From the NCBI RefSeq assembly GCF_009498035.1, contig NZ_CP034550.1, forward strand, positions 2,852,001 through 2,916,000: a DNA stretch of 64,000 bases, given 5' to 3'. The notes under the pieces were generated by a model. The model saw only the letters and a program-made list of their open reading frames with translations, did no database searches and had not been told where the DNA came from. The stretch comes from Saccharothrix syringae (GTDB lineage: Bacteria > Actinomycetota > Actinomycetes > Mycobacteriales > Pseudonocardiaceae). Below are positions 1-64,000 of this stretch, in pieces (positions within the stretch are counted from its first letter, which is position 1; every line of letters starts with the position of its first letter). Both the position numbers and the translations under genes were made by a program.

Positions 1-3000
1 GGCGAGCTGGACTTCGCCCTGGCCGGCGGGGTGGACCTGAGCCTCGACCCGTTCGAGCTGGTCGGCTTCGCCCGCCTCGGCGCCCTCGCCGTCGACGAGA
101 TGCGCGTCTACGACGCCGAGCCGACCGGTTTCCTGCCGGGCGAGGGGTGCGGCGTGGTGGCCCTGGTGCGCGCCGAGGACGCCGGGCGCGCCGGCCTGCG
201 CACCTACGCCGAGATCCTGGGGTGGGGCACCTCCTCCGACGGCGCCGGCGGCCTGACCAGGCCCGAGGTCTCCGGCCAGGCCCTCGCCCTGGCGCGGGCC
301 CACCGCCTGGGCGGGGTGGACCCGACCTCGATCGACCTGGTGGAGGGGCACGGCACCGGCACCCGGCTCAACGACGTCACCGAGCTGACCGTGCTGCGCG
401 CGGCGCTGGCGGGTCGTGCGACGCCGGCCGCGCTGGGGTCGGTCAAGGCCAACATCGGCCACACCAAGGCGGCCGCGGGGGTCGCGGGTCTGGTGAAGGC
501 GGCCCTCGCGGTGCACCACCGGGTGCTGCCGCCGACGACCGGGTGCCGCACGCCGCACGAGCTGCTGCGCGAGCCCGGCACGCCGCTGCGGGTGCTGGCG
601 GAGGCCGAGCCGTGGTCGAACCCGGTGCCGCGGGCGGCGGTGTCGGCCATGGGGTTCGGCGGGATCAACGCCCACCTGGTTCTGGGCGGTGCCGAGCGGG
701 GTGGTGGGGTGCCCGCGGACTTGCCCGGGGACTGGCGGGCCTGGGCCGAGCCACGCCCCGAGGAGCAGGTGCTGGTGCTCGGCGGCGACTGCGCGCGGGA
801 CCTCGTCGCGGTGCTCGACCGCCTGGTCGCGCGGGCACCCGGGTTGAGTAACGCGGAGGTGCACGACCTCGCCGCCACGGCCGCCGAGGCGGCGCCCCAC
901 CGCGCCCCGGTCCGCTGCGCCCTGGTGGCGCGCACCCCGGACGAGCTGGCGAGCGTTGCGGAACGGGCCCGCGCCCGCCTCGCCGGCGACCTCCGGCCGG
1001 TCGCGGCTGACGATGCGGCGAGCGCGCCCACCCGCCTCGCCGGCGACCTCCCGCCGGTCGTGGTCGACGAGGCCGGGTTCGCCGTCGGCGCCGGCGCGCC
1101 CGCCCGCGTCGGGCTGCTGTTCCCCGGTCAGGCATCGCCGGTCCGCGCCGCGCTGCCCGCGTGGGCGCGCTCGCTCCGGGTCCCGGAACCGCCCGCCGAC
1201 CTGGAGATCACCGACGGTGCCGTGGACACGGCGGTCGCCCAGCCCGCGATCGCGCGGCAGTCCCTGGCCGGGCTGGCCTGGTTGGCCCGGACGGACTGCG
1301 CACCGGTCGGCGCGGTCGGGCACAGCCTCGGCGAGATCCCGGCGCTGGTCTGGGCCGGTGCGCTCACCGCGCGGGCCGCGCTGGACCTGGTGACCGCGCG
1401 CGGCGCGCTGGTGGCCCGGTACGGGGCTCGGGGCACCGCCATGGCGAGCCTGCGCACCGACGCGACCACCGCCGAGGCCCTGGTGAAGGAGACGCGGGCG
1501 ACCATCGCCGCGCTCAACGGACCCCGGCAGACCGCGATCGCCGGTCCGGCCGAGGACGTCGCGGAGGTGGTGGACCGGGCCCGGGCGCAGGACATCGTGG
1601 CGATCCCGCTGCCGGTCTCCCACGGGTTCCACAGCGCGGCGATGGCACCGGTGCGGCCCCGGTTCGGCGAAGTGCTCGCGCGCACGGCTTTCGCCCCGCC
1701 GGCCGGCCGGGTCTTCTCCACGGTGACCGGCGAGCCGGTCGAGGACCCGGCCGACCTGCTGCTGCGGCAACTGGTGGAGCCCGTGCGCTTCCAGGACGCG
1801 CTGGAGAACCTGGCCGCCCGGTGCGACCTGCTGGTCGAGGTCGGCGCCGGTGCGGCGCTGACCGGCCTGGCCCGGGAACTGGGCACCGCCGCGCCCGCCG
1901 TGGCCATGGACTGCGCCGGCGACCCGCGCCGCCACGCGCTGGTGGCCGCGGCGCTGGCCGCGGCCGGCGTGGACACCGCGGCGGTCTGGTACCGGCGCGG
2001 CGGGTACCGGCGGTTCGACCTGGACGCCCCCGCGAACTTCCTGGCCAACCCCTGCGAGGTGCTGCCCGCGCCCCGCGCCCTGGCGCCGCGGGCGCCGGTC
2101 ACGCGCCGCGAGGTGCCCGAGCCGGTGGCCGGGGACGCGCTGACCGTGCTGACCGAGCACCTGGGCCGTCGCCTCGAACTGCCCGTCGACGGCATCCGGC
2201 CCACCAGCTCGCTGCTCGGCGACCTGCACGTCAGCTCGCTCCAGCTGCTCGACCTGGTGAACACCGCCGCCGGGCTGCTCGGCCGGCGGGCGCCCAACCC
2301 GCACCAGGTCATGGCCAGCCCGACGGTCGGCGACGTCGCCCGCGTGATCGAGGGCGCGCCGCGGGTGGGGCGCGGCGGGCCGACCGGGGTGCACGGGGTC
2401 CGGCGGTGGGTGCGCGCCTTCGGGCACCGGTGGGTCGACCACGAGGGCGTCCCGGACACCACCGACGCCGTGGTGTGGACCGGCGATGCGGCGCTCGTGG
2501 GCGACGCGCCCACGACAGGCGCCGGCCGGCGGCGCGGCCTGGTGGTGGAGCTGCGCAACGCCACCGAGGTCGTGCACGCGGTCGGCGAGGTCGCCGCCGC
2601 CGTCGAGCGCGTCGAGGCCGAGCGGCCCGACCTGCTGGTGGTGCTGCACGACGGGCACCCGGCCGCGGCGGGGCTGGCGCGCTCGGTCACCGCGGAGCTG
2701 CCGGACTGCGCGGTCACCGCCGTCGACCGCCCACCGCACCACGGGTTCGACCTCCGGCTGGCCGCCCGCGCGGGGTACCTCGAACTGCGCCTCGGCCGCG
2801 ACGGGCGCTACCAGCGGCCGGTGACCGCGGTGCACCGCCGGGGCGACGGGGCCGAGCCGGTGCTCGCGCCGGGCGACGTGTGCCTGGTGACCGGCGGGGT
2901 CACCGGCATCACCGCGCGCTGCGCCGCGGCGGTCGCCGAGCGGTTCGGCGCCACGCTGGTGTTCCTGGGCCGCACGCCGTCCGACGCGCCCGAGGTCCGG

Positions 3001-4872
3001 GCCGGGCTCAACCGGCTGCCGCAGCAGGTCCGGGTGCACTACACCCGGTGCGACGTGACCGAGCCCGCCGACCTGCGGGCCGCCGTGCAGGCCGCGGCGA
3101 CGTGCGGTCCCCTGCGCGGGCTGCTGCACGGCGCCGGGGTCAACGAGCCCCGCCCGCTCGGCGCCGTCTCCGACACCACGCTGCGCGCCGCGGTCGAGCC
3201 CAAGGTCTCCGGCCTGCGGTCGCTGCTCGACGCCGTCGGCGACCAGGCGACGCTGGTACTGGCCTTCGGGTCGGTCATCGGCCGCACCGGGATGGTCGGG
3301 CAGGCCGAGTACTGCGTCGCCAACGACTGGATGCGCGTCGAGCTGGAGCGGTGGGCCGGGCGCCACCCCCGGTGCCGGGCCCACCTGCTGGAGTGGACGC
3401 TGTGGTCCGGCGTCGGCATGGGCGAGCGCCTGGGCGTGGTGGACCGGCTGCGCGGGCAGGGGATCGACCCGATCACGCCCGCCGAGGGCACCGACGCGCT
3501 GCTGGCCCTGCTGGGGGACCGCACCGCACCGGTCACGGTCGTGCTCGCCGGCCGCCTGCCCGAGGTGCCGACCGTCGCGCGCCCCGCCGTGGGCGAGCGG
3601 GGGCTGCGGTTCAGCGAGGAGGAGCTGACCGGCACGCCCGGCGTGGAGTCGGTGCAGCGCGCCGAGCTGTCGCTGGGCACGGACCCGTACCTGGACGACC
3701 ACCGGGTGGACGGCACGCCCGTGCTGCCGGCCGTGGTCGGGCTGGAGGCGATGGCCCAGGCGGCGGCGGCGCTGGCCGGGCCGCGCCGGCACTGGGCGTT
3801 CGAGCGGGTGGCCCTGGCCGCGCCGGTGGCGGTCGGCGAGCGGGGCACGCGGACGTTGCGGGTCGCGGCGCTGCGCCACGACCGCGGCGACGGGATCGAC
3901 GTGGCGTTGCGCGACGACGCCGACGGATACGGGGCCGTCCGCTTCACGGCGGAGCTGCGCACCGCCACGTCGCCTCCCGCCACCTCGCCCCCCGCCGGGC
4001 CGGTCCCGCCGACCACCACGCCACCCACCACGCCGCCGCACCCGCTCTACGGACCGCTGTTCTTCCACACGGGCTGCTTCCGGCGGCTGGTCCGCCTCGA
4101 CCACCTGACCGCGTTCGAGGTCCGGGCGTGGGTGGCGGCGGACCCGGGCGCCACCTGGTTCTCCGACTTCCACAGCGGCCGGCTGCTGCTCGGCGACCCG
4201 GGCGCGCACGACGCCGCGGTGCACGTGCTGCTGGCCTGCCTGCCGCACCGCAGGGCCCTGCCGGTCGGCGTCGACCGCGTCACGCTCTGGCGGCGGCCCG
4301 AGGGCCTGCTGCACGTCCACGCCGTGGAGACGTGGCACTCGGGCGACGAGTACCGGTTCGACGTGGACGTGGTGGCCGCGAGCGGCGAGGCGGTCGCCTG
4401 CTGGCAGGGCCTGCGGCTGCGGGCGATCGGCCCCCGCGCCTGGCGGGAGCCGATGCCCGCGGAGCTGGTCGGCCCCTGGCTGAGCAGGCGCCTGTCGGAA
4501 CTGGGCCTGCACGACCACGCCGAGCTGACCGCCGTGCCCGCGGCCGGTGGCGGTGCGGACCGCCTGGTGGCCCTGGACCCGGCGGTCGGGCTGGTCGCCC
4601 GGCCGGTGGTCGGGGTGCCGTCGACGACGCTGGCGGTGGAGATCGCGGCCCGCACCGGCGAGGGGATCACCGTGGCCGCGAACCGGGCCAGCTGCGCGAT
4701 CGGGGCGCTGGGCCTGGGCGAGGACGACGGCGGCGAGCGGGTCGACGTCGAGGACGTGCTCGACGACGGGCTGGTGCTGCTGCGCGCGGGCGGGCGCCGG
4801 GTGGTCACCGCGAAGCTGGTGACCGGGTCGGCGCCGGTGGTCGTCGCCGTCACCGCGGACGACCGGCCGTGA
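1..4872 (+). CDS. pksE: Enediyne-type iterative type I polyketide synthase (PKSE), 5' end outside window
   Basis: The frame is open from base 1, so the N-terminus and the ketosynthase Cys lie upstream. Visible order in the 1,623-residue fragment: KS C-terminal half (HGTGT near residue 117, NIGHTK near 150), acyltransferase (FPGQ near 370, GHSLGE near 440), an ACP of the enediyne type (DLHVSSLQL near 742), ketoreductase (TGGVTGI near 963) and a hot-dog dehydratase (DDHRVDG near 1232, second half from about 1349). PKSEs make the linear polyene precursor of enediyne cores. They normally end in a phosphopantetheinyl transferase domain. Here the last ~130 residues align in spirit with its end (DDGLVLLRAGG), but no G-x-D-x-E or W-x-x-x-E-C-L-R-K motif is present. 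The gene overlaps the thioesterase by 4 nt (GTGA). Confidence 0.93.
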   Translation, partial: GELDFALAGGVDLSLDPFELVGFARLGALAVDEMRVYDAEPTGFLPGEGCGVVALVRAEDAGRAGLRTYAEILGWGTSSDGAGGLTRPEVSGQALALARAHRLGGVDPTSIDLVEGHGTGTRLNDVTELTVLRAALAGRATPAALGSVKANIGHTKAAAGVAGLVKAALAVHHRVLPPTTGCRTPHELLREPGTPLRVLAEAEPWSNPVPRAAVSAMGFGGINAHLVLGGAERGGGVPADLPGDWRAWAEPRPEEQVLVLGGDCARDLVAVLDRLVARAPGLSNAEVHDLAATAAEAAPHRAPVRCALVARTPDELASVAERARARLAGDLRPVAADDAASAPTRLAGDLPPVVVDEAGFAVGAGAPARVGLLFPGQASPVRAALPAWARSLRVPEPPADLEITDGAVDTAVAQPAIARQSLAGLAWLARTDCAPVGAVGHSLGEIPALVWAGALTARAALDLVTARGALVARYGARGTAMASLRTDATTAEALVKETRATIAALNGPRQTAIAGPAEDVAEVVDRARAQDIVAIPLPVSHGFHSAAMAPVRPRFGEVLARTAFAPPAGRVFSTVTGEPVEDPADLLLRQLVEPVRFQDALENLAARCDLLVEVGAGAALTGLARELGTAAPAVAMDCAGDPRRHALVAAALAAAGVDTAAVWYRRGGYRRFDLDAPANFLANPCEVLPAPRALAPRAPVTRREVPEPVAGDALTVLTEHLGRRLELPVDGIRPTSSLLGDLHVSSLQLLDLVNTAAGLLGRRAPNPHQVMASPTVGDVARVIEGAPRVGRGGPTGVHGVRRWVRAFGHRWVDHEGVPDTTDAVVWTGDAALVGDAPTTGAGRRRGLVVELRNATEVVHAVGEVAAAVERVEAERPDLLVVLHDGHPAAAGLARSVTAELPDCAVTAVDRPPHHGFDLRLAARAGYLELRLGRDGRYQRPVTAVHRRGDGAEPVLAPGDVCLVTGGVTGITARCAAAVAERFGATLVFLGRTPSDAPEVRAGLNRLPQQVRVHYTRCDVTEPADLRAAVQAAATCGPLRGLLHGAGVNEPRPLGAVSDTTLRAAVEPKVSGLRSLLDAVGDQATLVLAFGSVIGRTGMVGQAEYCVANDWMRVELERWAGRHPRCRAHLLEWTLWSGVGMGERLGVVDRLRGQGIDPITPAEGTDALLALLGDRTAPVTVVLAGRLPEVPTVARPAVGERGLRFSEEELTGTPGVESVQRAELSLGTDPYLDDHRVDGTPVLPAVVGLEAMAQAAAALAGPRRHWAFERVALAAPVAVGERGTRTLRVAALRHDRGDGIDVALRDDADGYGAVRFTAELRTATSPPATSPPAGPVPPTTTPPTTPPHPLYGPLFFHTGCFRRLVRLDHLTAFEVRAWVAADPGATWFSDFHSGRLLLGDPGAHDAAVHVLLACLPHRRALPVGVDRVTLWRRPEGLLHVHAVETWHSGDEYRFDVDVVAASGEAVACWQGLRLRAIGPRAWREPMPAELVGPWLSRRLSELGLHDHAELTAVPAAGGGADRLVALDPAVGLVARPVVGVPSTTLAVEIAARTGEGITVAANRASCAIGALGLGEDDGGERVDVEDVLDDGLVLLRAGGRRVVTAKLVTGSAPVVVAVTADDRP

Positions 4873-5291
4873 CGGCGTACGTGTACCGGCACCGGGTGAC
4901 GTTCGACGAGACCAACGTCGTCGGCAACGTCTACTTCGCGCACTACCTGCACTGGCAGGGGCACTGCCGCGAGCGGTTCCTGGCCGACCACGCGCCCGGC
5001 GTGCTGCGCGCGGTCCGCGCCGGCGACCTCGTGCTGGCGACGGTGTCCTGCGAGATGACCTACTACGCCGAGTGCTTCGCGCTGGACGAGGTGGAGGTCG
5101 CCATGACCCCGCGCGACTTCGGCGGCCACCGGGTGGTCATGGACTTCGACTTCCGCCGCGACGGCCGGCTCGGCGCGCGCGGGTCGCAGGTCGTGGCGTG
5201 CCTGAGGCGGACCGGCTCGGGCACCGAGCCGGTCGGGCTGCCCGCCGAGCTCGTCGAAGCGCTGCGGGCCCACGCGGAGAGCAGGGGATGA
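4869..5291 (+). CDS. Enediyne hot-dog thioesterase (CalE7/SgcE10 family)
   Basis: This 140-residue single-domain protein has the acyl-CoA thioesterase hot-dog pattern of enediyne thioesterases. The N-terminal segment FDETNVVGNVYFAHYL is followed by a conserved W-Q-G-x-C-R-E-R-F, matching the Asn and Arg positions used by CalE7-type enzymes in place of an acidic nucleophile. In known systems this enzyme releases the polyene or beta-keto product from the PKSE ACP. The GTG start overlaps the PKSE stop (GTGA), so the two are translationally coupled, as in characterised enediyne loci. Length and order are typical. Confidence 0.93.
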   Translation: MTAYVYRHRVTFDETNVVGNVYFAHYLHWQGHCRERFLADHAPGVLRAVRAGDLVLATVSCEMTYYAECFALDEVEVAMTPRDFGGHRVVMDFDFRRDGRLGARGSQVVACLRRTGSGTEPVGLPAELVEALRAHAESRG

Positions 5292-5292
5292 C

Positions 5293-5823
5293 ATGACGGC
5301 GAATCCGGGAACCGGGTCGAGGGGCACGGGACGGCTCGCCGCGGTGAACGCGGCCAGGCACCGCCGGTGGCTCGCGGTGTTCATGGTGGTGGTGGCCGCG
5401 CACTGGGTCGAGCACCTGGCGCAGGCCGCGCAGATCTACCTGCTGGGGTGGCCGGTCCACGCCGCCGGCGGCGCGCTGGGGCTGGCGTTCCCCTGGCTGG
5501 TCCACTCCGAGTGGCTGCACTACGGGTACGCGCTGGCGATGCTGGCCGGGCTGGTGCTGCTGCGGCCCGGGTTCGCGGGCCGGGCGCGGACCTGGTGGAC
5601 CGCCGCGCTGGTGATCCAGGTGTGGCACCACTTCGAGCACCTGCTGCTCCTGCTCCAGGCGCTGACCGGGTGGCACCTCCGGGGCCGGGCCGCGCCGACG
5701 AGCCTCGTGCAGCTCGTCGTGCCCAGGGTCGAGCTGCACCTGTTCTACAACGCGGTCGTGTTCGCGCCGATGGTCGTGGCGGTCGTGCTCCACCGGACAC
5801 AAAGGACGGTTCAACAAGGCTGA
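5293..5823 (+). CDS. Histidine-rich integral membrane protein of unknown function
   Basis: A 176-residue protein with about four hydrophobic segments. It starts one base after the thioesterase stop, so it belongs to the PKSE operon. Notable histidine clusters sit at membrane boundaries: HWVEHLAQAAQ near residue 36, LHYGYALAM near 76 and WHHFEHLLLLLQ near 112. Such spacing could bind a metal or heme, but I recognise no named family. An oxidase or desaturase-like role on a polyene, or a transport role, are both only guesses. A strong terminator hairpin begins 24 bases after its stop codon, so it is the last gene of the unit. Confidence 0.8.
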   Translation: MTANPGTGSRGTGRLAAVNAARHRRWLAVFMVVVAAHWVEHLAQAAQIYLLGWPVHAAGGALGLAFPWLVHSEWLHYGYALAMLAGLVLLRPGFAGRARTWWTAALVIQVWHHFEHLLLLLQALTGWHLRGRAAPTSLVQLVVPRVELHLFYNAVVFAPMVVAVVLHRTQRTVQQG

Positions 5824-5846
5824 AAATCCGGACTGCCAACGATCGG

Positions 5847-5879
5847 GGCCGGCCCGGGGCGACGCGTCCCGGGCCGGCC
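5847..5879 (+). terminator. Rho-independent terminator after the PKSE operon
   Basis: A perfect 12-bp stem (GGCCGGCCCGGG / CCCGGGCCGGCC) with a 9-nt loop is followed by TT. It sits 24 bases downstream of the membrane-protein stop codon and closes the PKSE-thioesterase-membrane protein transcript. Confidence 0.8.
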
Positions 5880-5912
5880 TTCGTCATGTCGGGCGAACAA
5901 CCGACCAAAGCG

Positions 5913-5941
5913 TTGACTACTGAAACCTATAGTGATGTACT
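5913..5941 (+). promoter_or_regulatory. Predicted sigma-70-type promoter for the 6019-9332 unit
   Basis: TTGACT (5913-5918) and TGTACT (5936-5941) are separated by exactly 17 bp in an AT-richer patch, giving a leader of about 70 nt before the ATG at 6019. The spacer contains CCTATAGTGATG, which resembles ACTAT/ATAGT patches near the HxlR gene at 9945 and could be an operator. Confidence 0.5.
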
Positions 5942-6018
5942 GCGACGGAAGCAGGGGTCCGACCCGGCAGGCACCGGTGGTCCGCGGACCCCGGGGCGCC
6001 CGAACACCAGGAGGATCG

Positions 6019-6471
6019 ATGACTGCTACTGCGGAGCCGTCCGCGGCGGCGCCGGAGCTCGACACGGCCGGCCTGCTCGCCGCCTACCGGCGCGACTTCA
6101 CGCCCGCGGCCAAGGCGTTCGTCGAGGGCGGGATCTCGGCGCGGGAGCTGCGCGAGCGCTGGCTGCCCTACTTCCGGGGCCCCTTCCTGGACTACGAGCT
6201 GTCGGTGCAGGCGGCCTGGCGCGCCGCCCACGGCCCCGACCGCGGGATCGAGCCGGGCCCGCCGGACGCGGACCCCGCCCACGCCGAGCAGTTGCGGCAC
6301 TTCCCGGTGACGATCTCGCACAACAACCTCGAACGCCTCGTCGACGTGCTGGCCGTGGAGCTGGGCGACCGGACGGCCGCCGACACGGTCACCCCGGAGC
6401 GGGTCCTCGACCTGGCCCACGTCGTCGACGCCCTCGACCGGCTCATGCACTCGCTCGTCCTCACCCCGTGA
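6019..6471 (+). CDS. Orphan protein of enediyne-type cluster, function unknown
   Basis: A 150-residue, probably soluble and mainly helical protein with a GAGG-type ribosome-binding site (AGGAGG-like at 6010-6014) 4-5 nt before the ATG. The central segment reads FRGPFLDYELSVQAAWRAA, and a histidine-containing stretch HFPVTISHNNLERL follows. No signal peptide or membrane segment is visible and I do not recognise the family. It opens a compact five-gene region (6019-9332) transcribed in the same direction as the PKSE but from its own promoter. A tailoring or accessory role is inferred from position only. Confidence 0.75.
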   Translation: MTATAEPSAAAPELDTAGLLAAYRRDFTPAAKAFVEGGISARELRERWLPYFRGPFLDYELSVQAAWRAAHGPDRGIEPGPPDADPAHAEQLRHFPVTISHNNLERLVDVLAVELGDRTAADTVTPERVLDLAHVVDALDRLMHSLVLTP

Positions 6472-6527
6472 CGGCGCGGGACGCGCGCCGCCCGGCGCGT
6501 GGGTACAACGGCTGAACAGGAGTGGCA

Positions 6528-7277
6528 GTGAACGGAAACGGCATTCCGACAAGCGTGGTGGAAGCCCTCAGGGCCGCCCGCGCGGTGACCGGGGCGGACG
6601 GCTCCGCGCTGTCCAACGCGGACATCGTCAAGGGCCACGACCTCGCGTGGGGCGGGCCGGGCAACCTCTACACCATCCGCCCCTACACGCTCGGCCCCGC
6701 GGCCCTGGAGGTCTTCACGGTCCGCGAGCGCATCCACGTCCTCGTCGACGGCCTGGGCGAGGACCTGGTGGACCTGCACGGCGTCGGCGTCTACCGGCGC
6801 CACGAGCCCCGCATCGGCGCCGAGGGCGCCGACGAGCTGACCTGGACCACGGCGACCATCGGCGCGCAGTTCCTCTCGCTCCAGGTCGTCGGCGACAGCG
6901 AGGTCCTCGGCCAGGTCCGGGTCACCAACACCCCGGGCAGGCGGGAGGGCGCGACCGTCGCGCCCGCCCGACCGGGCGGCGGCAGGGTCACGCCGCTGAA
7001 GAACTGCGTGACGCTGCTGTTCCCGCGGTTCGAGATCGAGCACCTGGGCGCCACGGTCGACACCGGCGACGAGCCGGTCGCGGTCGAGTCGCGGGTCAAC
7101 ATGGTGCCGCCGATCGGCGACGTGTCCCGGACCTCGCGCGGGTACGCGCTCTACGACGGCGACCGCCGCGTCGGCACACTGCTGGCGGCCGACCTGGAGA
7201 TCGGCGCCCTGCTGCACCACATCCCGATCCAGACGGCGAAGGACCCCGTCGAGGCGTACGCGGTGACCGCGGAGTAG
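6528..7277 (+). CDS. Conserved-looking hypothetical protein (beta-rich), function unknown
   Basis: A 249-residue protein without signal peptide or membrane helices. Composition is beta-rich, with repeated short hydrophobic strands (LYTIRPYTLGPAALEVFTV, FLSLQVVGDSEVLGQVRV). I chose the GTG at 6528 because AGGAG lies 5 nt upstream; the in-frame GTG at 6522 would overlap that ribosome-binding site. It does not match a catalytic family that I can name. Its place between the preceding orphan and the LolA-like gene, with only short gaps, suggests one functional unit. Confidence 0.75.
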   Translation: MNGNGIPTSVVEALRAARAVTGADGSALSNADIVKGHDLAWGGPGNLYTIRPYTLGPAALEVFTVRERIHVLVDGLGEDLVDLHGVGVYRRHEPRIGAEGADELTWTTATIGAQFLSLQVVGDSEVLGQVRVTNTPGRREGATVAPARPGGGRVTPLKNCVTLLFPRFEIEHLGATVDTGDEPVAVESRVNMVPPIGDVSRTSRGYALYDGDRRVGTLLAADLEIGALLHHIPIQTAKDPVEAYAVTAE

Positions 7278-7287
7278 GCCGCCGCGG

Positions 7288-8016
7288 ATGACCACCGGTC
7301 GCACCACCGGGCGGGTCCGGGCCAACCTCGGTGCGGGCCCGCTCGGCTCCTACGCGTTCCGGGTCGAGGCGACCCTCGGCCACCGGCCGACGAGCTACCT
7401 GTTCGCCCGGTCCACCGGGGGCGGCGGCGGCGTCGGCGAGCGGGCGGTGACGGTGCTGCTCGTGCTCGCGCCCGCCGCGCTGGCGGGCACCAGGGTGACC
7501 GTCCGCGAGAGCCGCGGCGCGGACCTGGCGGAGGTCACCACGTTCCTGCCGACCATGCGGGTGCCCAAGGTGGTCTCCGCCGCGCACGTGTTCGAGTGCC
7601 TGCCGCTGACCGACGTCGGGTACGTCGACCTGATGTCGTGGTTGCACCCGCCCGCGCGGGAGGTGCCCGCGGGCCCGCCCGGCCCGTGGAGCGCCTGGCA
7701 CGACCGGCCGGGCACCACCAGGGTGTCGGAGGCCGCGCACGGCTACCGGGTCGTCGAGACCGTCAGCGCCGAGCACGGCATCCCGGTGGCGCGCAGCACG
7801 GTGCTCGACGGCGAGGAGACCCGCCGCTGGGAGGCCGTCGCGCTCGGCTCCCCGGAGTGGGACCACCTGCCCACGCGCATCCGGGTCACCAGGCCGAGGA
7901 CGGGGCACTGGACGGTGTTCGAGCGGACGACGGACCCGCGGCCGGTACCGCCGGAGTGGGTGGAGGCCGACTCGGCGACGCTGCGCCGGGCGGCCGCGAG
8001 CGTGCTGGAGGGATGA
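7288..8016 (+). CDS. LolA-like (outer membrane lipoprotein-sorting-like) domain protein
   Basis: A 242-residue protein. The middle reads LAEVTTFLPTMRVPKVVS and later LTDVGYVDLMSWL; the C-terminal third has PTRIRVTRPRTGHWTVFE. This layout (a cell-bound T-x-L-P-x-x-R-x-x-R segment, then strands ending in T-G-H-x-T-x) is typical of the LolA_like/DUF1329-type fold that binds acyl or lipid groups in a half-barrel. No clear signal peptide is seen, so it may act in the cytosol. A hydrophobic-ligand carrier for a polyene intermediate would fit, but this is inference. Its stop overlaps the next start (ATGA). Confidence 0.6.
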   Translation: MTTGRTTGRVRANLGAGPLGSYAFRVEATLGHRPTSYLFARSTGGGGGVGERAVTVLLVLAPAALAGTRVTVRESRGADLAEVTTFLPTMRVPKVVSAAHVFECLPLTDVGYVDLMSWLHPPAREVPAGPPGPWSAWHDRPGTTRVSEAAHGYRVVETVSAEHGIPVARSTVLDGEETRRWEAVALGSPEWDHLPTRIRVTRPRTGHWTVFERTTDPRPVPPEWVEADSATLRRAAASVLEG

Positions 8017-9332
8017 GGGTGGGGTTGGCGGTGGTCGCCCGGCTGTGCCGGGTGCTGGGCGCGGTGGCGGCCCTGGGCGCCGCGGTGGCGGTCGAGGTGG
8101 TGCGCGGGCGCGCCGGCCTGGACCGCCGGGTGGCCGAGCGGGTCGCGGTGGCGTTAGAGCGCCTGGGTGGCGCCTTCCTCAAGGGCGGGCAGTTCCTGGG
8201 CACGCGCCGGGACCTCGTGGGGCCGGTGCTGGCCACCGCGCTCGGCCGCCTCCAGGACGACGTCCGGGCGATGCCGGTGGCCGACGCGCTGGCGGTGGTC
8301 GGCGCCGCGCGCGTCGAGCACGCCGGGGCGGTGCGGGCCGCGGTCCTGGCCGGGCCGGTGGCCGGCGGCTCCATCGCCTGCGTCTACCGCGCCGAGCTGC
8401 CCGGCCGCGCGGTCGCGGTCAAGGTGCGCAAGCCCGCGGCCGTCCGGCAGGTCACCGCCGACACCCGGGTCATCCGGGCCGCGGCGCGGCTGGCGGCCCG
8501 GGTGCCGGCGTGCCGCGGCGTCCCGCTGACCGACATCGCCGACCAGCTGTGCCGGTGCGTGCTCGACCAGCTCGACCTGGACCGGGAGCGGCGCAACCTG
8601 GAGCGGTTCGGCGAGCTGGTCCGCGACGCGGGCGGCATCACCGTGCCGGGGGTGGTGGCCGGGATGTGCGGCCCCGGCGTGCTGGCCATGGACTTCCTCG
8701 ACGGGCTGGACCGCTCGGGCTGCGCCGCGCTGCCGGAGGCCGAGCGGACCGCCGCGGTCGAGGCGCTGGTGCGGGGGATGTACGACGCGCTGTTCCGGCA
8801 CGGCTTCGTCCACGTCGACCTGCACCAGGGCAACGCCTACTTCCGGCGCGGGCGCGACGTGGTGGTGGTCGACTTCGGGTTCGTCCACCAGCTCGGCGCG
8901 CTCGCCCGCGCCAGGTTCACCGGCTTCTTCGCGGGGATGATCGACGGCGACGGCGCCGGGTGCGCCGACACCCTGCTGGCCACCGCGCGGTCGGTGGCCG
9001 ACGACGCCGACCTGGCCGGGTTCCGGCGCGACGTCGCCGACTTGGTGGTGCGCAACTGCGGCCGGGCGGTCGAGGACTTCAGCCTGCCGCTGTTCGCCGC
9101 GTCGCTGTTCGACCTCCAGCGCCGGCACGGCGTGCACGCCGACCCGGAGTTCACCTTCCCGCTGCTGGGCCTGCTGGCCCTGGACGGGCTGGTCCGGGAG
9201 CACCACCCCGGGATGGACTTCCAGCTGGAGGCCGCGCCGTTCGTGATGGCGGGCCTGCTGGAGGCGGCCGACGACGGCCGACCGGGAGCCGGGGTCAGGA
9301 CAGGCCCAGCATCCGGGTGCAGCGGTGGATGA
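8013..9332 (+). CDS. ABC1/UbiB (AarF) family atypical kinase-like protein
   Basis: A 439-residue protein with the ABC1 hallmarks in order: an N-terminal hydrophobic helix, the KxGQ motif (FLKGGQFLGTR near residue 52), an A-rich-loop equivalent (AGGSIACVY), the Lys strand (VAVKVRKP), the catalytic loop HVDLHQGN near 270 and the metal-binding DFG (VVDFGFV). UbiB-like proteins are ATPases that help extract or present hydrophobic prenyl-type precursors to membrane enzymes. In this cluster a polyene substrate is a plausible client. The gene contains a TTA codon (8154-8156). Its 3' end overlaps the convergent HxlR gene by 38 nt. Confidence 0.87.
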   Translation: MRVGLAVVARLCRVLGAVAALGAAVAVEVVRGRAGLDRRVAERVAVALERLGGAFLKGGQFLGTRRDLVGPVLATALGRLQDDVRAMPVADALAVVGAARVEHAGAVRAAVLAGPVAGGSIACVYRAELPGRAVAVKVRKPAAVRQVTADTRVIRAAARLAARVPACRGVPLTDIADQLCRCVLDQLDLDRERRNLERFGELVRDAGGITVPGVVAGMCGPGVLAMDFLDGLDRSGCAALPEAERTAAVEALVRGMYDALFRHGFVHVDLHQGNAYFRRGRDVVVVDFGFVHQLGALARARFTGFFAGMIDGDGAGCADTLLATARSVADDADLAGFRRDVADLVVRNCGRAVEDFSLPLFAASLFDLQRRHGVHADPEFTFPLLGLLALDGLVREHHPGMDFQLEAAPFVMAGLLEAADDGRPGAGVRTGPASGCSGG

Positions 9333-9945
9333 CCTCCGGGTCGCCGTCGACCTTCACCGCGCCGGTCACGATCGCGTCGAACGGGGACAGCAGCCGCGCG
9401 CCGATGCGGACGAAGGTGTCCGCCGCGCAGGCGATGGTCAGGTCCGGCAGCGGGACCGAGCCGGGCACGAAGGACACGGCGCCGCCGCGGACCTCGATGG
9501 CGAAGCTGTGGTCGCCCACCCGGAACTCGTAGGTCTCGTCCACGTCCGGGATGCGGTCGTGGTCGATCATCGCCTGGAGGGCGAGGAAGCCCCACTCGTC
9601 GCGGACGGTCTTCTTCGCGTCGCCCTCGCGCAGGAAGCCCATGCCCCACCTGGCCAGCGACAGCACCGGTGCCCGCAGCTGCTCGCCCAGCGCGGTCAGC
9701 CGGTACATCTTGCCCCGCGAGTCGCCCTCGACCGGCAGCTGCTCGATCACCTCGTGCTCGGTCAGCATCCTGAGCCGGTCGGTGAGCAGGTTCGGCCCGA
9801 TGCCCGGCAGGTTGTCCAGCAGGTTGTTGAACCGCATGGGCGCGACGAGCAGCTCCCGCACGATGAGCAGGGTCCAGCGCTCGCCGATGATGTTGAGCCC
9901 GGCGGCAAGACCGCAGAACTGGCCGTAGTCCCGTCGGACGCTCAT
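9295..9945 (-). CDS. HxlR-family transcriptional regulator with C-terminal SCP2-like domain
   Basis: A 216-residue protein. Residues 1-105 form an HxlR winged helix: a Cys near the N-terminus (FCGLAAGLNIIGERWTLLIVR), then RFNNLLDNLPGIGPNLLTDRL and the wing. Residues 115-216 look like a sterol-carrier (SCP2) lipid-binding domain (VRGGAVSFVPGSVPLPDLTI). The combination suggests a repressor that senses a hydrophobic metabolite. A GAGGAAGG ribosome-binding site precedes the ATG. The gene is convergent with the ABC1 gene and divergent from the transporter at 10199. It is the only regulator next to the PKSE region, so it is the natural candidate for local control. Confidence 0.9.
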   Translation of the reverse strand: MSVRRDYGQFCGLAAGLNIIGERWTLLIVRELLVAPMRFNNLLDNLPGIGPNLLTDRLRMLTEHEVIEQLPVEGDSRGKMYRLTALGEQLRAPVLSLARWGMGFLREGDAKKTVRDEWGFLALQAMIDHDRIPDVDETYEFRVGDHSFAIEVRGGAVSFVPGSVPLPDLTIACAADTFVRIGARLLSPFDAIVTGAVKVDGDPEVIHRCTRMLGLS

Positions 9946-10198
9946 GGTGTGCCGGACCTTCCTCGGTAGTTGCTCTTAACTGTGATAGTAACCTGCGGGT
10001 TCGTCCAGGGTGCTGTCCGCACCTCCCATTGCTCCCGACATGGTCGATCAGACCAGTTCGGTATAGTACTATGAAGTTATCTTGGGGGTTCATCGGGTCC
10101 CCGCTCGCGGTGGGGCCGGCGCGGCAGAGGGGCCGCCGGTCGCGCGGAGGGACGTCGCCCGGTCCGCGGCGGGGCTGTTTCCTGGAGGAGGAACGCCC
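9946..10198. promoter_or_regulatory. Divergent control region between HxlR gene and oxyanion transporter
   Basis: This 253-bp gap holds two AT-rich patches. TTAACTGTGATAGTAAC (about 9976-9992) lies upstream of the HxlR start. A perfect 10-bp palindrome ATAGTACTAT lies at 10063-10072, about 127 bp before the transporter GTG. Both share ACTAT/ATAGT with the spacer of the promoter at 5913-5941 and may be HxlR operators. No open reading frame in the gap looks coding. Confidence 0.4.
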
Positions 10199-11098
10199 GT
10201 GCGAACGACGTTGTCCTTGTTGGTGTGCTTAATAGTCCTGCCCGTGGCGGCGTGCGGGACGTCGCCCGCGGCGGAGCACCACGACGCGGGGTTGCGGGTC
10301 GGGGCCATCCCCGACCAGGACCCGCAGAAGTTGCAGCGGATGTACGACGTGGTGTCGGACTACCTGGAGGCGGACCTCGGCACGCCGGTGGAGTACGTGC
10401 CGGTCCGCGACTACGCCGCCGCCGTCGCCCAGTTCGAGCGCGGCGACCTCGACCTGGTGTTCTTCGGCGGCCTCACCGGGGTGCAGGCCAGGGCCCGGGT
10501 GCCCGGCGCGGTGGTCGTCGCCCAGCGCGACGTCGACGAGCGGTTCCGCAGCGTGTTCGTGGCCAACACCGCCGCCGGCCTGCCGCCGCTGGGCGGGGTG
10601 GCCGACCTGGCCCGGCTCAAGGGCCACTCGTTCACCTTCGGCAGCGACACCTCCACCTCGGGCAGGCTGATGCCCCAGTTCTTCCTCGACGAGGCCGGCG
10701 TGGGGCTGGACGCGTTCACCGGCGAACCGGGGTACTCCGGTTCGCACGACGCGACCATCAAGCTCGTCGAGTCCGGCGCCTACCAGGTGGGCGCGCTCAG
10801 CGCCTCGGTGTGGGACAAGCGCGTCGCCGAGGGCGGGGTGGACACCTCCCGCGTGGCCGAGGTGTTCCGCACCCCGCCCTACCACGACTACCACTGGCTG
10901 GCCCGGCCCGACCTGGACCGGCGCCTCGGCGCGGGCTTCACCGACCGGGTCCGCGCCGCGCTGCTGGCCTGCGACGGCGGCGACGACCGCGAGAAGCAGG
11001 TGCTGGAGCTGTTCGCGGCGGGCGGCTTCACCGCGGCGCGGGCCGAGGACTACGCGCAGATCGAGGCCGTCGCGGGCCGGCTCGGGCTGCTGCGCTGA
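10199..11098 (+). CDS. PhnD-like oxyanion ABC transporter substrate-binding lipoprotein
   Basis: A 299-residue lipoprotein; GTG start preceded by GGAGGAGGAA (10184-10193). The signal peptide is short and its lipobox is V-A-A-C with Cys19. The mature part has the PhnD-type fold: VPVRDYAAAV, LDLVFFGGLTGVQARA, and FTFGSDTSTSGRLMPQFFL with the Ser/Thr-rich anion loop, then SVWDKRV. This resembles the branch often labelled putative selenate or phosphonate binding protein; the ligand cannot be read from sequence. Codon 11 is TTA (10229-10231), a hint of bldA-type control. It begins a three-gene transporter operon with the ATPase 2 nt downstream. Confidence 0.88.
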   Translation: MRTTLSLLVCLIVLPVAACGTSPAAEHHDAGLRVGAIPDQDPQKLQRMYDVVSDYLEADLGTPVEYVPVRDYAAAVAQFERGDLDLVFFGGLTGVQARARVPGAVVVAQRDVDERFRSVFVANTAAGLPPLGGVADLARLKGHSFTFGSDTSTSGRLMPQFFLDEAGVGLDAFTGEPGYSGSHDATIKLVESGAYQVGALSASVWDKRVAEGGVDTSRVAEVFRTPPYHDYHWLARPDLDRRLGAGFTDRVRAALLACDGGDDREKQVLELFAAGGFTAARAEDYAQIEAVAGRLGLLR

Positions 11099-11100
11099 CC

Positions 11101-11859
11101 ATGGGCGACGACCTCGTGCTCGACGTGCGCGGCGCCGCGGTCCGCCTGGGCGGGGCGGACGTGCTGTCCGGGATCGACCTGCGGGTCGCCGCGGGGGAGC
11201 GGGTGGCGCTCATCGGACCCAGCGGCGCGGGCAAGACCACGCTGCTCAAGCTCCTCAACGGCACGGTGGCCGCCACGCGCGGGCGGGTGCGGGCGCTCGG
11301 CTGCGAGTACGGCCGCTCCTCCGCGCGCCGCACCCGTGCCGCGCGGCACCGGATCGGCACCGTGCACCAGCACTTCGACCTGGTGCCGCAGCTGCGGGTG
11401 GTGCACAACGTCAACGCCGGCAGGCTGGGCGCCTGGCCGCTGTGGAAGGCGGCGCTGTCGCTGGTGCGCCCGTTCGAGGCGCGTGCCGCGCAGGCCGCCC
11501 TGGAGCGGGTCGGCATCGGCGACAAGCTGCGGGAGCGCACCGGTGACCTCTCCGGCGGCGAGCAGCAGCGGGTGGCGATCGCGCGGGTGCTGGTGCAGCG
11601 GCCCCGGGTGGTCCTCGCCGACGAGCCGATCGCCAGCCTCGACCCGGCCCGGGCCCGCGAGGTGGTCGACCTGCTGTTCGCGGTCAGCGCCGAGGCGGGC
11701 ACGGCGCTGGTGGCGAGCCTGCACGACCTGGACGTGGCGCTGGGCCGCTTCGACCGCGTGGTCGGGCTGCGGGCGGGCCGTGTCGTGGTCGACGCCCCGC
11801 CGCGCGAGGTGGGCGACGCCGAGGTCGCGCGGCTGTTCCGCACCGGGGGGAGCCCGTGA
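11101..11859 (+). CDS. PhnC-like ABC transporter ATP-binding protein
   Basis: A 252-residue ATPase with Walker A GPSGAGKTT near residue 39, the Q-loop (VHQHFDLVPQLRVVHNV), signature LSGGEQQR near 148, Walker B VVLADEP and the H-loop SLHD. The long insertion with VVHNVNAGRLG is typical of PhnC-type oxyanion importers. It lies 2 nt after the binding protein and overlaps the permease start by 4 nt (GTGA), so the three form one translationally coupled importer. Confidence 0.92.
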   Translation: MGDDLVLDVRGAAVRLGGADVLSGIDLRVAAGERVALIGPSGAGKTTLLKLLNGTVAATRGRVRALGCEYGRSSARRTRAARHRIGTVHQHFDLVPQLRVVHNVNAGRLGAWPLWKAALSLVRPFEARAAQAALERVGIGDKLRERTGDLSGGEQQRVAIARVLVQRPRVVLADEPIASLDPARAREVVDLLFAVSAEAGTALVASLHDLDVALGRFDRVVGLRAGRVVVDAPPREVGDAEVARLFRTGGSP

Positions 11860-13529
11860 CGCTGGCCACCCGGCCGCCCGGCGAGCTGGTCGGCTGCCGC
11901 CCGACCGGCGCGGTGCCCCGCCGGCCGGGACCGCGGCGCCGGGCCCGCCGCTGGTGGCTGCTCGCCTGCGCGGCGGCCGTCGTGGCCGCCGCGCTGCCCG
12001 CGTTCGCCGGCGGCACCCCGGTCGTCCGGGTCGAGGGGCTGGGGCAGCTCGGCGAGTTCTTCGCCGCGGCGGCGCACCCCCGGCTGGACGGGCCGTTCGC
12101 CGCGCTCGTCGCCGGCTCCGCCGCGACCACCCTGGCTTACGCCGTGCTCGGCACCGCGGTGAGCCTGGTGATCGGCCTGGTCGGCGGGGTGCTCACGAGC
12201 CAGGTGTGGTGGCGGGTCGACGCGCCGGGCCGGCGGGTGCGCGACGTGCTGGCCTGGGGCGCGGCCCGGCTGGCGTTCGTCGTGCCCCGCGGCGTCCACG
12301 AGGTCGTCTGGGGCCTCGGGCTGCTCGTCGTGCTCGGCCGCGGCCCCGTCGTGGCGGTGCTGGCCATCGGCATCCCGTTCGGCGCGGTCACCGCCAAGGT
12401 GTTCGCCGAGCTGCTGGACGAGGCGGACCGCGCGCCGTACGAGGCGCTGCTGGCCGCCGGTGCGCCCAGGCCGGTGGCGGTCCTGCACGGGCTGCTGCCC
12501 GCGGCGCTGGGCGACCTGCTGTCCTACGCCTTCTACCGGCTGGAGTGCGCCATCCGCAGCGCGACCGCGCTGGGCCTGGTCGGCGCGGGCGGCCTGGGCA
12601 CCGAGCTGCTGGACAGCTTCCGCGCGCTGGTCTACGGGGAGATGTGGACGCTGCTGTACGCGCTGGTGGTGCTCAGCGCGGTGGCCGACGGGTGGAGCAC
12701 GGCGGTGCGGGCCCGGCTGGCCGGGCCGCGCGGCAGGCCCGACCCGCTGGTGGCCGGCTCGGTGGTCCTGGTGCCCGCCCTGGTGGCGTGCTCCGCCTGG
12801 TGGGTGCGGCTGGACCCGTCCGTGCTGTGGGACGACCGCTCCGCGCACCAGGCGCTGGTGCTGGCCCGGCAGTCCTGGCCCCCGGCCGCGGGCGAGGGCG
12901 GGATCGCCGGGCTGGTCCGGCTCTGCGGCACGACGCTGGCCATGTCCGTGCTGGCGGTGGCGGTGGCGTTCGTGCTGGGCGCGCTGCTGGCGCTGCCCGC
13001 GGCGGCGCTGCCGCAGCTCGACCGCACCGGCGCGGCCCGGCTGCGGCGGCTGCCCGCGGTCCTGCTCGCCCGGTCGGCGATGCTGCTCCTGCGGGCGGTG
13101 CCGCCGCCGGTGTGGGCGCTGCTCGCGCTGTTCGCCTTCCACCCCGGTGTGGTGCCGGGCGCGGTGGCGCTGGGCGCCTACACGGCCGGGGTGCTGGGGC
13201 GGCTGATGGCCGAGGCGGTCGACAACCTCGACGGGCGACCGCTGCGCGCCCTGGGCGCGCTGGGCGCCTCCCGGGGCGGGGTGCTGTGCTACGGCGTGCT
13301 CCCGGCCGCGGCCGGGCGGTTCGCCGCCTACGGCCTGTACCGGTGGGAGGTGACGGTCCGCGAGACCGTGGTGGTGGGCGTGGTCGGCGCCGGCGGCCTC
13401 GGCGTGGTGCTCCAGCACCAGCTCAACAGCTTCCACTTCGACCGGGCCGCGGCCACCGTGCTGGCCGTCGTCGCGCTCACCGCGGTGGTGGACCTCGTCA
13501 GCGCGGCGGTCCGCCGGTCGGTGCGCTGA
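11856..13529 (+). CDS. Fused double PhnE-like permease of oxyanion ABC importer
   Basis: A 557-residue membrane protein made of two PhnE/BPD-type permease modules in tandem. Module one spans about residues 95-285 with the EAA-type loop (EALLAAGAPRPVAVLHGLLP) and module two about 365-550 with RALGALGASRGGVLCYGVLP. Both end in the characteristic GAGGLG segment. Fusion removes the need for a homodimer of PhnE and is known in the transporter branch annotated as putative selenate/phosphonate uptake. It overlaps the ATPase gene (GTGA). A bidirectional terminator follows 12 bp after its stop. Confidence 0.9.
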   Translation: MTLATRPPGELVGCRPTGAVPRRPGPRRRARRWWLLACAAAVVAAALPAFAGGTPVVRVEGLGQLGEFFAAAAHPRLDGPFAALVAGSAATTLAYAVLGTAVSLVIGLVGGVLTSQVWWRVDAPGRRVRDVLAWGAARLAFVVPRGVHEVVWGLGLLVVLGRGPVVAVLAIGIPFGAVTAKVFAELLDEADRAPYEALLAAGAPRPVAVLHGLLPAALGDLLSYAFYRLECAIRSATALGLVGAGGLGTELLDSFRALVYGEMWTLLYALVVLSAVADGWSTAVRARLAGPRGRPDPLVAGSVVLVPALVACSAWWVRLDPSVLWDDRSAHQALVLARQSWPPAAGEGGIAGLVRLCGTTLAMSVLAVAVAFVLGALLALPAAALPQLDRTGAARLRRLPAVLLARSAMLLLRAVPPPVWALLALFAFHPGVVPGAVALGAYTAGVLGRLMAEAVDNLDGRPLRALGALGASRGGVLCYGVLPAAAGRFAAYGLYRWEVTVRETVVVGVVGAGGLGVVLQHQLNSFHFDRAAATVLAVVALTAVVDLVSAAVRRSVR

Positions 13530-13540
13530 CGGGGTGCGCC

Positions 13541-13571
13541 GGCCCGGTGCCCCCCGGGAGGGCACCGGGCC
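13541..13571. terminator. Bidirectional terminator between transporter and haloperoxidase
   Basis: A perfect 12-bp inverted repeat (GGCCCGGTGCCC / GGGCACCGGGCC) with a 7-nt loop lies between the convergent permease and haloperoxidase genes. There is no long T run, as usual for high-GC hosts. Confidence 0.7.
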
Positions 13572-13576
13572 GCCGG

Positions 13577-15070
13577 TCACGGCGAGGCGACGCCGTCGAA
13601 GAACTTCGCGGCCTTGGCCCAGGCGTTGGCCCCGACCTGGCGCCCCAGCACGCGGCCGTTCTGGTTGGCGGCCTGGAAGTGGATGCCGCCGTACAGGCGC
13701 GAGATCCCGTTCTCCGCCTCGGCCTCGGTGAAGGTGGACCAGCTCAGGGTGATGTCCCGGCCCGGGGTCAGGCCGGGCTCCACCTTGGAGGCGCCCCTGG
13801 GGTAGAGGAGCGTCTCGCCGTAGGCGTCGCTGCCGGTGAAGCTCTTGAAGACCTCGGCCGCGGCGGCGCCGAAGGTGCTGTGCCCCGACACGTAGTCGCC
13901 GAACGACGGCGTCATCAGCACGGCGGGCTGGTAGGGCAGCCACGTGTCGCCGTTGATCAGCTCCGGCCCGGTGCCCGCCCTGGCCCAGGACGGGATCTGC
14001 TTGGCGCGGTTGAGGTAGCGGATGGCGGTGATGGGGCGGACGGAGTCGTACTGGTACTTCACGCCCCAGCACGCGATGCTGGCGTCGAAGACGGCGTTGG
14101 CCACGGCGAACAGCATCTTCGCGTCGTCGTCCACGGTGTGCGCGTCCCGGGTGGAGACGTACTGGCCGATCACCAGCCACCGCCCCGGCGGGCGCGGCGT
14201 GCCCGGGAAGTCGTCCGCCCAGTACTCGGTGACCACCTTGCGGCGGTCGTCGAGGTCGGCGCCGTAGTCGATGAGCTGCTGCGCCTGCTGCTCGAACTGG
14301 ACGGTGCCGTACCGGGCGGGCGGCGCCAGGCCGCCGGTGAACTGGTCCCAGGAGGTCATGGCGAACGGCGTGACGTGGCGCCAGTGCGGCCCGGTGCCGG
14401 TCTGGGTCACCACCTGGTCGCCGACCCGGTAGCTCAGCGGCTGCCAGCGGTTGACGTCCTGCACGGTGCTGGGCACCAACGGCTGGTAGATGTCCATGGG
14501 GCGGTTGACCGGCGCGTAGCCGGTGTAGTCGGCGTAGGCGCCGGGCGCGATGTCGCCGAGCTGGTTGGAGCCGTCGCGGTGCCGGTAGTCCAGCACGGCG
14601 CCGCAGGCGCGCCTGCCGACCCACGCCGGGGTGCTCGTCGAGCCCGGCCGGTAGCCCAGCGCCGCCATCAGGGCGTCGAAGTCCGCTTTGTACTCGGGCC
14701 ACACGTCCACCGCGGCGGTGTAGGCGGCGTGGCTGATCGCCTCGTCCTTGTTGGCCGCGGTGCGCTCGGCCACCGGGCGCCGCAGCCCGTTGCCGAACAG
14801 CGTGCCGGCGGCGCGCGCGTCGTAGGCGGCCCAGGCGTCGTAGATGCAGGTGTGCAGCACCGCGTACGCGCGGGCGACCATCGGCGGGCCCATGGTCGAC
14901 CTGCTGACCGCGGCCATGCCGGCGTTGCTCCACCGGATGACGACGTTCGGTGCCGCCGCCGCCGCGGGCGCGGCCCGGGCGACGGCGGGGGCGAGGGGCA
15001 GCCCGAGGGCGAGGGCGGCGGCCAGGACCCCCGCGGTGCCTGGGCGGAATCTGCTTGACCGGGATCTCAT
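13577..15070 (-). CDS. Secreted vanadium-dependent haloperoxidase / PAP2-superfamily enzyme
   Basis: A 497-residue protein with a signal peptide ending in an Ala-rich segment near residue 33. The vanadate/phosphate pocket is complete: KYQYDSVRP (K-x6-R-P, near residue 338), SGHS near 394 and S-R-L-Y-G-G-I-H near 458-465. This is the domain order of bacterial vanadium haloperoxidases and related acid phosphatases. Whether it halogenates or dephosphorylates is not certain. A GGAG element lies about 8 nt before the chosen ATG. It is convergent with an oxyanion importer, which raises the idea that the importer supplies vanadate. The AT-rich upstream region holds its promoter. Confidence 0.88.
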   Translation of the reverse strand: MRSRSSRFRPGTAGVLAAALALGLPLAPAVARAAPAAAAAPNVVIRWSNAGMAAVSRSTMGPPMVARAYAVLHTCIYDAWAAYDARAAGTLFGNGLRRPVAERTAANKDEAISHAAYTAAVDVWPEYKADFDALMAALGYRPGSTSTPAWVGRRACGAVLDYRHRDGSNQLGDIAPGAYADYTGYAPVNRPMDIYQPLVPSTVQDVNRWQPLSYRVGDQVVTQTGTGPHWRHVTPFAMTSWDQFTGGLAPPARYGTVQFEQQAQQLIDYGADLDDRRKVVTEYWADDFPGTPRPPGRWLVIGQYVSTRDAHTVDDDAKMLFAVANAVFDASIACWGVKYQYDSVRPITAIRYLNRAKQIPSWARAGTGPELINGDTWLPYQPAVLMTPSFGDYVSGHSTFGAAAAEVFKSFTGSDAYGETLLYPRGASKVEPGLTPGRDITLSWSTFTEAEAENGISRLYGGIHFQAANQNGRVLGRQVGANAWAKAAKFFDGVASP

Positions 15071-15275
15071 CGTCCGCTCCGGTTCGTCGAGCCCCGCGGG
15101 CGTCGGGGGACGGACAGCGGGGGCTGTCAAGTAGCTATATCAAATGTAAGTCTTTCGAAAGTTGTAGCAGTCTGCGACGATGGGTCACAAGTTCGGGGGA
15201 CGTGGTTTCACGCGTACAGCTCAGTCGGCCGGAGGACGTGATCACCGCTCTGCCGTCTACTTCGGACGGCGCGGG
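15071..15275 (-). promoter_or_regulatory. Upstream region of the haloperoxidase gene
   Basis: A 205-bp gap between the MFS stop and the haloperoxidase start. It contains an unusually AT-rich patch at 15126-15170 with a perfect palindrome CTTTCGAAAG (15152-15161) and a TATA-like element between it and the gene. No convincing -35/-10 pair could be fixed. No coding sequence is seen here. Confidence 0.35.
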
Positions 15276-16526
15276 TCAGCCGCGTGCCCGTCGCGGGTGC
15301 GTCTCGTACATCCGCACCGCGACGACCACGCCCGAGGCGGCGGTCACCGCGGCCACCGCCCACACCGCCGCGCGCAGGCCCCACAGGTCCGCCACCACGC
15401 CGGAGAGCAGCGCGCCCACCGCGAACCCGCCGTCGCGCCAGAGCCGGTAGACCCCGACCGCCCGCGCCCGCCACAGCGGGTGCGCCACGTCGCCGACCAC
15501 CGCCAGCAGGGTGGGGTAGACCAGGGCGGTGCCGACGCCCAGCAGGACCGAGGCCGTCGCCCAGCCGCCGAACGTGCCGGCGACCGCGACGAGGGCCAGC
15601 GCGCCGGCCTGGACGAGCATCCCGGCGGTGATCAGGTGCTTGCGCCCCCACCGGTCCGACAGCGGGCCGGTGGCCAGCTGCCCGAGGCCCCAGACCGCCG
15701 GGTACAGCGCGGTGAGCACCCCGATCGCGGGCAGCGCCAGGCCGCCGGAGGCGAACAGCACGGGGAACAGGCCCCAGGCCAGCCCGTCGTTGAGGTTGTT
15801 GACCATGCCCGCCTGGCTCGCGGCGGACAGCGCGGGCTCGCGCAGGCTCGTGCGGGCGAAGACCTCGCGGTCGCCCGGCCCGGCGCCCCGCCCCGGCGCG
15901 GGTGCCTGGGCGGCCTCCAGCCGGGCGTGCCCGCGGGTCTCGCGCACCGCGAGCGCGGACAGGCCCAGCCCCAGGGCGGCGCAGGACAGCCCCAGCAGGA
16001 ACGGCGCGGGGCGCAGGCCGTGGCGGGCCGCGAGGTAGCCGGTGGCGAGCGCGGTGCCGGCCACCGCGAGGTAGCCGGCCGCCTCGTTGAGCCCCATCGC
16101 CAGGCCCCGCCCGCGCGGGCCGACCAGGTCGATCTTCATGATCACCGTGGTCGACCAGGTCAGGCCCTGGTTGACGCCCAGCAGCACGTTCGCCGCGACG
16201 ACCCAGCTCCAGGAGGGCGCCCAGACCAGCAGCAGGGGCACGGGCACCGCCACCAGCCACCCGGCCACCAGCACCGGTTTGCGGCCGACCCGGTCCGACC
16301 ACGCGCCCGCGACGTAGTTCGCCGCCGCCTTGGCGACGCCGAACGCCAGCACGTAGGTCAGCGCGGCGGTCCGGCCGGTCAGGGCGAACTCCTGCCCGGC
16401 CAGCAGCGGCAGCACCGTGCGCTCCTGCCCGAGCACGCCGCCGACCAGGGCGTTGACCGCCACCAGCAGGGCGAACTGGGGGAGGTTGGCGCGCAGGCCC
16501 AGGCGCGGGTCCGGGGTGCCGTTCAC
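15276..16526 (-). CDS. MFS transporter, multidrug/metabolite efflux type
   Basis: A 416-residue protein with about 12 hydrophobic segments. The loop 2-3 motif of MFS carriers appears twice, as AGAWSDRVGRKPVLV and, in the second half, TGPLSDRWGRKHLI. The central loop (about residues 190-215) is rich in Pro, Gly and Arg. The GTG at 16526 is chosen because no ATG fits; its ribosome-binding site is weak. The upstream palindrome at 16608-16631 also occurs in front of the sulfur genes, so it may be co-regulated with them and move a sulfur compound. The substrate is not predictable. Confidence 0.85.
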   Translation of the reverse strand: MNGTPDPRLGLRANLPQFALLVAVNALVGGVLGQERTVLPLLAGQEFALTGRTAALTYVLAFGVAKAAANYVAGAWSDRVGRKPVLVAGWLVAVPVPLLLVWAPSWSWVVAANVLLGVNQGLTWSTTVIMKIDLVGPRGRGLAMGLNEAAGYLAVAGTALATGYLAARHGLRPAPFLLGLSCAALGLGLSALAVRETRGHARLEAAQAPAPGRGAGPGDREVFARTSLREPALSAASQAGMVNNLNDGLAWGLFPVLFASGGLALPAIGVLTALYPAVWGLGQLATGPLSDRWGRKHLITAGMLVQAGALALVAVAGTFGGWATASVLLGVGTALVYPTLLAVVGDVAHPLWRARAVGVYRLWRDGGFAVGALLSGVVADLWGLRAAVWAVAAVTAASGVVVAVRMYETHPRRARG

Positions 16527-16607
16527 CGGCCACCGCCGGTGCTCGCGGCGACGTCGCCCATGGTCCGGTCCTCCCGGGATCGGGTGTGCTCCCCGCCCAG
16601 TTCTACC

Positions 16608-16631
16608 GTAATCCACGGACTATTGGATAAC
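16608..16631 (-). promoter_or_regulatory. Island palindrome, copy 1 (upstream of MFS gene)
   Basis: GTAATCCA (16608-16615), 8 bp, then TGGATAAC (16624-16631): an inverted repeat with one mismatch between arms. Read on the minus strand it is followed by TACGGTAGAAC, close to TAACGGTAAGAC after copy 3 at 23775-23796. Arm sequence, spacing and flank agree, so this looks like a binding site for the same regulator, about 82 bp before the MFS start. Confidence 0.65.
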
Positions 16632-16648
16632 GAGAGGTCGACGATCCC

Positions 16649-17311
16649 TCAGATGAGCAGGAAGACCCCCGAGAGGACCAGCACGCAGGCCCAGACCACG
16701 TCGAAGTTCACCCACGCCCGGCGCAGCACCTCCAGCCCCACCACGCGGTGGACGACGACCGCCAGCACGCCCATGACCGCCAGCATCGAGGCGGTGTGCA
16801 CGAGCAGCGCGAGCGCGGTGCTCGCCACGTCGCCCCCGCCGGTCGGGTGCGCGTGGCCGTGCGCCGCCCCGTGCGCCGCGCCGGCCCCGGCACCGGCGCG
16901 GTCCGGCGGGGACGCCAGGAGCAGCGGCAGGAGCATCAGCCCGGCGCCGTGCGCGGTGGACATCAGCAGCGACCACAGCGCCAGCGCCGGCCCGCCGACC
17001 CGCATCCCGGTCCACCGGGGGTGCGACCGCGGCCGCACCAGCTTGAACACCCCGAAGCCGATCAGCGCGGCCGCCGCGCCCCACCGCAGCCGGGCCGGGT
17101 CCACCGCCAGGGCGAACGCGCCGAACACGAGCGCCACCAGGGCGAGCGACGCGGTGTGGCCGGCCGCGATGGGGCCCAGGGACGCCACCACGGTGCGCGT
17201 GCTGCGCTCGTAGAGCCCCCGGGCCACCGCGAACAGCCAGCCCATGGCCGGGTTGAGCCCGTGGTAGGCGCCGAGGGCGGCGAGCCCCCACCAGGTCCAG
17301 GTGCCGGTCAC
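16649..17311 (-). CDS. Multi-pass membrane protein with histidine-rich loop
   Basis: A 220-residue protein with about six membrane segments. The first reads GLAALGAYHGLNPAMGWLF, with a buried His-x3-Pro pattern. A later loop is histidine-rich: AHGAAHGHAHPTGGG near residue 150. This recalls metal permeases of the nickel/cobalt or HupE type, without a diagnostic motif. Its GTG overlaps the SBP56 stop (GTGA), so the two are coupled. SBP56 methanethiol oxidases are reported to be copper enzymes, so a metal-handling role is plausible inference. Confidence 0.7.
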   Translation of the reverse strand: MTGTWTWWGLAALGAYHGLNPAMGWLFAVARGLYERSTRTVVASLGPIAAGHTASLALVALVFGAFALAVDPARLRWGAAAALIGFGVFKLVRPRSHPRWTGMRVGGPALALWSLLMSTAHGAGLMLLPLLLASPPDRAGAGAGAAHGAAHGHAHPTGGGDVASTALALLVHTASMLAVMGVLAVVVHRVVGLEVLRRAWVNFDVVWACVLVLSGVFLLI

Positions 17312-18699
17312 GGGTAGCAGTAGGAGTCCGAGGAGGAGTCGCCGCCGTCGAGGCGGATCTGGTGCGGCCGCTCGCCGTCGAACTCCACGAAGAAGTCCTC
17401 GTCCAGCGCCATCCCGCCGTCCTCGTCGATGTCGACCTTGGCGATCCAGCCGCGGATGCCCTCCGGGTAGAACTGGGCGTCCCACGAGGCGTACAGCGAG
17501 TTGCTGAAGTAGAGCCTGCGCCCGTCCCGGCTCAGCTCGACCATCTGCGGCGCGCCGTTGAGCGGCCCGCCGCGCGGGTGCGGTGCCCGGGAGACGATGC
17601 CGCCGAGCCGGACCGTGCCGGTGTGCACGGGGTTGAACGGGTCGGAGACGTCGTACTGCCGCAGGTCGCCGGTGCCCCAGCAGGCGGCGTAGAGGAACCG
17701 GTCGTCCAGGCTCAGCACCAGGTCGGTGACCAGCGGGGGCACGGCCTTGAACGGCTTGAGCGCCGGTGGCAGCAGGTCCTCGTCGGCGGGTTCGGCGGGG
17801 ACGTCGAGGACCTTGCGGACGGCCCACTCGTCGCCGTCCCGGTACCAGGTCCAGACCGAGGACGACAGGTCGTCGGTGGAGACCACGGAGTTGACGAAGC
17901 CGTAGGGCTTGGTCGGGTCGTGCGCGGGCCGCAGCTCCAAGGCCATCTGGTGCTGCTCGCCCAGGTCCAGGGTCTGGAGGTGGCGGCGGGTGCGCAGGTC
18001 GAACACGTGCACCGCGTGGCCGTACTTCTTGCCCAGCAGCAGTTCCGGGTCCACGCCGGCCTCGACCATGTTGGGCGTGCCCCACTCGCTGGTGATCATC
18101 ACGTCGTGGCCGAGGTGCCACCAGAAGTCGTAGGCCAGGTGCTGCGGGCCGCGGTCGATCTCCCAGCGGCCCAGCACCTCGAACGACTCGTGGTCGATCT
18201 GGAAGACGCCGCCCGGCCCGTCGCCGTCGGGTGCGCCCAGGGCGCTGACGTAGATGCGGTCCGGGCCGCAGTGGAAGGTGTGCGGCCGGCTGTAGCCGGT
18301 GCGCTCGGCGACCTCCTCGGGCTCGATCACCTTCACCAGCTTCGGGTTGAGCGGGTCCGGCCTGGTGTCGACCAGGTGGATGCGCGAGGACCGCAGGCCG
18401 GGCACCAGCAGGTAGCGCCGCTCCTCGTGCGGGTGGGGCGTGTGCGGGCACAGGTGGGAGCTGCACGCGTTCCACCCGAAGTGGTGCAGCTCGTCACCGG
18501 CGTTGGGCATCTCCAGGCGGCCGACGACCGTGCCGTAGGTCGACGAGTCCGGGTCGAGGTCGAGCACGGCCAGGGCGTCCGGCCGGCCGTCCTCCGGGGT
18601 CGGGTTGAGGGTGGCCACGTAGCCGTGCTTCTCGCGCGGCCCCCGCATCGCCATGCGCGCGCTCGGGTAGAAGGTCTGGTCGGGTTGCCAGCGAACCAT
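17308..18699 (-). CDS. SBP56-family selenium-binding protein / methanethiol oxidase
   Basis: A 463-residue protein recognisable end to end as SBP56: DELHHFGWNACSSHL near residue 68, RPHTFHCGPDRIYVSALG, DFWWHLGHDVMITSEWGTP, YAACWGTGDLRQYD and PHPRGGPLNGAPQMVELS. Family members convert methanethiol to formaldehyde, hydrogen peroxide and hydrogen sulfide with a copper cofactor held by conserved histidines; those histidine segments are all present. No signal peptide is seen, so it is probably cytosolic. The gene sits in an operon with an acyl-CoA-dehydrogenase-like gene and a PhnD-like protein. The nearby sulfide:quinone-oxidoreductase-like enzyme could consume the sulfide. Confidence 0.95.
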   Translation of the reverse strand: MVRWQPDQTFYPSARMAMRGPREKHGYVATLNPTPEDGRPDALAVLDLDPDSSTYGTVVGRLEMPNAGDELHHFGWNACSSHLCPHTPHPHEERRYLLVPGLRSSRIHLVDTRPDPLNPKLVKVIEPEEVAERTGYSRPHTFHCGPDRIYVSALGAPDGDGPGGVFQIDHESFEVLGRWEIDRGPQHLAYDFWWHLGHDVMITSEWGTPNMVEAGVDPELLLGKKYGHAVHVFDLRTRRHLQTLDLGEQHQMALELRPAHDPTKPYGFVNSVVSTDDLSSSVWTWYRDGDEWAVRKVLDVPAEPADEDLLPPALKPFKAVPPLVTDLVLSLDDRFLYAACWGTGDLRQYDVSDPFNPVHTGTVRLGGIVSRAPHPRGGPLNGAPQMVELSRDGRRLYFSNSLYASWDAQFYPEGIRGWIAKVDIDEDGGMALDEDFFVEFDGERPHQIRLDGGDSSSDSYCYP

Positions 18700-18729
18700 G
18701 GGTGCACCGTCCTGGTGGGTTGGGTGGCG

Positions 18730-19593
18730 TCAGTACCGGTAGCCGGCGACGGTGACCTCGCCGCGCTCGTCGTAGAACTCGGCCTGGTCCACGGCGGACT
18801 CCAGCAGCCGGTAGTGGTCCACGCGCCCCGGCCGCCAGGCGCGCAGCCCCTCCAGCTCCAGCAGGGGGCGCACCTCCGGGTCGTCGTAGGACATGCCCAG
18901 CAGCAGTTCGCGGAAGCGGGCCACCAGCTCGGCGGGTACGTCGTCGAAGGCGGTGAAGCTGCAGTGGTCGAACGCGCCGGTGCGGGTGAGCACCCGGGTG
19001 CCGTCTTCGGGCAGCACGCCCTCGCGGCGGAACGACGCGTAGTTGCCCTCGATCATGCACGCGGCGTCGACCTCGCCCGCGGCCAGCGCCCCGGCGGCCA
19101 GCCGCTCGCCGCCGACGTGGTCGCCGTGCTTGCCGCCCAGCTCCTCGAACCCGCGCACCCGGAAGTCCCGGTCCGGCACCAGGCCCAGGTCGCGCAGGTG
19201 CGCCAGCGGCAGCAGGGTCGCCTGGGGCGAGTCGACCGCGCCCACCCCGACCACCCGGCCCCGCAGGTCGGCGACCTCCCGGACGTCGGAGCCGGCGCGG
19301 ACGACGACCACGGAGGTCAGGTCGCGGTCCGTGTCGCGCATCGCGATGGTGGTCAGGTCGCGGCCCCGGGCCGCGGCCATGCGCCGCTCCCGGACCCACG
19401 CCAGGGGCGAGTTCCAGGCGATGTGCACGTGGCCGGCCAGGTGCGACTCGGCCAGCCGCTCGTAGTTGGAGTAGAGCACGTAGTCGATCGGCAGGCCCTG
19501 GGCGGCGAACCACGCCTTGAAGCCCTCCCAGATGGTCACGACCTTCGGGTCGTAGGCGACCGCGCCGACGGTCAGCACGCGATGGGGTGCCAC
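18730..19593 (-). CDS. PhnD/SsuA-type substrate-binding-fold protein lacking a signal peptide
   Basis: A 287-residue periplasmic-binding fold: VGAVAYDPKVVTIWEGF at the start, HIAWNSPLAWV near residue 57, TSVVVVRAGSDVREVADLRG and VGVGAVDSPQATLLP near 113, then EVDAACMIEGNY. The GTG start follows the flavoprotein stop by 8 nt. Unlike transporter components it has no signal peptide or lipobox, and no permease or ATPase is adjacent. It may therefore bind a small anion or sulfur compound in the cytosol, as an enzyme or sensor. It sits between the flavoprotein and SBP56 genes, an arrangement I believe recurs in actinomycetes, though I cannot verify that here. Confidence 0.82.
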   Translation of the reverse strand: MAPHRVLTVGAVAYDPKVVTIWEGFKAWFAAQGLPIDYVLYSNYERLAESHLAGHVHIAWNSPLAWVRERRMAAARGRDLTTIAMRDTDRDLTSVVVVRAGSDVREVADLRGRVVGVGAVDSPQATLLPLAHLRDLGLVPDRDFRVRGFEELGGKHGDHVGGERLAAGALAAGEVDAACMIEGNYASFRREGVLPEDGTRVLTRTGAFDHCSFTAFDDVPAELVARFRELLLGMSYDDPEVRPLLELEGLRAWRPGRVDHYRLLESAVDQAEFYDERGEVTVAGYRY

Positions 19594-19601
19594 GGTGGCC
19601 C

Positions 19602-20729
19602 CTAGTCGAACAGGGGCATGCCGCACAGGGCACGACCCATGAAGTCGTGGATGGCCTCGGTGGTGGGCGCCATGACCGTCGCGGCCCGCGCGTCGCGGAA
19701 GTACCGCTCCAGCCCGCCCTCCTTGCGGAACGCGGCGCCGCCGCACACGCGCATCGCCAGGTCGGTGACGGCGATGGCCGCCTCCGAGGCCGCCGCCTTG
19801 ACCTCCAGCACCCGCAGCGTCGCGTCGGGACGGTCGCCCTCGATGGCGGCCAGCGCGTCGCCGAGCACGGTGCGGGCCTGGTCGGCGATCAGGCGCATCC
19901 GGGCGATGTTCGCGCGCGTGACGGGGGAGTCGGCCAGCCGCCGGCCGAGGTGTTCCAGGCGCGCGGTGGTGACGTGCGCGATCGCCTTCCCGATGGCCGA
20001 CTCCATCAGGCCCAGGGACGTGGCGGCGTTCAGGACGTGGAAGTGGGCGAGCACCACGCCGAGCATGATCTCGTCGCCCCTGCCGTCGGTGCCGAGCATC
20101 GCGTCCCGCCCGACCACGACGCCCTGCGCGGTCACCGGCCTGGACGCGTTGCCGCGCAGGCCGAAACCGTCGAAGCGGCCCCTGGCGTCCAGGCCGGGGC
20201 GGTCGGCGGGGACCAGCCACAGCGTGCTCGGGCCCTCGGCGGCCAGCGGTGTGCTCGACCAGACGTAGGAGTCGGCCTCGCCGGCGGAGGTGACCCAGCT
20301 CTTGCTCGCGTCGAGCACCACCCGGTCGTCCCCGTCCGCGGTCGCGGTGGACAGCGGCGCCCAGAAGTGGCTGCGCGACCCGGTCTCGGAGAACGCCAGG
20401 GTGGTCAGGTGCCCGCCGCGGGCGATGGCCTCGCGCGTCTCCCGCGGGCCGTGCGCCTCCAGCACCGCGGTGGCGCAGTAGTGCATGCACACCACCATGG
20501 CGGTGGACCCGCACGCGCGGGCCAGGTGCTCCACCACCTCGGCGGCCGACCGCAGCCCCGCGCCGCGACCGCCGACCTCGGTCGAGCTGATCAGGCCGAG
20601 CAGGCCCGCCTCGCCCAGGGCCTTGATGGCGTCGCGCGGGAACGCCCCGGCGGCGTCCACCTCGTCCGCGTTCGGCGCGACGGTCGTTTCGACGATCGAG
20701 GAAATGTCCTCGACGAGCGACGTTGTCAT
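19602..20729 (-). CDS. Acyl-CoA dehydrogenase-fold flavoprotein, probably not a classical dehydrogenase
   Basis: A 375-residue protein with the full acyl-CoA dehydrogenase layout: an N-terminal helical domain, a middle beta domain (TTLAFSETGSRSHFWAPL near residue 108) and a C-terminal four-helix domain with MRVCGGAAFRKEGGLERYFRDARAA abbreviated here as CGGAAF...RDARA. Where dehydrogenases carry the E-G-T-x-E catalytic segment, this protein has VMAPTTEAIHDF, so the usual Glu base is absent. Flavin monooxygenases of the DszC/SfnC type share this fold and act on organosulfur compounds, which fits the context. Ribosome-binding site GGAGG lies 8-9 nt before the ATG. It is first in a four-gene operon. 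Confidence 0.85.
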   Translation of the reverse strand: MTTSLVEDISSIVETTVAPNADEVDAAGAFPRDAIKALGEAGLLGLISSTEVGGRGAGLRSAAEVVEHLARACGSTAMVVCMHYCATAVLEAHGPRETREAIARGGHLTTLAFSETGSRSHFWAPLSTATADGDDRVVLDASKSWVTSAGEADSYVWSSTPLAAEGPSTLWLVPADRPGLDARGRFDGFGLRGNASRPVTAQGVVVGRDAMLGTDGRGDEIMLGVVLAHFHVLNAATSLGLMESAIGKAIAHVTTARLEHLGRRLADSPVTRANIARMRLIADQARTVLGDALAAIEGDRPDATLRVLEVKAAASEAAIAVTDLAMRVCGGAAFRKEGGLERYFRDARAATVMAPTTEAIHDFMGRALCGMPLFD

Positions 20730-20770
20730 GTGTGCCTACCTCCGCTGGGCCGAAGTGGTGGCGCGGCTGC

Positions 20771-20798
20771 CCGGCGGTCGGCCCGGACCGACCGCCGG
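20771..20798 (-). promoter_or_regulatory. Strong hairpin in the leader of the flavoprotein operon
   Basis: A perfect 11-bp stem (CCGGCGGTCGG / CCGACCGCCGG) with a 6-nt loop lies 41 nt upstream of the ATG at 20729. The transcript would carry about 275 nt of leader. A second small stem, GGTCAG/CTGACC, is at 20894-20910. Attenuation or RNA stability control is possible; no known riboswitch core was recognised. Confidence 0.4.
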
Positions 20799-21013
20799 GG
20801 TGGGTGCTCGAATGCGCGTCGAAATCGCGAGCCGCTGCTCAGCGGTGCCACAATCGGGCTCGGGCAAGCCTGCGCTCACCTCGCCAATAATCCGGTCAGG
20901 GCCTCTGACCTGGCTTTTGGTGGTCGAGTACGGGTTTGTCGGCGTCGCGGAAGTTGTTTTCGGCGGTATCGCGAGTTCCCTGTTGAGTGGGACTTCCCGT
21001 CGTCCCGCGGCTC

Positions 21014-21042
21014 AGGCTAGGTATGCGCCCATCCGCTGTCAA
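21014..21042 (-). promoter_or_regulatory. Predicted promoter for flavoprotein-PhnD-like-SBP56-membrane operon
   Basis: On the minus strand TTGACA (21037-21042) is followed after exactly 17 bp by TAGCCT (21014-21019). The -35 box is a consensus match. A transcript from here would have a leader of about 275 nt. A second possible minus-strand start is TATACT at about 21237-21242, next to island palindrome copy 2. Confidence 0.5.
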
Positions 21043-21215
21043 GCGGTGTACTGTGAGTGCCGGAGGAGTTGGTGCGAATGGTGTCGCGTTCACTCGTCCG
21101 GCGCTGTTTTCCCGATTGTCTGGAATGTGTAACCGCATTTGTGCGCGGGCGCCCGGAAAAGGGCAGCCGACGTGGCGGCCGCGCGGAGGGCGTCCGGCGG
21201 CCAGAATAACAACAG

Positions 21216-21237
21216 TATTCCATTGAATCATGGAGAA
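21216..21237. promoter_or_regulatory. Island palindrome, copy 2
   Basis: TATTCCA (21216-21222), 8 bp, TGGAGAA (21231-21237). The inner arms TCCAT/ATGGA are perfect. The next six bases, GTATAG, are identical to those after copy 3 at 23775-23796, so on the minus strand both sites are preceded by CTATACTT, which contains a perfect -10-like TATACT. It lies about 200 bp before the MetE-like remnant and about 490 bp before the flavoprotein ATG. Confidence 0.6.
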
Positions 21238-21434
21238 GTATAGAGGGCGGCCGGTGGCGTGCAAGGGGCGGGACGGGTGAACCTCGACCGCCCGGGACGG
21301 CACGGTTGCGGTCACCGTGTTGTCCACAGTGGACTTCCGGGCTGTCCGGTGCTCCGTCTGTGGTCACTCGTCCAGCCGACGACGCGTTCGGACGCGGCTC
21401 GCTACGTTGGCGCTTCCGGCAGCGAGGGGGCGCC

Positions 21435-22070
21435 ATGACCATCCCGACCGAACCGGTCGTGCGGGAAACGCCGGAGCGCATGGCGGCGACCGGGTCGCCC
21501 GTGCCGACCGACGGCGAGCAGGCCAAGCCCGGGTTCGTGACCTACCCGTTGGAAGGGCTCGACGGGCCGGCGCCGGACGGCGCGGTCATCCCCTCGGCGC
21601 TGAGCCTGCTCCACCCTGCCGACGGCGTGGCCGGCTACCCGCGCGAGGCGTTCCCGGCCGACCTGGTCGACGAGGCCGAGCGGGACTCCACGCACAGCCC
21701 GGACGTCGACTGCGCCGGGCTGCTGCCCGACCCGTTCCGGCTGCGCGTGGGCGCGGTCCACCTCCGGCTCGCCGGCGAGCCGGACCCGGAGCGGGTGCTC
21801 CGCGTGGTCGCCGAGCACACCCGGCCCGACCAGCGGGTCTTCGTCGGCGTGGTCGACCCCGTCGACCCGCGGGTGGAGACGCCCGAGGAGGTGTGCGACC
21901 GGGTCCTCCGGGCGGCCCGGCACATCCCGGTCGAGCGGCTGGGCACGTGCGACGACTGCGGGTTCTCGCCCTTCTCCGACGACACCTCGACCTCCCGCGA
22001 CACCGCCTTCGCCGAGATCGGGGCCAGGGTCCGGGGCACCGGGGTCGCGGCCGAGCGGTTGGGCCGGTAG
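21435..22070 (+). pseudogene. Shrunken cobalamin-independent methionine synthase II-like gene (three in-frame internal deletions)
   Basis: The 211-codon frame is open, with a GGGGG ribosome-binding site. It reads like a normal family member (about 370 residues) from which blocks were cut. MTIPTEPV jumps to ATGSPVPTDGEQAKP; APDGAVIP jumps to SALSLLHPADGVAGYPREAF; LVDEAERD jumps to STHSPDVDCAGLLPD. The C-terminus (DPVDPRVETPEEV, TCDDCGFSPFSDDTSTSRD) is intact. From memory of the family the gaps remove roughly 45, 46 and 66 residues, including the barrel core and the I-G-V-H-T-C zinc/substrate segment. Catalysis is therefore unlikely. The frame survives every deletion, so it could still be translated. 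Confidence 0.75.
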
Positions 22071-22078
22071 ACCCGGGG

Positions 22079-22108
22079 GGACGGCGCGGACCGCGCTCCG
22101 CGCCGTCC
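22079..22108. terminator. Bidirectional terminator after MetE-like remnant and SQR gene
   Basis: A perfect 12-bp stem (GGACGGCGCGGA / TCCGCGCCGTCC) with a 6-nt loop lies between the two convergent genes. Confidence 0.7.
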
Positions 22109-22132
22109 TCTGTGGACGGCCCCGTCCGGGGT

Positions 22133-23308
22133 TCAGCCGTTCCAGCGCGCCAGCCAGGCGCGTTCCTCCTCCTGCTTCTCCTCGTGGAACCCCGGCGACG
22201 GGTCGAGGAGGGTGACCTCCGGGCCGCCCGGCGCGAAGAAGTCGCCGACGCCCTTGGCCGCCACGTGCCCGCCGATCTCGACGTAGCAGGAACCGAGGCC
22301 GTCGAAGTGCGGTTCCGGCGCGTCGTGGCCCAGGTGGCGCGCCACCCCGTCGGCCACCACCTCGGCCTCGCGCCGGGCGAAGACCGCGGCCTTGGGCAGG
22401 GGTTTGCCGTTGGGCAGCAGGAGCGCGGAGCTGTCGCCCAGCGCCCACACGCCCGGGGCGCCGGCCGCCAGGGTGTGCCGGTCGACCGGGATCCACCCCG
22501 CCGCGCCGAGGCCGGTGCCCGCCACCGCGGTCGGCGCCTGGTGCGGCGGGACCACCACGAGGAGGTCGAACGGCTCGCCCGCGCCGTCGGCGAACTCCAG
22601 CCGCCGGGCCGCCGGGTCGACCCGCGCCACCGCCCGGTTGCCGTGGAAGCCGATCCCGTGCCGCTCCAGCATCCCGACCAGCGCCCGGCCCACGGCCGGC
22701 CCGGCGACCGGCATGGGCAGCGGGTCGGGGGTGAACGCGTCGACGGTGACCGCGTCCCGCACGCCCCGCTCGCGCAGCAGGTCCGCGGCCAGCAACGCGC
22801 CCTCGAAGGGTGCCGCGGGGCACTTGAACGGCACCCCGGCCACCAGCACCGCGATGCGCCCGGAGTCGATCCGCGAGAGCTGCCGGTGCAGGCGCTCGGC
22901 GCCGTCGAGGCCGTAGAACTGCCCCGCGACCCCGGTGGCCAGGGCGTCGGACAGGCCGGGCACCCGCTCGGGGGCGAGGCCGGCCCCGAGCGCGACCACG
23001 ACGGCGTCGTAGGGGATGGGCCCGGTGCCGGTGTGCACGACGCGGGCGGCGGTGTCGACGGACCGCACCTCGGCGGTGCGCATGTCGATGCCGGGCAGCG
23101 GTTTCGGGCGCACGCGCACCTGCTCGGCGTCGCGCCAGCCGCGCAGCACCCACAGCAGGGACAGGCCCTGGACGCCGTCGAACGAGCGGTCCACGAGGAT
23201 GATGCGGTCCCGCTCCGGCAGGAGCTCGCGGAGCCGGGTGGCGGCGGTGAGGCCGCCGACGCCCGCTCCCAGGACCACCACGGTGTTGGGCACGGTCGGG
23301 TTCCCCAT
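22133..23308 (-). CDS. Sulfide:quinone oxidoreductase-like FAD disulfide oxidoreductase
   Basis: A 391-residue flavoprotein. The N-terminal dinucleotide fold has GAGVGGLTAATRL near residue 15; the second FAD segment is GVWALGDSSALLLPNGKPLPKAAVFA near 300, quoted here as GVWALGDSS and PLPKAAVFA. A redox Cys sits in VPFKCPAAPFE near residue 166 and another in GSCYVEIG, positions expected in the SQR/flavocytochrome-c sulfide dehydrogenase group. No signal peptide. It lies 1 nt after the DsrE gene. Together they suggest oxidation of sulfide to persulfide or polysulfide, with the methanethiol oxidase of the neighbouring operon as one sulfide source. Confidence 0.87.
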   Translation of the reverse strand: MGNPTVPNTVVVLGAGVGGLTAATRLRELLPERDRIILVDRSFDGVQGLSLLWVLRGWRDAEQVRVRPKPLPGIDMRTAEVRSVDTAARVVHTGTGPIPYDAVVVALGAGLAPERVPGLSDALATGVAGQFYGLDGAERLHRQLSRIDSGRIAVLVAGVPFKCPAAPFEGALLAADLLRERGVRDAVTVDAFTPDPLPMPVAGPAVGRALVGMLERHGIGFHGNRAVARVDPAARRLEFADGAGEPFDLLVVVPPHQAPTAVAGTGLGAAGWIPVDRHTLAAGAPGVWALGDSSALLLPNGKPLPKAAVFARREAEVVADGVARHLGHDAPEPHFDGLGSCYVEIGGHVAAKGVGDFFAPGGPEVTLLDPSPGFHEEKQEEERAWLARWNG

Positions 23309-23309
23309 C

Positions 23310-23663
23310 TCAGACGTTGATGACCTTGTCGGCCCACGTGGTCCACTCGGCCAGCTCGGCCATGCCGGACCGGCGGCTGCCGGTCACGAGCCGGTCGTCC
23401 CCGATGCCGCGGGCCTCCATGCAGGCGCCGCAATTTCCCACCACGCCGCCCTTGTCGGTGAACCCCTCGATCATCCGGCCGAGGTTGTAGAAGCCGTTGG
23501 GCGTTCGCTGGTTGTCGACGGTGGCGGCCACGGCGTCGGCGAACATGAAGACCCTGACCTCGTTGTTGCCGTCGGCTTCGAGCAGTTGGCGCGCCCAGCG
23601 GATGCCGTTGTAGGTGCGCTCGGTGCCGTAGGGCGGGTCGTGCAGGACGATCAGGAACCTCAT
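23310..23663 (-). CDS. DsrE-family sulfur-carrier-like protein
   Basis: A 117-residue DsrE/YchN-type protein: N-terminal FLIVLHDPPYGTERTYNGI, then VRVFMFADAV and the conserved Cys loop GNCGACMEARG near residue 83. The C-x-x-C pair is placed as in trimeric DsrE relatives that carry or sense persulfide sulfur. It is the first gene of a two-gene operon with the SQR-like enzyme, the usual pairing for sulfide oxidation. Island palindrome copy 3 lies 111 bp upstream. The ATG is preceded by GGAGGAAGCG. Confidence 0.92.
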   Translation of the reverse strand: MRFLIVLHDPPYGTERTYNGIRWARQLLEADGNNEVRVFMFADAVAATVDNQRTPNGFYNLGRMIEGFTDKGGVVGNCGACMEARGIGDDRLVTGSRRSGMAELAEWTTWADKVINV

Positions 23664-23774
23664 CGCTTCCTCCAGGTGGTGGCGCCGGTTCGTCGACGGG
23701 GAGGCAGGGCGGTGCGCGCCGGGCCGGACGTCCGAACGGGACGGTCGGGGTGGTCGCGCCGGGCGGTCTTACCG

Positions 23775-23796
23775 TTATCCATTTAACTATGGATAA
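23775..23796 (-). promoter_or_regulatory. Island palindrome, copy 3 (perfect), upstream of dsrE-SQR
   Basis: TTATCCA (23775-23781), 8 bp TTTAACTA, TGGATAA (23790-23796); extended arms TTATCCAT/ATGGATAA are a perfect 8-bp inverted repeat. On the minus strand a TATACT -10-like box touches the outer edge, so a bound protein would cover a transcription start. Arm and spacer lengths suit a dimeric winged-helix repressor, for example ArsR-type sulfide sensors, but no such regulator gene is in the window. Confidence 0.75.
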
Positions 23797-23897
23797 GTAT
23801 AGTAATTGGGAGCGGCTGCGCAAGCCCTGCTCGGACGAACGTCCCGCGCCACCGGTATTCGGGTGACGGGCCGCGGCATTCCCGGCACCATGGCCGG

Positions 23898-24992
23898 GTG
23901 CCCGCCTCGATCCTCGTCAACTTCGTCTACTGCCACCCCGTGGGGCACGCGGTCGAAGCCCTGCACCGCGTCCACGGCTACCGCGTGGCCAACCCCGACG
24001 CCCGCATCGGCGTCGTGCTCAACGCCCACACCGCGGTCGAGCTGACCCGGCTGACCCCGTTCGTGGACGAGGTGTACTCGGTGCCGGTGGAGGTGTTCGA
24101 GGCCACCGACCACTCCGCCGCCCTGGCCGCGATCCCCACCGGCTGGGACCACGTGCAGGACGACCTGCGGTCGAAGCTGCCCGACCAGATGGCGTTCTTC
24201 CCCGGCCTGAACTCCTACTACGAGGCGTCCCGCGCGTACTTCGCGGACAGCGCGCTCGGCGTAGCGGGGTACGGGCCGGTGCCCTACGCGCGCGGAACGC
24301 ACTGGACGTTCACCATGCCCGACGCGCCGAAGCCGGCCCGCACCCGCATCGCGCTCCTGCCGGGCGGCAGCGCGCCGCGCGAGATGTACCCGTCGGTGCG
24401 GTCGTGGCGGCTGGTGGTGACCGCGTTGCTGGAGCGGCACCCGGACGCCGAGCTGGTGCTGGTCGGCAAGCTGAAGGCCGACGACCGCACCGCCACCACG
24501 TTCACCCGCGCCGAGCTGGACGAGATCGCCTCGGCCGCGCCGCGCGTGGTCGACGCGGTGGACCTGCCGCTGCTGGAGCAGCTGGCCGTCCTGCGCGGCT
24601 GCGCCGTGCTGGTGTCGCCGCACTCCGGCTTCGGCATGGCCGCGCTCGCGGCCGGCACGCCGTGGCTGGTGATCGGCGGCAACCAGTGGCCGGAGTACTT
24701 CTTCAACGGCGTGCCGTTCCACAGCGTGCTGCCGGACGTGACGCGCTTCCCCGCCTACGGGCCGACCGACCCGGAGCCGGTGGAGGACGACGGGCCGCGC
24801 TCGCCGAGCATGTCCCGCGCGCGGTTCGAGGCGGACCTGGACGAGATCGTGGAGTTCACCTCGAAGCTGATCGCGGGGGAGGTGGACCACGACGACGCGG
24901 TGCGCCGGCAGGTGCGGGGGATGTTGCGGCTGCGCGGCGGCGACCCGTCGTCCCTGTGGTCCCTGGACGACGTGCACCTGAAGTACCTGTGA
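23898..24992 (+). CDS. GT9 (heptosyltransferase-like) glycosyltransferase
   Basis: A 364-residue GT-B protein of the heptosyltransferase type: N-terminal VNFVYCHPVGHAVEALHRVH, a linker near residue 150 entering RIALLPGGSAPREMYP, then ELVLVGKLKADDR and the donor-site region VLVSPHSGFGMAALAAGTPWLVI near 240, quoted as VLVSPHSGFGMAALAAG. These are the usual GT9 strands and sugar-nucleotide loop. The N-terminal start is the GTG at 23898; there is no strong ribosome-binding site, so the start is uncertain. No signal peptide. It stands alone, convergent with the MerR gene 4 bp away. The acceptor is unknown. Confidence 0.78.
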   Translation: MPASILVNFVYCHPVGHAVEALHRVHGYRVANPDARIGVVLNAHTAVELTRLTPFVDEVYSVPVEVFEATDHSAALAAIPTGWDHVQDDLRSKLPDQMAFFPGLNSYYEASRAYFADSALGVAGYGPVPYARGTHWTFTMPDAPKPARTRIALLPGGSAPREMYPSVRSWRLVVTALLERHPDAELVLVGKLKADDRTATTFTRAELDEIASAAPRVVDAVDLPLLEQLAVLRGCAVLVSPHSGFGMAALAAGTPWLVIGGNQWPEYFFNGVPFHSVLPDVTRFPAYGPTDPEPVEDDGPRSPSMSRARFEADLDEIVEFTSKLIAGEVDHDDAVRRQVRGMLRLRGGDPSSLWSLDDVHLKYL

Positions 24993-24996
24993 GGTC

Positions 24997-25725
24997 TCAG
25001 GTGCGGCGGATCGCCGCGGTGAACTCCACGCCGTCGTCGTGCAGCACGTGGCGCATCCGGGAGACGTCGGCGTAGGCGCCGTCCAGCGGGTGCCCGAGCA
25101 GGCGGGAGAGCGCGGTGGCGTACTTGGCCGTGGTGCCGCGGCCCGGCAGGAACACCGACAGCTCCTCCCGGGCCGCGAAGTCCCGCGCCCCCGGGCACCC
25201 CTCGACGGGCAGCTCCACCAGCCAGTGCCGTTCGGCGGCCCAGGACCGCCAGGGCGGCCCCGACACGACGGCACCGCGCGCCCGCGCCGCCTCGACCAGC
25301 TCCCGCGCGGCGGCGGCCGAGGCAGCGTCGCCCTCGTCCCAGTCCCCGGGCACCGGTTTGGCCAGCACGGTCATCGCGGGCACCCGGCGCACCCGCACCT
25401 CCGGTGCCGAGGCGAGCAACGCGCGCGCGTCACCGATCGCCTCGTCCTGGGCCCGCCGCAGGCGCTCGACCTCCTCCCGGTGCCGTTCGAGCAGGCCGGG
25501 CGCCGCGCCCGGCTCGTCGAGCGCGCGCCGGACGAGGTCGACGCCCATCCCGGCACCCCGCAGGACCCCGATCAGCATGGCCCGCTCCACCTGCTCGAAC
25601 GCGTACGAGCGGTAACCGGTCCGCTCGTCCACGCCGGCCGGGACGAGCAGCCCGGTGGAGTGGTAGAACCGCAACGTCTGCGGCGACAACCGGCACATCT
25701 CGCTGAACTCGCTGATCGACAACAC
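24997..25725 (-). CDS. MerR-family regulator with GyrI-like effector domain
   Basis: A 242-residue protein. Residues 1-70 form the MerR DNA-binding domain (ISEFSEMCRLSPQTLRFYH, then VDERTGYRSYAFEQVE); a dimerisation coiled coil follows to about 110. Residues 115-242 resemble the BmrR/GyrI-like small-molecule domain (RRVPAMTVLAKPVPG, LVELPVEGCPG). It probably senses a hydrophobic or cationic ligand. The promoter lies directly upstream with a classical 19-bp MerR spacer, and the GTG coincides with the expected transcription start, so the mRNA may be leaderless. Autoregulation is the simplest reading. Confidence 0.9.
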   Translation of the reverse strand: MLSISEFSEMCRLSPQTLRFYHSTGLLVPAGVDERTGYRSYAFEQVERAMLIGVLRGAGMGVDLVRRALDEPGAAPGLLERHREEVERLRRAQDEAIGDARALLASAPEVRVRRVPAMTVLAKPVPGDWDEGDAASAAAARELVEAARARGAVVSGPPWRSWAAERHWLVELPVEGCPGARDFAAREELSVFLPGRGTTAKYATALSRLLGHPLDGAYADVSRMRHVLHDDGVEFTAAIRRT

Positions 25726-25731
25726 GGCACC

Positions 25732-25762
25732 AGCATCGCCCTTGCGGTTACCGCAAGGTCAA
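25732..25762 (-). promoter_or_regulatory. MerR-type promoter/operator with 19-bp spacer
   Basis: On the minus strand TTGACC (25757-25762) and GATGCT (25732-25737) are separated by 19 bp. The spacer is filled by a perfect palindrome, CCTTGCGGT-T-ACCGCAAGG (25740-25758). Long spacers of this kind are the hallmark of MerR-activated promoters. The element overlaps the last bases before the phosphotransferase stop. Confidence 0.82.
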
Positions 25763-26679
25763 CCCGAGTGGTCGTCGGTCGAGCCCTCGGCGAAGATTTC
25801 GCCGAGGACGCGACGCGCGCTGGCGGCCTCCTCGTCGGCGGTGCGAGCGCAGGTGACCAGCGCCTTCCACAGGGCCCAACCGCGCCCGCGCGCCCACGTC
25901 GCCTCGTCGACGGCCAGGCGCTCGCGGAACGCCCGCCTGCCGTCGGCGGTCAACAGCGTCCAGGCGATGGCCACGTCGCAGGACGGGTCGCCGACACCGC
26001 AGGTCCCGAAGTCGATGACGGCCGCCAGCGCCCCGCCGCCGAGCAGGAGGTTCCCCGGTGCGACGTCACCGTGGAACCAGACGTCCACCCCGTTCCGGGG
26101 CGCGTCCAGCGCGGTCTGCCAGATCTCGCGGGCCAGGTCGACGTCCACGCGGCCGTCCAGCGCGGTGAGGGCGCGCCGGACCTGCGCGTCGTAGGTGCGC
26201 GGGGAGGCGCCCCGGAACCAGTTGTGCTTGCCCGGCCGGGGGCCGTCGGCGGCGTCGACGCGCTGCAGGGCCGCCAGGAACCCGGCCAGGTCGAGGGCGA
26301 AGCGGACGGGGTCGGAAATGCGCTCCGGGCTCGCCGGTTCGCCGGGGAGCCACCGGTAGACCGACCACGGGAAGGGGTAACCCGCGCCGGGACGCCCCCG
26401 CGCCAGCGGGACGGGCACGGGCAGCGGCAGCCGGGGGGCGAGCGCCGGGAGCCACCGCTGCTCCTTGTCGACCGCCAGGGCGTACTCGGCCGCGCTCGGC
26501 AGGCGCGCCACCATGTCGTCGCCCAGCCGGAAGGTGAAGTTGTCCCACCCGCCCGCGGGCACGGGCCGGACCGGGAGGTCGGCCCACCGCGGGAACTGGT
26601 CGCCGACCAGCTGGCGCACCTGGTCGGCGTCGACGGTGACCCGCCGGGGCAGGGGGCCCAGATCCGGTGTGCTGCTCAC
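25759..26679 (-). CDS. Aminoglycoside phosphotransferase (APH) family kinase-like protein
   Basis: A 306-residue APH-fold protein. The Brenner motif is VWFHGDVAPGNLL near residue 208, and VIDFGTCGVGDPSCDVA near 228 gives the metal-binding Asp and the G-D-P-x-x-D-x-A signature. The N-terminal lobe has GGWDNFTFRLGDDMVARLP. This subgroup often has unknown small-molecule substrates; true antibiotic resistance cannot be concluded. The GTG start follows the upstream hypothetical gene by 7 nt, so they are co-transcribed, and the MerR gene follows downstream. Confidence 0.87.
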   Translation of the reverse strand: MSSTPDLGPLPRRVTVDADQVRQLVGDQFPRWADLPVRPVPAGGWDNFTFRLGDDMVARLPSAAEYALAVDKEQRWLPALAPRLPLPVPVPLARGRPGAGYPFPWSVYRWLPGEPASPERISDPVRFALDLAGFLAALQRVDAADGPRPGKHNWFRGASPRTYDAQVRRALTALDGRVDVDLAREIWQTALDAPRNGVDVWFHGDVAPGNLLLGGGALAAVIDFGTCGVGDPSCDVAIAWTLLTADGRRAFRERLAVDEATWARGRGWALWKALVTCARTADEEAASARRVLGEIFAEGSTDDHSG

Positions 26680-26686
26680 CGCGGCC

Positions 26687-27616
26687 CTACCGGAAGCCCT
26701 CGGCGAAGTTCTCCGTGTAACCGAGGAGCAGCCACTCGTTGCGCCGCACCAGCTCGCCCATCTCCCGCCACGCACGGGACTCGCCCCACCCGTACAGGTG
26801 GACCAGGTCCTCGACCACCCGGGCCGCCCCCGCCGGCGCGTCGCGCACGAACCCCAGCCACGACGCCCCGATGCCGAAGAACCGGTACCCGTGGACCGCC
26901 TCCAGCCGGCGGATCACGGCGTGGTTCTGGAACACGTCCCAGTCGCCGCTGAAGTAGCCGTTGGGCAGCCCGGCGATCATCAGGTCGTCGCGCGCCAGCG
27001 GCAGCCGCTGCACGTAGACGACCCCGTCCAGCACCGCGACCGGGTCGCGGTTGACCGCCACCAGGGCGTCGACGTCGGCGGCGGCCGTCATCAGCGCGCC
27101 CGCCAGCGAGGGCCACGGCACCCGCAGCGCGTCGTCGTCGAGCCGTTCGGCCACGAGCCGCAGGCACGCCTCGTCGAACACGGGCGACTCGCCCGCCTCC
27201 ACGTCCCACAACCCCAGTCGCTCGTCCTCACGCGCGTGCGCGGACGTGTAGCGGCACTGGTCGAGGTCGTCGAGCGTGCACAGGTACCGGGAGCCCGGGT
27301 CGTCGTGGCGCAGCGAGGCCACGACACCGAGCACTTCCGCGAGCGAGGTGATCCCCGACAACCGCAGGTGGCTGAAGCTGTCGACCAACCGCGACCCGCG
27401 CTGGTCGACGTCCTGGACGTCCACGGCCCGCGACCCTAGTGCCCGACGCCGGTCGGGGGTAACCCGCACCGGGACCGGGCGGCCACCCGCCCACCTCCGA
27501 GCCGCCCGCCACGCCATCCGGCCCAACGACTGGGCCATCGGGCGCACCGCCGACCCCGCGACCTCCACGCACAGCCACCCGCCCTGCTCCACCCGGGCCG
27601 GCCGCGCTGCGCTCAT
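26687..27616 (-). CDS. Hypothetical protein, function unknown
   Basis: A 309-residue soluble protein. The first 70 residues are Arg/Ala-rich (SLGRMAWRAARRWAGG), followed by a more conserved-looking body: FSHLRLSGITSLAEVLGVV, YLCTLDDLDQCRYTS, and a C-terminal part with GLPNGYFSGDWDVFQNHAVI and YRFFGIGASWLGF. I recognise no catalytic family. It resembles small regulatory or immunity-type proteins of actinomycetes in size only. It is the first gene of a minus-strand pair with the phosphotransferase and is divergent from the manganese transporter. The ATG start has a weak ribosome-binding site. Confidence 0.7.
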   Translation of the reverse strand: MSAARPARVEQGGWLCVEVAGSAVRPMAQSLGRMAWRAARRWAGGRPVPVRVTPDRRRALGSRAVDVQDVDQRGSRLVDSFSHLRLSGITSLAEVLGVVASLRHDDPGSRYLCTLDDLDQCRYTSAHAREDERLGLWDVEAGESPVFDEACLRLVAERLDDDALRVPWPSLAGALMTAAADVDALVAVNRDPVAVLDGVVYVQRLPLARDDLMIAGLPNGYFSGDWDVFQNHAVIRRLEAVHGYRFFGIGASWLGFVRDAPAGAARVVEDLVHLYGWGESRAWREMGELVRRNEWLLLGYTENFAEGFR

Positions 27617-27664
27617 CGGTCCACGCCCCTATCCGCCGGACGCCCCCGCCCATACGGTCCGACC

Positions 27665-28585
27665 ATGCCGAAGCTGCTCAGCGTTCTCAGCGCGGCCGCC
27701 GCCGCGGCGCTGCTCGCCGCCGGGTGCGGCGGGACCGGCGCCACCGCGTCGGACGGGGACGACCGGCCGGTGGTGCTGACCACGTTCACGGTGCTGGCCG
27801 ACATCGCCGCCGCGGTCGCCGGCGACCACCTCCGGGTCGAGTCGATCACCAAACCGGGCGCGGAGGTCCACGGCTACGAGCCGACCCCCGACGACGTCAA
27901 GGAAGCCGCCCGCGCCGACCTCGTCGTCGACAACGGCCTGGGCCTGGAGGCGTGGTTCACCAGGTTCGTCGCCGAGGTCGACGCGCCCCACGTGGTGGTC
28001 AGCGACGGCGTCCACCCCGTCCCGATCGCCGAGGACGCCTACGCCGGCAAGCCGAACCCGCACGCCTGGATGTCGCCGCTGAACGTCCGGACCTACGTGG
28101 ACAACCTGGTCACCGCCTTCAGCGGGCTCGCACCCGCGCACGCCGGGGACTTCCGGGCCAACGGCGAGCGCTACCGGGACGAGCTGCAACGCGTGCACGA
28201 CGAGCTGGTGGCGGCGCTGGCCGTGCTGCCGGCCGACAAGCGGGCGCTGGTGACGTGCGAGGGCGCGTTCTCCTACCTGGCCCGCGACGCCGGCCTGACC
28301 GAGCGGTACCTGTGGGCCGTCAACGCCGAGCAGCAGGCCACGCCGCAGCAGGTCGCCGGGGTGATCGGGTTCGTGCGCGCCAACGCGGTGCCCGCGGTGT
28401 TCTGCGAGTCCACCGTGTCCGACGCGCCCATGCGCCAGGTCGTCGCCGCCACCGGGGCGGCCTTCGGCGGCGTGCTCTACGTCGACTCGCTGTCCGCCCC
28501 GGACGGCCCCGTGCCCACCTACCTGGACCTGCTCCGCCACGACGCGCGGACCATCGCCGGCGCGCTCACCGGGAGGGCCGGGTGA
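27665..28585 (+). CDS. Metal (Mn/Fe-type) ABC transporter substrate-binding lipoprotein
   Basis: A 306-residue cluster-9 (TroA/PsaA-type) lipoprotein with the lipobox L-A-A-G-C at Cys21. Metal ligands read from conserved segments are His in EVHGYEPTP, His in NPHAWMSP, Glu in CEGAFSYLA and Asp in YVDSLS. The His-His-Glu-Asp set is the one used by manganese/iron binders such as PsaA and MntC, whereas zinc binders use three His and carry a His-rich loop, absent here. It is first in a three-gene operon and overlaps the ATPase start (GTGA). Confidence 0.92.
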   Translation: MPKLLSVLSAAAAAALLAAGCGGTGATASDGDDRPVVLTTFTVLADIAAAVAGDHLRVESITKPGAEVHGYEPTPDDVKEAARADLVVDNGLGLEAWFTRFVAEVDAPHVVVSDGVHPVPIAEDAYAGKPNPHAWMSPLNVRTYVDNLVTAFSGLAPAHAGDFRANGERYRDELQRVHDELVAALAVLPADKRALVTCEGAFSYLARDAGLTERYLWAVNAEQQATPQQVAGVIGFVRANAVPAVFCESTVSDAPMRQVVAATGAAFGGVLYVDSLSAPDGPVPTYLDLLRHDARTIAGALTGRAG

Positions 28586-29322
28586 ACGCGGTCGAGGTCG
28601 ACCGGGTGACCGTGCGCTACGGCGACGTGCTCGCGCTCGACGGCGTCAGCCTGGCCCTGGGCGCCGGCCGGGTGTGCGGGCTGGTGGGCGTGAACGGGTC
28701 GGGCAAGTCCACGCTGTTCAAGGCGATCATCGGGCTGGTGCGGCCGGACCGCGGCGCGGTGCGCGTGCGGGGCGGGCCGCCGGTCCGGGCGCGGCGCGCG
28801 GGCGAGCTGGCCTACGTGCCGCAGAGCGAGGCGGTGGACTGGGCGTTCCCGGTGTCGGTGCGGGACGTGGTGATGACCGGGCGGCAGGGCCGGCTGGGGT
28901 TCACCCGCCGGCCGCGCCGCGCCGACCACGAGGCCGTGGACCGGGCGCTGGACCGGGTCGGCCTGACCGACCTGGCGGACCGGCAGGTCGGCCGGCTGTC
29001 GGGCGGGCAGCGCAAGCGGGCGTTCGTCGCGCGCGGGATCGCGCAGGAGGCGCGGGTGCTGCTGCTGGACGAGCCGTTCGCGGGCGTGGACAAGCGGTCG
29101 GAGGGCACGATCACGCGGCTGCTGCGCGAGCTGGCCGCCGACGGCGCGGCGGTGCTGGTGTCGACCCACGACCTGCACGCGCTGCCCGACCTGGCCGACG
29201 AGGCGGTGCTGCTGATGCGCCGCGTGCTGGCCCACGGCCCGCCGCACGAGGTGCTGCGCCCGGACAACCTCGTCCGCGCGTTCGGGCTCGACGTGACCGC
29301 ACGGGCGGAGGAGCCGGCGTGA
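28582..29322 (+). CDS. Manganese-type ABC transporter ATP-binding protein
   Basis: A 246-residue ATPase with Walker A GVNGSGKST near residue 39, VPQSEAVDWAFPVSV (the Q-loop with the DW-x-FP pattern typical of Mn/Zn importers), signature LSGGQRKR near 140, Walker B VLLLDEPF and the H-loop STHD. GTGA overlaps at both ends couple it to the binding protein and the permease. Confidence 0.93.
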   Translation: MNAVEVDRVTVRYGDVLALDGVSLALGAGRVCGLVGVNGSGKSTLFKAIIGLVRPDRGAVRVRGGPPVRARRAGELAYVPQSEAVDWAFPVSVRDVVMTGRQGRLGFTRRPRRADHEAVDRALDRVGLTDLADRQVGRLSGGQRKRAFVARGIAQEARVLLLDEPFAGVDKRSEGTITRLLRELAADGAAVLVSTHDLHALPDLADEAVLLMRRVLAHGPPHEVLRPDNLVRAFGLDVTARAEEPA

Positions 29323-30152
29323 ACCCCTACGACCTGCTGGTGGAGCCCTTCGGCTACGGGTTCATGGTGCGGGCGCTGGCGGCCACGGTGACCGCCGCCG
29401 CGGTGTGCGCGGTGCTGTCGTGCTGGCTGGTGCTCGTCGGCTGGTCGCTGATGGGCGACGCGGTGTCGCACGCCGTGCTGCCGGGTGTGGTGCTGGCCTA
29501 CGTCCTCGGCGCCCCGTTCGCGGTGGGCGCGGCGGTGTTCGGGTTCCTGGCGGTCGCGCTCATCGGCGTGGTGCGCGACGGCGGGCGGGTCAAGGAGGAC
29601 GCGGCCATCGGCATCGTGTTCACCACCCTGTTCGCCCTCGGCCTGGCGCTGATCTCGGTGACGCCCAGCCAGACCGACCTCAACCACGTGGTGTTCGGCA
29701 ACCTGCTGGGCGTCAGCCGCGCCGACCTGGTCCAGATCACCGCCCTCGGCGCGGCCGTGCTCGTCGCCCTGCTGCTCAAGCGCCGCGACTTCACCCTGTA
29801 CGCCTTCGACCCCGTGCACGCCCACGCCATCGGCCTCGACCCGCGCCTGCTCGGCGCCGCCCTGCTGGCGCTGCTGGCGCTGACCTGCGTGGTGGCGCTC
29901 CAGGTGGTCGGCGTGGTGCTGGTGGTGGCGATGCTGGTCATCCCGGGGTCGACCGCCCACCTGCTCACCGACCGGTTCGGCCGGATGCTGGTGATCGCGC
30001 CGGCGGTGTCGGTGGGTGCGGCGGTGACCGGGCTGTACCTGAGCTACCACCTGGACACCGCGTCGGGCGCGATGGTGGTGCTGGTGCAGGGGGTGGTGTT
30101 CGCGCTGGCCTACCTGTTCGCGCCCCGGCACGGTCTCTTGCGCAGGGCGTGA
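29319..30152 (+). CDS. Manganese-type ABC transporter permease
   Basis: A 277-residue ABC-3-type permease with eight to nine hydrophobic segments. The segment GWSLMGDAVSHAVLPGVVLAY near residue 45, quoted as MGDAVSHAVLPG, and the cytoplasmic loop GLDPRLLGA are typical of cluster-9 importers. It completes the operon. Mn uptake genes are usually controlled by a DtxR/MntR regulator, but I found no convincing operator in the 48-bp upstream gap. A remnant region follows its stop. Confidence 0.93.
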   Translation: MNPYDLLVEPFGYGFMVRALAATVTAAAVCAVLSCWLVLVGWSLMGDAVSHAVLPGVVLAYVLGAPFAVGAAVFGFLAVALIGVVRDGGRVKEDAAIGIVFTTLFALGLALISVTPSQTDLNHVVFGNLLGVSRADLVQITALGAAVLVALLLKRRDFTLYAFDPVHAHAIGLDPRLLGAALLALLALTCVVALQVVGVVLVVAMLVIPGSTAHLLTDRFGRMLVIAPAVSVGAAVTGLYLSYHLDTASGAMVVLVQGVVFALAYLFAPRHGLLRRA

Positions 30153-30180
30153 GGCTTGGGTCAGCGCTGCTCGAACAGCA

Positions 30181-30375
30181 TCACCGCCCACTCGCCCTGC
30201 GCGCCCTCCGGCTGATGCCCGCCAGGGCCGGCGCGACGCACGCGAAGGCGGCGAGGGCCCGTCGCCGGCGAGCGGCCCGGACGCGGGCGCGGACCCCGGC
30301 CATGCGGGCGGCGTGCGGGGTGTCGGGCAGGTCGGCGCGTTCGCGCAGGACCTCGCCCGGGTGGTGCGGGTTCAC
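30181..30375 (-). pseudogene. Remnant of the N-terminal part of a sigma-factor partner protein
   Basis: A GTG-started frame of 64 codons reads NPHHPGEVLRERADLPDTP and then MAGVRARVRAARRRR, after which the hydrophobic segment begins (LAAFACVAPALAG) and the frame ends. This is the typical beginning of the membrane-anchored protein encoded after SigE-like ECF sigma factors in actinomycetes. The GTG overlaps the stop of the sigma remnant (GTGA), so the original coupling is preserved. The protein is cut off just after its membrane helix, so no sensor domain remains. Confidence 0.6.
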
Positions 30376-30500
30376 CGGTGGGCCCCTGCCGGGCCGAACG
30401 CCCCGTCCAACCACGGCCGGGCCAGGGCCTTGCTCGTCGCACTCTTGACCGTGCCGACCGACCGGCAGCACCTCGGTCGGCTGCTCGCCGCGCCATCGCC
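30372..30500 (-). pseudogene. Remnant of an ECF (SigE-like) sigma factor, region 4, frameshifted
   Basis: Read on the minus strand, one frame gives WRGEQPTEVL and a second gives VGTVKSATSKALARPW. Removing one copy of the tandem 4-bp repeat at 30456-30463 (GACCGACC on the plus strand) joins them into PTEVLPVGTVKSATSKALA, the recognisable helix-turn-helix of sigma region 4. All upstream parts (region 2) are missing. The gene is therefore dead by truncation and frameshift. It is followed by a coupled partner remnant. Confidence 0.65.
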
Positions 30501-30628
30501 GCCGCCCCCACCGAACCCCCTCCCCGGTACTACTACCCAAGCCCCGCGAGTGGTCGCCCCGACGACATGGCGCGATCCGTGGGGTGCGCGTCGTTGACGC
30601 CATCGCCCCCGCCGACGAGCCTGGACCC

Positions 30629-31588
30629 ATGCGCCGCGTGGTTTTCCTGATCTACGACGGGATCCAGCCCCTGGACCTGGTCGGCCCGCACGAGGTCTTC
30701 GGCCACGCCGACACCCTGACCAACGGCTACCGCTGCCAGGTCGCCGCACCCGCGAAAGGCCCCGTGCGCGCCCGCAGCGGCCTGTCCCTCCACGCCGACC
30801 ACGCCCTCACCGACCTGGACCCCGACGACGTCGACACCCTGGTCATCGCCGGCGGCGGTGGCGTCGACCAGGCCCGCCACGACACCGCCCTAATCGACTG
30901 GATCGCCGCCACGAAGGCCCGCCGCGTCACGTCCGTGTGCAGCGGCGTCTTCCTGCTGGCCGCCGCGGGTCTCGTGGAGGGCCGGCGGGTCACCACGCAC
31001 TGGGCCCGCGAGGACCAGCTCAGGCGCGAGCACCCCGAAGCGGTCGTCGACTGCGACCCGATCTTCATCCGGGACGGCCGGATCTGGACCTCCGCCGGCG
31101 TCACCGCGGGCATGGACCTCGCGCTGGCCCTGGTGGAGGACGACCACGGCCGCGACGTCGCGCACGAGGTGGCCCGGGAGCTGGTGATGTTCCTGCGCCG
31201 CCCGGGCAGCCAGTCGCAGTTCAGCGTGCCGCTGTGGGCCGCGCGCCCGGCGACCGACCCGATCCGGGAGGCGGTGGCCGCGGTCAACGCCAGCCCCGGC
31301 GCCCGCCACCACGTCCCCGACCTGGCCGCCCGCGCCGGGCTGAGCCCCCGCCACCTCCAGCGCCGGTTCACCGCCGAGCTGGGCATGCCGCCCGCCGCCT
31401 ACGTGGAGCGGGTGCGCGTGGAGGCCGCCCGCCGCGCGCTGGCCGAGGCCGACGACCCGGTCGAGGCCATCGCCCGGCGCCTGGGCTTCGGTTCCGCCGA
31501 AACGCTGCGCCGCGCGTTCCACCGGCACGTCGGCGTGGCCCCCTCCGACTACCGAGAGCGCTTCCGAGCCATGAAGGAGCACGCGTGA
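30629..31588 (+). CDS. GlxA-family regulator: DJ-1/PfpI domain plus AraC-type HTH
   Basis: A 319-residue protein. Residues 1-170 are a DJ-1/PfpI domain (VVFLIYDGIQPLDLVGPHEV; nucleophile-elbow Cys in VTSVCSGVFLLAAAG near 107). Residues 215-319 are an AraC helix-turn-helix pair (LAARAGLSPRHLQRRF, IARRLGFGSAETLRRAFHR). This architecture is typical of GlxA regulators, where the DJ-1 part senses a ligand. I chose the inner ATG at 30629, which begins the domain directly. The stop overlaps the next GTG, coupling it to a second DJ-1 protein. Confidence 0.9.
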   Translation: MRRVVFLIYDGIQPLDLVGPHEVFGHADTLTNGYRCQVAAPAKGPVRARSGLSLHADHALTDLDPDDVDTLVIAGGGGVDQARHDTALIDWIAATKARRVTSVCSGVFLLAAAGLVEGRRVTTHWAREDQLRREHPEAVVDCDPIFIRDGRIWTSAGVTAGMDLALALVEDDHGRDVAHEVARELVMFLRRPGSQSQFSVPLWAARPATDPIREAVAAVNASPGARHHVPDLAARAGLSPRHLQRRFTAELGMPPAAYVERVRVEAARRALAEADDPVEAIARRLGFGSAETLRRAFHRHVGVAPSDYRERFRAMKEHA

Positions 31589-32190
31589 CCACCTACGGCC
31601 TGCTGATCTTCGACCGCGCCGAGGAACTGGACTTCGTCGGTCCCTGGGAGATCTTCACCGCCTCCTCGATGCTGCGCGACCACGCCGACACCGCCGTGCT
31701 GATCGCGGAGGGCACCGATCCGGTGCGCTGCAACAAGGGCATGCGCGTGCTGCCCGACCACACCCTGGACGACCACCCGCCGCTGGACGTGCTGCTGGTG
31801 CCCGGCGGCAACGGCGCCCGCGAGACCCAGGTCCACAACCCCGCCGTCACGGGCTGGATCGCCGAGGTCGCCGCCACGACCACCTGGGTCACGAGCGTCT
31901 GCACCGGCGCCGCCCTGCTCCACGCGTCGGGCGTCGCCCGCGGTCGCCGCGTGGCCACGCACTTCTCCTACGAGGACCGGCTGGAGGCCGCGGGTGACGT
32001 CACGGTCGTGCGCGACGCCCGCTACGTCGTCGACGGCAACCTGGTCACCAGCCAGGGCGTCTCCGCGGGCATCGACATGGCGCTGTGGCTGGTCGGCCGC
32101 CTGCACGGGCGCGACCACGCCCGGCAGGTCCGCCGCTACGTGCAGTACGAGCCCGCCCCGCCCTACCTCGCCGACGAGCCCAGCGCGTAA
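31585..32190 (+). CDS. DJ-1/PfpI-family protein (isonitrile hydratase-like)
   Basis: A 201-residue stand-alone DJ-1 domain: YGLLIFDRAEELDFVGPWEI, VLLVPGGNGARE and the Cys elbow VTSVCTGAALLHASG near residue 112, followed by RVATHFSYEDRL. The pattern matches proteins called isonitrile hydratase or cyclohexyl-isocyanide hydratase, though many relatives are uncharacterised. It is translationally coupled to the GlxA-like regulator. Its 3' end overlaps the convergent GH67-like gene by 28 nt. Confidence 0.85.
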   Translation: MTTYGLLIFDRAEELDFVGPWEIFTASSMLRDHADTAVLIAEGTDPVRCNKGMRVLPDHTLDDHPPLDVLLVPGGNGARETQVHNPAVTGWIAEVAATTTWVTSVCTGAALLHASGVARGRRVATHFSYEDRLEAAGDVTVVRDARYVVDGNLVTSQGVSAGIDMALWLVGRLHGRDHARQVRRYVQYEPAPPYLADEPSA

Positions 32191-35021
32191 CCGGTGAGCA
32201 CCGCGGCGCCGCCGACGCCCAGCGCGACCACCGGCAGCGCCGCGGGAATGCCCAGGTGGACCGTGATGCCGAGGATGCGCGACAACCCCCACGGCAGCAG
32301 CGCCATCTGGTCGTTCCACACCGTCAAGGCCCGTTCCAACCCCACCACCGCCACCACCGCGCCCAGCACCGCCGGTGGCGTCCCGGCGGCGACCAGCACG
32401 CGCCCGACCGCCCGCACCCGGCCCACCTGCCCGCGCAACACCGCGTACGCCGCGACGAAGGTCCCGAGGAACGCCGCGAACGCCACGGTCACGTACACCG
32501 CCCGCGCGACCGGCTCGGTCCAGAACGCGAACCAGTAGTACCCCGGCCCGCGCACCGCCAGCACGCCCAGCAGCAGCACCGAGCGCAGCAACGCCACCGC
32601 GCCCACCGCCGCCGCCGGCCGCGTCCCCCTCAGCAACCCCGCGAACACCAGCCACGCGCCCAGCACCGGCACCAGGTGCGCGGGCGCGGCGAACCACGTG
32701 AGCACCGCCCGGCTCGCCAGGACCACCACCGCCGGCACGGCCCGCACCAGCACCCGGTCCGACCGCGACAGCCCGACCCGCCGCCACGGCCGGGTCAGCG
32801 CCCGCGCCCACGGCCTGCGCCACCCCAGGACCAGCGCGAGGGCCAGGGCCAGCAGCACGCCGCGCGCCGCCCACGCCATCGGCTCGTCCCGGGCGGCCCG
32901 GGCCAGGCCGAGGTCGGCGGCGGTCAGGTTGTAGGCGGGCAGCGCCAGGTCGTCGCCGTATGCCCGCAGGTGCGCGGCGCGCCCCTCCCGGTACTCCGCC
33001 GCCGCCTCGCGTGCCGCGTCACGCGCCTCACCGGTGTCCAGCCACCGCACGTGCCGCAGTGCGGCGGTCCGGTAGGCGGCCAGCACCCCGAGGAGGTCGA
33101 CCTCGTAGTCGAGGGTGGCGGTGAACCGCTCGCGCAGCACCGGGTCGCGCCAGCCGGCCGGGTCGGTCGCGGCCACCAGGTCGCGCATCCGGCGGGCCGC
33201 GTCGACCGCCGCCGCGCCCTCGGCGACCGCCTCGTCCACCCGGTCCCGGCCGACCGCGTAGACCGTGCCGAGCGTGGCGCTGTCGCCGGTCGGGACGTCC
33301 CACTCGAAGATCCACATCATCGGCGGGGGATCGAGGCCGAGCGCCCGCACCCGGTGGTCCGCGTACGGGCCGATGTAGAGGCCCTTGGTGACGGCCTCGC
33401 GGGACAGGGCCAGCGCGCGGCAGATGGCGTGCACGACGCCCGGGTCGTGGGAGAACGTGCGGCGCACCCAGTCGGCGGTGGCCCGCGCGGGGTCCTGGTC
33501 GGGGTCGCGCGCGAGCCTGCCGGTGACGTAGGAGTTCAGGTCGTAGAGCTGCCAGAAACCGGTCCGCAGGTCCAGCACGCGGGGCCCGGCGAGCAGCGGG
33601 CCGCCGCCCTGGCGCCACGTCCACACCCCCTCCACCCGGGGGTTGGCCAGGAACGCGCGCAACGCCTGCCGGTGCAGCTCCCCGAGGTCGTCGGGCAGCG
33701 CGCCGAGACCTTCGAACTCCCGGCGCGACTGGAATTCCACGATCCGGCGGTGCTCGCCCACCAGCAGCGTATCGTTGAGCGGGAGGTGGCTGTAGAAGTC
33801 GCCGAGGGTGTACTTGGTCGACACGACCAGGCGGTCGTCGCGCAGCCCGCCGAGCACCTGTTCGTAGGCTTCCCGGCTGGTGTGCAGGTCCCCGACCGCG
33901 CCGATGCCGACGCTCCACGTGCGGAAGATGACCTCCCGGTCGTGCTCGGCCGCGGTGGCGAGGAAGGCCCGCAGCATCGCCCGCACCGCCGCCGGCGTGG
34001 TCACCGCGACCTCCGAGGAGTAGTCCCAGCCGGCGAACCCGTAGGCCGCGCCGCCCTCCCCGACCCGGATCATCAGGCCGTCCACGTAGGACAGCTTCGC
34101 GAACAGCTCCGACAGCCCGGCCCGGTAGACCCGCCACAACCGCTCGTCCTCGGTGCGCAGCCCGCCCACCTCGCGCTCCAGGTAGGACCGCAGCGGCGGC
34201 GAGAGCGCGAGCATGTCGGTGGAGAAGTAGACCTTCATGCCCATCTCGTGGGCGTAGCGCCAGACCGGCCCGAACGCCCCCGCCATCGCCTCGGCCCGCG
34301 CGACGTGCGGGTCACCGGGCGGGTGGACGCCGAGGCCGTCGAACGTGACGTACTCCAGGAAACCCGGCACCACCACGGCGTTGTACCCGTCGGCCAGCGC
34401 GTGGTGCACAAGGTCGCGGAACTGCCGGGCGATCTCCTCCACCGCCGCCCGGTCCACGTACGGCGCCCCGGGCAGGACCGCCGACCCCACCACGTCGGAG
34501 TTCAGCGAGTAGTCGTCGCCGAACGCGGCCGGGTCGTCGGGCAGCCCCACCGCGCCGAGGTCGGTCAGCCGCAGCCCGAGCCGGGGCGCCACCACCCGCC
34601 CGTCGGCCACCACGTCGTTCCCGGTGCGGACGGCGTCGGCGACGGCGTACAGGCCGGCCGCGACGCCGTTCGGGGTGCTGCCGACCACCACGGGCCCGGG
34701 GTCGATCCGGTACGCCTCGTCGGGCAGCCCGGGTTCGGTGCGGGCCACCAGGTCCCCGGCCGAACCGACCACCGGCCGGGGCCGTCCCCGCTCGACCAGG
34801 GCGTCGGCCACCGCGCCCGCGGCGAGCCGCAGCCGGGGTTCGTCGGGCACGCCGATCGAGCCGATCGCCGGCGGCGGGGCGAGCGGGCGCGGTGGGGCGG
34901 CGACCGGCCGCTCGACCGGGACGTCGGCCGGCCGCACCTCCAGCCCCAGCGCGTCCCCCACCCGCCAGGCGACGACCGCGCCGAGCCCGAGCAGCACCAG
35001 CAGCGTGATCACCACCCGCAC
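32163..35021 (-). CDS. Membrane-anchored GH67-like glycosidase with C-terminal multi-TM domain
   Basis: A 952-residue protein. An N-terminal helix (residues 2-20) leads to an extracellular part: an accessory alpha/beta domain (about 45-155; VVVGSTPNGVAAGLYAVADA) and a TIM-barrel-like region (about 165-560). Possible active-site segments are LMIRVGEGG and EFQSRREFEGLG; the latter resembles the E-F-Q-x-x-x-E-x segment of alpha-glucuronidases (GH67). From about residue 710 there are seven to nine membrane segments with no recognised transporter motif. The GTG at 35021 puts the helix at the N-terminus. Substrate unknown. It stands alone, convergent with the DJ-1 gene. Confidence 0.7.
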   Translation of the reverse strand: MRVVITLLVLLGLGAVVAWRVGDALGLEVRPADVPVERPVAAPPRPLAPPPAIGSIGVPDEPRLRLAAGAVADALVERGRPRPVVGSAGDLVARTEPGLPDEAYRIDPGPVVVGSTPNGVAAGLYAVADAVRTGNDVVADGRVVAPRLGLRLTDLGAVGLPDDPAAFGDDYSLNSDVVGSAVLPGAPYVDRAAVEEIARQFRDLVHHALADGYNAVVVPGFLEYVTFDGLGVHPPGDPHVARAEAMAGAFGPVWRYAHEMGMKVYFSTDMLALSPPLRSYLEREVGGLRTEDERLWRVYRAGLSELFAKLSYVDGLMIRVGEGGAAYGFAGWDYSSEVAVTTPAAVRAMLRAFLATAAEHDREVIFRTWSVGIGAVGDLHTSREAYEQVLGGLRDDRLVVSTKYTLGDFYSHLPLNDTLLVGEHRRIVEFQSRREFEGLGALPDDLGELHRQALRAFLANPRVEGVWTWRQGGGPLLAGPRVLDLRTGFWQLYDLNSYVTGRLARDPDQDPARATADWVRRTFSHDPGVVHAICRALALSREAVTKGLYIGPYADHRVRALGLDPPPMMWIFEWDVPTGDSATLGTVYAVGRDRVDEAVAEGAAAVDAARRMRDLVAATDPAGWRDPVLRERFTATLDYEVDLLGVLAAYRTAALRHVRWLDTGEARDAAREAAAEYREGRAAHLRAYGDDLALPAYNLTAADLGLARAARDEPMAWAARGVLLALALALVLGWRRPWARALTRPWRRVGLSRSDRVLVRAVPAVVVLASRAVLTWFAAPAHLVPVLGAWLVFAGLLRGTRPAAAVGAVALLRSVLLLGVLAVRGPGYYWFAFWTEPVARAVYVTVAFAAFLGTFVAAYAVLRGQVGRVRAVGRVLVAAGTPPAVLGAVVAVVGLERALTVWNDQMALLPWGLSRILGITVHLGIPAALPVVALGVGGAAVLTGYALGSSAR

Positions 35022-35204
35022 CGGGCCATCCTCACACGGTGCCCCCGGAACACCGGTACGGCGTAACGCACGCATTCGTCGACCGGTGCGGTGCTACGCG
35101 TGCGGGACGCCGGGTCATCGGATCCGGTGAACTGCCACGGAGCGTGTTCCGCCGGTCCGCACGTGGCACTACCGTGTCGGGTCCGAACCAGTGCGGAGGG
35201 GTGC

Positions 35205-36575
35205 ATGACGACGGACGTCCTGCTCGGACCGGGCTCGACCACCTGGGACCGGTTGGGGCAGTGGCGGCTGCTGCTGGTCACGCACCGGTCGCTGCTGCTC
35301 CAGGCCGCCCACCCCGCCATCGGCGCCGCGGTGGGCCGCTACTCGGTCTACAACGCCCGCCCGTGGCGGCGCCTGTTCCGCACCCTGGAGAGCCTCCAGA
35401 CCTACGTCTACGGCAGCGCCTCCGAGCAGCGCCGCGAGCTGGCCAGGCTGGAGCGCCTGCACCGCCGGATGCAGGGCACCGACGACCACGGCCGGCCGTT
35501 CACCGCCGCCGACGCGCAGGCCCGCGCGTGGGTCCACCTGACCCTCTTCGACGCCGTGCTGACCATGCACCGGCTGGGCGGCGACCCGCTGTCACCGGAG
35601 GAGACCGAGCGCTTCTACGCCGAGTGGCGCGGCCTCGGGCGGGTCTTCGGCCTGGCGGAGGCGGACATGCCCGCCACCGCGGCCGGGTTCCAGGAGTACT
35701 TCGACCACATGGTGACCGACGTGCTGGAGGACAACGCGACCGTCCGCGACCTGCTGTCGGGCAGCATCCACCGCGTGCCGCCGCCGCCCGGCCTGCCGGT
35801 ACCGGCCCTGGTCTGGGCACCGCTGCGCTACGCCGTGGTCTCCGCCGTCGTGCAGGCGACCGCCGCCACCCTGCCGGAGGTCTACCGGGAGCGCCTGCGG
35901 CTGACCGTGGTCCCCGGCGCGGACCTGCTCGTGTCCGGCGTGCACCACGCGGCGAGGCTCGCCACGGCCCTGCTGCCCAAGCCGTGGCGCTACCTGCCGA
36001 TCGCCTCCGCGTCGATCCGGGCCGGCGACGTCCCCGCGCCCGCCCGCGTCGCGCCCACCCCGGAGTCGTTCTTCACCACCGTGCTGGACCAGAGCGGCGA
36101 CGGGGTGCTGAGGTGGAGCGACCTGCTGGCCATGTCCCGCGAGATCAGCACCCACCTGGACCTCGACGAGCAGGACGAGGAGGCCGTCCACGCCGCCTTC
36201 GAGTCGTGGTGGGAGCAGTTGCGCGCCGCCACCGGCACCCCGCCGGACGGCGCCGTCACCCTGCCCGCCTACCGCGCGGCCCTGGCCGAGGGCCGCTACC
36301 CGGGCCTCCCGGACCCGAAGAGCGGCTACGGCGCCGTGGCCGCGGTGGTCCGCCGGCTGATCGACCGGGACGACAACGGCGAGGTGCGCCAGGACGAGTA
36401 CGCCCGGCTGCTCACCCACAGCCCGCGCCGGCACGCGCTCGTCGCCGCCCTGCGCCACCTCGACCGGGACGGTGACGGCACCCTGCACAGCGACGAGTTC
36501 GAAACGGCCCTGCGGGACTTCCTCACCGGTCAACGGGACCTCGACGCCGCCCGCTACCTCCTCGGGCGCGCGTGA
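35205..36575 (+). CDS. DUF2236 (MpaB-type oxygenase) fused to three EF-hands
   Basis: A 456-residue protein. Residues 1-270 are a DUF2236/MpaB-like domain: LLLVTHRSLLLQAAHPAIGAAV near 22, quoted as RSLLLQAAHPAIGA, FDAVLTMHRLGG and YFDHMV. Relatives are heme-b oxygenases such as latex-clearing protein. Residues 285-450 hold EF-hand loops DQSGDGVLRWSD (near 295), DRDDNGEVRQDE (near 387) and DRDGDGTLHSDE (near 420); the last two match the 12-residue calcium consensus at every liganding position. The fusion suggests a calcium-controlled oxygenase or calcium-stabilised protein. ATG chosen after GCGGAGGGG. No signal peptide. Confidence 0.85.
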   Translation: MTTDVLLGPGSTTWDRLGQWRLLLVTHRSLLLQAAHPAIGAAVGRYSVYNARPWRRLFRTLESLQTYVYGSASEQRRELARLERLHRRMQGTDDHGRPFTAADAQARAWVHLTLFDAVLTMHRLGGDPLSPEETERFYAEWRGLGRVFGLAEADMPATAAGFQEYFDHMVTDVLEDNATVRDLLSGSIHRVPPPPGLPVPALVWAPLRYAVVSAVVQATAATLPEVYRERLRLTVVPGADLLVSGVHHAARLATALLPKPWRYLPIASASIRAGDVPAPARVAPTPESFFTTVLDQSGDGVLRWSDLLAMSREISTHLDLDEQDEEAVHAAFESWWEQLRAATGTPPDGAVTLPAYRAALAEGRYPGLPDPKSGYGAVAAVVRRLIDRDDNGEVRQDEYARLLTHSPRRHALVAALRHLDRDGDGTLHSDEFETALRDFLTGQRDLDAARYLLGRA

Positions 36576-36597
36576 GCGGGATCGGCCCCGACGCGGA

Positions 36598-37362
36598 TCA
36601 GCCCAGGACGCGGATCAGCGTCACGCCGTCCCGCAGCGGCAGGAGCACCTGCTCGAACGCCGGGTCCGCGGCCACCCGCGCGTTGAACTCCGCGATGGCC
36701 GCCCCCTGCGGCGACCGGCTGCCCGCGTCCAGGTACACCTCGCCCTGGTACAGCGTGTTGTCCACGACCACCAGGGCGCCGGGCGCGAGCAGCCCGCGGC
36801 GGTGGGCCACGTCGAGGTAGTCCCAGTACTGCCGCTTGTCCGCGTCGACGAAGGCGAAGTCGAACACCTCGCCCGCGTCGGCCAGCCGCGCCAGGGTCTC
36901 CAGCGCGGGCCCCTCCACCAGCGTGACGCGGTCGCACCCGGCGAACGCCTCGCGGGCGACCGCCGCCGCGCGCGGGTCGGCCTCGCAGGTGACCACGCGC
37001 CCGTCGGCGGGCAGCGCCTCGGCCATGGCCAGCGCCGAGTAGCCGGTGAACGTGCCGATCTCCAGCACCCGGCGGGCACCGGACACGGCCACCAGCAACC
37101 GCAGGAGCTGCCCCTCCACGTGCCCGGACAGCATCTCCGGCTCCAGGGTCGCCACGGCACCGTCGGAGCCGACCCACACGTGCCCGGTGGTCCGCCGGTT
37201 CAGCGCCGCCAACCGGTCGGACTCGGGCGTGGTGCTCGCCGACAGGTAGTCGTCGAGCCCGGAGGCCAGCGCGCGGGCGCGGTCCAGGCGCGCGGACGGC
37301 CACTCCCGGTCGAGCCGGTCCAGCTCGTGGGCCAGGATGGACAGCGGGGTCACCGGCCGCAT
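36598..37362 (-). CDS. mysB: Class I SAM O-methyltransferase of mycosporine pathway (MysB-like)
   Basis: A 254-residue caffeoyl-CoA-O-methyltransferase-type enzyme. The SAM motif is RVLEIGTFTGYSALAMAEALP near residue 95, quoted as VLEIGTFTGYSAL; later CEADPRAAAVA, FDFAFVDADK and VVVDNTLYQG give the divalent-metal ligands. In mycosporine pathways MysB methylates demethyl-4-deoxygadusol to 4-deoxygadusol. Its ATG overlaps the mysA stop (TGATG), and order C-A-B is consistent with a single operon, so the role is inferred with good support from context. Confidence 0.88.
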   Translation of the reverse strand: MRPVTPLSILAHELDRLDREWPSARLDRARALASGLDDYLSASTTPESDRLAALNRRTTGHVWVGSDGAVATLEPEMLSGHVEGQLLRLLVAVSGARRVLEIGTFTGYSALAMAEALPADGRVVTCEADPRAAAVAREAFAGCDRVTLVEGPALETLARLADAGEVFDFAFVDADKRQYWDYLDVAHRRGLLAPGALVVVDNTLYQGEVYLDAGSRSPQGAAIAEFNARVAADPAFEQVLLPLRDGVTLIRVLG

Positions 37363-38633
37363 CACGCCCACCTCGCGTCGCGCAGGTACATGTCCCGGCC
37401 GAGCCCGCCGTCGGGGAACGCGCCGCAGCGCGCCCGGTGCCGGTCCACCGCCTCGGCCAGCAGCGAGCCCTCGACCTCGGCCAGGTAGTCGCACCGGCCC
37501 AGCCCGCGCGGTGCCACCGCCCACAGCGCGGTGCCGCCGCGCTTGCGCCGCACCGTCTCCTGCGCGAGCCGCATCAGCTCCAGGTCCTCGACCACCGGGT
37601 GGTGCACGGCCAGGCCCAGGTCCCGGCACACGGCCAGCAGCGCGTCGCGGTCGTCGTCGTCCAGCCAGCCGACCAGGGTGGCCAGCGTCGCGGTGAGCGC
37701 CATCTCCACCGCCACCGCGTGGCCGTGCAGCAGCCCGGCGACCGGCTCGAACTTCGTGCTCCAGGTGTGGCCGTAGGCGTGCGGCCGGTCCTGGCGGGTC
37801 TCGAACATGTTGGTGCCCTCGTGCCGCATGTACGCGTAGAGGGAGCGGAACAGCACCTCGTCGGCGACCGCCGCCAGCGCGGGGTCGTCGCCGGTGGTGG
37901 CGAACCGGGTGTCCAGCAGCGCCCGGCCGTGCCGCTGGAGCAGGGTGAACAGCTGCTCGTCGTCGACGGCGGCCATCTTCACCACCTCGGCCACGCCGTG
38001 CCGCAGGTGCTCGGGCGCCAGGGTGCGGAACAGCCCCCGGTCCACCAGGGTGAGCACCGGCGGGTGGTAGGCGCCCAGGGCGTTCTTCATCAGGGTGCCG
38101 TTGACGCACGTGCGCGGCGACGGCCCGGCGTCGACCGCGGAGACGATGCTGGTGCCGACCATGACGTACGGGGTGCGCCGGTTGAGCAGGGCGCACGCCA
38201 GGCCGGCGGTGTCGGCGAGCACGCCGCCGCCGACGACCAGCACCGGTTCGCCGCGGGCCATGTCGCACCCGTCGCCGCCCAGGAACGCCGCCATGCGGCA
38301 CACCGCGTCGACGGTCTTGTCCTCCTCCAGCGCCCGGCACACCATCGTGGTCAGCGGGATGCCGTGCGCGGAGAAGTACGCCCTCATCGCGGCGCCGTGG
38401 AAGCGGTCGACGGTGGCGTCCACGACGGCCACGCACCGCCCGGCGGGCCGGTACACCTCGGCCAGGTCGGGCGTGGCCGGGTCGAACACGCCGTCGACCA
38501 GCCGCACCTCGCTGCGCAGGGTGAAGGTCGCGCCGACGGTCAGCGACCGCCGGTCGTCGTCGCACCGGATGTCGCCCGTGCCGCTGTAGTGGGCGGACGT
38601 GGCGTACTCGTCGGTGTGCCGCAAAGCCGTCAT
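37362..38633 (-). CDS. mysA: Sedoheptulose 7-phosphate cyclase, demethyl-4-deoxygadusol synthase type (MysA-like)
   Basis: A 423-residue dehydroquinate-synthase-fold enzyme: VLVVGGGVLADTAGLA near residue 125, YVMVGTSIVSAVDAG, NGTLMKNALGAYHPP, GVAEVVKMAAV near 200, and metal-ligand segments AYGHTWSTKFEP and LLHGHAVAVEMAL. The C-terminal GGLGRDMYL is typical of the DDGS branch making the mycosporine core rather than quinate. Pairing with the MysB-like and MysC-like genes makes DDGS much likelier than the EEVS alternative. NAD and a metal are expected cofactors; it should be cytosolic. Confidence 0.92.
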   Translation of the reverse strand: MTALRHTDEYATSAHYSGTGDIRCDDDRRSLTVGATFTLRSEVRLVDGVFDPATPDLAEVYRPAGRCVAVVDATVDRFHGAAMRAYFSAHGIPLTTMVCRALEEDKTVDAVCRMAAFLGGDGCDMARGEPVLVVGGGVLADTAGLACALLNRRTPYVMVGTSIVSAVDAGPSPRTCVNGTLMKNALGAYHPPVLTLVDRGLFRTLAPEHLRHGVAEVVKMAAVDDEQLFTLLQRHGRALLDTRFATTGDDPALAAVADEVLFRSLYAYMRHEGTNMFETRQDRPHAYGHTWSTKFEPVAGLLHGHAVAVEMALTATLATLVGWLDDDDRDALLAVCRDLGLAVHHPVVEDLELMRLAQETVRRKRGGTALWAVAPRGLGRCDYLAEVEGSLLAEAVDRHRARCGAFPDGGLGRDMYLRDARWA

Positions 38634-38650
38634 CGGATGCCCTTTCGGTG

Positions 38651-39901
38651 TCACACGAGCTTCCCGGTGGCCCAGTTGACGCGCTCCCACCGCTTGCGCG
38701 CCGCCAGGGCGCGCACCAGGAGCACGGGGAGCTGCACGTGGTGCAGCACCAGGAACGGGATCGGGTCGCGCCGGTCGAACACGGCGTCCTTGCCGCGCAG
38801 GAGGGTTCTCGCCCACGTCCGCGGCCTGCCCAGCTCCGCGCCCAGCCAGTGCACCGGCGGCGAGCCGGGGCGCGGGCGGGCCACGCCGTCGAACGCGGGG
38901 TCGAGGTAGGCCGCGGCCAGGTCCGGGCTGTCGTGGAAGGCCACCAGCGCCGAGTGGGGCCGGGGGTTGCACTCGATGGCGCGCGGCACGCCGTCCGCGC
39001 CGACGATGAAGTCGAACGACACCTGGCCGTCGAGCCGGTGCGCGGCCACGAAGTCGCGCACCCACCGCCAGATCGCGGGCACCTCGACGTGGTGGTAGTT
39101 CAGCTGCAGCGCCGAGGACTCCGAGCACGTGTAGGCGGTGATCCGGCCCGCGCGGCACGTGGTGTGCGCGCAGTACTCGCGCCCGGTGGCGAGCCGTTGC
39201 AGCACCCACGGGCGGTCCGGGCCGATCGGCAGGTCGGCGGGCGGGGCGGCCGGGTCGCGCACCAGGACCACGCGGTGGTCGGCGGTCATCGACGTCCACT
39301 CGGGCGGCTTGAGCACGTACTCGTGGCGCGGGTCGGCCTCGCGCACCTGCCGCACGTCGGTGATCCGGCGCGTCTCCAGGTCCGGCAACCCGGCGGCCCG
39401 CACCAGCTCGGCGAAGCCCGCCTTGTCGTTGAGCAGGCGGTGCGTGGCGGGGTCGTTGGCCAGCACGGCGCAGTGCCCGGCCAGCACGGGCACGGCGTCG
39501 GAGGTCGGTTGCGCGCGCCCGGGTTCGTCGACGACGGGCACGACGGTGTCCACGCCCTCGGCCCGGATCACCGCGACCAGGTCGCGGACGTAGCCGGCGG
39601 GGTCGGCGGCGGGGTCGGCGACCAGGTGGAACGCGCAGGCGGCGCGGGAGAACCGCAGCGGGCCCCAGCGGTGCCGGGGGATCGACACGGCCACCACGCG
39701 GTGGCCCGCCTCGTGGAACTTCCGGGCCAGCAGGAGGCTCTTGGTCATGTGCGTGGTGGTGACCAGCACGGTCGACCGGCGCCCGCACGGCCGCCGCGGC
39801 GCCAGCAGGTGCGCGACCCCGCACACGGCCGCGGTCACCGGGGCCGTCACGACCAGCGCGGCCAGCAGCGCCACACCGCGTGCACCGGACGGGAACGACA
39901 T
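38651..39901 (-). CDS. mysC: ATP-grasp ligase, mycosporine-glycine synthase type (MysC-like), N-terminal membrane helix
   Basis: A 416-residue ATP-grasp enzyme. After an N-terminal hydrophobic helix (about 9-33) comes VLVTTTHMTKSLLLARKFHEAGH, quoted as MTKSLLLARKFHEAG, then VPVVDEPG, the grasp lysine region EYVLKPPEW, CAHTTCRAGRI, and the metal-binding end VSFDFIVGADG and AIECNPRPHSA. MysC joins glycine to 4-deoxygadusol. The ATG at 39901 has GGGAGGTGG 9-10 nt upstream; an ATG at 39922 is also possible. The helix suggests membrane tethering, which cyanobacterial MysC does not need. First gene of the operon. Confidence 0.9.
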   Translation of the reverse strand: MSFPSGARGVALLAALVVTAPVTAAVCGVAHLLAPRRPCGRRSTVLVTTTHMTKSLLLARKFHEAGHRVVAVSIPRHRWGPLRFSRAACAFHLVADPAADPAGYVRDLVAVIRAEGVDTVVPVVDEPGRAQPTSDAVPVLAGHCAVLANDPATHRLLNDKAGFAELVRAAGLPDLETRRITDVRQVREADPRHEYVLKPPEWTSMTADHRVVLVRDPAAPPADLPIGPDRPWVLQRLATGREYCAHTTCRAGRITAYTCSESSALQLNYHHVEVPAIWRWVRDFVAAHRLDGQVSFDFIVGADGVPRAIECNPRPHSALVAFHDSPDLAAAYLDPAFDGVARPRPGSPPVHWLGAELGRPRTWARTLLRGKDAVFDRRDPIPFLVLHHVQLPVLLVRALAARKRWERVNWATGKLV

Positions 39902-40054
39902 CACCTGACCCACCTCCCACATGTCGCTCAGGGCTGCCCGGGACGGTTTCCGGCAACCGCCACGCCCACCGATTCACCTGGACGTGTCGACGCGATCGGC
40001 GTGTCGGTCACGCAGGGAAAACAGCCGCTCGCACGGCGTCCGCGCCCACCGCGG

Positions 40055-40083
40055 TTGTCCCCCTTCTGTCAAATGCCTATAGT
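40055..40083 (+). promoter_or_regulatory. Promoter and probable operator of the GntR-ABC unit
   Basis: TTGTCC (40055-40060), 17 bp, TATAGT (40078-40083). The stretch after the -10 (GTGCTATTCATCTAGATAAA) contains the 8-bp palindrome ATCTAGAT and lies over the predicted transcription start, the usual site of YtrA-type GntR repressor binding. The mys operon is divergent from here, so both could be affected. Confidence 0.6.
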
Positions 40084-40112
40084 GCTATTCATCTAGATAA
40101 ATGGAGGAAGTC

Positions 40113-40505
40113 GTGATCGAGTTCCACCTGGACGGCGGGTCCGGCCTGTCGCCGTACCAGCAAGTGGTCCAGCAGGTCCGCCACGCGCTGCGGCTCGGCC
40201 TGCTGCGCGAGGGCGACCAGCTGCCGAAGGTCAAGGACGTCGTCGCGCGGTTGGCCATCAACCCGAACACGGTGCTCAAGGCGTACCGCGAGCTGGAGCA
40301 CGCGGGCCTGGTCGTGGCCCGGCCGGGCGTCGGCACCTTCGTCTCGGGCACGCTGCCCGGCGTGGCGCCCGGCGTGCTCGAACCGCTGCGCCGGGACCTG
40401 CGGCGCTGGATCACCAAGGCCCGCCTGGCCGGGCTGGACGACGAGGGCGTCGAAGCGCTGTTCGCGACCACCTTCCGGACCACCGCGACGGAGGGCACGG
40501 CGTGA
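40113..40505 (+). CDS. GntR-family regulator, YtrA type
   Basis: A 130-residue protein: a short N-terminal strand (IEFHLDGGSGLSPYQQVV), a GntR winged helix (LRLGLLREGDQLPKVKDVV, INPNTVLKAYRELEHAGLV) and a short helical tail, the YtrA architecture. I set the start at GTG 40113 because GGAGGAA (40103-40109) is a good ribosome-binding site for it; an in-frame ATG at 40101 has none. It overlaps the ABC ATPase gene (GTGA) and very likely represses this operon until a cell-wall or drug signal appears. Confidence 0.92.
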   Translation: MIEFHLDGGSGLSPYQQVVQQVRHALRLGLLREGDQLPKVKDVVARLAINPNTVLKAYRELEHAGLVVARPGVGTFVSGTLPGVAPGVLEPLRRDLRRWITKARLAGLDDEGVEALFATTFRTTATEGTA

Positions 40506-41392
40506 CCGCGATGCTGCGAACCCGGGGGCTGGGCAAGAGGTACCGGCGGCGCTGGGCGCTGTCGGACTGCACGCTGGAGGTCCCGGCCGGTCGCGTCGTG
40601 GGCCTGGTCGGCCCCAACGGCGCGGGCAAGTCCACCCTGCTCGGCCTCGCCGCCGGGATGAGCGCGCCCACCGCCGGCGAGATCGAGGTGTGCGGCGGGC
40701 GGCCGGGCAGCGGGCCCGCCCAGCTGGCCAAGGTCGGCTTCGTCGCCCAGGACACCCCCACCTACCCGGGGCTCACCGTCGCCGAGCACCTGCGCCTCGG
40801 CGCCCGGCTCAACCCACGCTGGGACGCGGGCCTGGCCCGCGAGCGCGTCGAGCGCCTGGGGCTGGACCCGGCGCAGCGGGCCGGCCGGCTCTCCGGCGGC
40901 CAGCGGGCCCAGCTCGCGCTGACCCTCGGCCTGGCCAAGCGCCCGGAGGTGCTGCTGCTCGACGAGCCGATCGCCGCGCTCGACCCGCTGGCCCGGCGCG
41001 GTTTCCTCCAGGACCTGATGGAGGCCGTCGCCGAGCACGGCGTCGGCGTCGTCCTCTCGTCGCACCTGATCACCGACGTCGAGCGGGTCTGCGACCACCT
41101 GGTGGTCCTGGTCGCCTCCCGCGTGGTGCTCGCCGGCGACATCGAGGACCTGCTCGCCACCCACCACCTGCTCACCGGGCCGCGGCGCGACCCCGCCACC
41201 CTGCCCGCCGACCAGCACGTGGTCACCGCGAGCCACACCGACCGGCAGACCACGCTGCTCGTGCGCACCGCGTCGCCGATCCTCGACCCGGCCTGGACCG
41301 TGCGCGGGGTCGGCCTCGAAGACCTGGTCCTCGCCTACCTGGACGCGCCCGCCGCCGCGCCGTCCCGCCCCGCCCTGGAGGTCCTCCGGTGA
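40502..41392 (+). CDS. ABC exporter ATP-binding protein
   Basis: A 296-residue drug/lantibiotic-type ATPase: Walker A GPNGAGKST near residue 40, FVAQDTPTYPGLTV (Q-loop), signature LSGGQRAQ near 130, Walker B VLLLDEPI and the H-loop SSHL. The C-terminal 90 residues are the extra beta domain common in such exporters. It is coupled to the regulator upstream and the permease downstream by 4-nt overlaps. Confidence 0.93.
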   Translation: MTAMLRTRGLGKRYRRRWALSDCTLEVPAGRVVGLVGPNGAGKSTLLGLAAGMSAPTAGEIEVCGGRPGSGPAQLAKVGFVAQDTPTYPGLTVAEHLRLGARLNPRWDAGLARERVERLGLDPAQRAGRLSGGQRAQLALTLGLAKRPEVLLLDEPIAALDPLARRGFLQDLMEAVAEHGVGVVLSSHLITDVERVCDHLVVLVASRVVLAGDIEDLLATHHLLTGPRRDPATLPADQHVVTASHTDRQTTLLVRTASPILDPAWTVRGVGLEDLVLAYLDAPAAAPSRPALEVLR

Positions 41393-42390
41393 CCTGGTTG
41401 ACGCTGCGCCAGTTCCGCCTCTCCGCCCTCGGCGTGACCGCGCTGCTCGTCGCGGTCGCCGCCGTGCTGCTGGCCGTCGGCAGGCCGGTCGCGCTGCCGA
41501 CGAGCCCCGGGCTCGACCCCGGCGACAGCACCTACTACTACCTGGGCATCGTCGCCCTGCACGTGTTCCCCGCCCTGGTCGGCGCGTTCTGGGGCGCGCC
41601 GCTGATCAGCCGCGAGGTGGAGCACGGCACCCACCGGCTGGTGTGGAACCAGGGCGTCACCCGCACCCGCTGGCTGGCGGTCAAGGCGGGGGTGACCGCC
41701 TCGGCCGCGGTGGTCGCCACCGGGCTGCTCAGCCTGCTCGTCATGTGGTGGTCCGCCCCCGTCGACGCCATCGCCACCGAGAACGGCCCCGCCGCCCTGC
41801 CGGTCGAACCGATGATCTTCGGCGCCCGGGGCGTCGTCCCCCTGGCGCACGCCGTGTTCGCCTTCGCCCTGGGCGTCACCGCGAGCGCCCTGCTGCGCCG
41901 CACGGTCCCGGCCATGGCGGTCACCCTCGTGCTGTTCACCGCCTTCCAGGTCGGCGCCCTGAACCTGGTGCGCCCCAACCTGATCCCGCCGGAGCAGGAA
42001 CTCCGCCAGTTCTCCGCGGAGGGCACGGTGTTCTACTACTACGGCCCCTCGGCCCCGTTCGAGCTGCGCGTGCCGGTGCCCGAGCGCTCCTGGGTGCTGG
42101 AGCAGCAGACCCTGGACCGGGCCGGCAACCCCACCCCGGTCCCCGCCTGGTTCTCCGAGTGCCTGTTCCCCGGTGGTCTGGAGAGCGCGACCCCGCCCGG
42201 CCCGAACCGCGAGGAGGAGCGGGAGGCGTGCTTCGACCGGCTCAACGCGGAGGGCTACCACCAGCGCGTCACCCACCAGCCGAACAGCCGGTTCTGGGCG
42301 CTCCAGTGGGCCGAGACAGGGCTCTACCTGGCCCTGGCCGCCCTGCTGGGCTGGTTCACCCTGCGCTGGACCAACCGCCGGATCGGCTGA
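41389..42390 (+). CDS. ABC exporter permease
   Basis: A 333-residue protein with about six membrane segments: a first helix at residues 12-30, EVEHGTHRLVWNQGVTRTRWL (typical ABC-2 coupling-helix sequence, quoted as HGTHRLVWNQGVTR) near 75, and a large extracellular loop from about 195 to 300 before the last helix. Such long loops are seen in transporters that detoxify membrane-active peptides. Together with the YtrA-type regulator it fits a self-protection or cell-envelope stress exporter; the substrate is unknown. Confidence 0.88.
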   Translation: MTWLTLRQFRLSALGVTALLVAVAAVLLAVGRPVALPTSPGLDPGDSTYYYLGIVALHVFPALVGAFWGAPLISREVEHGTHRLVWNQGVTRTRWLAVKAGVTASAAVVATGLLSLLVMWWSAPVDAIATENGPAALPVEPMIFGARGVVPLAHAVFAFALGVTASALLRRTVPAMAVTLVLFTAFQVGALNLVRPNLIPPEQELRQFSAEGTVFYYYGPSAPFELRVPVPERSWVLEQQTLDRAGNPTPVPAWFSECLFPGGLESATPPGPNREEEREACFDRLNAEGYHQRVTHQPNSRFWALQWAETGLYLALAALLGWFTLRWTNRRIG

Positions 42391-42642
42391 ACGGCCCCGT
42401 CGCGGCGTCGCACCGGGGGAGTGCTCCGCCGACTTGTGCTGGAACTGGACAAAAGTCCGGTCAGAACCGACGAAAGTCCTGGACTTGTCGTCGCGCGGTC
42501 CCTACGGTTCATCACGTTGGGCAAGTCCCCTGCCACCCAACGTGATGAACCGTCTCCGCCCGTCTCCGCCCGCGGGCCCTGCAACCGTGCGACGACGACG
42601 TCGGACACGCGTGGTCGTCCCTGCCCTCCCTGGAGCATGGAT
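42391..42642 (+). promoter_or_regulatory. Palindrome-rich upstream region of the PA14/propeller gene
   Basis: A 252-bp gap with nested inverted repeats: GGACAAAAGTCC near 42447-42458, AAGTCCTGGACTT near 42473-42485 and the 17-bp perfect repeat at 42505-42552. No -35/-10 pair is clear. The chosen start of the gene at 42643 has GGAG 7 nt upstream. Confidence 0.5.
42505..42552. repeat. 17-bp perfect inverted repeat, 14-nt loop
   Basis: CGGTTCATCACGTTGGG (42505-42521) and its exact complement CCCAACGTGATGAACCG (42536-42552) flank 14 nt. It sits 90 bp before the secreted protein's ATG. It could be a transcription terminator for the ABC operon, an operator, or an mRNA leader stem; there is no T tract. 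It is the strongest perfect repeat outside terminators in the window. Confidence 0.75.
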
Positions 42643-45621
42643 ATGAGATGGACGCGCACACCTCTCGGTTTACTGGCCGCGACCCTGCTGCTCGGCACCT
42701 CCGGACCGGCCGCCGCCGACCCGGTCGGCGACGCCGTACCGCCCCAGGAACCCGGCGTGACGCTGCGGGTCTTCGACGTGCAGGTGCCGCTGGACCGGCT
42801 CTGCGCCCTCAAACCCGCCCAGACGCCCAACGTCGACAAGCTCATGCCCACCGTCGACTGGAGCACCACCGACCACTTCGGGTTCGCCGACCGCTTCGTG
42901 GCCCAGGTGACCGGCAACCTCGACGTCCCCCAGCCGGGCACCTACGCGTTCCGCCTGCTCAGCGACGACGGGTCGCGCCTGTCGCTCGACGGCGCCGTGG
43001 TCGTCGACCACGACGGCCTGCACGGCCCGGAGGCCGAGGACGGCTCGGTCACCCTGTCCGCCGGCTACCACGCCCTGCTCGTCGAGCACTTCGAGCGCGA
43101 CGGCGGCCAGCAGCTGACCCTCCAGTGGAAACCGCCGGGCGCGGCCGACTTCTCGCTGGTGCCGAACTCGGCGCTGAGCACGGACAGCGGCGTCGTCCGG
43201 GTCACCGCGCCCGGCCGCAAGGAGTGCGCCGCGGGCACCGACACCCCCGGCGACGGCCTGCCGCTCGACGCCGTCCACCCCGACTACACCCTGACGGACC
43301 TGCGCCCCACCGGCTTCCAGCCGCGGGTCGGCGCGATGGACTGGCTGCCCGACGGCCGCCTGGTCGTGGCCACCTGGGACGGCAGGAGCACCGACACCGG
43401 CGAGCTGTGGGTGCTCGGCAACGTCACCGGCGCCACCTCGCCCGACCGGGTCACCACCAAGCGGATCGCCGCGAACCTGCGCGAGCCGATGGGCGTGAAG
43501 GTGCTCGACGGCCACATCTACGTGTCGCAGAAGCACCAGCTCACCGAGCTGACCGACACCGACGGCGACGACGTGCTCGACCGGTCGCGCGCAGTGGCCA
43601 CCTGGCCGTACGGCGGCAACTTCCACGAGTTCGCGTTCGGCCTGCTCTACCGGGACGGGTACTTCTACCTCACCCTGTCCGTCGCGATCAACGAGGGCGG
43701 CGCGACCACCGACCCGCAGCCCGCCGCCGACCGCGGCACCGCGGTCCGGGTCGACCGGGCCACCGGGCAGGTCACCTACCTCGCCGGCGGCCTGCGCACG
43801 CCCAACGGCCTCGGCTGGGGCCCCGAGGGCGGCCTGTTCGTCACCGACAACCAGGGCGGCCGGCTGCCCGCGTCCAAGCTGGTGCACGTCGAGCAGGGCC
43901 GGTTCTTCAACCACTACACGAACCCGGCCGGCCCGTTCGACGCCAACCCGGTCACCGCACCCGTGCTGTGGCTGCCGCAGAACGAGATCGCGAACTCGCC
44001 CAGCACCCCGGTCCAGCTCACCCGGGGCACCTACGCCGGGCAGCTGGTCTTCGGCGACGTCACCTACGGCGGCCTCCAGCGCGCGTTCCTGGAAAAGGTC
44101 AACGGTGAGTACCAGGGCGCGGTGTTCCGGATGACCCAGGGCCTCGAAGCCGGTGTCAACCGGACGAGCATCGGCCCGGACGGCGCCCTCTACGTCGGTG
44201 GGATCGGCGACGGCGGCAACTGGGGCCAGGAGGGCAAGCTCAAGTACGGCCTGCAGAAGCTCACCCCCAACGGCGGCCGGACGTTCGACCTGCTGGCCGT
44301 GCGCGCGATCGCGGGCGGCTTCGAGGTCGAGTACACCCAACCGCTGTCGGCGGAGACCGCGAACGGCCTGGCCGGCCGCTACCGGGCCACGCAGTGGCGG
44401 TACGCGCCCGCGCCCACGTACGGCGGGCCCAAGGTCGACCGGGAAACCCTCCCGGTCACCTCCGCGACCCTGTCCGCGGACGGCCGCAGGGTCACCCTCA
44501 AGCTCGACGGCCTCAAGGCCGGCCGGGTGGTGCACCTGCGCTCACCGCGCCCGTTCACGTCGAGCACCGGCGTGCCGCTGTGGAGCACCGAGACCTGGTA
44601 CACGCTCAACAACCTCGTCGGCGGCGCCCCGTCGGCCACCCAGTCGTTCGAGGCGGAGAGCGCGGCCCTGCTGGGCGGGGCGGGGTTCAACACCGACCAC
44701 ACCGGATACTCGGGCGCGGGCTTCGTCGACGGCTACGGCACCCCCGGCGCGACCACCAGGTTCGCCCTGAACGCCACGACCGCGGGTTCGCACGACGTGG
44801 CCCTGCGCTACAGCAACGGGCCGAACCCGTTCACCGGCACCAAGACCGTCAGCGTCTACGTCAACGGCGCGAAGGTCAGGCAGGTGGCCCTGGCCGACAC
44901 CGGCGACTGGGACACCTGGGCGACGCACACCGAGGCGCTGACCCTGCGGGCGGGCCCGAACACCATCGCCTACGAGGTCGACACCGGGGACACCGGCCAC
45001 GTCAACCTCGACAGCCTGACCGTCACCCCGGCCCAGCGGGTGGTCCTCTACGGCGGCGCCGGCACCGAGCACTGGCGCAACCCCGACGGCAGCGCACCGT
45101 CGTGGCCCGTGGCCGACGGCTCGGTGGAGGCGCTGGGCGGCGACATCCGCACCAGGCAGGTCTTCGGCGACTTCAGGCTGCACCTGGAGTTCTGGCTGCC
45201 GGACCTGCCGCCCGACGTCACCGGCCAGCAACGCGCCAACAGCGGCGTGTACCTCCAGGACCGCTACGAGCTCCAGATCCTGGACAGCTACGGCAAGAAC
45301 CCCCTGGCCGCCGACGACGCGGGCGGCATCTACCTGAAGAGGGCGGCGTCACCCAACGCCGCCACCGCACCGCGGACGTGGCAGACCTACGACGTCACGT
45401 TCCGCGCGGCCCGCTTCGACGGCGCGGGGGTGAAGACCGAGAACGCCCGCGTCACCGTGGTGTGGAACGGCGTCACCGTCCACCGGGACTTCGCCGTCGA
45501 CGGCCCGACCGGCGCCGGCGCACCCGAGGCCCCGACCGCCGGCCCCCTCCGGCTCCAGGACCACGGCGACCCGGGCGAGAACGTCCGCTTCCGCAACATC
45601 TGGGTGGAGCCGCTGGGTTAG
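42643..45621 (+). CDS. Secreted PA14 / sorbosone-dehydrogenase-like propeller / CBM / DUF1080 protein
   Basis: A 992-residue secreted protein with a signal peptide ending near residue 26. Domains in order: PA14-like sugar-binding (about 35-185; PGTYAFRLLSDDGSRLSLDGA, quoted as RLLSDDGSRLSLDG), a beta-propeller resembling PQQ glucose/sorbosone dehydrogenases (about 205-560; GAMDWLPDGRLVVATWDG), a CBM6/35-type module (663-795; SFEAESAAL and HVNLDSLTV) and a DUF1080 sugar-hydrolase-like domain (800-992; FRLHLEFWLPD, LQDHGDPGENVRFRNIWV). ATG 42643 is preferred over 42637 on ribosome-binding-site spacing. It probably binds and modifies plant or cell-wall glycans outside the cell. A strong terminator follows. 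Confidence 0.85.
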   Translation: MRWTRTPLGLLAATLLLGTSGPAAADPVGDAVPPQEPGVTLRVFDVQVPLDRLCALKPAQTPNVDKLMPTVDWSTTDHFGFADRFVAQVTGNLDVPQPGTYAFRLLSDDGSRLSLDGAVVVDHDGLHGPEAEDGSVTLSAGYHALLVEHFERDGGQQLTLQWKPPGAADFSLVPNSALSTDSGVVRVTAPGRKECAAGTDTPGDGLPLDAVHPDYTLTDLRPTGFQPRVGAMDWLPDGRLVVATWDGRSTDTGELWVLGNVTGATSPDRVTTKRIAANLREPMGVKVLDGHIYVSQKHQLTELTDTDGDDVLDRSRAVATWPYGGNFHEFAFGLLYRDGYFYLTLSVAINEGGATTDPQPAADRGTAVRVDRATGQVTYLAGGLRTPNGLGWGPEGGLFVTDNQGGRLPASKLVHVEQGRFFNHYTNPAGPFDANPVTAPVLWLPQNEIANSPSTPVQLTRGTYAGQLVFGDVTYGGLQRAFLEKVNGEYQGAVFRMTQGLEAGVNRTSIGPDGALYVGGIGDGGNWGQEGKLKYGLQKLTPNGGRTFDLLAVRAIAGGFEVEYTQPLSAETANGLAGRYRATQWRYAPAPTYGGPKVDRETLPVTSATLSADGRRVTLKLDGLKAGRVVHLRSPRPFTSSTGVPLWSTETWYTLNNLVGGAPSATQSFEAESAALLGGAGFNTDHTGYSGAGFVDGYGTPGATTRFALNATTAGSHDVALRYSNGPNPFTGTKTVSVYVNGAKVRQVALADTGDWDTWATHTEALTLRAGPNTIAYEVDTGDTGHVNLDSLTVTPAQRVVLYGGAGTEHWRNPDGSAPSWPVADGSVEALGGDIRTRQVFGDFRLHLEFWLPDLPPDVTGQQRANSGVYLQDRYELQILDSYGKNPLAADDAGGIYLKRAASPNAATAPRTWQTYDVTFRAARFDGAGVKTENARVTVVWNGVTVHRDFAVDGPTGAGAPEAPTAGPLRLQDHGDPGENVRFRNIWVEPLG

Positions 45622-45628
45622 CGCGGTT

Positions 45629-45664
45629 GTCCGGTGGTCCGTCTGCGGGGACGGACCACCGGAC
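45629..45664 (+). terminator. Terminator after the PA14/propeller gene
   Basis: A perfect 15-bp stem (GTCCGGTGGTCCGTC / GACGGACCACCGGAC) with a 6-nt loop begins 8 bp after the stop and is followed by TCACTTTTA. Confidence 0.88.
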
Positions 45665-45836
45665 TCACTTTTACCGGGATGCCGGGAACCGGGGCCGCGG
45701 GCGCATCGAGGCGTGACTCCTCCCGCCTCCCGCGAAGTGGTGTCCCGCGAGTGATCGCGTAGTGGTCCTGGGGCCAACCACCCCACCGCACGACGATCGG
45801 CGCGGAAGCCGGACACATCCGACGAAGGAGCAAGCC

Positions 45837-46175
45837 ATGCGGCACCTCACCCGCCGTTCCGCCACCGCCGCCGCCGTGGCCGCCGCGCTGACCGGGGCCG
45901 TGACCGTCGCGGCGCCCGCGGCCTCGGCCGTCACCCCGGGCACCTCGTTCCTCTACGGGGCGCTGAGCTGTCAGGCCCTGGTCGTCTCGGGCAACGACGG
46001 CAGGGTGACCTGCACCGGCACCCAGCAGGGCAACTGGCGGGCCAAGGTCAAGTGCAGCGCGGGCTTCACCTACTACGGCAACTGGCAGAGCAACTTCCAG
46101 GGCGGTACCCGGTCCTCCACCGCCGACTCGAACTGCTTCTGGAGCGTCGAGGACATCACCATCACCTCGTCCTGA
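45837..46175 (+). CDS. Small secreted four-cysteine protein
   Basis: A 112-residue precursor with a clear Sec signal (LTRRSATAAAVAAALTGAV...) and predicted cleavage after the Ala-Ser-Ala near residue 31. The mature ~80 residues contain exactly four Cys (LSCQAL, VTCTGT, VKCSAG, SNCFWS), suited to two disulfides, plus many Tyr, Trp, Asn and Gly. GAAGGAG precedes the ATG at a good distance. I do not recognise the family; size and Cys pattern recall small extracellular proteins of filamentous actinomycetes. The 3' end overlaps the convergent hydrolase by 14 nt. Confidence 0.8.
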   Translation: MRHLTRRSATAAAVAAALTGAVTVAAPAASAVTPGTSFLYGALSCQALVVSGNDGRVTCTGTQQGNWRAKVKCSAGFTYYGNWQSNFQGGTRSSTADSNCFWSVEDITITSS

Positions 46176-46962
46176 CCGCCAGGAACTCGGCCGTGCGCCG
46201 GGTCCACGTCCGGATCTCCGGCACGGACCCGGCCACGTGCAGGGTCGAGTTCGGGAGCAGGTCGCGCAGCCGTTCGGCGGTCGACACCGGGTGCAGCGGA
46301 TCGGTGTCCCAGGTGAGGATCAGGGTGGGCAGGCGCACCTGCGCGACCTCCTCGGGCGCGGGCAGGTCGGACGCGCCGACGCCGCGCAGGACGGCGGGCA
46401 GCAGTTCGTCGGGGACGTCGGGGGACAGGTCGAACTTCGGGTAGTCGGCGAAGATGGGCAGCGGCTCGGCCCGGGCCCACTCCCGCCGCCACGCCGGGGC
46501 GCCCAGCTCCTCGATCTCGTCGGCGGTGTCGTCGTACCACCGCCGTGCCGGCGCGGGACCGGTTTCCCACGCCACGGGCGGGATGATCAGCACCAGCCGG
46601 CGGAACCGGTGCGGTGCGAGCACCGCCGCGTGCAGGGCCACGGCGGCGCCCAGCGAGGAACCGGCGAGGTCCATGGGCTCGTCGATGCCCGCGGCGTCCA
46701 TCAGCCCGAGCAGGTCCAGGGTGAAGTTCTCGAAGGTGTGGTCGGCGACGACCGGGCGCCCGGTGGACCGGCCGTGGCCGCGCTGGTCGTAGGTCAGCAG
46801 GCGGCGCCCGGCGCCCAGCGACTCGAAGTCGAACAGCTCCAGGCGCCGCACGGCGTCCCGGCTGAGCATGACGCCGTGGGCGTACCCGAGCGGCGGTCCC
46901 GTCCCGGTGCACTGGTACGCGATCGTCGCGCCCTCACGGGTGAAGTGGCTGTCCGCGGACAT
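46162..46962 (-). CDS. Alpha/beta-hydrolase fold protein
   Basis: A 266-residue alpha/beta hydrolase: LLTYDQRGHGRSTGRPVVAD near residue 54, quoted as LLTYDQRGHGRS; the nucleophile elbow DLAGSSLGAAVAL with Ser; and a late LILTWDTDPLHPVS giving the Asp, with His near the C-terminus (STLHVAGS). These fit a hydrolase or esterase of unknown substrate. The start at 46962 has GAGGGAG upstream; an in-frame ATG at 46989 is also possible. No signal peptide. Confidence 0.82.
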   Translation of the reverse strand: MSADSHFTREGATIAYQCTGTGPPLGYAHGVMLSRDAVRRLELFDFESLGAGRRLLTYDQRGHGRSTGRPVVADHTFENFTLDLLGLMDAAGIDEPMDLAGSSLGAAVALHAAVLAPHRFRRLVLIIPPVAWETGPAPARRWYDDTADEIEELGAPAWRREWARAEPLPIFADYPKFDLSPDVPDELLPAVLRGVGASDLPAPEEVAQVRLPTLILTWDTDPLHPVSTAERLRDLLPNSTLHVAGSVPEIRTWTRRTAEFLAVRTR

Positions 46963-47025
46963 CGGCTCCCTCGACACCCGACCGAACATACCCCCACCCC
47001 GTATCAGGGGACAACGGGGGCACCG

Positions 47026-47940
47026 TCACGTGAGCGGCTGGTCGGCCCGGCGCCGGCGGACGAGCGCCGGGAAGCCCAGCGCCAGGAGCGCCAGGAGCAC
47101 CGGCAGGCAGCGGATGAGCGTCCCGTCCACCGGGGTCGTCGGCGGGGGCAGCACCCAGACCATCAGGGCGAAGGCCGACAGGGTGCTCACGGCCGGCAGC
47201 GCGAGGACCAGCGCGGCGCGGCGGCCGGTGCGGGTGCCGTGGCAGCACGCCGCGACGGTGCCGGCGACCAGCACGGGGAACTGCAGGCCGCCGCCGACCA
47301 GGACGCCCAGCGCCACGGCCGCGACGACCGTCGCGATCATGACGGGGACCGCGCGGCCGGGCAGCAGCTCCCGGCCGCGGGCCGGTCCGGGCGACCACGT
47401 CAGCGCCGCGGCGGTGAGCGCGCCGAGCAGCACCCAGCCGGTGTTGTAGCCGGTGCCCCAGAACCGGTCCCACGCCGTCTCCAGCAGCAGGGAACCCGCG
47501 GTCGCCGCCCACGCGCCCGCGGCGGCAACCCGGCGCAGCCGCGTGAACAGGACCAGCACGGCCACCGCCGCCCACACGACCCACAGCGGCGCGTCCGGGA
47601 ACTGGGTCGCCCACGGCATGTCCCACAGCGCGCCGGCCTTGATCCACCACGCGATCTCGTGCAGGCCGGTCGTGACGCCCGTCAGCAGCGCCAAGGGACC
47701 GAGCAGGGCCACGACGGCCGGCACGTCACCCGGCACGAGCCCGCCGTCGACCGCGGCCACCCGGCGCAGGTGCAGCCGCACCGCGCCCCACAGCACGTCC
47801 GCGGCCGCGCGCGGGCCGGGCCTGGCCCGACCCGCCGACCCGGCCAGCAGCACGTCGAGCATCTCCTCGCCGTGGCGTTCGCGGTGGTCACGCGGGTAGA
47901 GCGCGAGCAGGCGGCGGTAGCGGCGTTCCAGTTCCGTCAT
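47026..47940 (-). CDS. Multi-pass membrane protein coupled to a PadR regulator
   Basis: A 304-residue protein. The first 45 residues are soluble (ERRYRRLLALYPRDHRERHGEEMLDVLL), the signature start of actinomycete membrane proteins encoded after PadR regulators, quoted here as RLLALYPRDHRERHG. About seven hydrophobic segments follow. It has no transporter motif. The ATG overlaps the PadR stop (ATGA), so the pair is one operon. The role is unknown, possibly envelope stress. Confidence 0.8.
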   Translation of the reverse strand: MTELERRYRRLLALYPRDHRERHGEEMLDVLLAGSAGRARPGPRAAADVLWGAVRLHLRRVAAVDGGLVPGDVPAVVALLGPLALLTGVTTGLHEIAWWIKAGALWDMPWATQFPDAPLWVVWAAVAVLVLFTRLRRVAAAGAWAATAGSLLLETAWDRFWGTGYNTGWVLLGALTAAALTWSPGPARGRELLPGRAVPVMIATVVAAVALGVLVGGGLQFPVLVAGTVAACCHGTRTGRRAALVLALPAVSTLSAFALMVWVLPPPTTPVDGTLIRCLPVLLALLALGFPALVRRRRADQPLT

Positions 47941-48275
47941 GCCGGGCCTCCCGCCGGTCGGGCCCGCAGGCGCCGCGCCGCCGCCCGGGTGCGGGTCCGC
48001 AACCGGGTCACCTCAGCCTCCAGCCTGGCCGCACCCCGGTCGGTCAGCCGGTAGTAGCGGCGCAGCCTGCCCTCCACGACCTCCTCCCGGTCCACCGCCA
48101 CCCAGCCGTCGGCGGACAGCCGGTCGAGAGCGGCGTACAGGGTGCCGGCGCGCAGCCGCACCTGGCCCTCGGAGATCGACTCGACGTCCTGGAGGATGCC
48201 GTAGCCGTGCTGCGGGCGGGCGGCCAGGGCCGTGAGGATCAGGAACGTCGGTTCCCGCATCCCGGCTTCTGTCAT
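47937..48275 (-). CDS. PadR-family transcriptional regulator
   Basis: A 112-residue PadR protein: MREPTFLILTALAARPQHGYGI, quoted as TFLILTALAARPQHGYGI, then RAGTLYAALDRLSADGW and a short helical tail. The ATG at 48275 falls inside the upstream palindrome and the predicted transcription start lies at it, suggesting leaderless mRNA. An internal ATG at 48260 is the alternative. It should repress itself and the membrane protein through the 28-bp palindrome. Confidence 0.9.
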   Translation of the reverse strand: MTEAGMREPTFLILTALAARPQHGYGILQDVESISEGQVRLRAGTLYAALDRLSADGWVAVDREEVVEGRLRRYYRLTDRGAARLEAEVTRLRTRTRAAARRLRARPAGGPA

Positions 48276-48300
48276 GTCATCGGTATATACCGATGACATG
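48273..48300 (-). promoter_or_regulatory. 28-bp perfect palindrome: PadR operator with embedded promoter
   Basis: The palindrome is centred on GGTATATACC with arms CATGTCATC/GATGACATG. On the minus strand TTGCCA (about 48303-48308) and TATACC are 17 bp apart, so the operator covers the -10 box and the start codon. A bound dimer would block transcription and initiation. Confidence 0.85.
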
Positions 48301-48355
48301 ACTATGGCAAGTCGGGTTGCCCGGCGGCGGCCCGCGGGCCGGACCGCCTCCTGGG

Positions 48356-49288
48356 ATGGGAGCGGTGGAACTGCGCCAACTCCGCTACTTCGTCGCCGTC
48401 GCCGAGGAGTTGCACTTCGGCCGGGCGGCGGCCCGGCTGCTGATCGCCGGACCGTCGCTGTCGCAGCAGATCAAGGCGCTCGAACGCGACCTGGGCGTGC
48501 CGCTGTTCGCCCGCGACCGCCGGACGGTCGCCCTCACCGCGGCCGGCGCCGCGCTGCTGCCGCGGGTGCGCGCCCTGCTCGACGGGGCCGACGAGCTGCG
48601 CCGCCGGGCCCGGCAGCTGTCCGGCAGCGACCCGGTGCGCCTCGGCTACGTCAACTGGCTGCCCCCGGACCTGGCCGCGCGCACCTCCGGGATCGCGCAG
48701 GTGTACGTGGACACCTGGGTCGTGCCCTCGCACGCCCAGGCGGCCCGCGTCGCCGACGGCAGCCTGGACCTGGCCGTGTGCTGGGTGCGGACCGCCGACC
48801 TCGCCCGCCACGGCCTGACCGCGCACCCGCTCGGCGCGGACCGGCTCCACGCCGTGTCGACCGGCCCGGACAGCGGCCCCGTGCGGGCGGCCGACGTCGC
48901 CGTGCTCGTGGACGACGACGTCGCCTCGTGGTCGTCCTGGAACGAGTTCGCCGAGGAGTTCGCCCGCGACACCGGCGCCCGCGTGGTGCGCGTCCACAAC
49001 GGCGCGATCACCGGGCCCGCGTTCTTCGACCACGTGCGGGCGTGCACCACCCCCGTGCTCAACTCGCCCAGGGGCCAGACCGCGCCGCTGCCGCCGGACC
49101 TGGTGCGGCGGCCGGTGACCGACCCGGAGGTGGTGTGGACGTGGTCGCTGGTCCACCGCGACGACGAGGTCCGCGCCCCCGTGCCGGCCGTCGCCGACGC
49201 CCTCGCCCGGGACGTGGGCGATCTCGGCCTGCGCGGCGGAGGCGTGTGGCTGCCCGCGGACGACCCCCACCGGGCGCTGGGAGGCTGA
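48356..49288 (+). CDS. LysR-family transcriptional regulator
   Basis: A 310-residue LysR protein: VELRQLRYFVAVAEELHFGRA, quoted as LRQLRYFVAVAEELHFG, and LSQQIKALERDLGVPLFARDRR form the winged helix. The effector domain (about 90-300) is less conserved. The start at ATG 48356 is weakly supported; a GTG at 48365 is possible. It reads in the same direction as the next gene and is separated by 98 bp, so it may activate the SDR pair. Confidence 0.88.
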   Translation: MGAVELRQLRYFVAVAEELHFGRAAARLLIAGPSLSQQIKALERDLGVPLFARDRRTVALTAAGAALLPRVRALLDGADELRRRARQLSGSDPVRLGYVNWLPPDLAARTSGIAQVYVDTWVVPSHAQAARVADGSLDLAVCWVRTADLARHGLTAHPLGADRLHAVSTGPDSGPVRAADVAVLVDDDVASWSSWNEFAEEFARDTGARVVRVHNGAITGPAFFDHVRACTTPVLNSPRGQTAPLPPDLVRRPVTDPEVVWTWSLVHRDDEVRAPVPAVADALARDVGDLGLRGGGVWLPADDPHRALGG

Positions 49289-49386
49289 GCCTCGCACGAG
49301 GGAGGGAACAGGTCGTGGCACCCGTGACCGCACCGGGCGCACGATCGGGGTGAAGGTCCACTCCTCCCCGAGAGCAGGTGTTCGAC

Positions 49387-50097
49387 ATGACCACCCAGAA
49401 GGTGGCGATCATCACGGGCGCGTCCCAGGGCATCGGCGCGGCCCTCGTCCCGGCGTACCGCAAGCTCGGCCACGCCGTCGTGGCGGTGTCCCGCTCGATC
49501 GGCCCCTCCGACGACCCCGGCGTGCTGGCCGTGCGCGCCGACCTGTCGCAGCCGGGCGGCGGCACCCGCGTCGTCGACGAGGCGCTCGCGCGGTTCGGCC
49601 GGGTCGACGCGCTGGTGAACAACGCGGGCGTCTTCGTCGCCAAGCCGTTCACCGACTACACCGACGAGGACTTCGCCACCGTCGCGGGCACGAACCTGCG
49701 CGGCTTCTTCGACGTCACCCGCGGCGCCGTGGCAGCGATGCTGGAGCGGGGCGGGGGCGGCCACGTGGTCAACGTGTCCACCAGCCTGGTCGACCACGCG
49801 CTGTCCGGGTTCCCCTCCGCCCTCGCGGCCCTGACCAAGGGCGGCCTGAACGCCGTCACCAGGTCGCTCGCGATCGAGTACGCGGACCGGGGCATCCGGG
49901 TCAACGCCGTCGCCCTCGGGGTCATCCGCACGCCGATGCACGCGCCGGAGGCCCACGACGCCCTCGCCGCGCTGCACCCGCTCGGCCGCGTGGGCGAGGT
50001 CGACGAGGTCGTCGGCGCCGTCACCTTCCTGGAGCAGGCGGGTTTCGTCACGGGCGAGGTCCTGCACGTCGACGGCGGCCAGAGCGCGGGGCACTGA
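49387..50097 (+). CDS. SDR-fold oxidoreductase-like protein without the catalytic Tyr
   Basis: A 236-residue short-chain dehydrogenase fold: TGASQGIGAAL near residue 10, VNNAGVFVAKPF near 80, SLAIEYADRGIRVNAVALG near 160. The usual Y-x-x-x-K is ALAALTKGGLNAV, with Ala where Tyr is expected and the Lys kept, though the Ser is present. Relatives with this change occur, and whether they are catalytic is unclear. The gene is followed 1 nt later by an NTF2-like gene, forming a pair that often acts in small-molecule tailoring. Confidence 0.85.
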   Translation: MTTQKVAIITGASQGIGAALVPAYRKLGHAVVAVSRSIGPSDDPGVLAVRADLSQPGGGTRVVDEALARFGRVDALVNNAGVFVAKPFTDYTDEDFATVAGTNLRGFFDVTRGAVAAMLERGGGGHVVNVSTSLVDHALSGFPSALAALTKGGLNAVTRSLAIEYADRGIRVNAVALGVIRTPMHAPEAHDALAALHPLGRVGEVDEVVGAVTFLEQAGFVTGEVLHVDGGQSAGH

Positions 50098-50098
50098 C

Positions 50099-50440
50099 GT
50101 GGACGAGGACCTGCGAGAGGTGCTGGACCGGTGGAAGGACGCCGTGGACGCGCACGACCCCGAGCGCGTGGCCGAGAACTTCACCGAGGACGCGATCTTC
50201 CAGGGCCTGCGGCCCCACGGCGTGGGCCGCGAGGCGGTGGCCGACTACTACCGCGCCCAACCACGCGGGCTCAAGGCGGAGTACGAGGTCCTGGAGACCA
50301 GGCGGCTCGCCGACGGCCTGGTGCTCGGCTACCTGGCGGTGGACTTCTCCTTCGTCGACCGGCCGACGCTGCACGTGCGGCTCGGCGTGCTGGTGGAGGA
50401 CGGCCTGATCAGCCACTACCAGGTGTCCAGGCTCGACTGA
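50099..50440 (+). CDS. NTF2-like (SnoaL/SgcJ-type) protein
   Basis: A 113-residue cone-shaped NTF2-fold protein: VLDRWKDAVDAHDPERVAENFTEDAIFQG, quoted as AHDPERVAENFTEDAIF, then VADYYRAQPRGL and LHVRLGVLVEDGLISHYQVSR, quoted as VLVEDGLISHYQVS. Families of this type (SnoaL, SgcJ, DUF4440) cyclise or bind hydrophobic metabolites; a substrate cannot be given. GTG start 1 nt after the SDR stop indicates co-translation. Confidence 0.82.
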   Translation: MDEDLREVLDRWKDAVDAHDPERVAENFTEDAIFQGLRPHGVGREAVADYYRAQPRGLKAEYEVLETRRLADGLVLGYLAVDFSFVDRPTLHVRLGVLVEDGLISHYQVSRLD

Positions 50441-50492
50441 CGCGGCCACGGCGGCCCCCCTCGCCGAGGAGAACCGCCGCGGCCCCGGGATC

Positions 50493-52979
50493 TCAGCGCC
50501 GCCGCTGCTTGGTGGTGCGGGCGGAGTCGGTGCAGACGTCACCCACGTCCACGGTCTGCCCGCGGTCGACGAACACGTCGGTCAGGCCCACCAGCCGCCC
50601 CTGGCGGTCGGTGCAGGTGAGGGTGTAAGCCTCCTTCACGCCGTAGGTCGGCGGCACGGGGGAGGAGAACTCCACCCGGCCCGCGGCCCAGTCGTCCGGG
50701 TTGGCCGGGTCGACCTGGTCGTAGTTCACCAGGACCGCGGTGTACTGCCCGGCCGGCGGGTCGAGCAGGGTGGCCCGCTCGGAGTTCGTGCCGCCGGCCG
50801 CGGACTGCGTGACCACCTGGCCGGCGGCGTCCAGCACGTAGAGGTCCCAGTCGGTGCTGGTGGACGTCCACGAGACCGACACGTCGAACCGCCCGTTGTC
50901 CACCGCGGGCACGCCCTGGACGGTGAACGGGATGCTCTCGGCCACCGGGTTGCCCGGGAACCGGGTGTTCTCCGCGGGCACGCCGGGCGGGTTCGGCAGC
51001 GCGATGGCGGCCTGCGGCGGCGCCAGCGGGTCGCGGCCGTACCGGCCGGCCACGTACGGGCGCGTGGAGGGGTTGACCGACCAGGTGAACCGGCCGCCGG
51101 TCGACGAGTAGGTCGACTCGACCGTGTCGGTGACCTGGATCGGCGGCGTGGTGGTGCCGTCCGGCTGCCGCACCGGCGAGGTCGGCGTCTGGAAGGTCTT
51201 GTGCACCTTGAGCCGGTAGCCCTTGGGCGCGGTGCCGACGAGGGTGGCGTGCGCGGCCGGGTCGGCGGCGTTGGCCAGCATGTCCAGGAACGCCGCCCGG
51301 TTGCCGCCCTTGCCCGCGCCGGCCGCCGGCGGAGCGCCGACGTACTCGGCGACGACGGCGTCCTCGTACGGCGGGTGGAAGCCCGCGGTGTTGATCTCGA
51401 AGGTGAACCCGAAGCCGCCGGTGGCCCAGTACGACCAGTCCTCGGTGGTGCCGGTCGTGTCGTACAGGCCCCACGACGGGATGCTGTCGTAGCCGTTGCG
51501 CGAGGCCATCCGGTCGCCCAGCGCCTTGACCACCGGCTCCTCCAGCGGCGCGCGCACGTCGGCCACGCCCGGCGGGCGCAGCACCAGGTTGCCGTAGGTG
51601 TGCAGGGTGATCAGGTTGGTGACGGCGCGCTTGGAGACCAGGTCGCGGATGTTGCGGGTCTCCGGCTCCGAGAACGGCGCCGAGCCGCGGAACGTCTCGC
51701 TGCCCCAGGTCAGGCCCGCGCCCGCGCCGCCCCAGAAGCCGGCGTAGTTGCGGTTCGGGTCGGTGCCGCGCGCGCTGCCGCCGGGGTTGGCCTTGCAGAC
51801 GCCGGTGCGCAGCTGCGGCGGCGAGTCGTCCGCGCGGCAGTTCTTGCGCTTCATCTCGTAGTCGAACCGGGTGAAGTCGCCCTTCGGCTCGGCCTCGCGG
51901 GAGATGGAGAAGCCGTCCGCGTTGACGATGGGCACGACGATGTTGCGGGTCCTGGCCACCAGCGACCGGATCGAGTTGTCCCGGTGGTAGCCGTTGACCA
52001 GCTCGTGGGCCCACTCGACGGCGTGCTCGCCGGCCGGCCACTCGCGGGCGTGGTGCACGCCCATGAGCACGTTGACGGGCTTGCCGTCGGCGGCGTTGTC
52101 GACGTCCTCGGCGATCTCCACCGCCACCACGTCGCGGCCCTCGTTGGTCGGCTCGGCCAGGGTGAACGCCCGGACCAGCCGGGGGTTGCCGCGGGCCAGC
52201 TCCTTCAGCTCGTACTCGTACTCGTAGAGGTGCCGGTAGGAGGTGCGGCGGGAGGGCAGCCCCGAGGCCCGGCCGCGGGCGGTGTACGCCCGGTCCCGCT
52301 CGGCGGCCTCGCGCGAGGTGCGCGACAGGTCGGCGTCCACCGTGGTGGACTTCAGCCCGCTGCGGCGCAGGGTCTCGCGGTCGGCGTCGCCGGCGAGCAC
52401 GACCTCGACACCGGTGGCGTCGCCCTTCTCGGTGAGGTCCAGGTCGAGGCCGAGCAGGGTGTCCTTGTCCTCCTGCCGCGGCGTCTCCACGCGCACGACC
52501 TCGGCGCGCTCCGCGGTGGTCGGCGTGCCCTGCGGGGTCAGCGCGAGGAAGTCCACGCCCAGCGTCGCCGTTCGGGACGGCCCGTCGTACCGGCACGCCT
52601 GGACCACGAGCTGCTGGCCCTTGCGCACGAAGCTCTCGGCCAGCTCGCGGCTGCGCAGCGCGGCGGACGCGGCGACGACCGCGCCGCTGGCCTTGTCGAA
52701 CACGGCGAGGTCCCAGTCACCCTCGCGGCCGTTGCCGGGCGCCAGGCGGGCCTGGACCAGGCCGTCGACCTCCGAGGTGACCTCGCGCCGGTCCACCCCG
52801 GCGGTGCCGGCCGGCAGCAGCGAGGCGTGGCACGCCCGGAACGCGGACCGGTCGGCCCGCACCTCCCTGTCCTGCGCCGTCGCCGGGGGCACCGCGACAC
52901 CGACGAGCGCCAGCCCGACCACGCCGACCGCGACGCCCGCCCGGACCACCACCCGGGTGGATCTGTGCCTGGATCTCAT
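50493..52979 (-). CDS. Secreted M14 zinc carboxypeptidase, multi-domain
   Basis: An 828-residue protein with a signal peptide ending after ATAQ near residue 36. An N-terminal prodomain-like region (about 40-240) precedes the M14 catalytic domain (about 245-600): zinc ligands H-x-x-E in GVHHAREWPAGE near 310 and His in TLHTYGN, substrate-binding GTDPNRNYAGFWGG, and catalytic Glu in FTFEINTAGFHP near 526. A C-terminal beta region (about 600-828) includes TSTDWDLYVLDA, typical of a P-domain/PPC-like module. It probably degrades extracellular peptides. The gene stands alone before a 736-bp gap. Confidence 0.92.
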   Translation of the reverse strand: MRSRHRSTRVVVRAGVAVGVVGLALVGVAVPPATAQDREVRADRSAFRACHASLLPAGTAGVDRREVTSEVDGLVQARLAPGNGREGDWDLAVFDKASGAVVAASAALRSRELAESFVRKGQQLVVQACRYDGPSRTATLGVDFLALTPQGTPTTAERAEVVRVETPRQEDKDTLLGLDLDLTEKGDATGVEVVLAGDADRETLRRSGLKSTTVDADLSRTSREAAERDRAYTARGRASGLPSRRTSYRHLYEYEYELKELARGNPRLVRAFTLAEPTNEGRDVVAVEIAEDVDNAADGKPVNVLMGVHHAREWPAGEHAVEWAHELVNGYHRDNSIRSLVARTRNIVVPIVNADGFSISREAEPKGDFTRFDYEMKRKNCRADDSPPQLRTGVCKANPGGSARGTDPNRNYAGFWGGAGAGLTWGSETFRGSAPFSEPETRNIRDLVSKRAVTNLITLHTYGNLVLRPPGVADVRAPLEEPVVKALGDRMASRNGYDSIPSWGLYDTTGTTEDWSYWATGGFGFTFEINTAGFHPPYEDAVVAEYVGAPPAAGAGKGGNRAAFLDMLANAADPAAHATLVGTAPKGYRLKVHKTFQTPTSPVRQPDGTTTPPIQVTDTVESTYSSTGGRFTWSVNPSTRPYVAGRYGRDPLAPPQAAIALPNPPGVPAENTRFPGNPVAESIPFTVQGVPAVDNGRFDVSVSWTSTSTDWDLYVLDAAGQVVTQSAAGGTNSERATLLDPPAGQYTAVLVNYDQVDPANPDDWAAGRVEFSSPVPPTYGVKEAYTLTCTDRQGRLVGLTDVFVDRGQTVDVGDVCTDSARTTKQRRR

Positions 52980-53715
52980 TGCCGCACTCCATTCGATCGT
53001 CCCACCAGGCGACAGACGCTATGACATGGCGCCGGGACTGACCACGGCCGGAAGTAGGCGCTGCAGGCACTGTGCCCGAAAGGCACGCCGGGACGACGCG
53101 ACAGGACCGGGCGACCCCCGGACGCGGGAGGCGCCGCCCGGGCACCCGCCGCCCGCCGGCGGGACGAGCCGGGCTCCGCCGGCCTGACGCGCCTTCCCCA
53201 CCACGCGTCGGCCGCGTGCGCGGCGCCGTTGACGTGGTCGGGGCGGATTCGTCCGGCAAGGTGAACGCGGGTCGTCGCGGTCGGGGGCCGCACCCGGGCC
53301 CGGGTGCGGCCCGCTCCCGATCACCCGGCGCGGGGGTCGGGGGCGCCGACGCCACCGCCGCGTGCCTGGAATCCGCGCCGCGCGTCTTCCCGATCATCGT
53401 CCCGACCGGACACCGGCACCGGGAACGCCGAAAAATCCGTTGTACCGGACCGAACGCGCCGTGACTCGATCGGATGACCACTCGGTGGTCTCTCCACAGT
53501 GGACTGACAACGATCGGTGACCGCTGCCGCCGCCCACCGGCTCGTTCCCTCCCGCCGGCTCACCCGGATGGCCCTATGCTGTGCCGAGCCGACAGGAAGG
53601 CAACAGCGGTTCGGGGACGGCACACCCCTCCCGCGCGGGAACGCCGTTCCACCGCGAGGCGGCGAGGTCAGCAGCGAAACGACAACCGGCACTCCCATCC
53701 GATCGAGGTTGCGTC
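52980..53715. other. 736-bp non-coding gap before the exopolysaccharide operon
   Basis: No open frame here has coding character. It contains one copy of CTCCACAGTGGAC (near 53494), similar to GTCCACAGTGGAC at 21319-21331, and an AT-richer stretch at 53425-53530 where the exopolysaccharide promoter may lie. I found no convincing -35/-10 pair. Confidence 0.55.
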
Positions 53716-55782
53716 ATGGTGGTTCCCCGTGCGCGTACCGGGTTGCTCACCCCGTTCCTGACCCTGCTCGCCGTCGCCGCCCTGACCGCGGCACCGGTCC
53801 GCGCGGCGGCGCCGGAACCCGGCGGACCCGCACCCGGTCCCGTCCGCGCCGGGGACACCGAACCCCCGCTGCCCGTCGTGGACGGTGCGATCCCCCCGGC
53901 CGACCGACCGACCACCGCGACGGGCGACGCGGTCGCGCTGCGCCCCCTGGTGATCGCGCTGGACGCCACCGACCCCGGCCTGCCCACCTGGCGGGCCGTG
54001 CTCGACCGGGTCGGCACGCCGTACGACGTCCTGCCGGCGATGACCGAGCCGCTGACCGCGGGCCGGCTGGTCCGGCCCGACGGCACCGGGCGCTACGACG
54101 CCGTCCTGCTGACCACCAACGCCCTGCTGCACCCCGACGGCGCCGGCGGTTACGCCAGCGCGCTCGACGCGGCGGAGTGGCAGGCGCTGTGGGCCTACGA
54201 GCGCGCCTACGCGGTCCGCCAGGTGTCGCTCTACACCTCCTGGGGCACGTTCCCGGAGGACTACTGCCTGCGCCCGGGGGTCGAGGGCGCCGTCACCTCC
54301 CCCGTCCGGCTCTCGCTCGCCGACGCCGGCGCGGAGCTCTTCGACCGGCTCCGGCCCACCGCCCGCGTCCCGCTGCACCGGTCCTACGCCTACCGGTCGG
54401 CGTTGGCCGGCGGCTGCGCGGCCCGGCCCCTGCTGACCCTGGGCGACCACGTCCTGGGCGTGGTCGGCACCTCCGTCGACGGCCGGGAGCGGGCCGCCCT
54501 GGCGTTCTCCTCCCGGGAGGACCAGGCGCAGACCGACGTGCTCGGGTACGGCCTGCTGCGCTGGGCCACCCGGGGCGTGCTCGTCGGCGAGTCCCGGCAC
54601 TGGCTCACCGTGGACGTGGACGACTGGTTCAACACCGGCGACCACCTGCACGAGGACGGTCGCCTGGAGACCGAGCCCGGCTTCCGGCTGAGCGGGGAGG
54701 ACGCCGCGGGCGCCGTCGCGCAGCAGCGGCGGCTGCGCGAGGACCACCCGGTGGCCGGGGACTTCACCCTGACCCTGGCCTACAACGGCGGCGGCCTGGA
54801 CCCCGGCGCGCCGGCGCGGTGCTCCTCCGCGGACACCGGCGACCCGTTGACCGGCTACTCCCGCTGCCTGGCGGGGGAGTTCCGGTGGCTCAACCACACG
54901 GTGCACCACCCGCCGCTGGACTCCACCACCTACGCGGAGAACGCGGCCGAGATCGCGGACAACCTGGCGATCGCCCGGCGGGCCGGGCTGACCGTGCCGA
55001 CCGAGGTGCTGAAGACCCCGGCCTACTCGGGGCTGGGCGTGTACCACCCGGACCCGGGCGCGGCGCCCACCGACCCGCCGACGGACTTCGGGCTGACCGG
55101 GTCGAACCGGGCGCTGCTGGCCGCGGCCCGCGACCTGGGCGTGCGGTACCTGCACGGCAACATGTCCTTCGCCGGCCACCGCCCCGGCTGCTTCAACTGC
55201 GGCACCCGCCACCCGCTCGAACCGAGCCTGCTGGTGGTGCCGGACTGGCCGACCGACATCGCGTACCACGTCACGACGCCGGCCGAGCAGACCTACTTCC
55301 ACAACCACCGGGGCGGCAGGCCCCCGTCCCCCGACCTCACCTACGACGAGATCGTCGACCACGAGTCGGACGTCGCGCTCCGGCACGTCCTGACCGGCTC
55401 GGCGTACGCGCACACCCTGCACCAGGGCAACCTGCGGGAGTACTCGCCGGGGCGCAGCCTGGTCTTCGACTGGCTCCGGGCGGTGGTGGGGAAGTACGCC
55501 GAGGACTACCGGGTGCCGCTGCGCAACCCCGACTGGCCCGCGCTGGCCCGGTACGCCGACGCGCGCACCGCGCACTTCGCCGAGCTGCGGTCGGGTGGGG
55601 ACGCGGTGTGGGACCGGCACGCCGGCACCGTCGCCTACACGCCCGCCACCACCGGTTCGCTGTTCTTCACCGGGGTGACCGCCCGGGACGGCGAGGTCGA
55701 CGCGTACGGCGCCGACACCGTCAGCCGGGTGCCGATCACGGCCGGGGTCGCCCTCGTGGCCACCGCGGCCCCGCGCGCATGA
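53716..55782 (+). CDS. Agd3-like secreted polysaccharide deacetylase (CE18 type), paralog 1
   Basis: A 688-residue secreted protein with a signal peptide to about residue 31. The first 270 residues are beta-rich (CBM87-like position); the deacetylase half has the metal motif LTVDVDDWFN near 299, NHTVHHPPLD near 393, LKTPAYSGLG, and GNMSFAGHRPGCFNCGTRHP near 475, quoted as GNMSFAGHRPGCFNCG. This order matches Agd3, which removes acetyl groups from galactosaminogalactan. It lacks PelA's catalytic hydrolase domain. It begins a coupled operon (ATGA into the next gene). Confidence 0.88.
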   Translation: MVVPRARTGLLTPFLTLLAVAALTAAPVRAAAPEPGGPAPGPVRAGDTEPPLPVVDGAIPPADRPTTATGDAVALRPLVIALDATDPGLPTWRAVLDRVGTPYDVLPAMTEPLTAGRLVRPDGTGRYDAVLLTTNALLHPDGAGGYASALDAAEWQALWAYERAYAVRQVSLYTSWGTFPEDYCLRPGVEGAVTSPVRLSLADAGAELFDRLRPTARVPLHRSYAYRSALAGGCAARPLLTLGDHVLGVVGTSVDGRERAALAFSSREDQAQTDVLGYGLLRWATRGVLVGESRHWLTVDVDDWFNTGDHLHEDGRLETEPGFRLSGEDAAGAVAQQRRLREDHPVAGDFTLTLAYNGGGLDPGAPARCSSADTGDPLTGYSRCLAGEFRWLNHTVHHPPLDSTTYAENAAEIADNLAIARRAGLTVPTEVLKTPAYSGLGVYHPDPGAAPTDPPTDFGLTGSNRALLAAARDLGVRYLHGNMSFAGHRPGCFNCGTRHPLEPSLLVVPDWPTDIAYHVTTPAEQTYFHNHRGGRPPSPDLTYDEIVDHESDVALRHVLTGSAYAHTLHQGNLREYSPGRSLVFDWLRAVVGKYAEDYRVPLRNPDWPALARYADARTAHFAELRSGGDAVWDRHAGTVAYTPATTGSLFFTGVTARDGEVDAYGADTVSRVPITAGVALVATAAPRA

Positions 55783-57827
55783 GCCCGGTCGGCGCGCGGC
55801 TGCGCATCCCGCTGCTGGTGGCCGTCACCCTCGCCGTGGTGGTGATCACGCTGACCAGCCCGCCGCCACCGGACCCCGGCGCCGCGACCGGGGAACCGGT
55901 CCCGGCCGCCGCGCCGCTGCCGGCCGCGGTCAAGCAGCGGGTGCCGGTGCGGTCGGCGCACCCGGCGGGCGGCGCGCCGCGCCCCGGCGACCGGGTGGCG
56001 CTGCGCCAGCTCGTCGTCGCCGCCGGCGCGGACGACGCCGGCCTGGCCACCTGGCGGGCGGTGCTGGACGGGATCGGCACGCCGTACGACGTGCTGGTGG
56101 CCGACCGCGAGCCGCTGACGCCCGGGCGGCTGGTCGGCCCGGACGGCGTCGGCCGGTACAACGGCGTCCTGCTGGCGGACGGCGGCGGGTACGCCGGCGC
56201 GCTCGACCCCGCGGAGTGGGAGGCGCTGTGGGCCTACGAGCGCGCGTACGGGATCCGCCAGGTGGCGCTGAACGCGCGCCCCGGCGCGTTCCCCGAGGAC
56301 CACTGCCTGCGCGACGGCCCCGCGGGCGAGGTCGGCGCGGAACCGGTCCGGCTCGCGCTGACCCCGGCCGGCACGGGGGTCTTCGACCACCTGCGCCCCG
56401 AGGCGGTGGTCCCGCTGACCGCCACCCACCTCCTCCGGGCCGGGTTGGCGCCCGGCTGCGCCGCCGAACCCGTGCTGTCCGCGCCGGACGGCGTGGCGGG
56501 GGTGGTGAGCCGGTCGCCGGACGGCCGCGAGCGCCTGGCGCTGACCTTCGCCGCCGGGCCGGACACCGCGGCCACCGCGCTGCTGGGCTACGGCCTGGTG
56601 CGCTGGGCCACCCGGGGCGTGCTGCTCGGCGAGCAGCGGCACTGGTTCACCGTCGACGTGGACGACTGGTTCAACGCCACGACGCGCCGCCGGGCCGGCG
56701 GCGAGGTCGAGCTGTTCCGGCTGGGCGACCGGGACGCGGTCGCGGCCCGCGACCGGCAGCGCGCGCTGCGCGCCCGGTACCCGGTGGCCGCCGGGTTCAC
56801 CCTGACCCTGCCCTACAACGGCGGCCTGTTCCGCACCGGCGCGCCGGCGACGTGCGCCGGGAGCGGCACACCGGACCCGCTGAGCAGCTGCTCCAAGAGC
56901 CTGGTCGGCGAGTTCCGGTGGGTCAACCACACCACCACCCACCCGCGGCTGGACGACACCTCCTACGAGGTGAGCCGGGACGAGATCCGCCGCAACCTCG
57001 ACATCGCCGCCCGGGGCGGGCTGCCGGTGCCGCCGGAGGTCCTGAAGACCCCGGAGTACTCCGGGCTGGGCGTGCGCAACCCGGACCCGCGCTCCACCGC
57101 GCCGCCGACCGACGTCGGGCTGGCGGGTTCCAACCGGGCGATGCTCGACGCCGCGCACGACCTGGGCGTGCGGTACGTGCAGGGCAACATGTCCTTCGCC
57201 GGCCACCGGCCGGGCTGCTTCAACTGCGGCACCCGCCACCCGCTGCGGCCGGAGCTGCTGGTGGTGCCGGACTGGCCCACCGCCGTCGCGTTCGAGGCGA
57301 CCGAGCCGGAGGAGCAGGTCGCGCTGCGCGCCGCCGCCGCGCCCGGCCGCGACCAGTCCTACGGGCAGTTCGTGGACTCCGAGGCCGACGTCGCGCTCCG
57401 GCACGTCATGGCCGGCTCGGCGTACGCGCACACCCTGCACCAGGGCAACCTGCGCGAGTACGCGCCGGGCCGGAGCCTGGCGTTCGACTGGGTCGAGGCC
57501 GTGGTGGCGGGGTACGCGGCGCTCTACCGGGTGCCGTTGGAGGGCCCGGACTGGCGGGCGCTGGCGCGCTACGTCGAGGACCGGACGGAGCACTTCGCCG
57601 AGCTGGCCGCCGGCCGCGACGCGGTGTGGGACCGGGCCACCGGCGAGGTCGCCTACACCGCCGACGGCGACCGGGCGCTGCTGCTGACCGGCGTCGAGAC
57701 CCGACCGGCCGGCGACGCCGACCGGTCCTCCGCCGACGAGGCGGAGACCTACGGGTCGGACGAGGTGTCGCGGCTCGGCCTGACCCGCGGCGGGCGGGTC
57801 GTCCTGAGGGCGAGCCCCCGGCCATGA
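55779..57827 (+). CDS. Agd3-like polysaccharide deacetylase, paralog 2
   Basis: A 682-residue tandem paralog of the preceding gene with a single N-terminal hydrophobic helix (residues 9-27) that is likely an uncleaved anchor. Motifs are FTVDVDDWFN near 292, NHTTTHPRLD near 383, LKTPEYSGLGV and SFAGHRPGCFNCG near 468. Conserved blocks are almost identical between the two, while linkers differ, indicating duplication. One secreted and one anchored enzyme may act on the same growing polymer. It overlaps both neighbours by 4 nt. Confidence 0.86.
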   Translation: MSPVGARLRIPLLVAVTLAVVVITLTSPPPPDPGAATGEPVPAAAPLPAAVKQRVPVRSAHPAGGAPRPGDRVALRQLVVAAGADDAGLATWRAVLDGIGTPYDVLVADREPLTPGRLVGPDGVGRYNGVLLADGGGYAGALDPAEWEALWAYERAYGIRQVALNARPGAFPEDHCLRDGPAGEVGAEPVRLALTPAGTGVFDHLRPEAVVPLTATHLLRAGLAPGCAAEPVLSAPDGVAGVVSRSPDGRERLALTFAAGPDTAATALLGYGLVRWATRGVLLGEQRHWFTVDVDDWFNATTRRRAGGEVELFRLGDRDAVAARDRQRALRARYPVAAGFTLTLPYNGGLFRTGAPATCAGSGTPDPLSSCSKSLVGEFRWVNHTTTHPRLDDTSYEVSRDEIRRNLDIAARGGLPVPPEVLKTPEYSGLGVRNPDPRSTAPPTDVGLAGSNRAMLDAAHDLGVRYVQGNMSFAGHRPGCFNCGTRHPLRPELLVVPDWPTAVAFEATEPEEQVALRAAAAPGRDQSYGQFVDSEADVALRHVMAGSAYAHTLHQGNLREYAPGRSLAFDWVEAVVAGYAALYRVPLEGPDWRALARYVEDRTEHFAELAAGRDAVWDRATGEVAYTADGDRALLLTGVETRPAGDADRSSADEAETYGSDEVSRLGLTRGGRVVLRASPRP

Positions 57828-59275
57828 CCACCTGTCGGCGGGCACCGGTCACCGGGGCGGCCACCCCGGCGCGGGCGCCGCGGGTCACGCTGGTCGCCGA
57901 GGGCGCCTACCCGTACTGCGCGGGCGGGGTGAGCCTGTGGATCGACCAGCTCGTGCGCGGTGTGGCGGGGTACGCCTTCACCGTCGTCGCGCTGACCGTC
58001 GACGGTTCGGAGCGCCCCGGCTGGCCGGTCCCGGCGGGCGTGGAGGTGGTGAACCTCCCGCTGTGGGGTCCGCGGCCGCGCCGGCCGCGGGGCAGGCCGC
58101 GCGGGATCGCGGACGCGCACGAGGCGTTCCTGCGGTCCTTCATCCCGACCGCCGACGGCGGCGCGGACGCCATGCTCGCGGCGCTGCGCCGGCTGTTCGA
58201 GCTGGCCCAGTCCGCGGACCTGTGCTCGGCGCTGGTGGCCAACGACGCGGTGGACCGGCTGATGGCCGTCGCGGCGGACGCCGGGCACCCGCTGTCGCTG
58301 CGCGACGCGGTCACCGCCACCGACCTGCTGGAGCACCTGCTGCGCCCGCTGTCGCACCCGCCGGTCCGGACGGACGTGTGCCACCTGGCGATGAACGGGC
58401 CCAGCGCGCTGGTGGGCATGGCGGCCAAGTGGGCGCACGGCACCCCGCTGATGATGTCCGAGCACGGCGTGTACCTGCGCGAGCGGTACCTCGGCGCGAT
58501 CGAGGAGCAGGCGCCGCCCGCGGTCAAGCGGCTGCTGCTCGCCTTCCACCGCGCGCTGACCGGCGCCGCGTACCGCTGTTGCGACGCCCTGGCGCCGCAC
58601 TCGGCCTACAACCGGCGGTGGCAGCTGCGCAACGGTGCCGACGAGGGGCGCGTGCGGACGATGTACAACGGCATCGACCCCGAGGTCTTCCCGGTGGCGC
58701 CGGGGGAGCCGGACGAGCCGACGATCGTCTTCGTCGGCCGGGTCGACCCCCTCAAGGACCTGCACACCCTGATCCGGGCGTTCCGGATCGTGCGCAGCGA
58801 GCTGCCCGAGGCCCGGCTGCGGGTGTTCGGGCCGGTGCCGCTGGTCAACCGGGGCTACCACGCCGGCTGCCTGGACCTGGTCGACCGGCTCGGCCTGTCG
58901 GGCGCCGCGGTCTTCGAGGGCCGGATACCCCACCAGGTCGACGCCTTCCACCAGGGCCACCTGGTCGCGCTGACCAGCGTGTCGGAGGGCTTCCCGTTCA
59001 GCCTCATGGAGGGGATGTCGACCGGCAGGCCGCCGGTGTGCACCGACGTCGGCGGTGTGCCCGAGGCCGTCGGCGACGCCGGGATCATGGTGCCGCCGCG
59101 GGACTGCGCCGCGTTCGCGGGGGCGTGCCTGCGCCTGCTCACCGACGGCGAGCTGCGCCGCCGCCTGGGCAGGCTCGCCCGGCAGCGCGTGCTGGAGAAC
59201 TTCACCCTCCGGCGGTGGAACGACGGCTACCGCGCCAGGTACGCCGAACTGGCCGCGCGCAGCCGGTCGGGATGA
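57824..59275 (+). CDS. pelF: PelF-type GT4 glycosyltransferase
   Basis: A 483-residue GT-B glycosyltransferase. The N-terminus AEGAYPYCAGGVSLWIDQLV, quoted as EGAYPYCAGGVSLW, is the PelF signature; a long insert follows to about 280, then MMSEHGVYLRERYL, MYNGIDPEVFP and IVFVGRVDPLKDLHTL near 305, and the donor site TSVSEGFPFSLMEGM near 385. PelF polymerises UDP-linked amino sugars in the cytosol for Pel export. No PelA, B, C, D or E genes occur in the window, but Gram-positive systems lack the outer-membrane parts. Coupled by ATGA to both neighbours. Confidence 0.92.
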   Translation: MTTCRRAPVTGAATPARAPRVTLVAEGAYPYCAGGVSLWIDQLVRGVAGYAFTVVALTVDGSERPGWPVPAGVEVVNLPLWGPRPRRPRGRPRGIADAHEAFLRSFIPTADGGADAMLAALRRLFELAQSADLCSALVANDAVDRLMAVAADAGHPLSLRDAVTATDLLEHLLRPLSHPPVRTDVCHLAMNGPSALVGMAAKWAHGTPLMMSEHGVYLRERYLGAIEEQAPPAVKRLLLAFHRALTGAAYRCCDALAPHSAYNRRWQLRNGADEGRVRTMYNGIDPEVFPVAPGEPDEPTIVFVGRVDPLKDLHTLIRAFRIVRSELPEARLRVFGPVPLVNRGYHAGCLDLVDRLGLSGAAVFEGRIPHQVDAFHQGHLVALTSVSEGFPFSLMEGMSTGRPPVCTDVGGVPEAVGDAGIMVPPRDCAAFAGACLRLLTDGELRRRLGRLARQRVLENFTLRRWNDGYRARYAELAARSRSG

Positions 59276-60627
59276 CCGTCGCCGAACTGGCCGGGCGGGT
59301 CGCCGGGGTGCTGCCCGACCCGGCGGACGAGCTCCAGGTGGCGGCGGTGCTGGAGAGCCAGGGGATCACCGACCAGGCCGCGGTCGAGGTGTACGGGGTG
59401 GCCGACGTGTTCGAGCTGGCCCGGCGGGTGTACGACCGGTTGCCGCGCGAGCCCGGCCCGGCGCCCGGCGCCGGCGCGCGGGATCCCCGCTCCTGGTACG
59501 ACGTGGCGCACGGCCCGCTGTACCTGGCGCCCGCGGCCGCCTACCCGGCGCTGGCGACCGCGCTGGGCGCCCCGGCGGCGGTGCGCGTGCTGGTGCTGGC
59601 CACGACCGTCGGCTGGCTCTGGGGCGCGGGCGCCGGCTGGGCGGCGCACCGGGTGCGCCGCTCGGGCGCGGGCCGGGCGGCCGGGCGGCTGCTGCGCGTG
59701 CTGGCCGTCGCGGGCCTGGCCCTGGCGGCGGTCGGCGCGCTCGTGCTGCTCCCGCCCGGTGGCGGCCCCGCGCCGGCGCTGTTCGCGGTGGTGCTGACGG
59801 CCTACCAGATCGCCTCGGGCATCCTGGTCTTCTACCGCCGGGAACCGCTGGTCCTGCTCGTCGCGCTGCCCGCGGTGCTGGGCGGTGCGGTGCACCTGCT
59901 GCGGGGCCGCGCCGACGACGTCCCGGTGCTGCTGTTCGGCTTCGCCTCCGCGGCGGCGGCGCTCGGCCTGGCGCTGCTGGCCACGCTGGGCGCCGAGGAC
60001 GCCGTGGGCGTGCGGCCGCCGGGTGCGCGGGTGCTGGTGCTCGGTGCGCTGCCCGGCGTCGGGTACGCGGCGCTGTGCGCGGCCTTCCTGCTCCACACCG
60101 ACGTCCGGTTCGTCGGCGGCGCGCTCGACCTGGCCGTGGCGATGGCGCCGCTCGCGCTCGGCATGGGCGTCGTGGAGTGGCGCGCCAACCGGGTCTTCGA
60201 GCAGGTCGGGGAGCTGCTGCGGGAGGCCCGCCCCACCGCCTGGTTCCGCGACGCGGTGTGGCGCCTGCTGCTGCGGGAGCTGGCCACCTGCCTGCTGGTC
60301 CTCGGCGCGCTCGCCCTGGTCCTGCTGGTCTGCCTGGGCCGGGCGGGCCTGCTGACCTCCCGCGGCGCGCTGCTGGTCGACGCGCACGTCGTGCTCGGCG
60401 GCGCGTTCTTCCTGGGGTTCGTCCTGGCCCGGACCGGCTGCCTGGCGCGGCTGCTGGCCGTGCTGGCCGGCGTGCTGGTCGCGAACGTCGTCCTGGCCGG
60501 GCTCGTCGCCGACGCGTGGGCGCCGGACGCCCACGTGCCGGTGTTCCTGGTGTGCTGCACCGCTTTGTCGCTGCTCATGCTGTCGGCGCTCCGCGCGAGC
60601 GTCGGGGACGTCCACCACTACCGCTGA
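59272..60627 (+). CDS. Multi-pass membrane protein of the Pel-like operon (PelG position)
   Basis: A 451-residue protein: a 75-residue soluble start (AAVLESQGITDQAAVEVYGV, quoted as VLESQGITDQAAVEVYG) and then about 11-12 hydrophobic segments. Size and position after pelF match PelG, the membrane partner of PelF, though I see no clear flippase motif and homology is not shown. It likely passes or anchors the polysaccharide. It ends 17 nt before the nucleotidyltransferase gene. Confidence 0.7.
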   Translation: MTVAELAGRVAGVLPDPADELQVAAVLESQGITDQAAVEVYGVADVFELARRVYDRLPREPGPAPGAGARDPRSWYDVAHGPLYLAPAAAYPALATALGAPAAVRVLVLATTVGWLWGAGAGWAAHRVRRSGAGRAAGRLLRVLAVAGLALAAVGALVLLPPGGGPAPALFAVVLTAYQIASGILVFYRREPLVLLVALPAVLGGAVHLLRGRADDVPVLLFGFASAAAALGLALLATLGAEDAVGVRPPGARVLVLGALPGVGYAALCAAFLLHTDVRFVGGALDLAVAMAPLALGMGVVEWRANRVFEQVGELLREARPTAWFRDAVWRLLLRELATCLLVLGALALVLLVCLGRAGLLTSRGALLVDAHVVLGGAFFLGFVLARTGCLARLLAVLAGVLVANVVLAGLVADAWAPDAHVPVFLVCCTALSLLMLSALRASVGDVHHYR

Positions 60628-60644
60628 CGAGGAAGGGATTCCAC

Positions 60645-61385
60645 ATGCACGCGGTGATACTCGCGGGCGGCCGAGGGGTGAGGCTGCGGCCTTACACCAC
60701 GGCGTTGCCGAAGCCCTTGGTGCCCATCGGGGAGGAGTACGCGATCCTCGACATCATCCTGCAACAGCTGCGGGCGCACGGGTTCGACCGCGTCACGCTG
60801 GCGATCGGCCACCTCGGCTCGTTGATCCGCGCCTTCGTCGGCGACGGGTCGCGGTGGGGCGTCGCGGTGGACTACTCCGAGGAGGAGGCGCCGCTGTCCA
60901 CCATCGGCCCGCTGCTGAACTTCCTGGACCAGCTGCCCGAGAACTTCCTGGTGATGAACGGCGACGTGCTCACCGACCTGGACTACGTCGCGCTGCTGGA
61001 GCACCACGTGGCCCGCGAGGCGCCGCTGACGGTGGCCACCCGCCGGCGCGAGGTGCGGATCGACTTCGGCACGCTGGAGGCGGTCGACGGCCGGATCGTG
61101 GAGTTCGTCGAGAAACCGGTCCTGTCGTACGGCGCGAGCATGGGCGTGTACGCGATGGCGCGCAAGACGCTCGCCCCGTACCCGCGCAACGTCCCCTTCG
61201 GACTGGACGAGCTGGTGCTGGACCTGCTGGCCCGGGGCGAGGAGCCGGCCGCCTACGAGTTCGACGGCTACTGGCTGGACATCGGCCGGCCCGACGACTA
61301 CGACGAGGCCAACCGGTGCTTCGACCGGTTCCGGTCGACGCTGCTGCCCACCGGACCGCGGCGGGTGCGCTCGTGCGCCGGGTGA
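60645..61385 (+). CDS. Sugar-1-phosphate nucleotidyltransferase
   Basis: A 246-residue enzyme: AVILAGGRGVRLRPYTTALPKPLVPIG, quoted as LAGGRGVRLRPYTTALPKP, NFLVMNGDVLTDLD with the metal-binding Asp, and FVEKPVLSYGASMGVY with EKP. These define glucose-1-phosphate-type nucleotidyltransferases, which make NDP-sugars. GGAAGG lies upstream of the ATG. In this operon it probably makes the activated sugar for the polymer; which NTP or sugar is used cannot be read. Confidence 0.9.
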   Translation: MHAVILAGGRGVRLRPYTTALPKPLVPIGEEYAILDIILQQLRAHGFDRVTLAIGHLGSLIRAFVGDGSRWGVAVDYSEEEAPLSTIGPLLNFLDQLPENFLVMNGDVLTDLDYVALLEHHVAREAPLTVATRRREVRIDFGTLEAVDGRIVEFVEKPVLSYGASMGVYAMARKTLAPYPRNVPFGLDELVLDLLARGEEPAAYEFDGYWLDIGRPDDYDEANRCFDRFRSTLLPTGPRRVRSCAG

Positions 61386-62290
61386 CGGTGCTGCTGTTCG
61401 GCGCCTCCGGGCACCTCGGCCGGTGGGTCGACCGGGCGCTGTCCGCCCGGCCGGGGCGCGTCGCGGTGGTGCGGGTCGGCCGCGCCGCGCCGCGCGGCCC
61501 CGGCTGGGTCCGGCACGACCTGGCCGCCGACGACCCCGCCGGGCTCGCCGGCCTGCTGGCCGCGGTCGCGCCGGACGCGGTGGTCAACTGCGCCGGCCTG
61601 CTGGACGGCACGGCCGCGGAGCTGGTCGCGGCGAACGTGACGGCGGTGGCCCGGCTGCTCGACGCGGTGCCCGCGGCGGCGCCGGGCGCCCGGCTGGTCA
61701 CCGTCGGCTCGGCGGCCGAGTACGGCGTGGTGCCGGAGGGCCGCGCGGTCGCCGAGGACGCGCCCGAGCGCCCGGTGTCCCCGTACGGGATCACCAAGCT
61801 GGCCGGCACGGCCCTGGTGCGGGCGGCGGTCGCCGCGGGCCGGCTGGACGCGGTGGTGCCGCGGGTGTTCAACCCGGTCGGCCCCGGCACGCCCACCGGC
61901 ACGGTGCTGGGCCGCGCGGCGGCCGCCATCCGCACCGCCGCGGCCACCGGCGGGACCGTCCGGCTGGGCCCGCTGGACGCCCACCGCGACTTCGTGGACG
62001 TGCGCGACGTCGCCGGGGCCATCGCCGCCGCCGCGCTGGCGCCGGGACCGGTGGGCCCGGTGCTCAACGTCGGCACCGGCACCGCGGTCCCGGTGCGCGA
62101 GGCGGTCGGGCTGCTGGTCGAGGCGTCCGGCTTCGGCGGGCGGGTGGTGGAGGCGGACCCGGCGCCGGCCAGGTCGGGCGCGGTGCGGTGGATCGCGGCC
62201 GACCCGACCCGGATCCGGCGGGCGCTGGGCTGGGGGCCGCGGCACGACCTGGCGGCGTCCGTGCGCGACCTCTGGGCGTGCCCGGCGTGA
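61382..62290 (+). CDS. NAD-dependent sugar epimerase/dehydratase
   Basis: A 302-residue extended SDR: the Rossmann motif LLFGASGHLGRWV near residue 4, VGSAAEYGVV, catalytic YGITK near 138, HRDFVDVRDVAGAI near 200. It has the features of UDP-sugar 4-epimerases or reductases. A UDP-GlcNAc/UDP-GalNAc epimerase would fit a galactosamine polymer, but the closest activity is undecided. The GTG at 61382 gives a GTGA overlap; GTG 61373 is also possible. Last gene of the operon. Confidence 0.86.
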   Translation: MTVLLFGASGHLGRWVDRALSARPGRVAVVRVGRAAPRGPGWVRHDLAADDPAGLAGLLAAVAPDAVVNCAGLLDGTAAELVAANVTAVARLLDAVPAAAPGARLVTVGSAAEYGVVPEGRAVAEDAPERPVSPYGITKLAGTALVRAAVAAGRLDAVVPRVFNPVGPGTPTGTVLGRAAAAIRTAAATGGTVRLGPLDAHRDFVDVRDVAGAIAAAALAPGPVGPVLNVGTGTAVPVREAVGLLVEASGFGGRVVEADPAPARSGAVRWIAADPTRIRRALGWGPRHDLAASVRDLWACPA

Positions 62291-62346
62291 CCGCGCACGG
62301 CCTCCGGGGGTGCCCGTGCCCCTCACCGGTCGGCGCGCCCCGCGGT

Positions 62347-63234
62347 TCACCGGCACGGCGTGCCGATCACGTCCAGGGACCGCACGGTCACCGTCCCCGC
62401 GAACCCCTCCTCGCGGTAGCGGCGGCACGCCTCCACGACGTTCTCCGGGACGATCGCGTAGTCCACGGCCAGCACGGTCTTCCCGGCCTCGCGCACCTTC
62501 CGGGTCGCCGCCAGGTCGGTGGCGCAGAAGTCCGCCGCGCACGGCTGGTCGGTGGCCTGGAAGAACAGCTCCTCCACCCCGATGCCGTCGATCGAGTCCA
62601 GGTACCCGGGGTACTCGGCCAGCTCGGGGGAGTTCTGCGGGTAGACCCGGAAATCCCGGTCGGTGCCCTTGCCGTACGCGCTGACCCGCCCGACCAGCCC
62701 GACCATGAGCCGGGCCAGCTTCGCGCGGTCGAACCCCGGGACCAGCGCCTGGTCGATCTCCTCGTACGCCAGGGGCGTGTCCAGGTAGACGCCGTCGAAG
62801 CCGGCGCGCAGCGCGCGGTCCACCCGGGGCCGGACCGCCAGGTCCCACCACTCCGGTGCCCAGTACCGCACGAAGTACTCCCCGGGCCAGCTCGACCACT
62901 CGTTGAGCAGCAGCCCGGCGTCGCGGATCGCGGTGAAGTCGGGGCGGAAGGACTCCACCGAGCCGATCTCGAAGTAGGCCAGCACCTGTTTGCCGGACGC
63001 GCGCAGCCCGGCGACCTCCTCGGCGCTGAAGTAGGAGTCGCCGGCGTCCCGCGCCAGGTCGATCACGGCGTAGTCGGCCGGGGTGCCGGTCAGCGCGTTG
63101 AGCCGGCCGTCCTGGTAGTCCTGCAACTGGTAGACGAGTCCGCCCTCGGCGGACTCGACCGTGGTGCAGGCCGCCGCGCCCAGGACGAGCAACGCCGAGA
63201 GCATCGCGAAGAACCGGCTGTGTAATTTCACCAT
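62347..63234 (-). CDS. GH114-family endo-alpha-1,4-polygalactosaminidase-like lipoprotein
   Basis: A 295-residue protein with a lipobox L-G-A-A-A-C at Cys23. The TM1410/GH114 barrel shows YAVIDLARDAG, VLAYFEIGSVESFRPDF near 87, quoted as VLAYFEIGSVE, DGVYLDTPLAY, SIDGIGVEELFFQ, and a final AGKTVLAVDYA. Ega3-type enzymes of this family cut galactosaminogalactan. Facing the Agd3/PelF operon, it may trim or release the same polymer. The codon after GTG-AAA is TTA (63223-63225). It is convergent with the epimerase. Confidence 0.87.
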   Translation of the reverse strand: MVKLHSRFFAMLSALLVLGAAACTTVESAEGGLVYQLQDYQDGRLNALTGTPADYAVIDLARDAGDSYFSAEEVAGLRASGKQVLAYFEIGSVESFRPDFTAIRDAGLLLNEWSSWPGEYFVRYWAPEWWDLAVRPRVDRALRAGFDGVYLDTPLAYEEIDQALVPGFDRAKLARLMVGLVGRVSAYGKGTDRDFRVYPQNSPELAEYPGYLDSIDGIGVEELFFQATDQPCAADFCATDLAATRKVREAGKTVLAVDYAIVPENVVEACRRYREEGFAGTVTVRSLDVIGTPCR

Positions 63235-63458
63235 ATTGAACGGTTTTTTCACCCGATCGGGTTTTCCGATGTCGGAATTCGAGGGCCGGTCAGGGCCCCG
63301 ACCTCCCCGTGCGAGAACGCGAGCCCCGGTGGAAATGGCTTCCGGGAAATCGTATCGCCGGATTGCGGCGATCGCACTTCCGCCGAGCCCGGGCGCGGTC
63401 CGCACCACCCTCCGAAGCCATCTGCCGGGTGACACCCCGATCTGCTAGCTTCCGGGGA
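63235..63458. promoter_or_regulatory. Upstream region of the GH114-like gene and right-edge gene
   Basis: A 224-bp divergent gap. Its left end is AT-rich, with a run of six T at 63243-63248 on the plus strand just upstream of the GH114-like start. No convincing -35/-10 pair, palindrome or RNA gene was seen. Confidence 0.35.
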
Positions 63459-64000
63459 ATGCGCGGAACTCCTGGTCGTGCGGTGGTCGCGGTCGCGGCG
63501 CTGGTCCACGTGCTGGTGCTCGCCCTGGTCGGTTCGGCCGCCGTGGCCCACGCGGGCGGTCCGCCGCCCCGGCGCGGCCACGAGTGCGCGACCCCGTCGA
63601 TCGACCGGCTGCAGCAGTGGCTGGCCTCCGGCGAGGGCGCCACCGTCCCGGCCACCGGCAGCCTGCTCGTGCGCGAGCACCACCGGTACGCGGCCGAGGT
63701 GGCGTTCCTGGGCACCGACTGGCACGTGGTCGTCGTGTGGCTGGGCAACCGGTTCGAGGCCCAGGCGGACCTGTCCGACTCGTCCGGTTTCTGGCTGACC
63801 TACAGCGCGACCGACGACCTCTACGTCCAACTGCGCCCCGCGTCCCACTGGAGCGGCGGCGACAAGTGGCTGACCCCGGTCCCGTCGACCGGCGGGAGGA
63901 CCGTGCGCAGGTTCTTCGGCTTCGCCCCCGACAGGTGGACGTGGCTGCCCGAACTGGGGCAGCCGTCGCACTCGTTCGCCTCGGCGCTGGGCGAGGCCCG
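63459..64000 (+). CDS. Secreted protein, 3' end outside window
   Basis: The frame is open to the edge (180 codons). ATG 63459 is followed by a Sec-type signal (AVVAVAALVHVLVLALVG) with cleavage after AHA near residue 32. The mature part has several Trp/Tyr-rich strands (TDWHVVVVWLGNRFEAQ, FWLTYSATDDLYVQL). No family is recognised. It starts 225 bp from the divergent polygalactosaminidase-like gene, so a link to the exopolysaccharide is possible but unsupported. Confidence 0.7.
   Translation, partial: MRGTPGRAVVAVAALVHVLVLALVGSAAVAHAGGPPPRRGHECATPSIDRLQQWLASGEGATVPATGSLLVREHHRYAAEVAFLGTDWHVVVVWLGNRFEAQADLSDSSGFWLTYSATDDLYVQLRPASHWSGGDKWLTPVPSTGGRTVRRFFGFAPDRWTWLPELGQPSHSFASALGEA

Follow-up and report, generated by a model that had tools for sequence, protein, structure and literature searches.

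A predicted Pel-like exopolysaccharide cluster with divergent Agd3-type deacetylases in Saccharothrix syringae

In Saccharothrix syringae, a cluster of seven genes places relatives of the fungal deacetylase Agd3 beside a relative of the bacterial glycosyltransferase PelF. The cluster lies in the 64,000-nucleotide stretch of NZ_CP034550.1 analysed here (positions 2,852,001 to 2,916,000; hereafter, the window), and it raises the question of what polymer such a gene set would make, and by what route. Our main reading, to which we give a probability of roughly 0.62, is that its product is a hexosamine exopolysaccharide, exported and partially N-deacetylated, and made via a Pel-like route. The genes are as follows, with positions numbered from the start of the window.

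53716–55782, + strand: Agd3a, CE18/CBM87-like polysaccharide N-deacetylase, 688 aa (PF25116/PF25115 over cut-off)
55779–57827, + strand: Agd3b, tandem paralogue of Agd3a, 682 aa (PF25116/PF25115 over cut-off)
57824–59275, + strand: PelF-like GT4 glycosyltransferase, putative polymerase, 483 aa (NF038011, DUF3492)
59272–60627, + strand: MOP-fold 12-helix membrane protein (predicted fold), putative polymer translocator, 451 aa
60645–61385, + strand: sugar-1-phosphate nucleotidyltransferase, 246 aa (PF00483)
61382–62290, + strand: NAD-dependent sugar epimerase/dehydratase/reductase (SDR), 302 aa (PF01370)
62347–63234, − strand: predicted GH191-like endo-galactosaminidase, 295 aa (nearest PDB entry 9ep5; PF03537)

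The first six genes form a co-directional operon (53716–62290, +), and the hydrolase gene (62347–63234, −) is convergent with it. The original prediction had the operon genes coupled by 4-nt overlaps, which holds for four of the five junctions (ATGA, ATGA, ATGA, and GTGA) and fails at the remaining one, where a 17-nt gap separates the membrane-protein gene from the nucleotidyltransferase gene. No sigma-70-like promoter was found in the interval 53400–63500, and the two terminator-like sites in that interval (shuffle mean 1.3) both lie within the membrane-protein gene. A tRNA-Ala called by ARAGORN inside agd3b is taken as spurious. A second full copy of the cluster, copy B, is present on the same 10.9-Mb chromosome. 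Near it is a Spherulin-4 protein that matched five PDB sequences (phmmer) via residues 310–420 only, a segment that overlaps its fibronectin-type domain.

Both deacetylases score over the cut-offs of PF25116 (CBM87_Agd3) and PF25115 (Agd3_CE), bearing out the prediction of two Agd3-like enzymes, and they are 59.7% identical to one another. The model of Agd3a, the only one of the pair modelled, matches the three-domain Agd3 structure 6nwz with an E value of 8.4e-36 and a TMq of 0.74 over 705 columns. Agd3a keeps D302, D303, H394, H398, and H569; in the alignment, which includes the window enzymes, the catalytic residues D377, D378, H510, and H514 are each present in 95 of 95 sequences and H668 in 93, the other two having gaps. 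Agd3a is judged to be exported because of an N-terminal signal-like segment, seen by eye, and by the same means Agd3b shows an N-terminal hydrophobic segment. The second genes of tandem pairs form a clade, to which all 17 tandem loci contribute.

Mutation of either R613 or M666 abolished the activity of Aspergillus fumigatus Agd3, according to the accessible text of Bamford 2020 (PMC7229062). The first of these, the CM3 arginine, is said to be retained by every fungal homologue and by most of those from bacteria; since only most of the bacterial ones keep it, R613 does not strictly define Agd3. In both window enzymes the R613 position is occupied by D510 and the M666 position by T567, and they are therefore filed as a divergent CE18-like clade. 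Across 101 sequences, the R613 position is Asp in 67, Arg in 33, and Gly in one; within the window's clade, Asp replaces R613 in 67 of 68 and Thr replaces M666 in all 68. By alignment, then, the clade of both deacetylases has substitutions at two positions that are essential in the fungal enzyme. Judged from sequence alone, K433 is found in 68/68 members of this Asp-type clade, the Arg-type enzymes having Val in 30/33.

The glycosyltransferase is, as proposed, a PelF: it scores 148.8 bits with NF038011 (equivalog cut-off, 100), matches DUF3492, and keeps the GT4 motif E388-x7-E396, both glutamates of which occur in 71 of 71 aligned sequences. The two sugar-nucleotide genes are less specific. 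The nucleotidyltransferase matches PF00483, as expected from the original prediction, and its nearest models are mannose-1-P guanylyltransferase, at 128.5 bits against a cut-off of 440, and MurU, at 109.2 against 250; neither it nor the SDR passed a specific NCBIfam cut-off among the matches listed. The SDR had been called an epimerase. It belongs to PF01370 (125.2 bits); a proven UDP-GlcNAc 4-epimerase of the Uge3/GalE kind was rejected on a galE score of 68.6 bits against a cut-off of 262.3, and the best PDB match is a GDP-6-deoxy-hexulose reductase (2pk3, 92 bits).

The membrane protein belongs to an unnamed family. No Pfam or NCBIfam family matched it at E 0.1, and its profile found no PDB sequence at E 10. 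The AF2 model (mean pLDDT 90.8) matches MATE, WzxE, and MurJ (Foldseek, VIA-align), giving a predicted 12-helix MOP fold, and there is a helical N-terminal part of about 60 residues. The "PelG-like" label thus stands for the predicted fold class and falls for the family. PF16933 (PelG) is absent both from this protein and from the whole genome in a search that detected the Thermotoga maritima control; hhalign gave a probability of 0.1%, though against a PelG profile of only five sequences (Neff 2.5); and PelG was over cut-off in 0 of 36 searched genomes whose locus holds the membrane protein, two of them having sub-cut-off fragments. Conversely, four Agd3 carriers with PelG had no match to the membrane-protein profile. 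From its operon position and its non-overlap with PelG, we infer a translocator role, in which the modelled protein would stand in for PelG; it may show the smallest PelF-plus-translocator machine.

The same model matches Wzx and MurJ flippases as well as MATE, and this allows another reading, in which the product is a wall-attached polymer, or a lipid-linked repeat flipped by the MOP protein in Wzx-like fashion for polymerisation outside, and is thus a cell-wall glycan and not a synthase-dependent exported polymer. The sugar-nucleotide genes of the cluster would fit, as would the lack of any PelD or PelE family among the nine proteins scanned. We consider it unlikely: the families of the seven genes include neither an initiating phosphoglycosyltransferase nor a Wzy-like polymerase or a ligase, PelF exceeds its equivalog cut-off, and the Agd3 and GH191 families have long GalN(Ac) chains as their substrates.

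The convergent gene had been described as a GH114 polygalactosaminidase-like lipoprotein. Its polygalactosaminidase likeness and its position facing the operon are upheld; a lipoprotein-like N-terminus is seen by eye only; and an Ega3-type GH114 assignment was rejected, Ega3 scoring 36.2 bits, against 238.5 bits over 259 residues for Env-GH191 (9ep5) and 85.4 for TM1410. Env-GH191, the nearest solved relative, shares the catalytic Asp/Glu pair, here D152 and E221 (36 of 36 aligned sequences), and differs in that the lipoprotein-like N-terminus belongs to the window hydrolase. The hydrolase scores 112.1 bits with PF03537 (cut-off, 27), but a PF03537 domain label is also given to Env-GH191 itself in PMC12054363.

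A survey of similar operons, which the original prediction had proposed as a check, covered 77 loci: both copies from this genome and 75 picked by Agd3 among the 80 top-ranking stretches of 144 confirmed, so that distant types are under-sampled. Counts come from stop-to-stop ORFs and purpose-built iterated profiles; genera follow record titles, some apparently mislabelled, and family names were assigned from those titles. PelF was found in 73 loci, the membrane protein in 68, and the nucleotidyltransferase in 67, and with the SDR included each profile occurs in 66 to 73 of the 77. Searching in reverse with the membrane protein across 80 genomes of the family (20 candidates scored per genome) gave 12 loci besides our own, and agd3, pelF, and the nucleotidyltransferase and epimerase genes were present in all seven fetched. 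Since the set recurs in dozens of genomes, and once more on the chromosome of this one, the association is more than chance. Soil actinomycetes encounter fungi, and the substrate of both the GH191 and the Agd3 family is extracellular polymer, so the target of the cluster might be foreign galactosaminogalactan, from fungi, which it would degrade or remodel, its biosynthetic genes not serving a polymer of its own. The recurrence of those genes in nearly every locus, and the tight operon that ties them to the deacetylases, make that highly improbable.

The surveyed loci fall into two types (48 Asp-type, or type-I, which is the window's, and 28 Arg-type; L053 was excluded). A nucleotide-sugar dehydrogenase occurs in 43/48 Asp-type and 0/28 Arg-type loci, and GH191 in 36/48 and 0/28, links that rest on one clade. 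A LegB-like SDR, defined as a score band of a purpose-built profile (one protein, checked with NCBIfam, fell below that model's cut-off), is found in 20/28 Arg-type loci. The membrane protein is missing from seven of the 28 (L059–L064 and L067), absences that mean little because several are short contigs. Two of these, L063 and L067, are actinobacterial MAGs with Agd3 and PelF and neither PelG nor the membrane protein, a counterpoint to the Pel-like reading.

The dehydrogenase suggests a further alternative: a glycosaminoglycan-like copolymer of hexosamine and uronic acid, in which the dehydrogenase and a partner SDR would supply UDP-uronic acid and the Asp-type Agd3 would deacetylate the hexosamine units. 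Its distribution between the types, its presence in copy B, and the joint change of two active-site residues all favour this. So does NDST1, a heparan sulfate N-deacetylase that follows Agd3 in the Foldseek list for the Agd3a model, but the available text of PMC10864358 describes that likeness for Agd3 itself, and it has no bearing on uronic acid. Moreover, no dehydrogenase lies in the surveyed locus (L011) of the window copy, a single PelF-type glycosyltransferase would need to link two sugars, and the hydrolase is similar to a Pel-active GH191. The dehydrogenase, whose substrate is putative, and the Asp-type enzyme have one ancestry in common, so a single event may account for their association. 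We therefore regard the copolymer as doubtful. A broader form is also less likely than not: in rare actinomycetes and in Meiothermus, the Asp-type CE18 clusters would make an undescribed hexosamine polymer with a uronic acid or other modified sugar, exported by a non-PelG MOP family and deacetylated by enzymes in which the base-coordinating R613 is replaced, perhaps with K433 compensating.

How does the cluster compare with known systems? The A. fumigatus galactosaminogalactan cluster, which we take to comprise Agd3, Ega3, Sph3, Uge3, and Gtb3, has in common with ours the Agd3 homologues, a GH114/GH191-type hydrolase, and a Spherulin-4 protein (near copy B). The window differs in having PelF and not the fungal synthase, in a hydrolase nearer Env-GH191, and in the replacement of R613 and M666. 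The gene mixture itself is not new, contrary to the original prediction: Bamford 2020 (PMC7229062), in the text available, describes bacterial Agd3 (CE18) clusters with a cytoplasmic glycosyltransferase, a multi-spanning membrane protein, GH114, and sometimes Spherulin-4, with homologues in Actinobacteria and Deinococcus-Thermus. That portion of the paper names no membrane-protein fold, PelG exclusion, GH191 assignment, Asp/Thr clade, or division into two cluster types. The Gram-positive pelDEADAFG operon of Bacillus cereus, as the accessible parts of PMC7112168 and PMC13254593 present it, likewise combines PelF, a MOP-superfamily membrane protein, an outward three-domain deacetylase, and a nearby hydrolase; the window has no PelG family member, a CE18-like deacetylase in place of PelADA, and no PelD among the scanned proteins. 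The predicted absence of PelA/B/C/D/E holds for the nine proteins scanned with Pfam, and PF16963 (PelD) had no match in the whole genome, in a search where no control was detected. Apart from PMC7229062 and the papers on Gram-positive Pel, titles and abstract openings yielded no description of such clusters, and they gave nothing relevant on polygalactosamine in actinomycetes.

We return to the exported, partially deacetylated polymer, which the Agd3-like deacetylases, PelF, and the polygalactosaminidase-like hydrolase sustain as the original prediction inferred it. By analogy, the polymer is probably alpha-1,4-GalNAc/GalN, in two chemotypes. Both R613 and M666 being replaced in the window deacetylases is a counterpoint to this reading, as is the dehydrogenase of most type-I loci, for which a pure GalNAc polymer has no need. 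The nucleotidyltransferase and SDR would supply an activated sugar; PelF would polymerise it in the cytoplasm, the sugar being UDP-GalNAc if the analogy with Pel holds; and the MOP-fold protein would translocate the chain in PelG's place. The two outward-facing Agd3-type enzymes, with their family, predicted fold, and metal ligands in place, would then deacetylate the chain and give it positive charge. The GH191-like protein, if it acts as Env-GH191 does, would cut the deacetylated stretches and so limit or release the polymer, whose likely use would be adhesion of hyphae and aggregates.

The likely product of the cluster, then, which would both make and trim it, is a sticky amino-sugar polymer of positive charge, akin to Pseudomonas Pel and the Aspergillus polymer, though the exporter and the deacetylases are divergent from those known. 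In type-I clusters, that of the window included, the active site of the deacetylase is rebuilt, and the polymer is probably a chemical variant of Pel. Filamentous actinomycetes make many antibiotics; if our reading is true, a cationic matrix of the Pel/galactosaminogalactan type would be widespread among them. It would also provide a natural experiment, in which two residues essential in a fungal deacetylase have been swapped clade-wide together with sugar-nucleotide genes, so that a change of active site could be matched with polymer chemistry.

Seven open reading frames of the window make up the feature, at the positions that the original prediction gave:

53716–55782, + strand, Agd3a deacetylase
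55779–57827, + strand, Agd3b deacetylase
57824–59275, + strand, PelF glycosyltransferase
59272–60627, + strand, membrane protein
60645–61385, + strand, nucleotidyltransferase
61382–62290, + strand, SDR
62347–63234, − strand, hydrolase

The proposed coupling by 4-nt overlaps is present at four of the five junctions of the forward genes; at the remaining one, the genes lie 17 nt apart. The operon end and the convergent hydrolase gene are separated by 56 nt. ARAGORN calls a tRNA-Ala at 56597–56691 (+ strand) within the agd3b coding sequence, which is probably spurious.

The predicted Agd3-like and PelF identities hold. Both deacetylases pass the Pfam cut-offs for the Agd3 CBM87 and CE domains, and the glycosyltransferase exceeds the PelF equivalog cut-off (148.8 bits vs. 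100), which is passed chromosome-wide at two loci, the window locus and a second copy. The predicted structure of Agd3a matches the Agd3 fold (E 8.4e-36) and, second, the heparan sulfate N-deacetylase NDST1 (E 4.5e-18), a relationship already published (PMC10864358). The nucleotidyltransferase and SDR score over general family models only. The hydrolase, proposed as GH114-like, does match PF03537 but among solved structures is much nearer 9ep5 (238.5 bits) than TM1410 (85.4) or Ega3 (36.2). The 9ep5 structure is that of Env-GH191, a founder of family GH191, which cleaves Pel with a preference for GalN-rich stretches (PMC12054363). At its N-terminus, the membrane protein has a conserved helical segment (59272–59460, + strand; LES-G-TD...DVF-LA) that lies outside the MOP matches and is possibly a PelF docking part.

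An Agd3 scan of genome contigs confirmed 144 stretches, and the best 80 of these yielded 75 loci. Within these best 80, the genera belong mainly to what we take to be Pseudonocardiaceae, Streptosporangiaceae, and Micromonosporaceae, with Streptomyces also among the main groups; a minority is made up of two loci from Thermaceae and a handful from MAGs, proteobacterial and other. The nearest relatives are Saccharothrix (74% identity), so the host is probably Saccharothrix-like. At L019/L028 and L036/L037, loci titled Rhodococcus rhodnii NRRL B-16535 equal Kibdelosporangium aridum loci in match length and identity; the title may be wrong. With both own copies added (77 loci; profile matches at E 1e-4), PelF occurs in 73, the membrane protein in 68, the nucleotidyltransferase in 67, the SDR profile, which also matches other SDRs, in 66, GH114/191 in 55, a dehydrogenase in 44, and Spherulin-4 in 29. 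From the other side, 80 genomes of the host's family were searched with the membrane-protein profile, with 20 candidates scored per genome: 12 of them, the own genome included, have a match (14 loci in all), and the two others from the same genus have none; agd3, pelF, and the nucleotidyltransferase and SDR genes are all present in the seven loci fetched from the 12 non-own ones. Since co-occurrence is seen from both directions, the membrane protein looks like a fixed partner of the cluster. Two loci of the host's phylum, L087 (G041) and L088 (G011), have PelG over cut-off with an Agd3-like frame directly downstream (FRWIN motif, by eye); thus, the phylum seems to contain exporters of both types. 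In L053 (Kibdelosporangium philippinense), agd3 and the Spherulin-4 gene are fragmented and neither pelF nor the membrane protein is matched, which suggests a decayed cluster or a frameshifted assembly.

The second complete cluster, copy B (L010, G000:C1:5796000-5815999), lies ~2.9 Mb away on the same 10.93-Mb single-contig chromosome. It is flanked by a nucleotide-sugar dehydrogenase, a Spherulin-4 protein, and a further SDR, none of which is seen in L011 (the window copy plus 18 kb). Identities between the copies are 65.6% for Agd3a, 65.7% for Agd3b, 73.7% for PelF, 53.4% for the membrane protein, 84.6% for the nucleotidyltransferase, 72.1% for the SDR, and 64.7% for the hydrolase; Agd3a and Agd3b of the window copy share 59.7%. 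In a FastTree tree of 101 Agd3 sequences rooted on L061, 17 tandem loci separate by gene position: their second genes group together (17 leaves, support 0.95), and their 17 first genes make up another clade, which also takes in the only Agd3 gene of L013 (support 0.84). Judged from this phylogeny, the tandem duplication appears to predate the two cluster copies. The L040 pair has a separate origin, together with L057.

In Aspergillus fumigatus Agd3, activity is lost on changing M666 or R613, the latter being the CM3-motif residue that coordinates the catalytic base (PMC7229062). Among the 101 aligned sequences, 33 retain R at the R613 position, 67 have D, and one has G. All the D sequences and the G sequence have T at the M666 position, where the R sequences have F in 22 cases, Y in 9, and M in 2. 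The window PDW aligns over PRW of the Agd3 structure 6nwz at this site in the profile alignment, and the metal ligands and catalytic acid are conserved. The Asp-type sequences form one clade (68 leaves including the Gly sequence, support 0.78), of which L051 is the sole member with Gly at the CM3 position. Forty-two positions are type-specific, being kept in at least 95% of the Asp-type clade and at most 10% of the Arg-type. At one of these, K433, Lys is found in 68/68 of the Asp-type clade and Val in 30/33 of the Arg-type; one might guess, from this alignment, that K433 is a candidate for a relocated positive charge.

The loci divide likewise (L053 left out). The 48 Asp-type loci carry the dehydrogenase in 43 cases, GH191 in 36, and Spherulin-4 in 8, and the 28 Arg-type loci carry Spherulin-4 in 19 and neither dehydrogenase nor GH191. 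A LegB-like SDR is found in 20 Arg-type and no Asp-type loci, a label resting on one protein at 448.7 against a cut-off of 475 and, for the other loci, on profile score band. The membrane protein is absent from 7/28 Arg-type loci, several of them short contigs. These associations are not independent events, as they follow a single clade split; still, they suggest that deacetylase and polymer changed together.

A 2020 paper described bacterial clusters in which Agd3 is accompanied by GH114, a glycosyltransferase, and a multi-spanning membrane protein, and in some Actinobacteria also by Spherulin-4 (PMC7229062); the window cluster shares with them the glycosyltransferase, membrane protein, and deacetylase. 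Gram-positive Pel operons have also been described (PMC7112168, PMC7112194). Judged by title or abstract start, none of the papers listed in the open-access literature searched treats the replacement of PelG, the Asp-type clade, or the division into two cluster types.

What the data show are the genes and their coupling in an operon, the families and predicted folds of the proteins, the conservation of catalytic residues, and co-occurrence; the mechanism that follows is a proposal. Precursors would be supplied for the polymer, PelF would polymerise UDP-GalNAc, and the MOP protein would translocate the chain. The polymer would then be deacetylated and trimmed, and may serve in adhesion.
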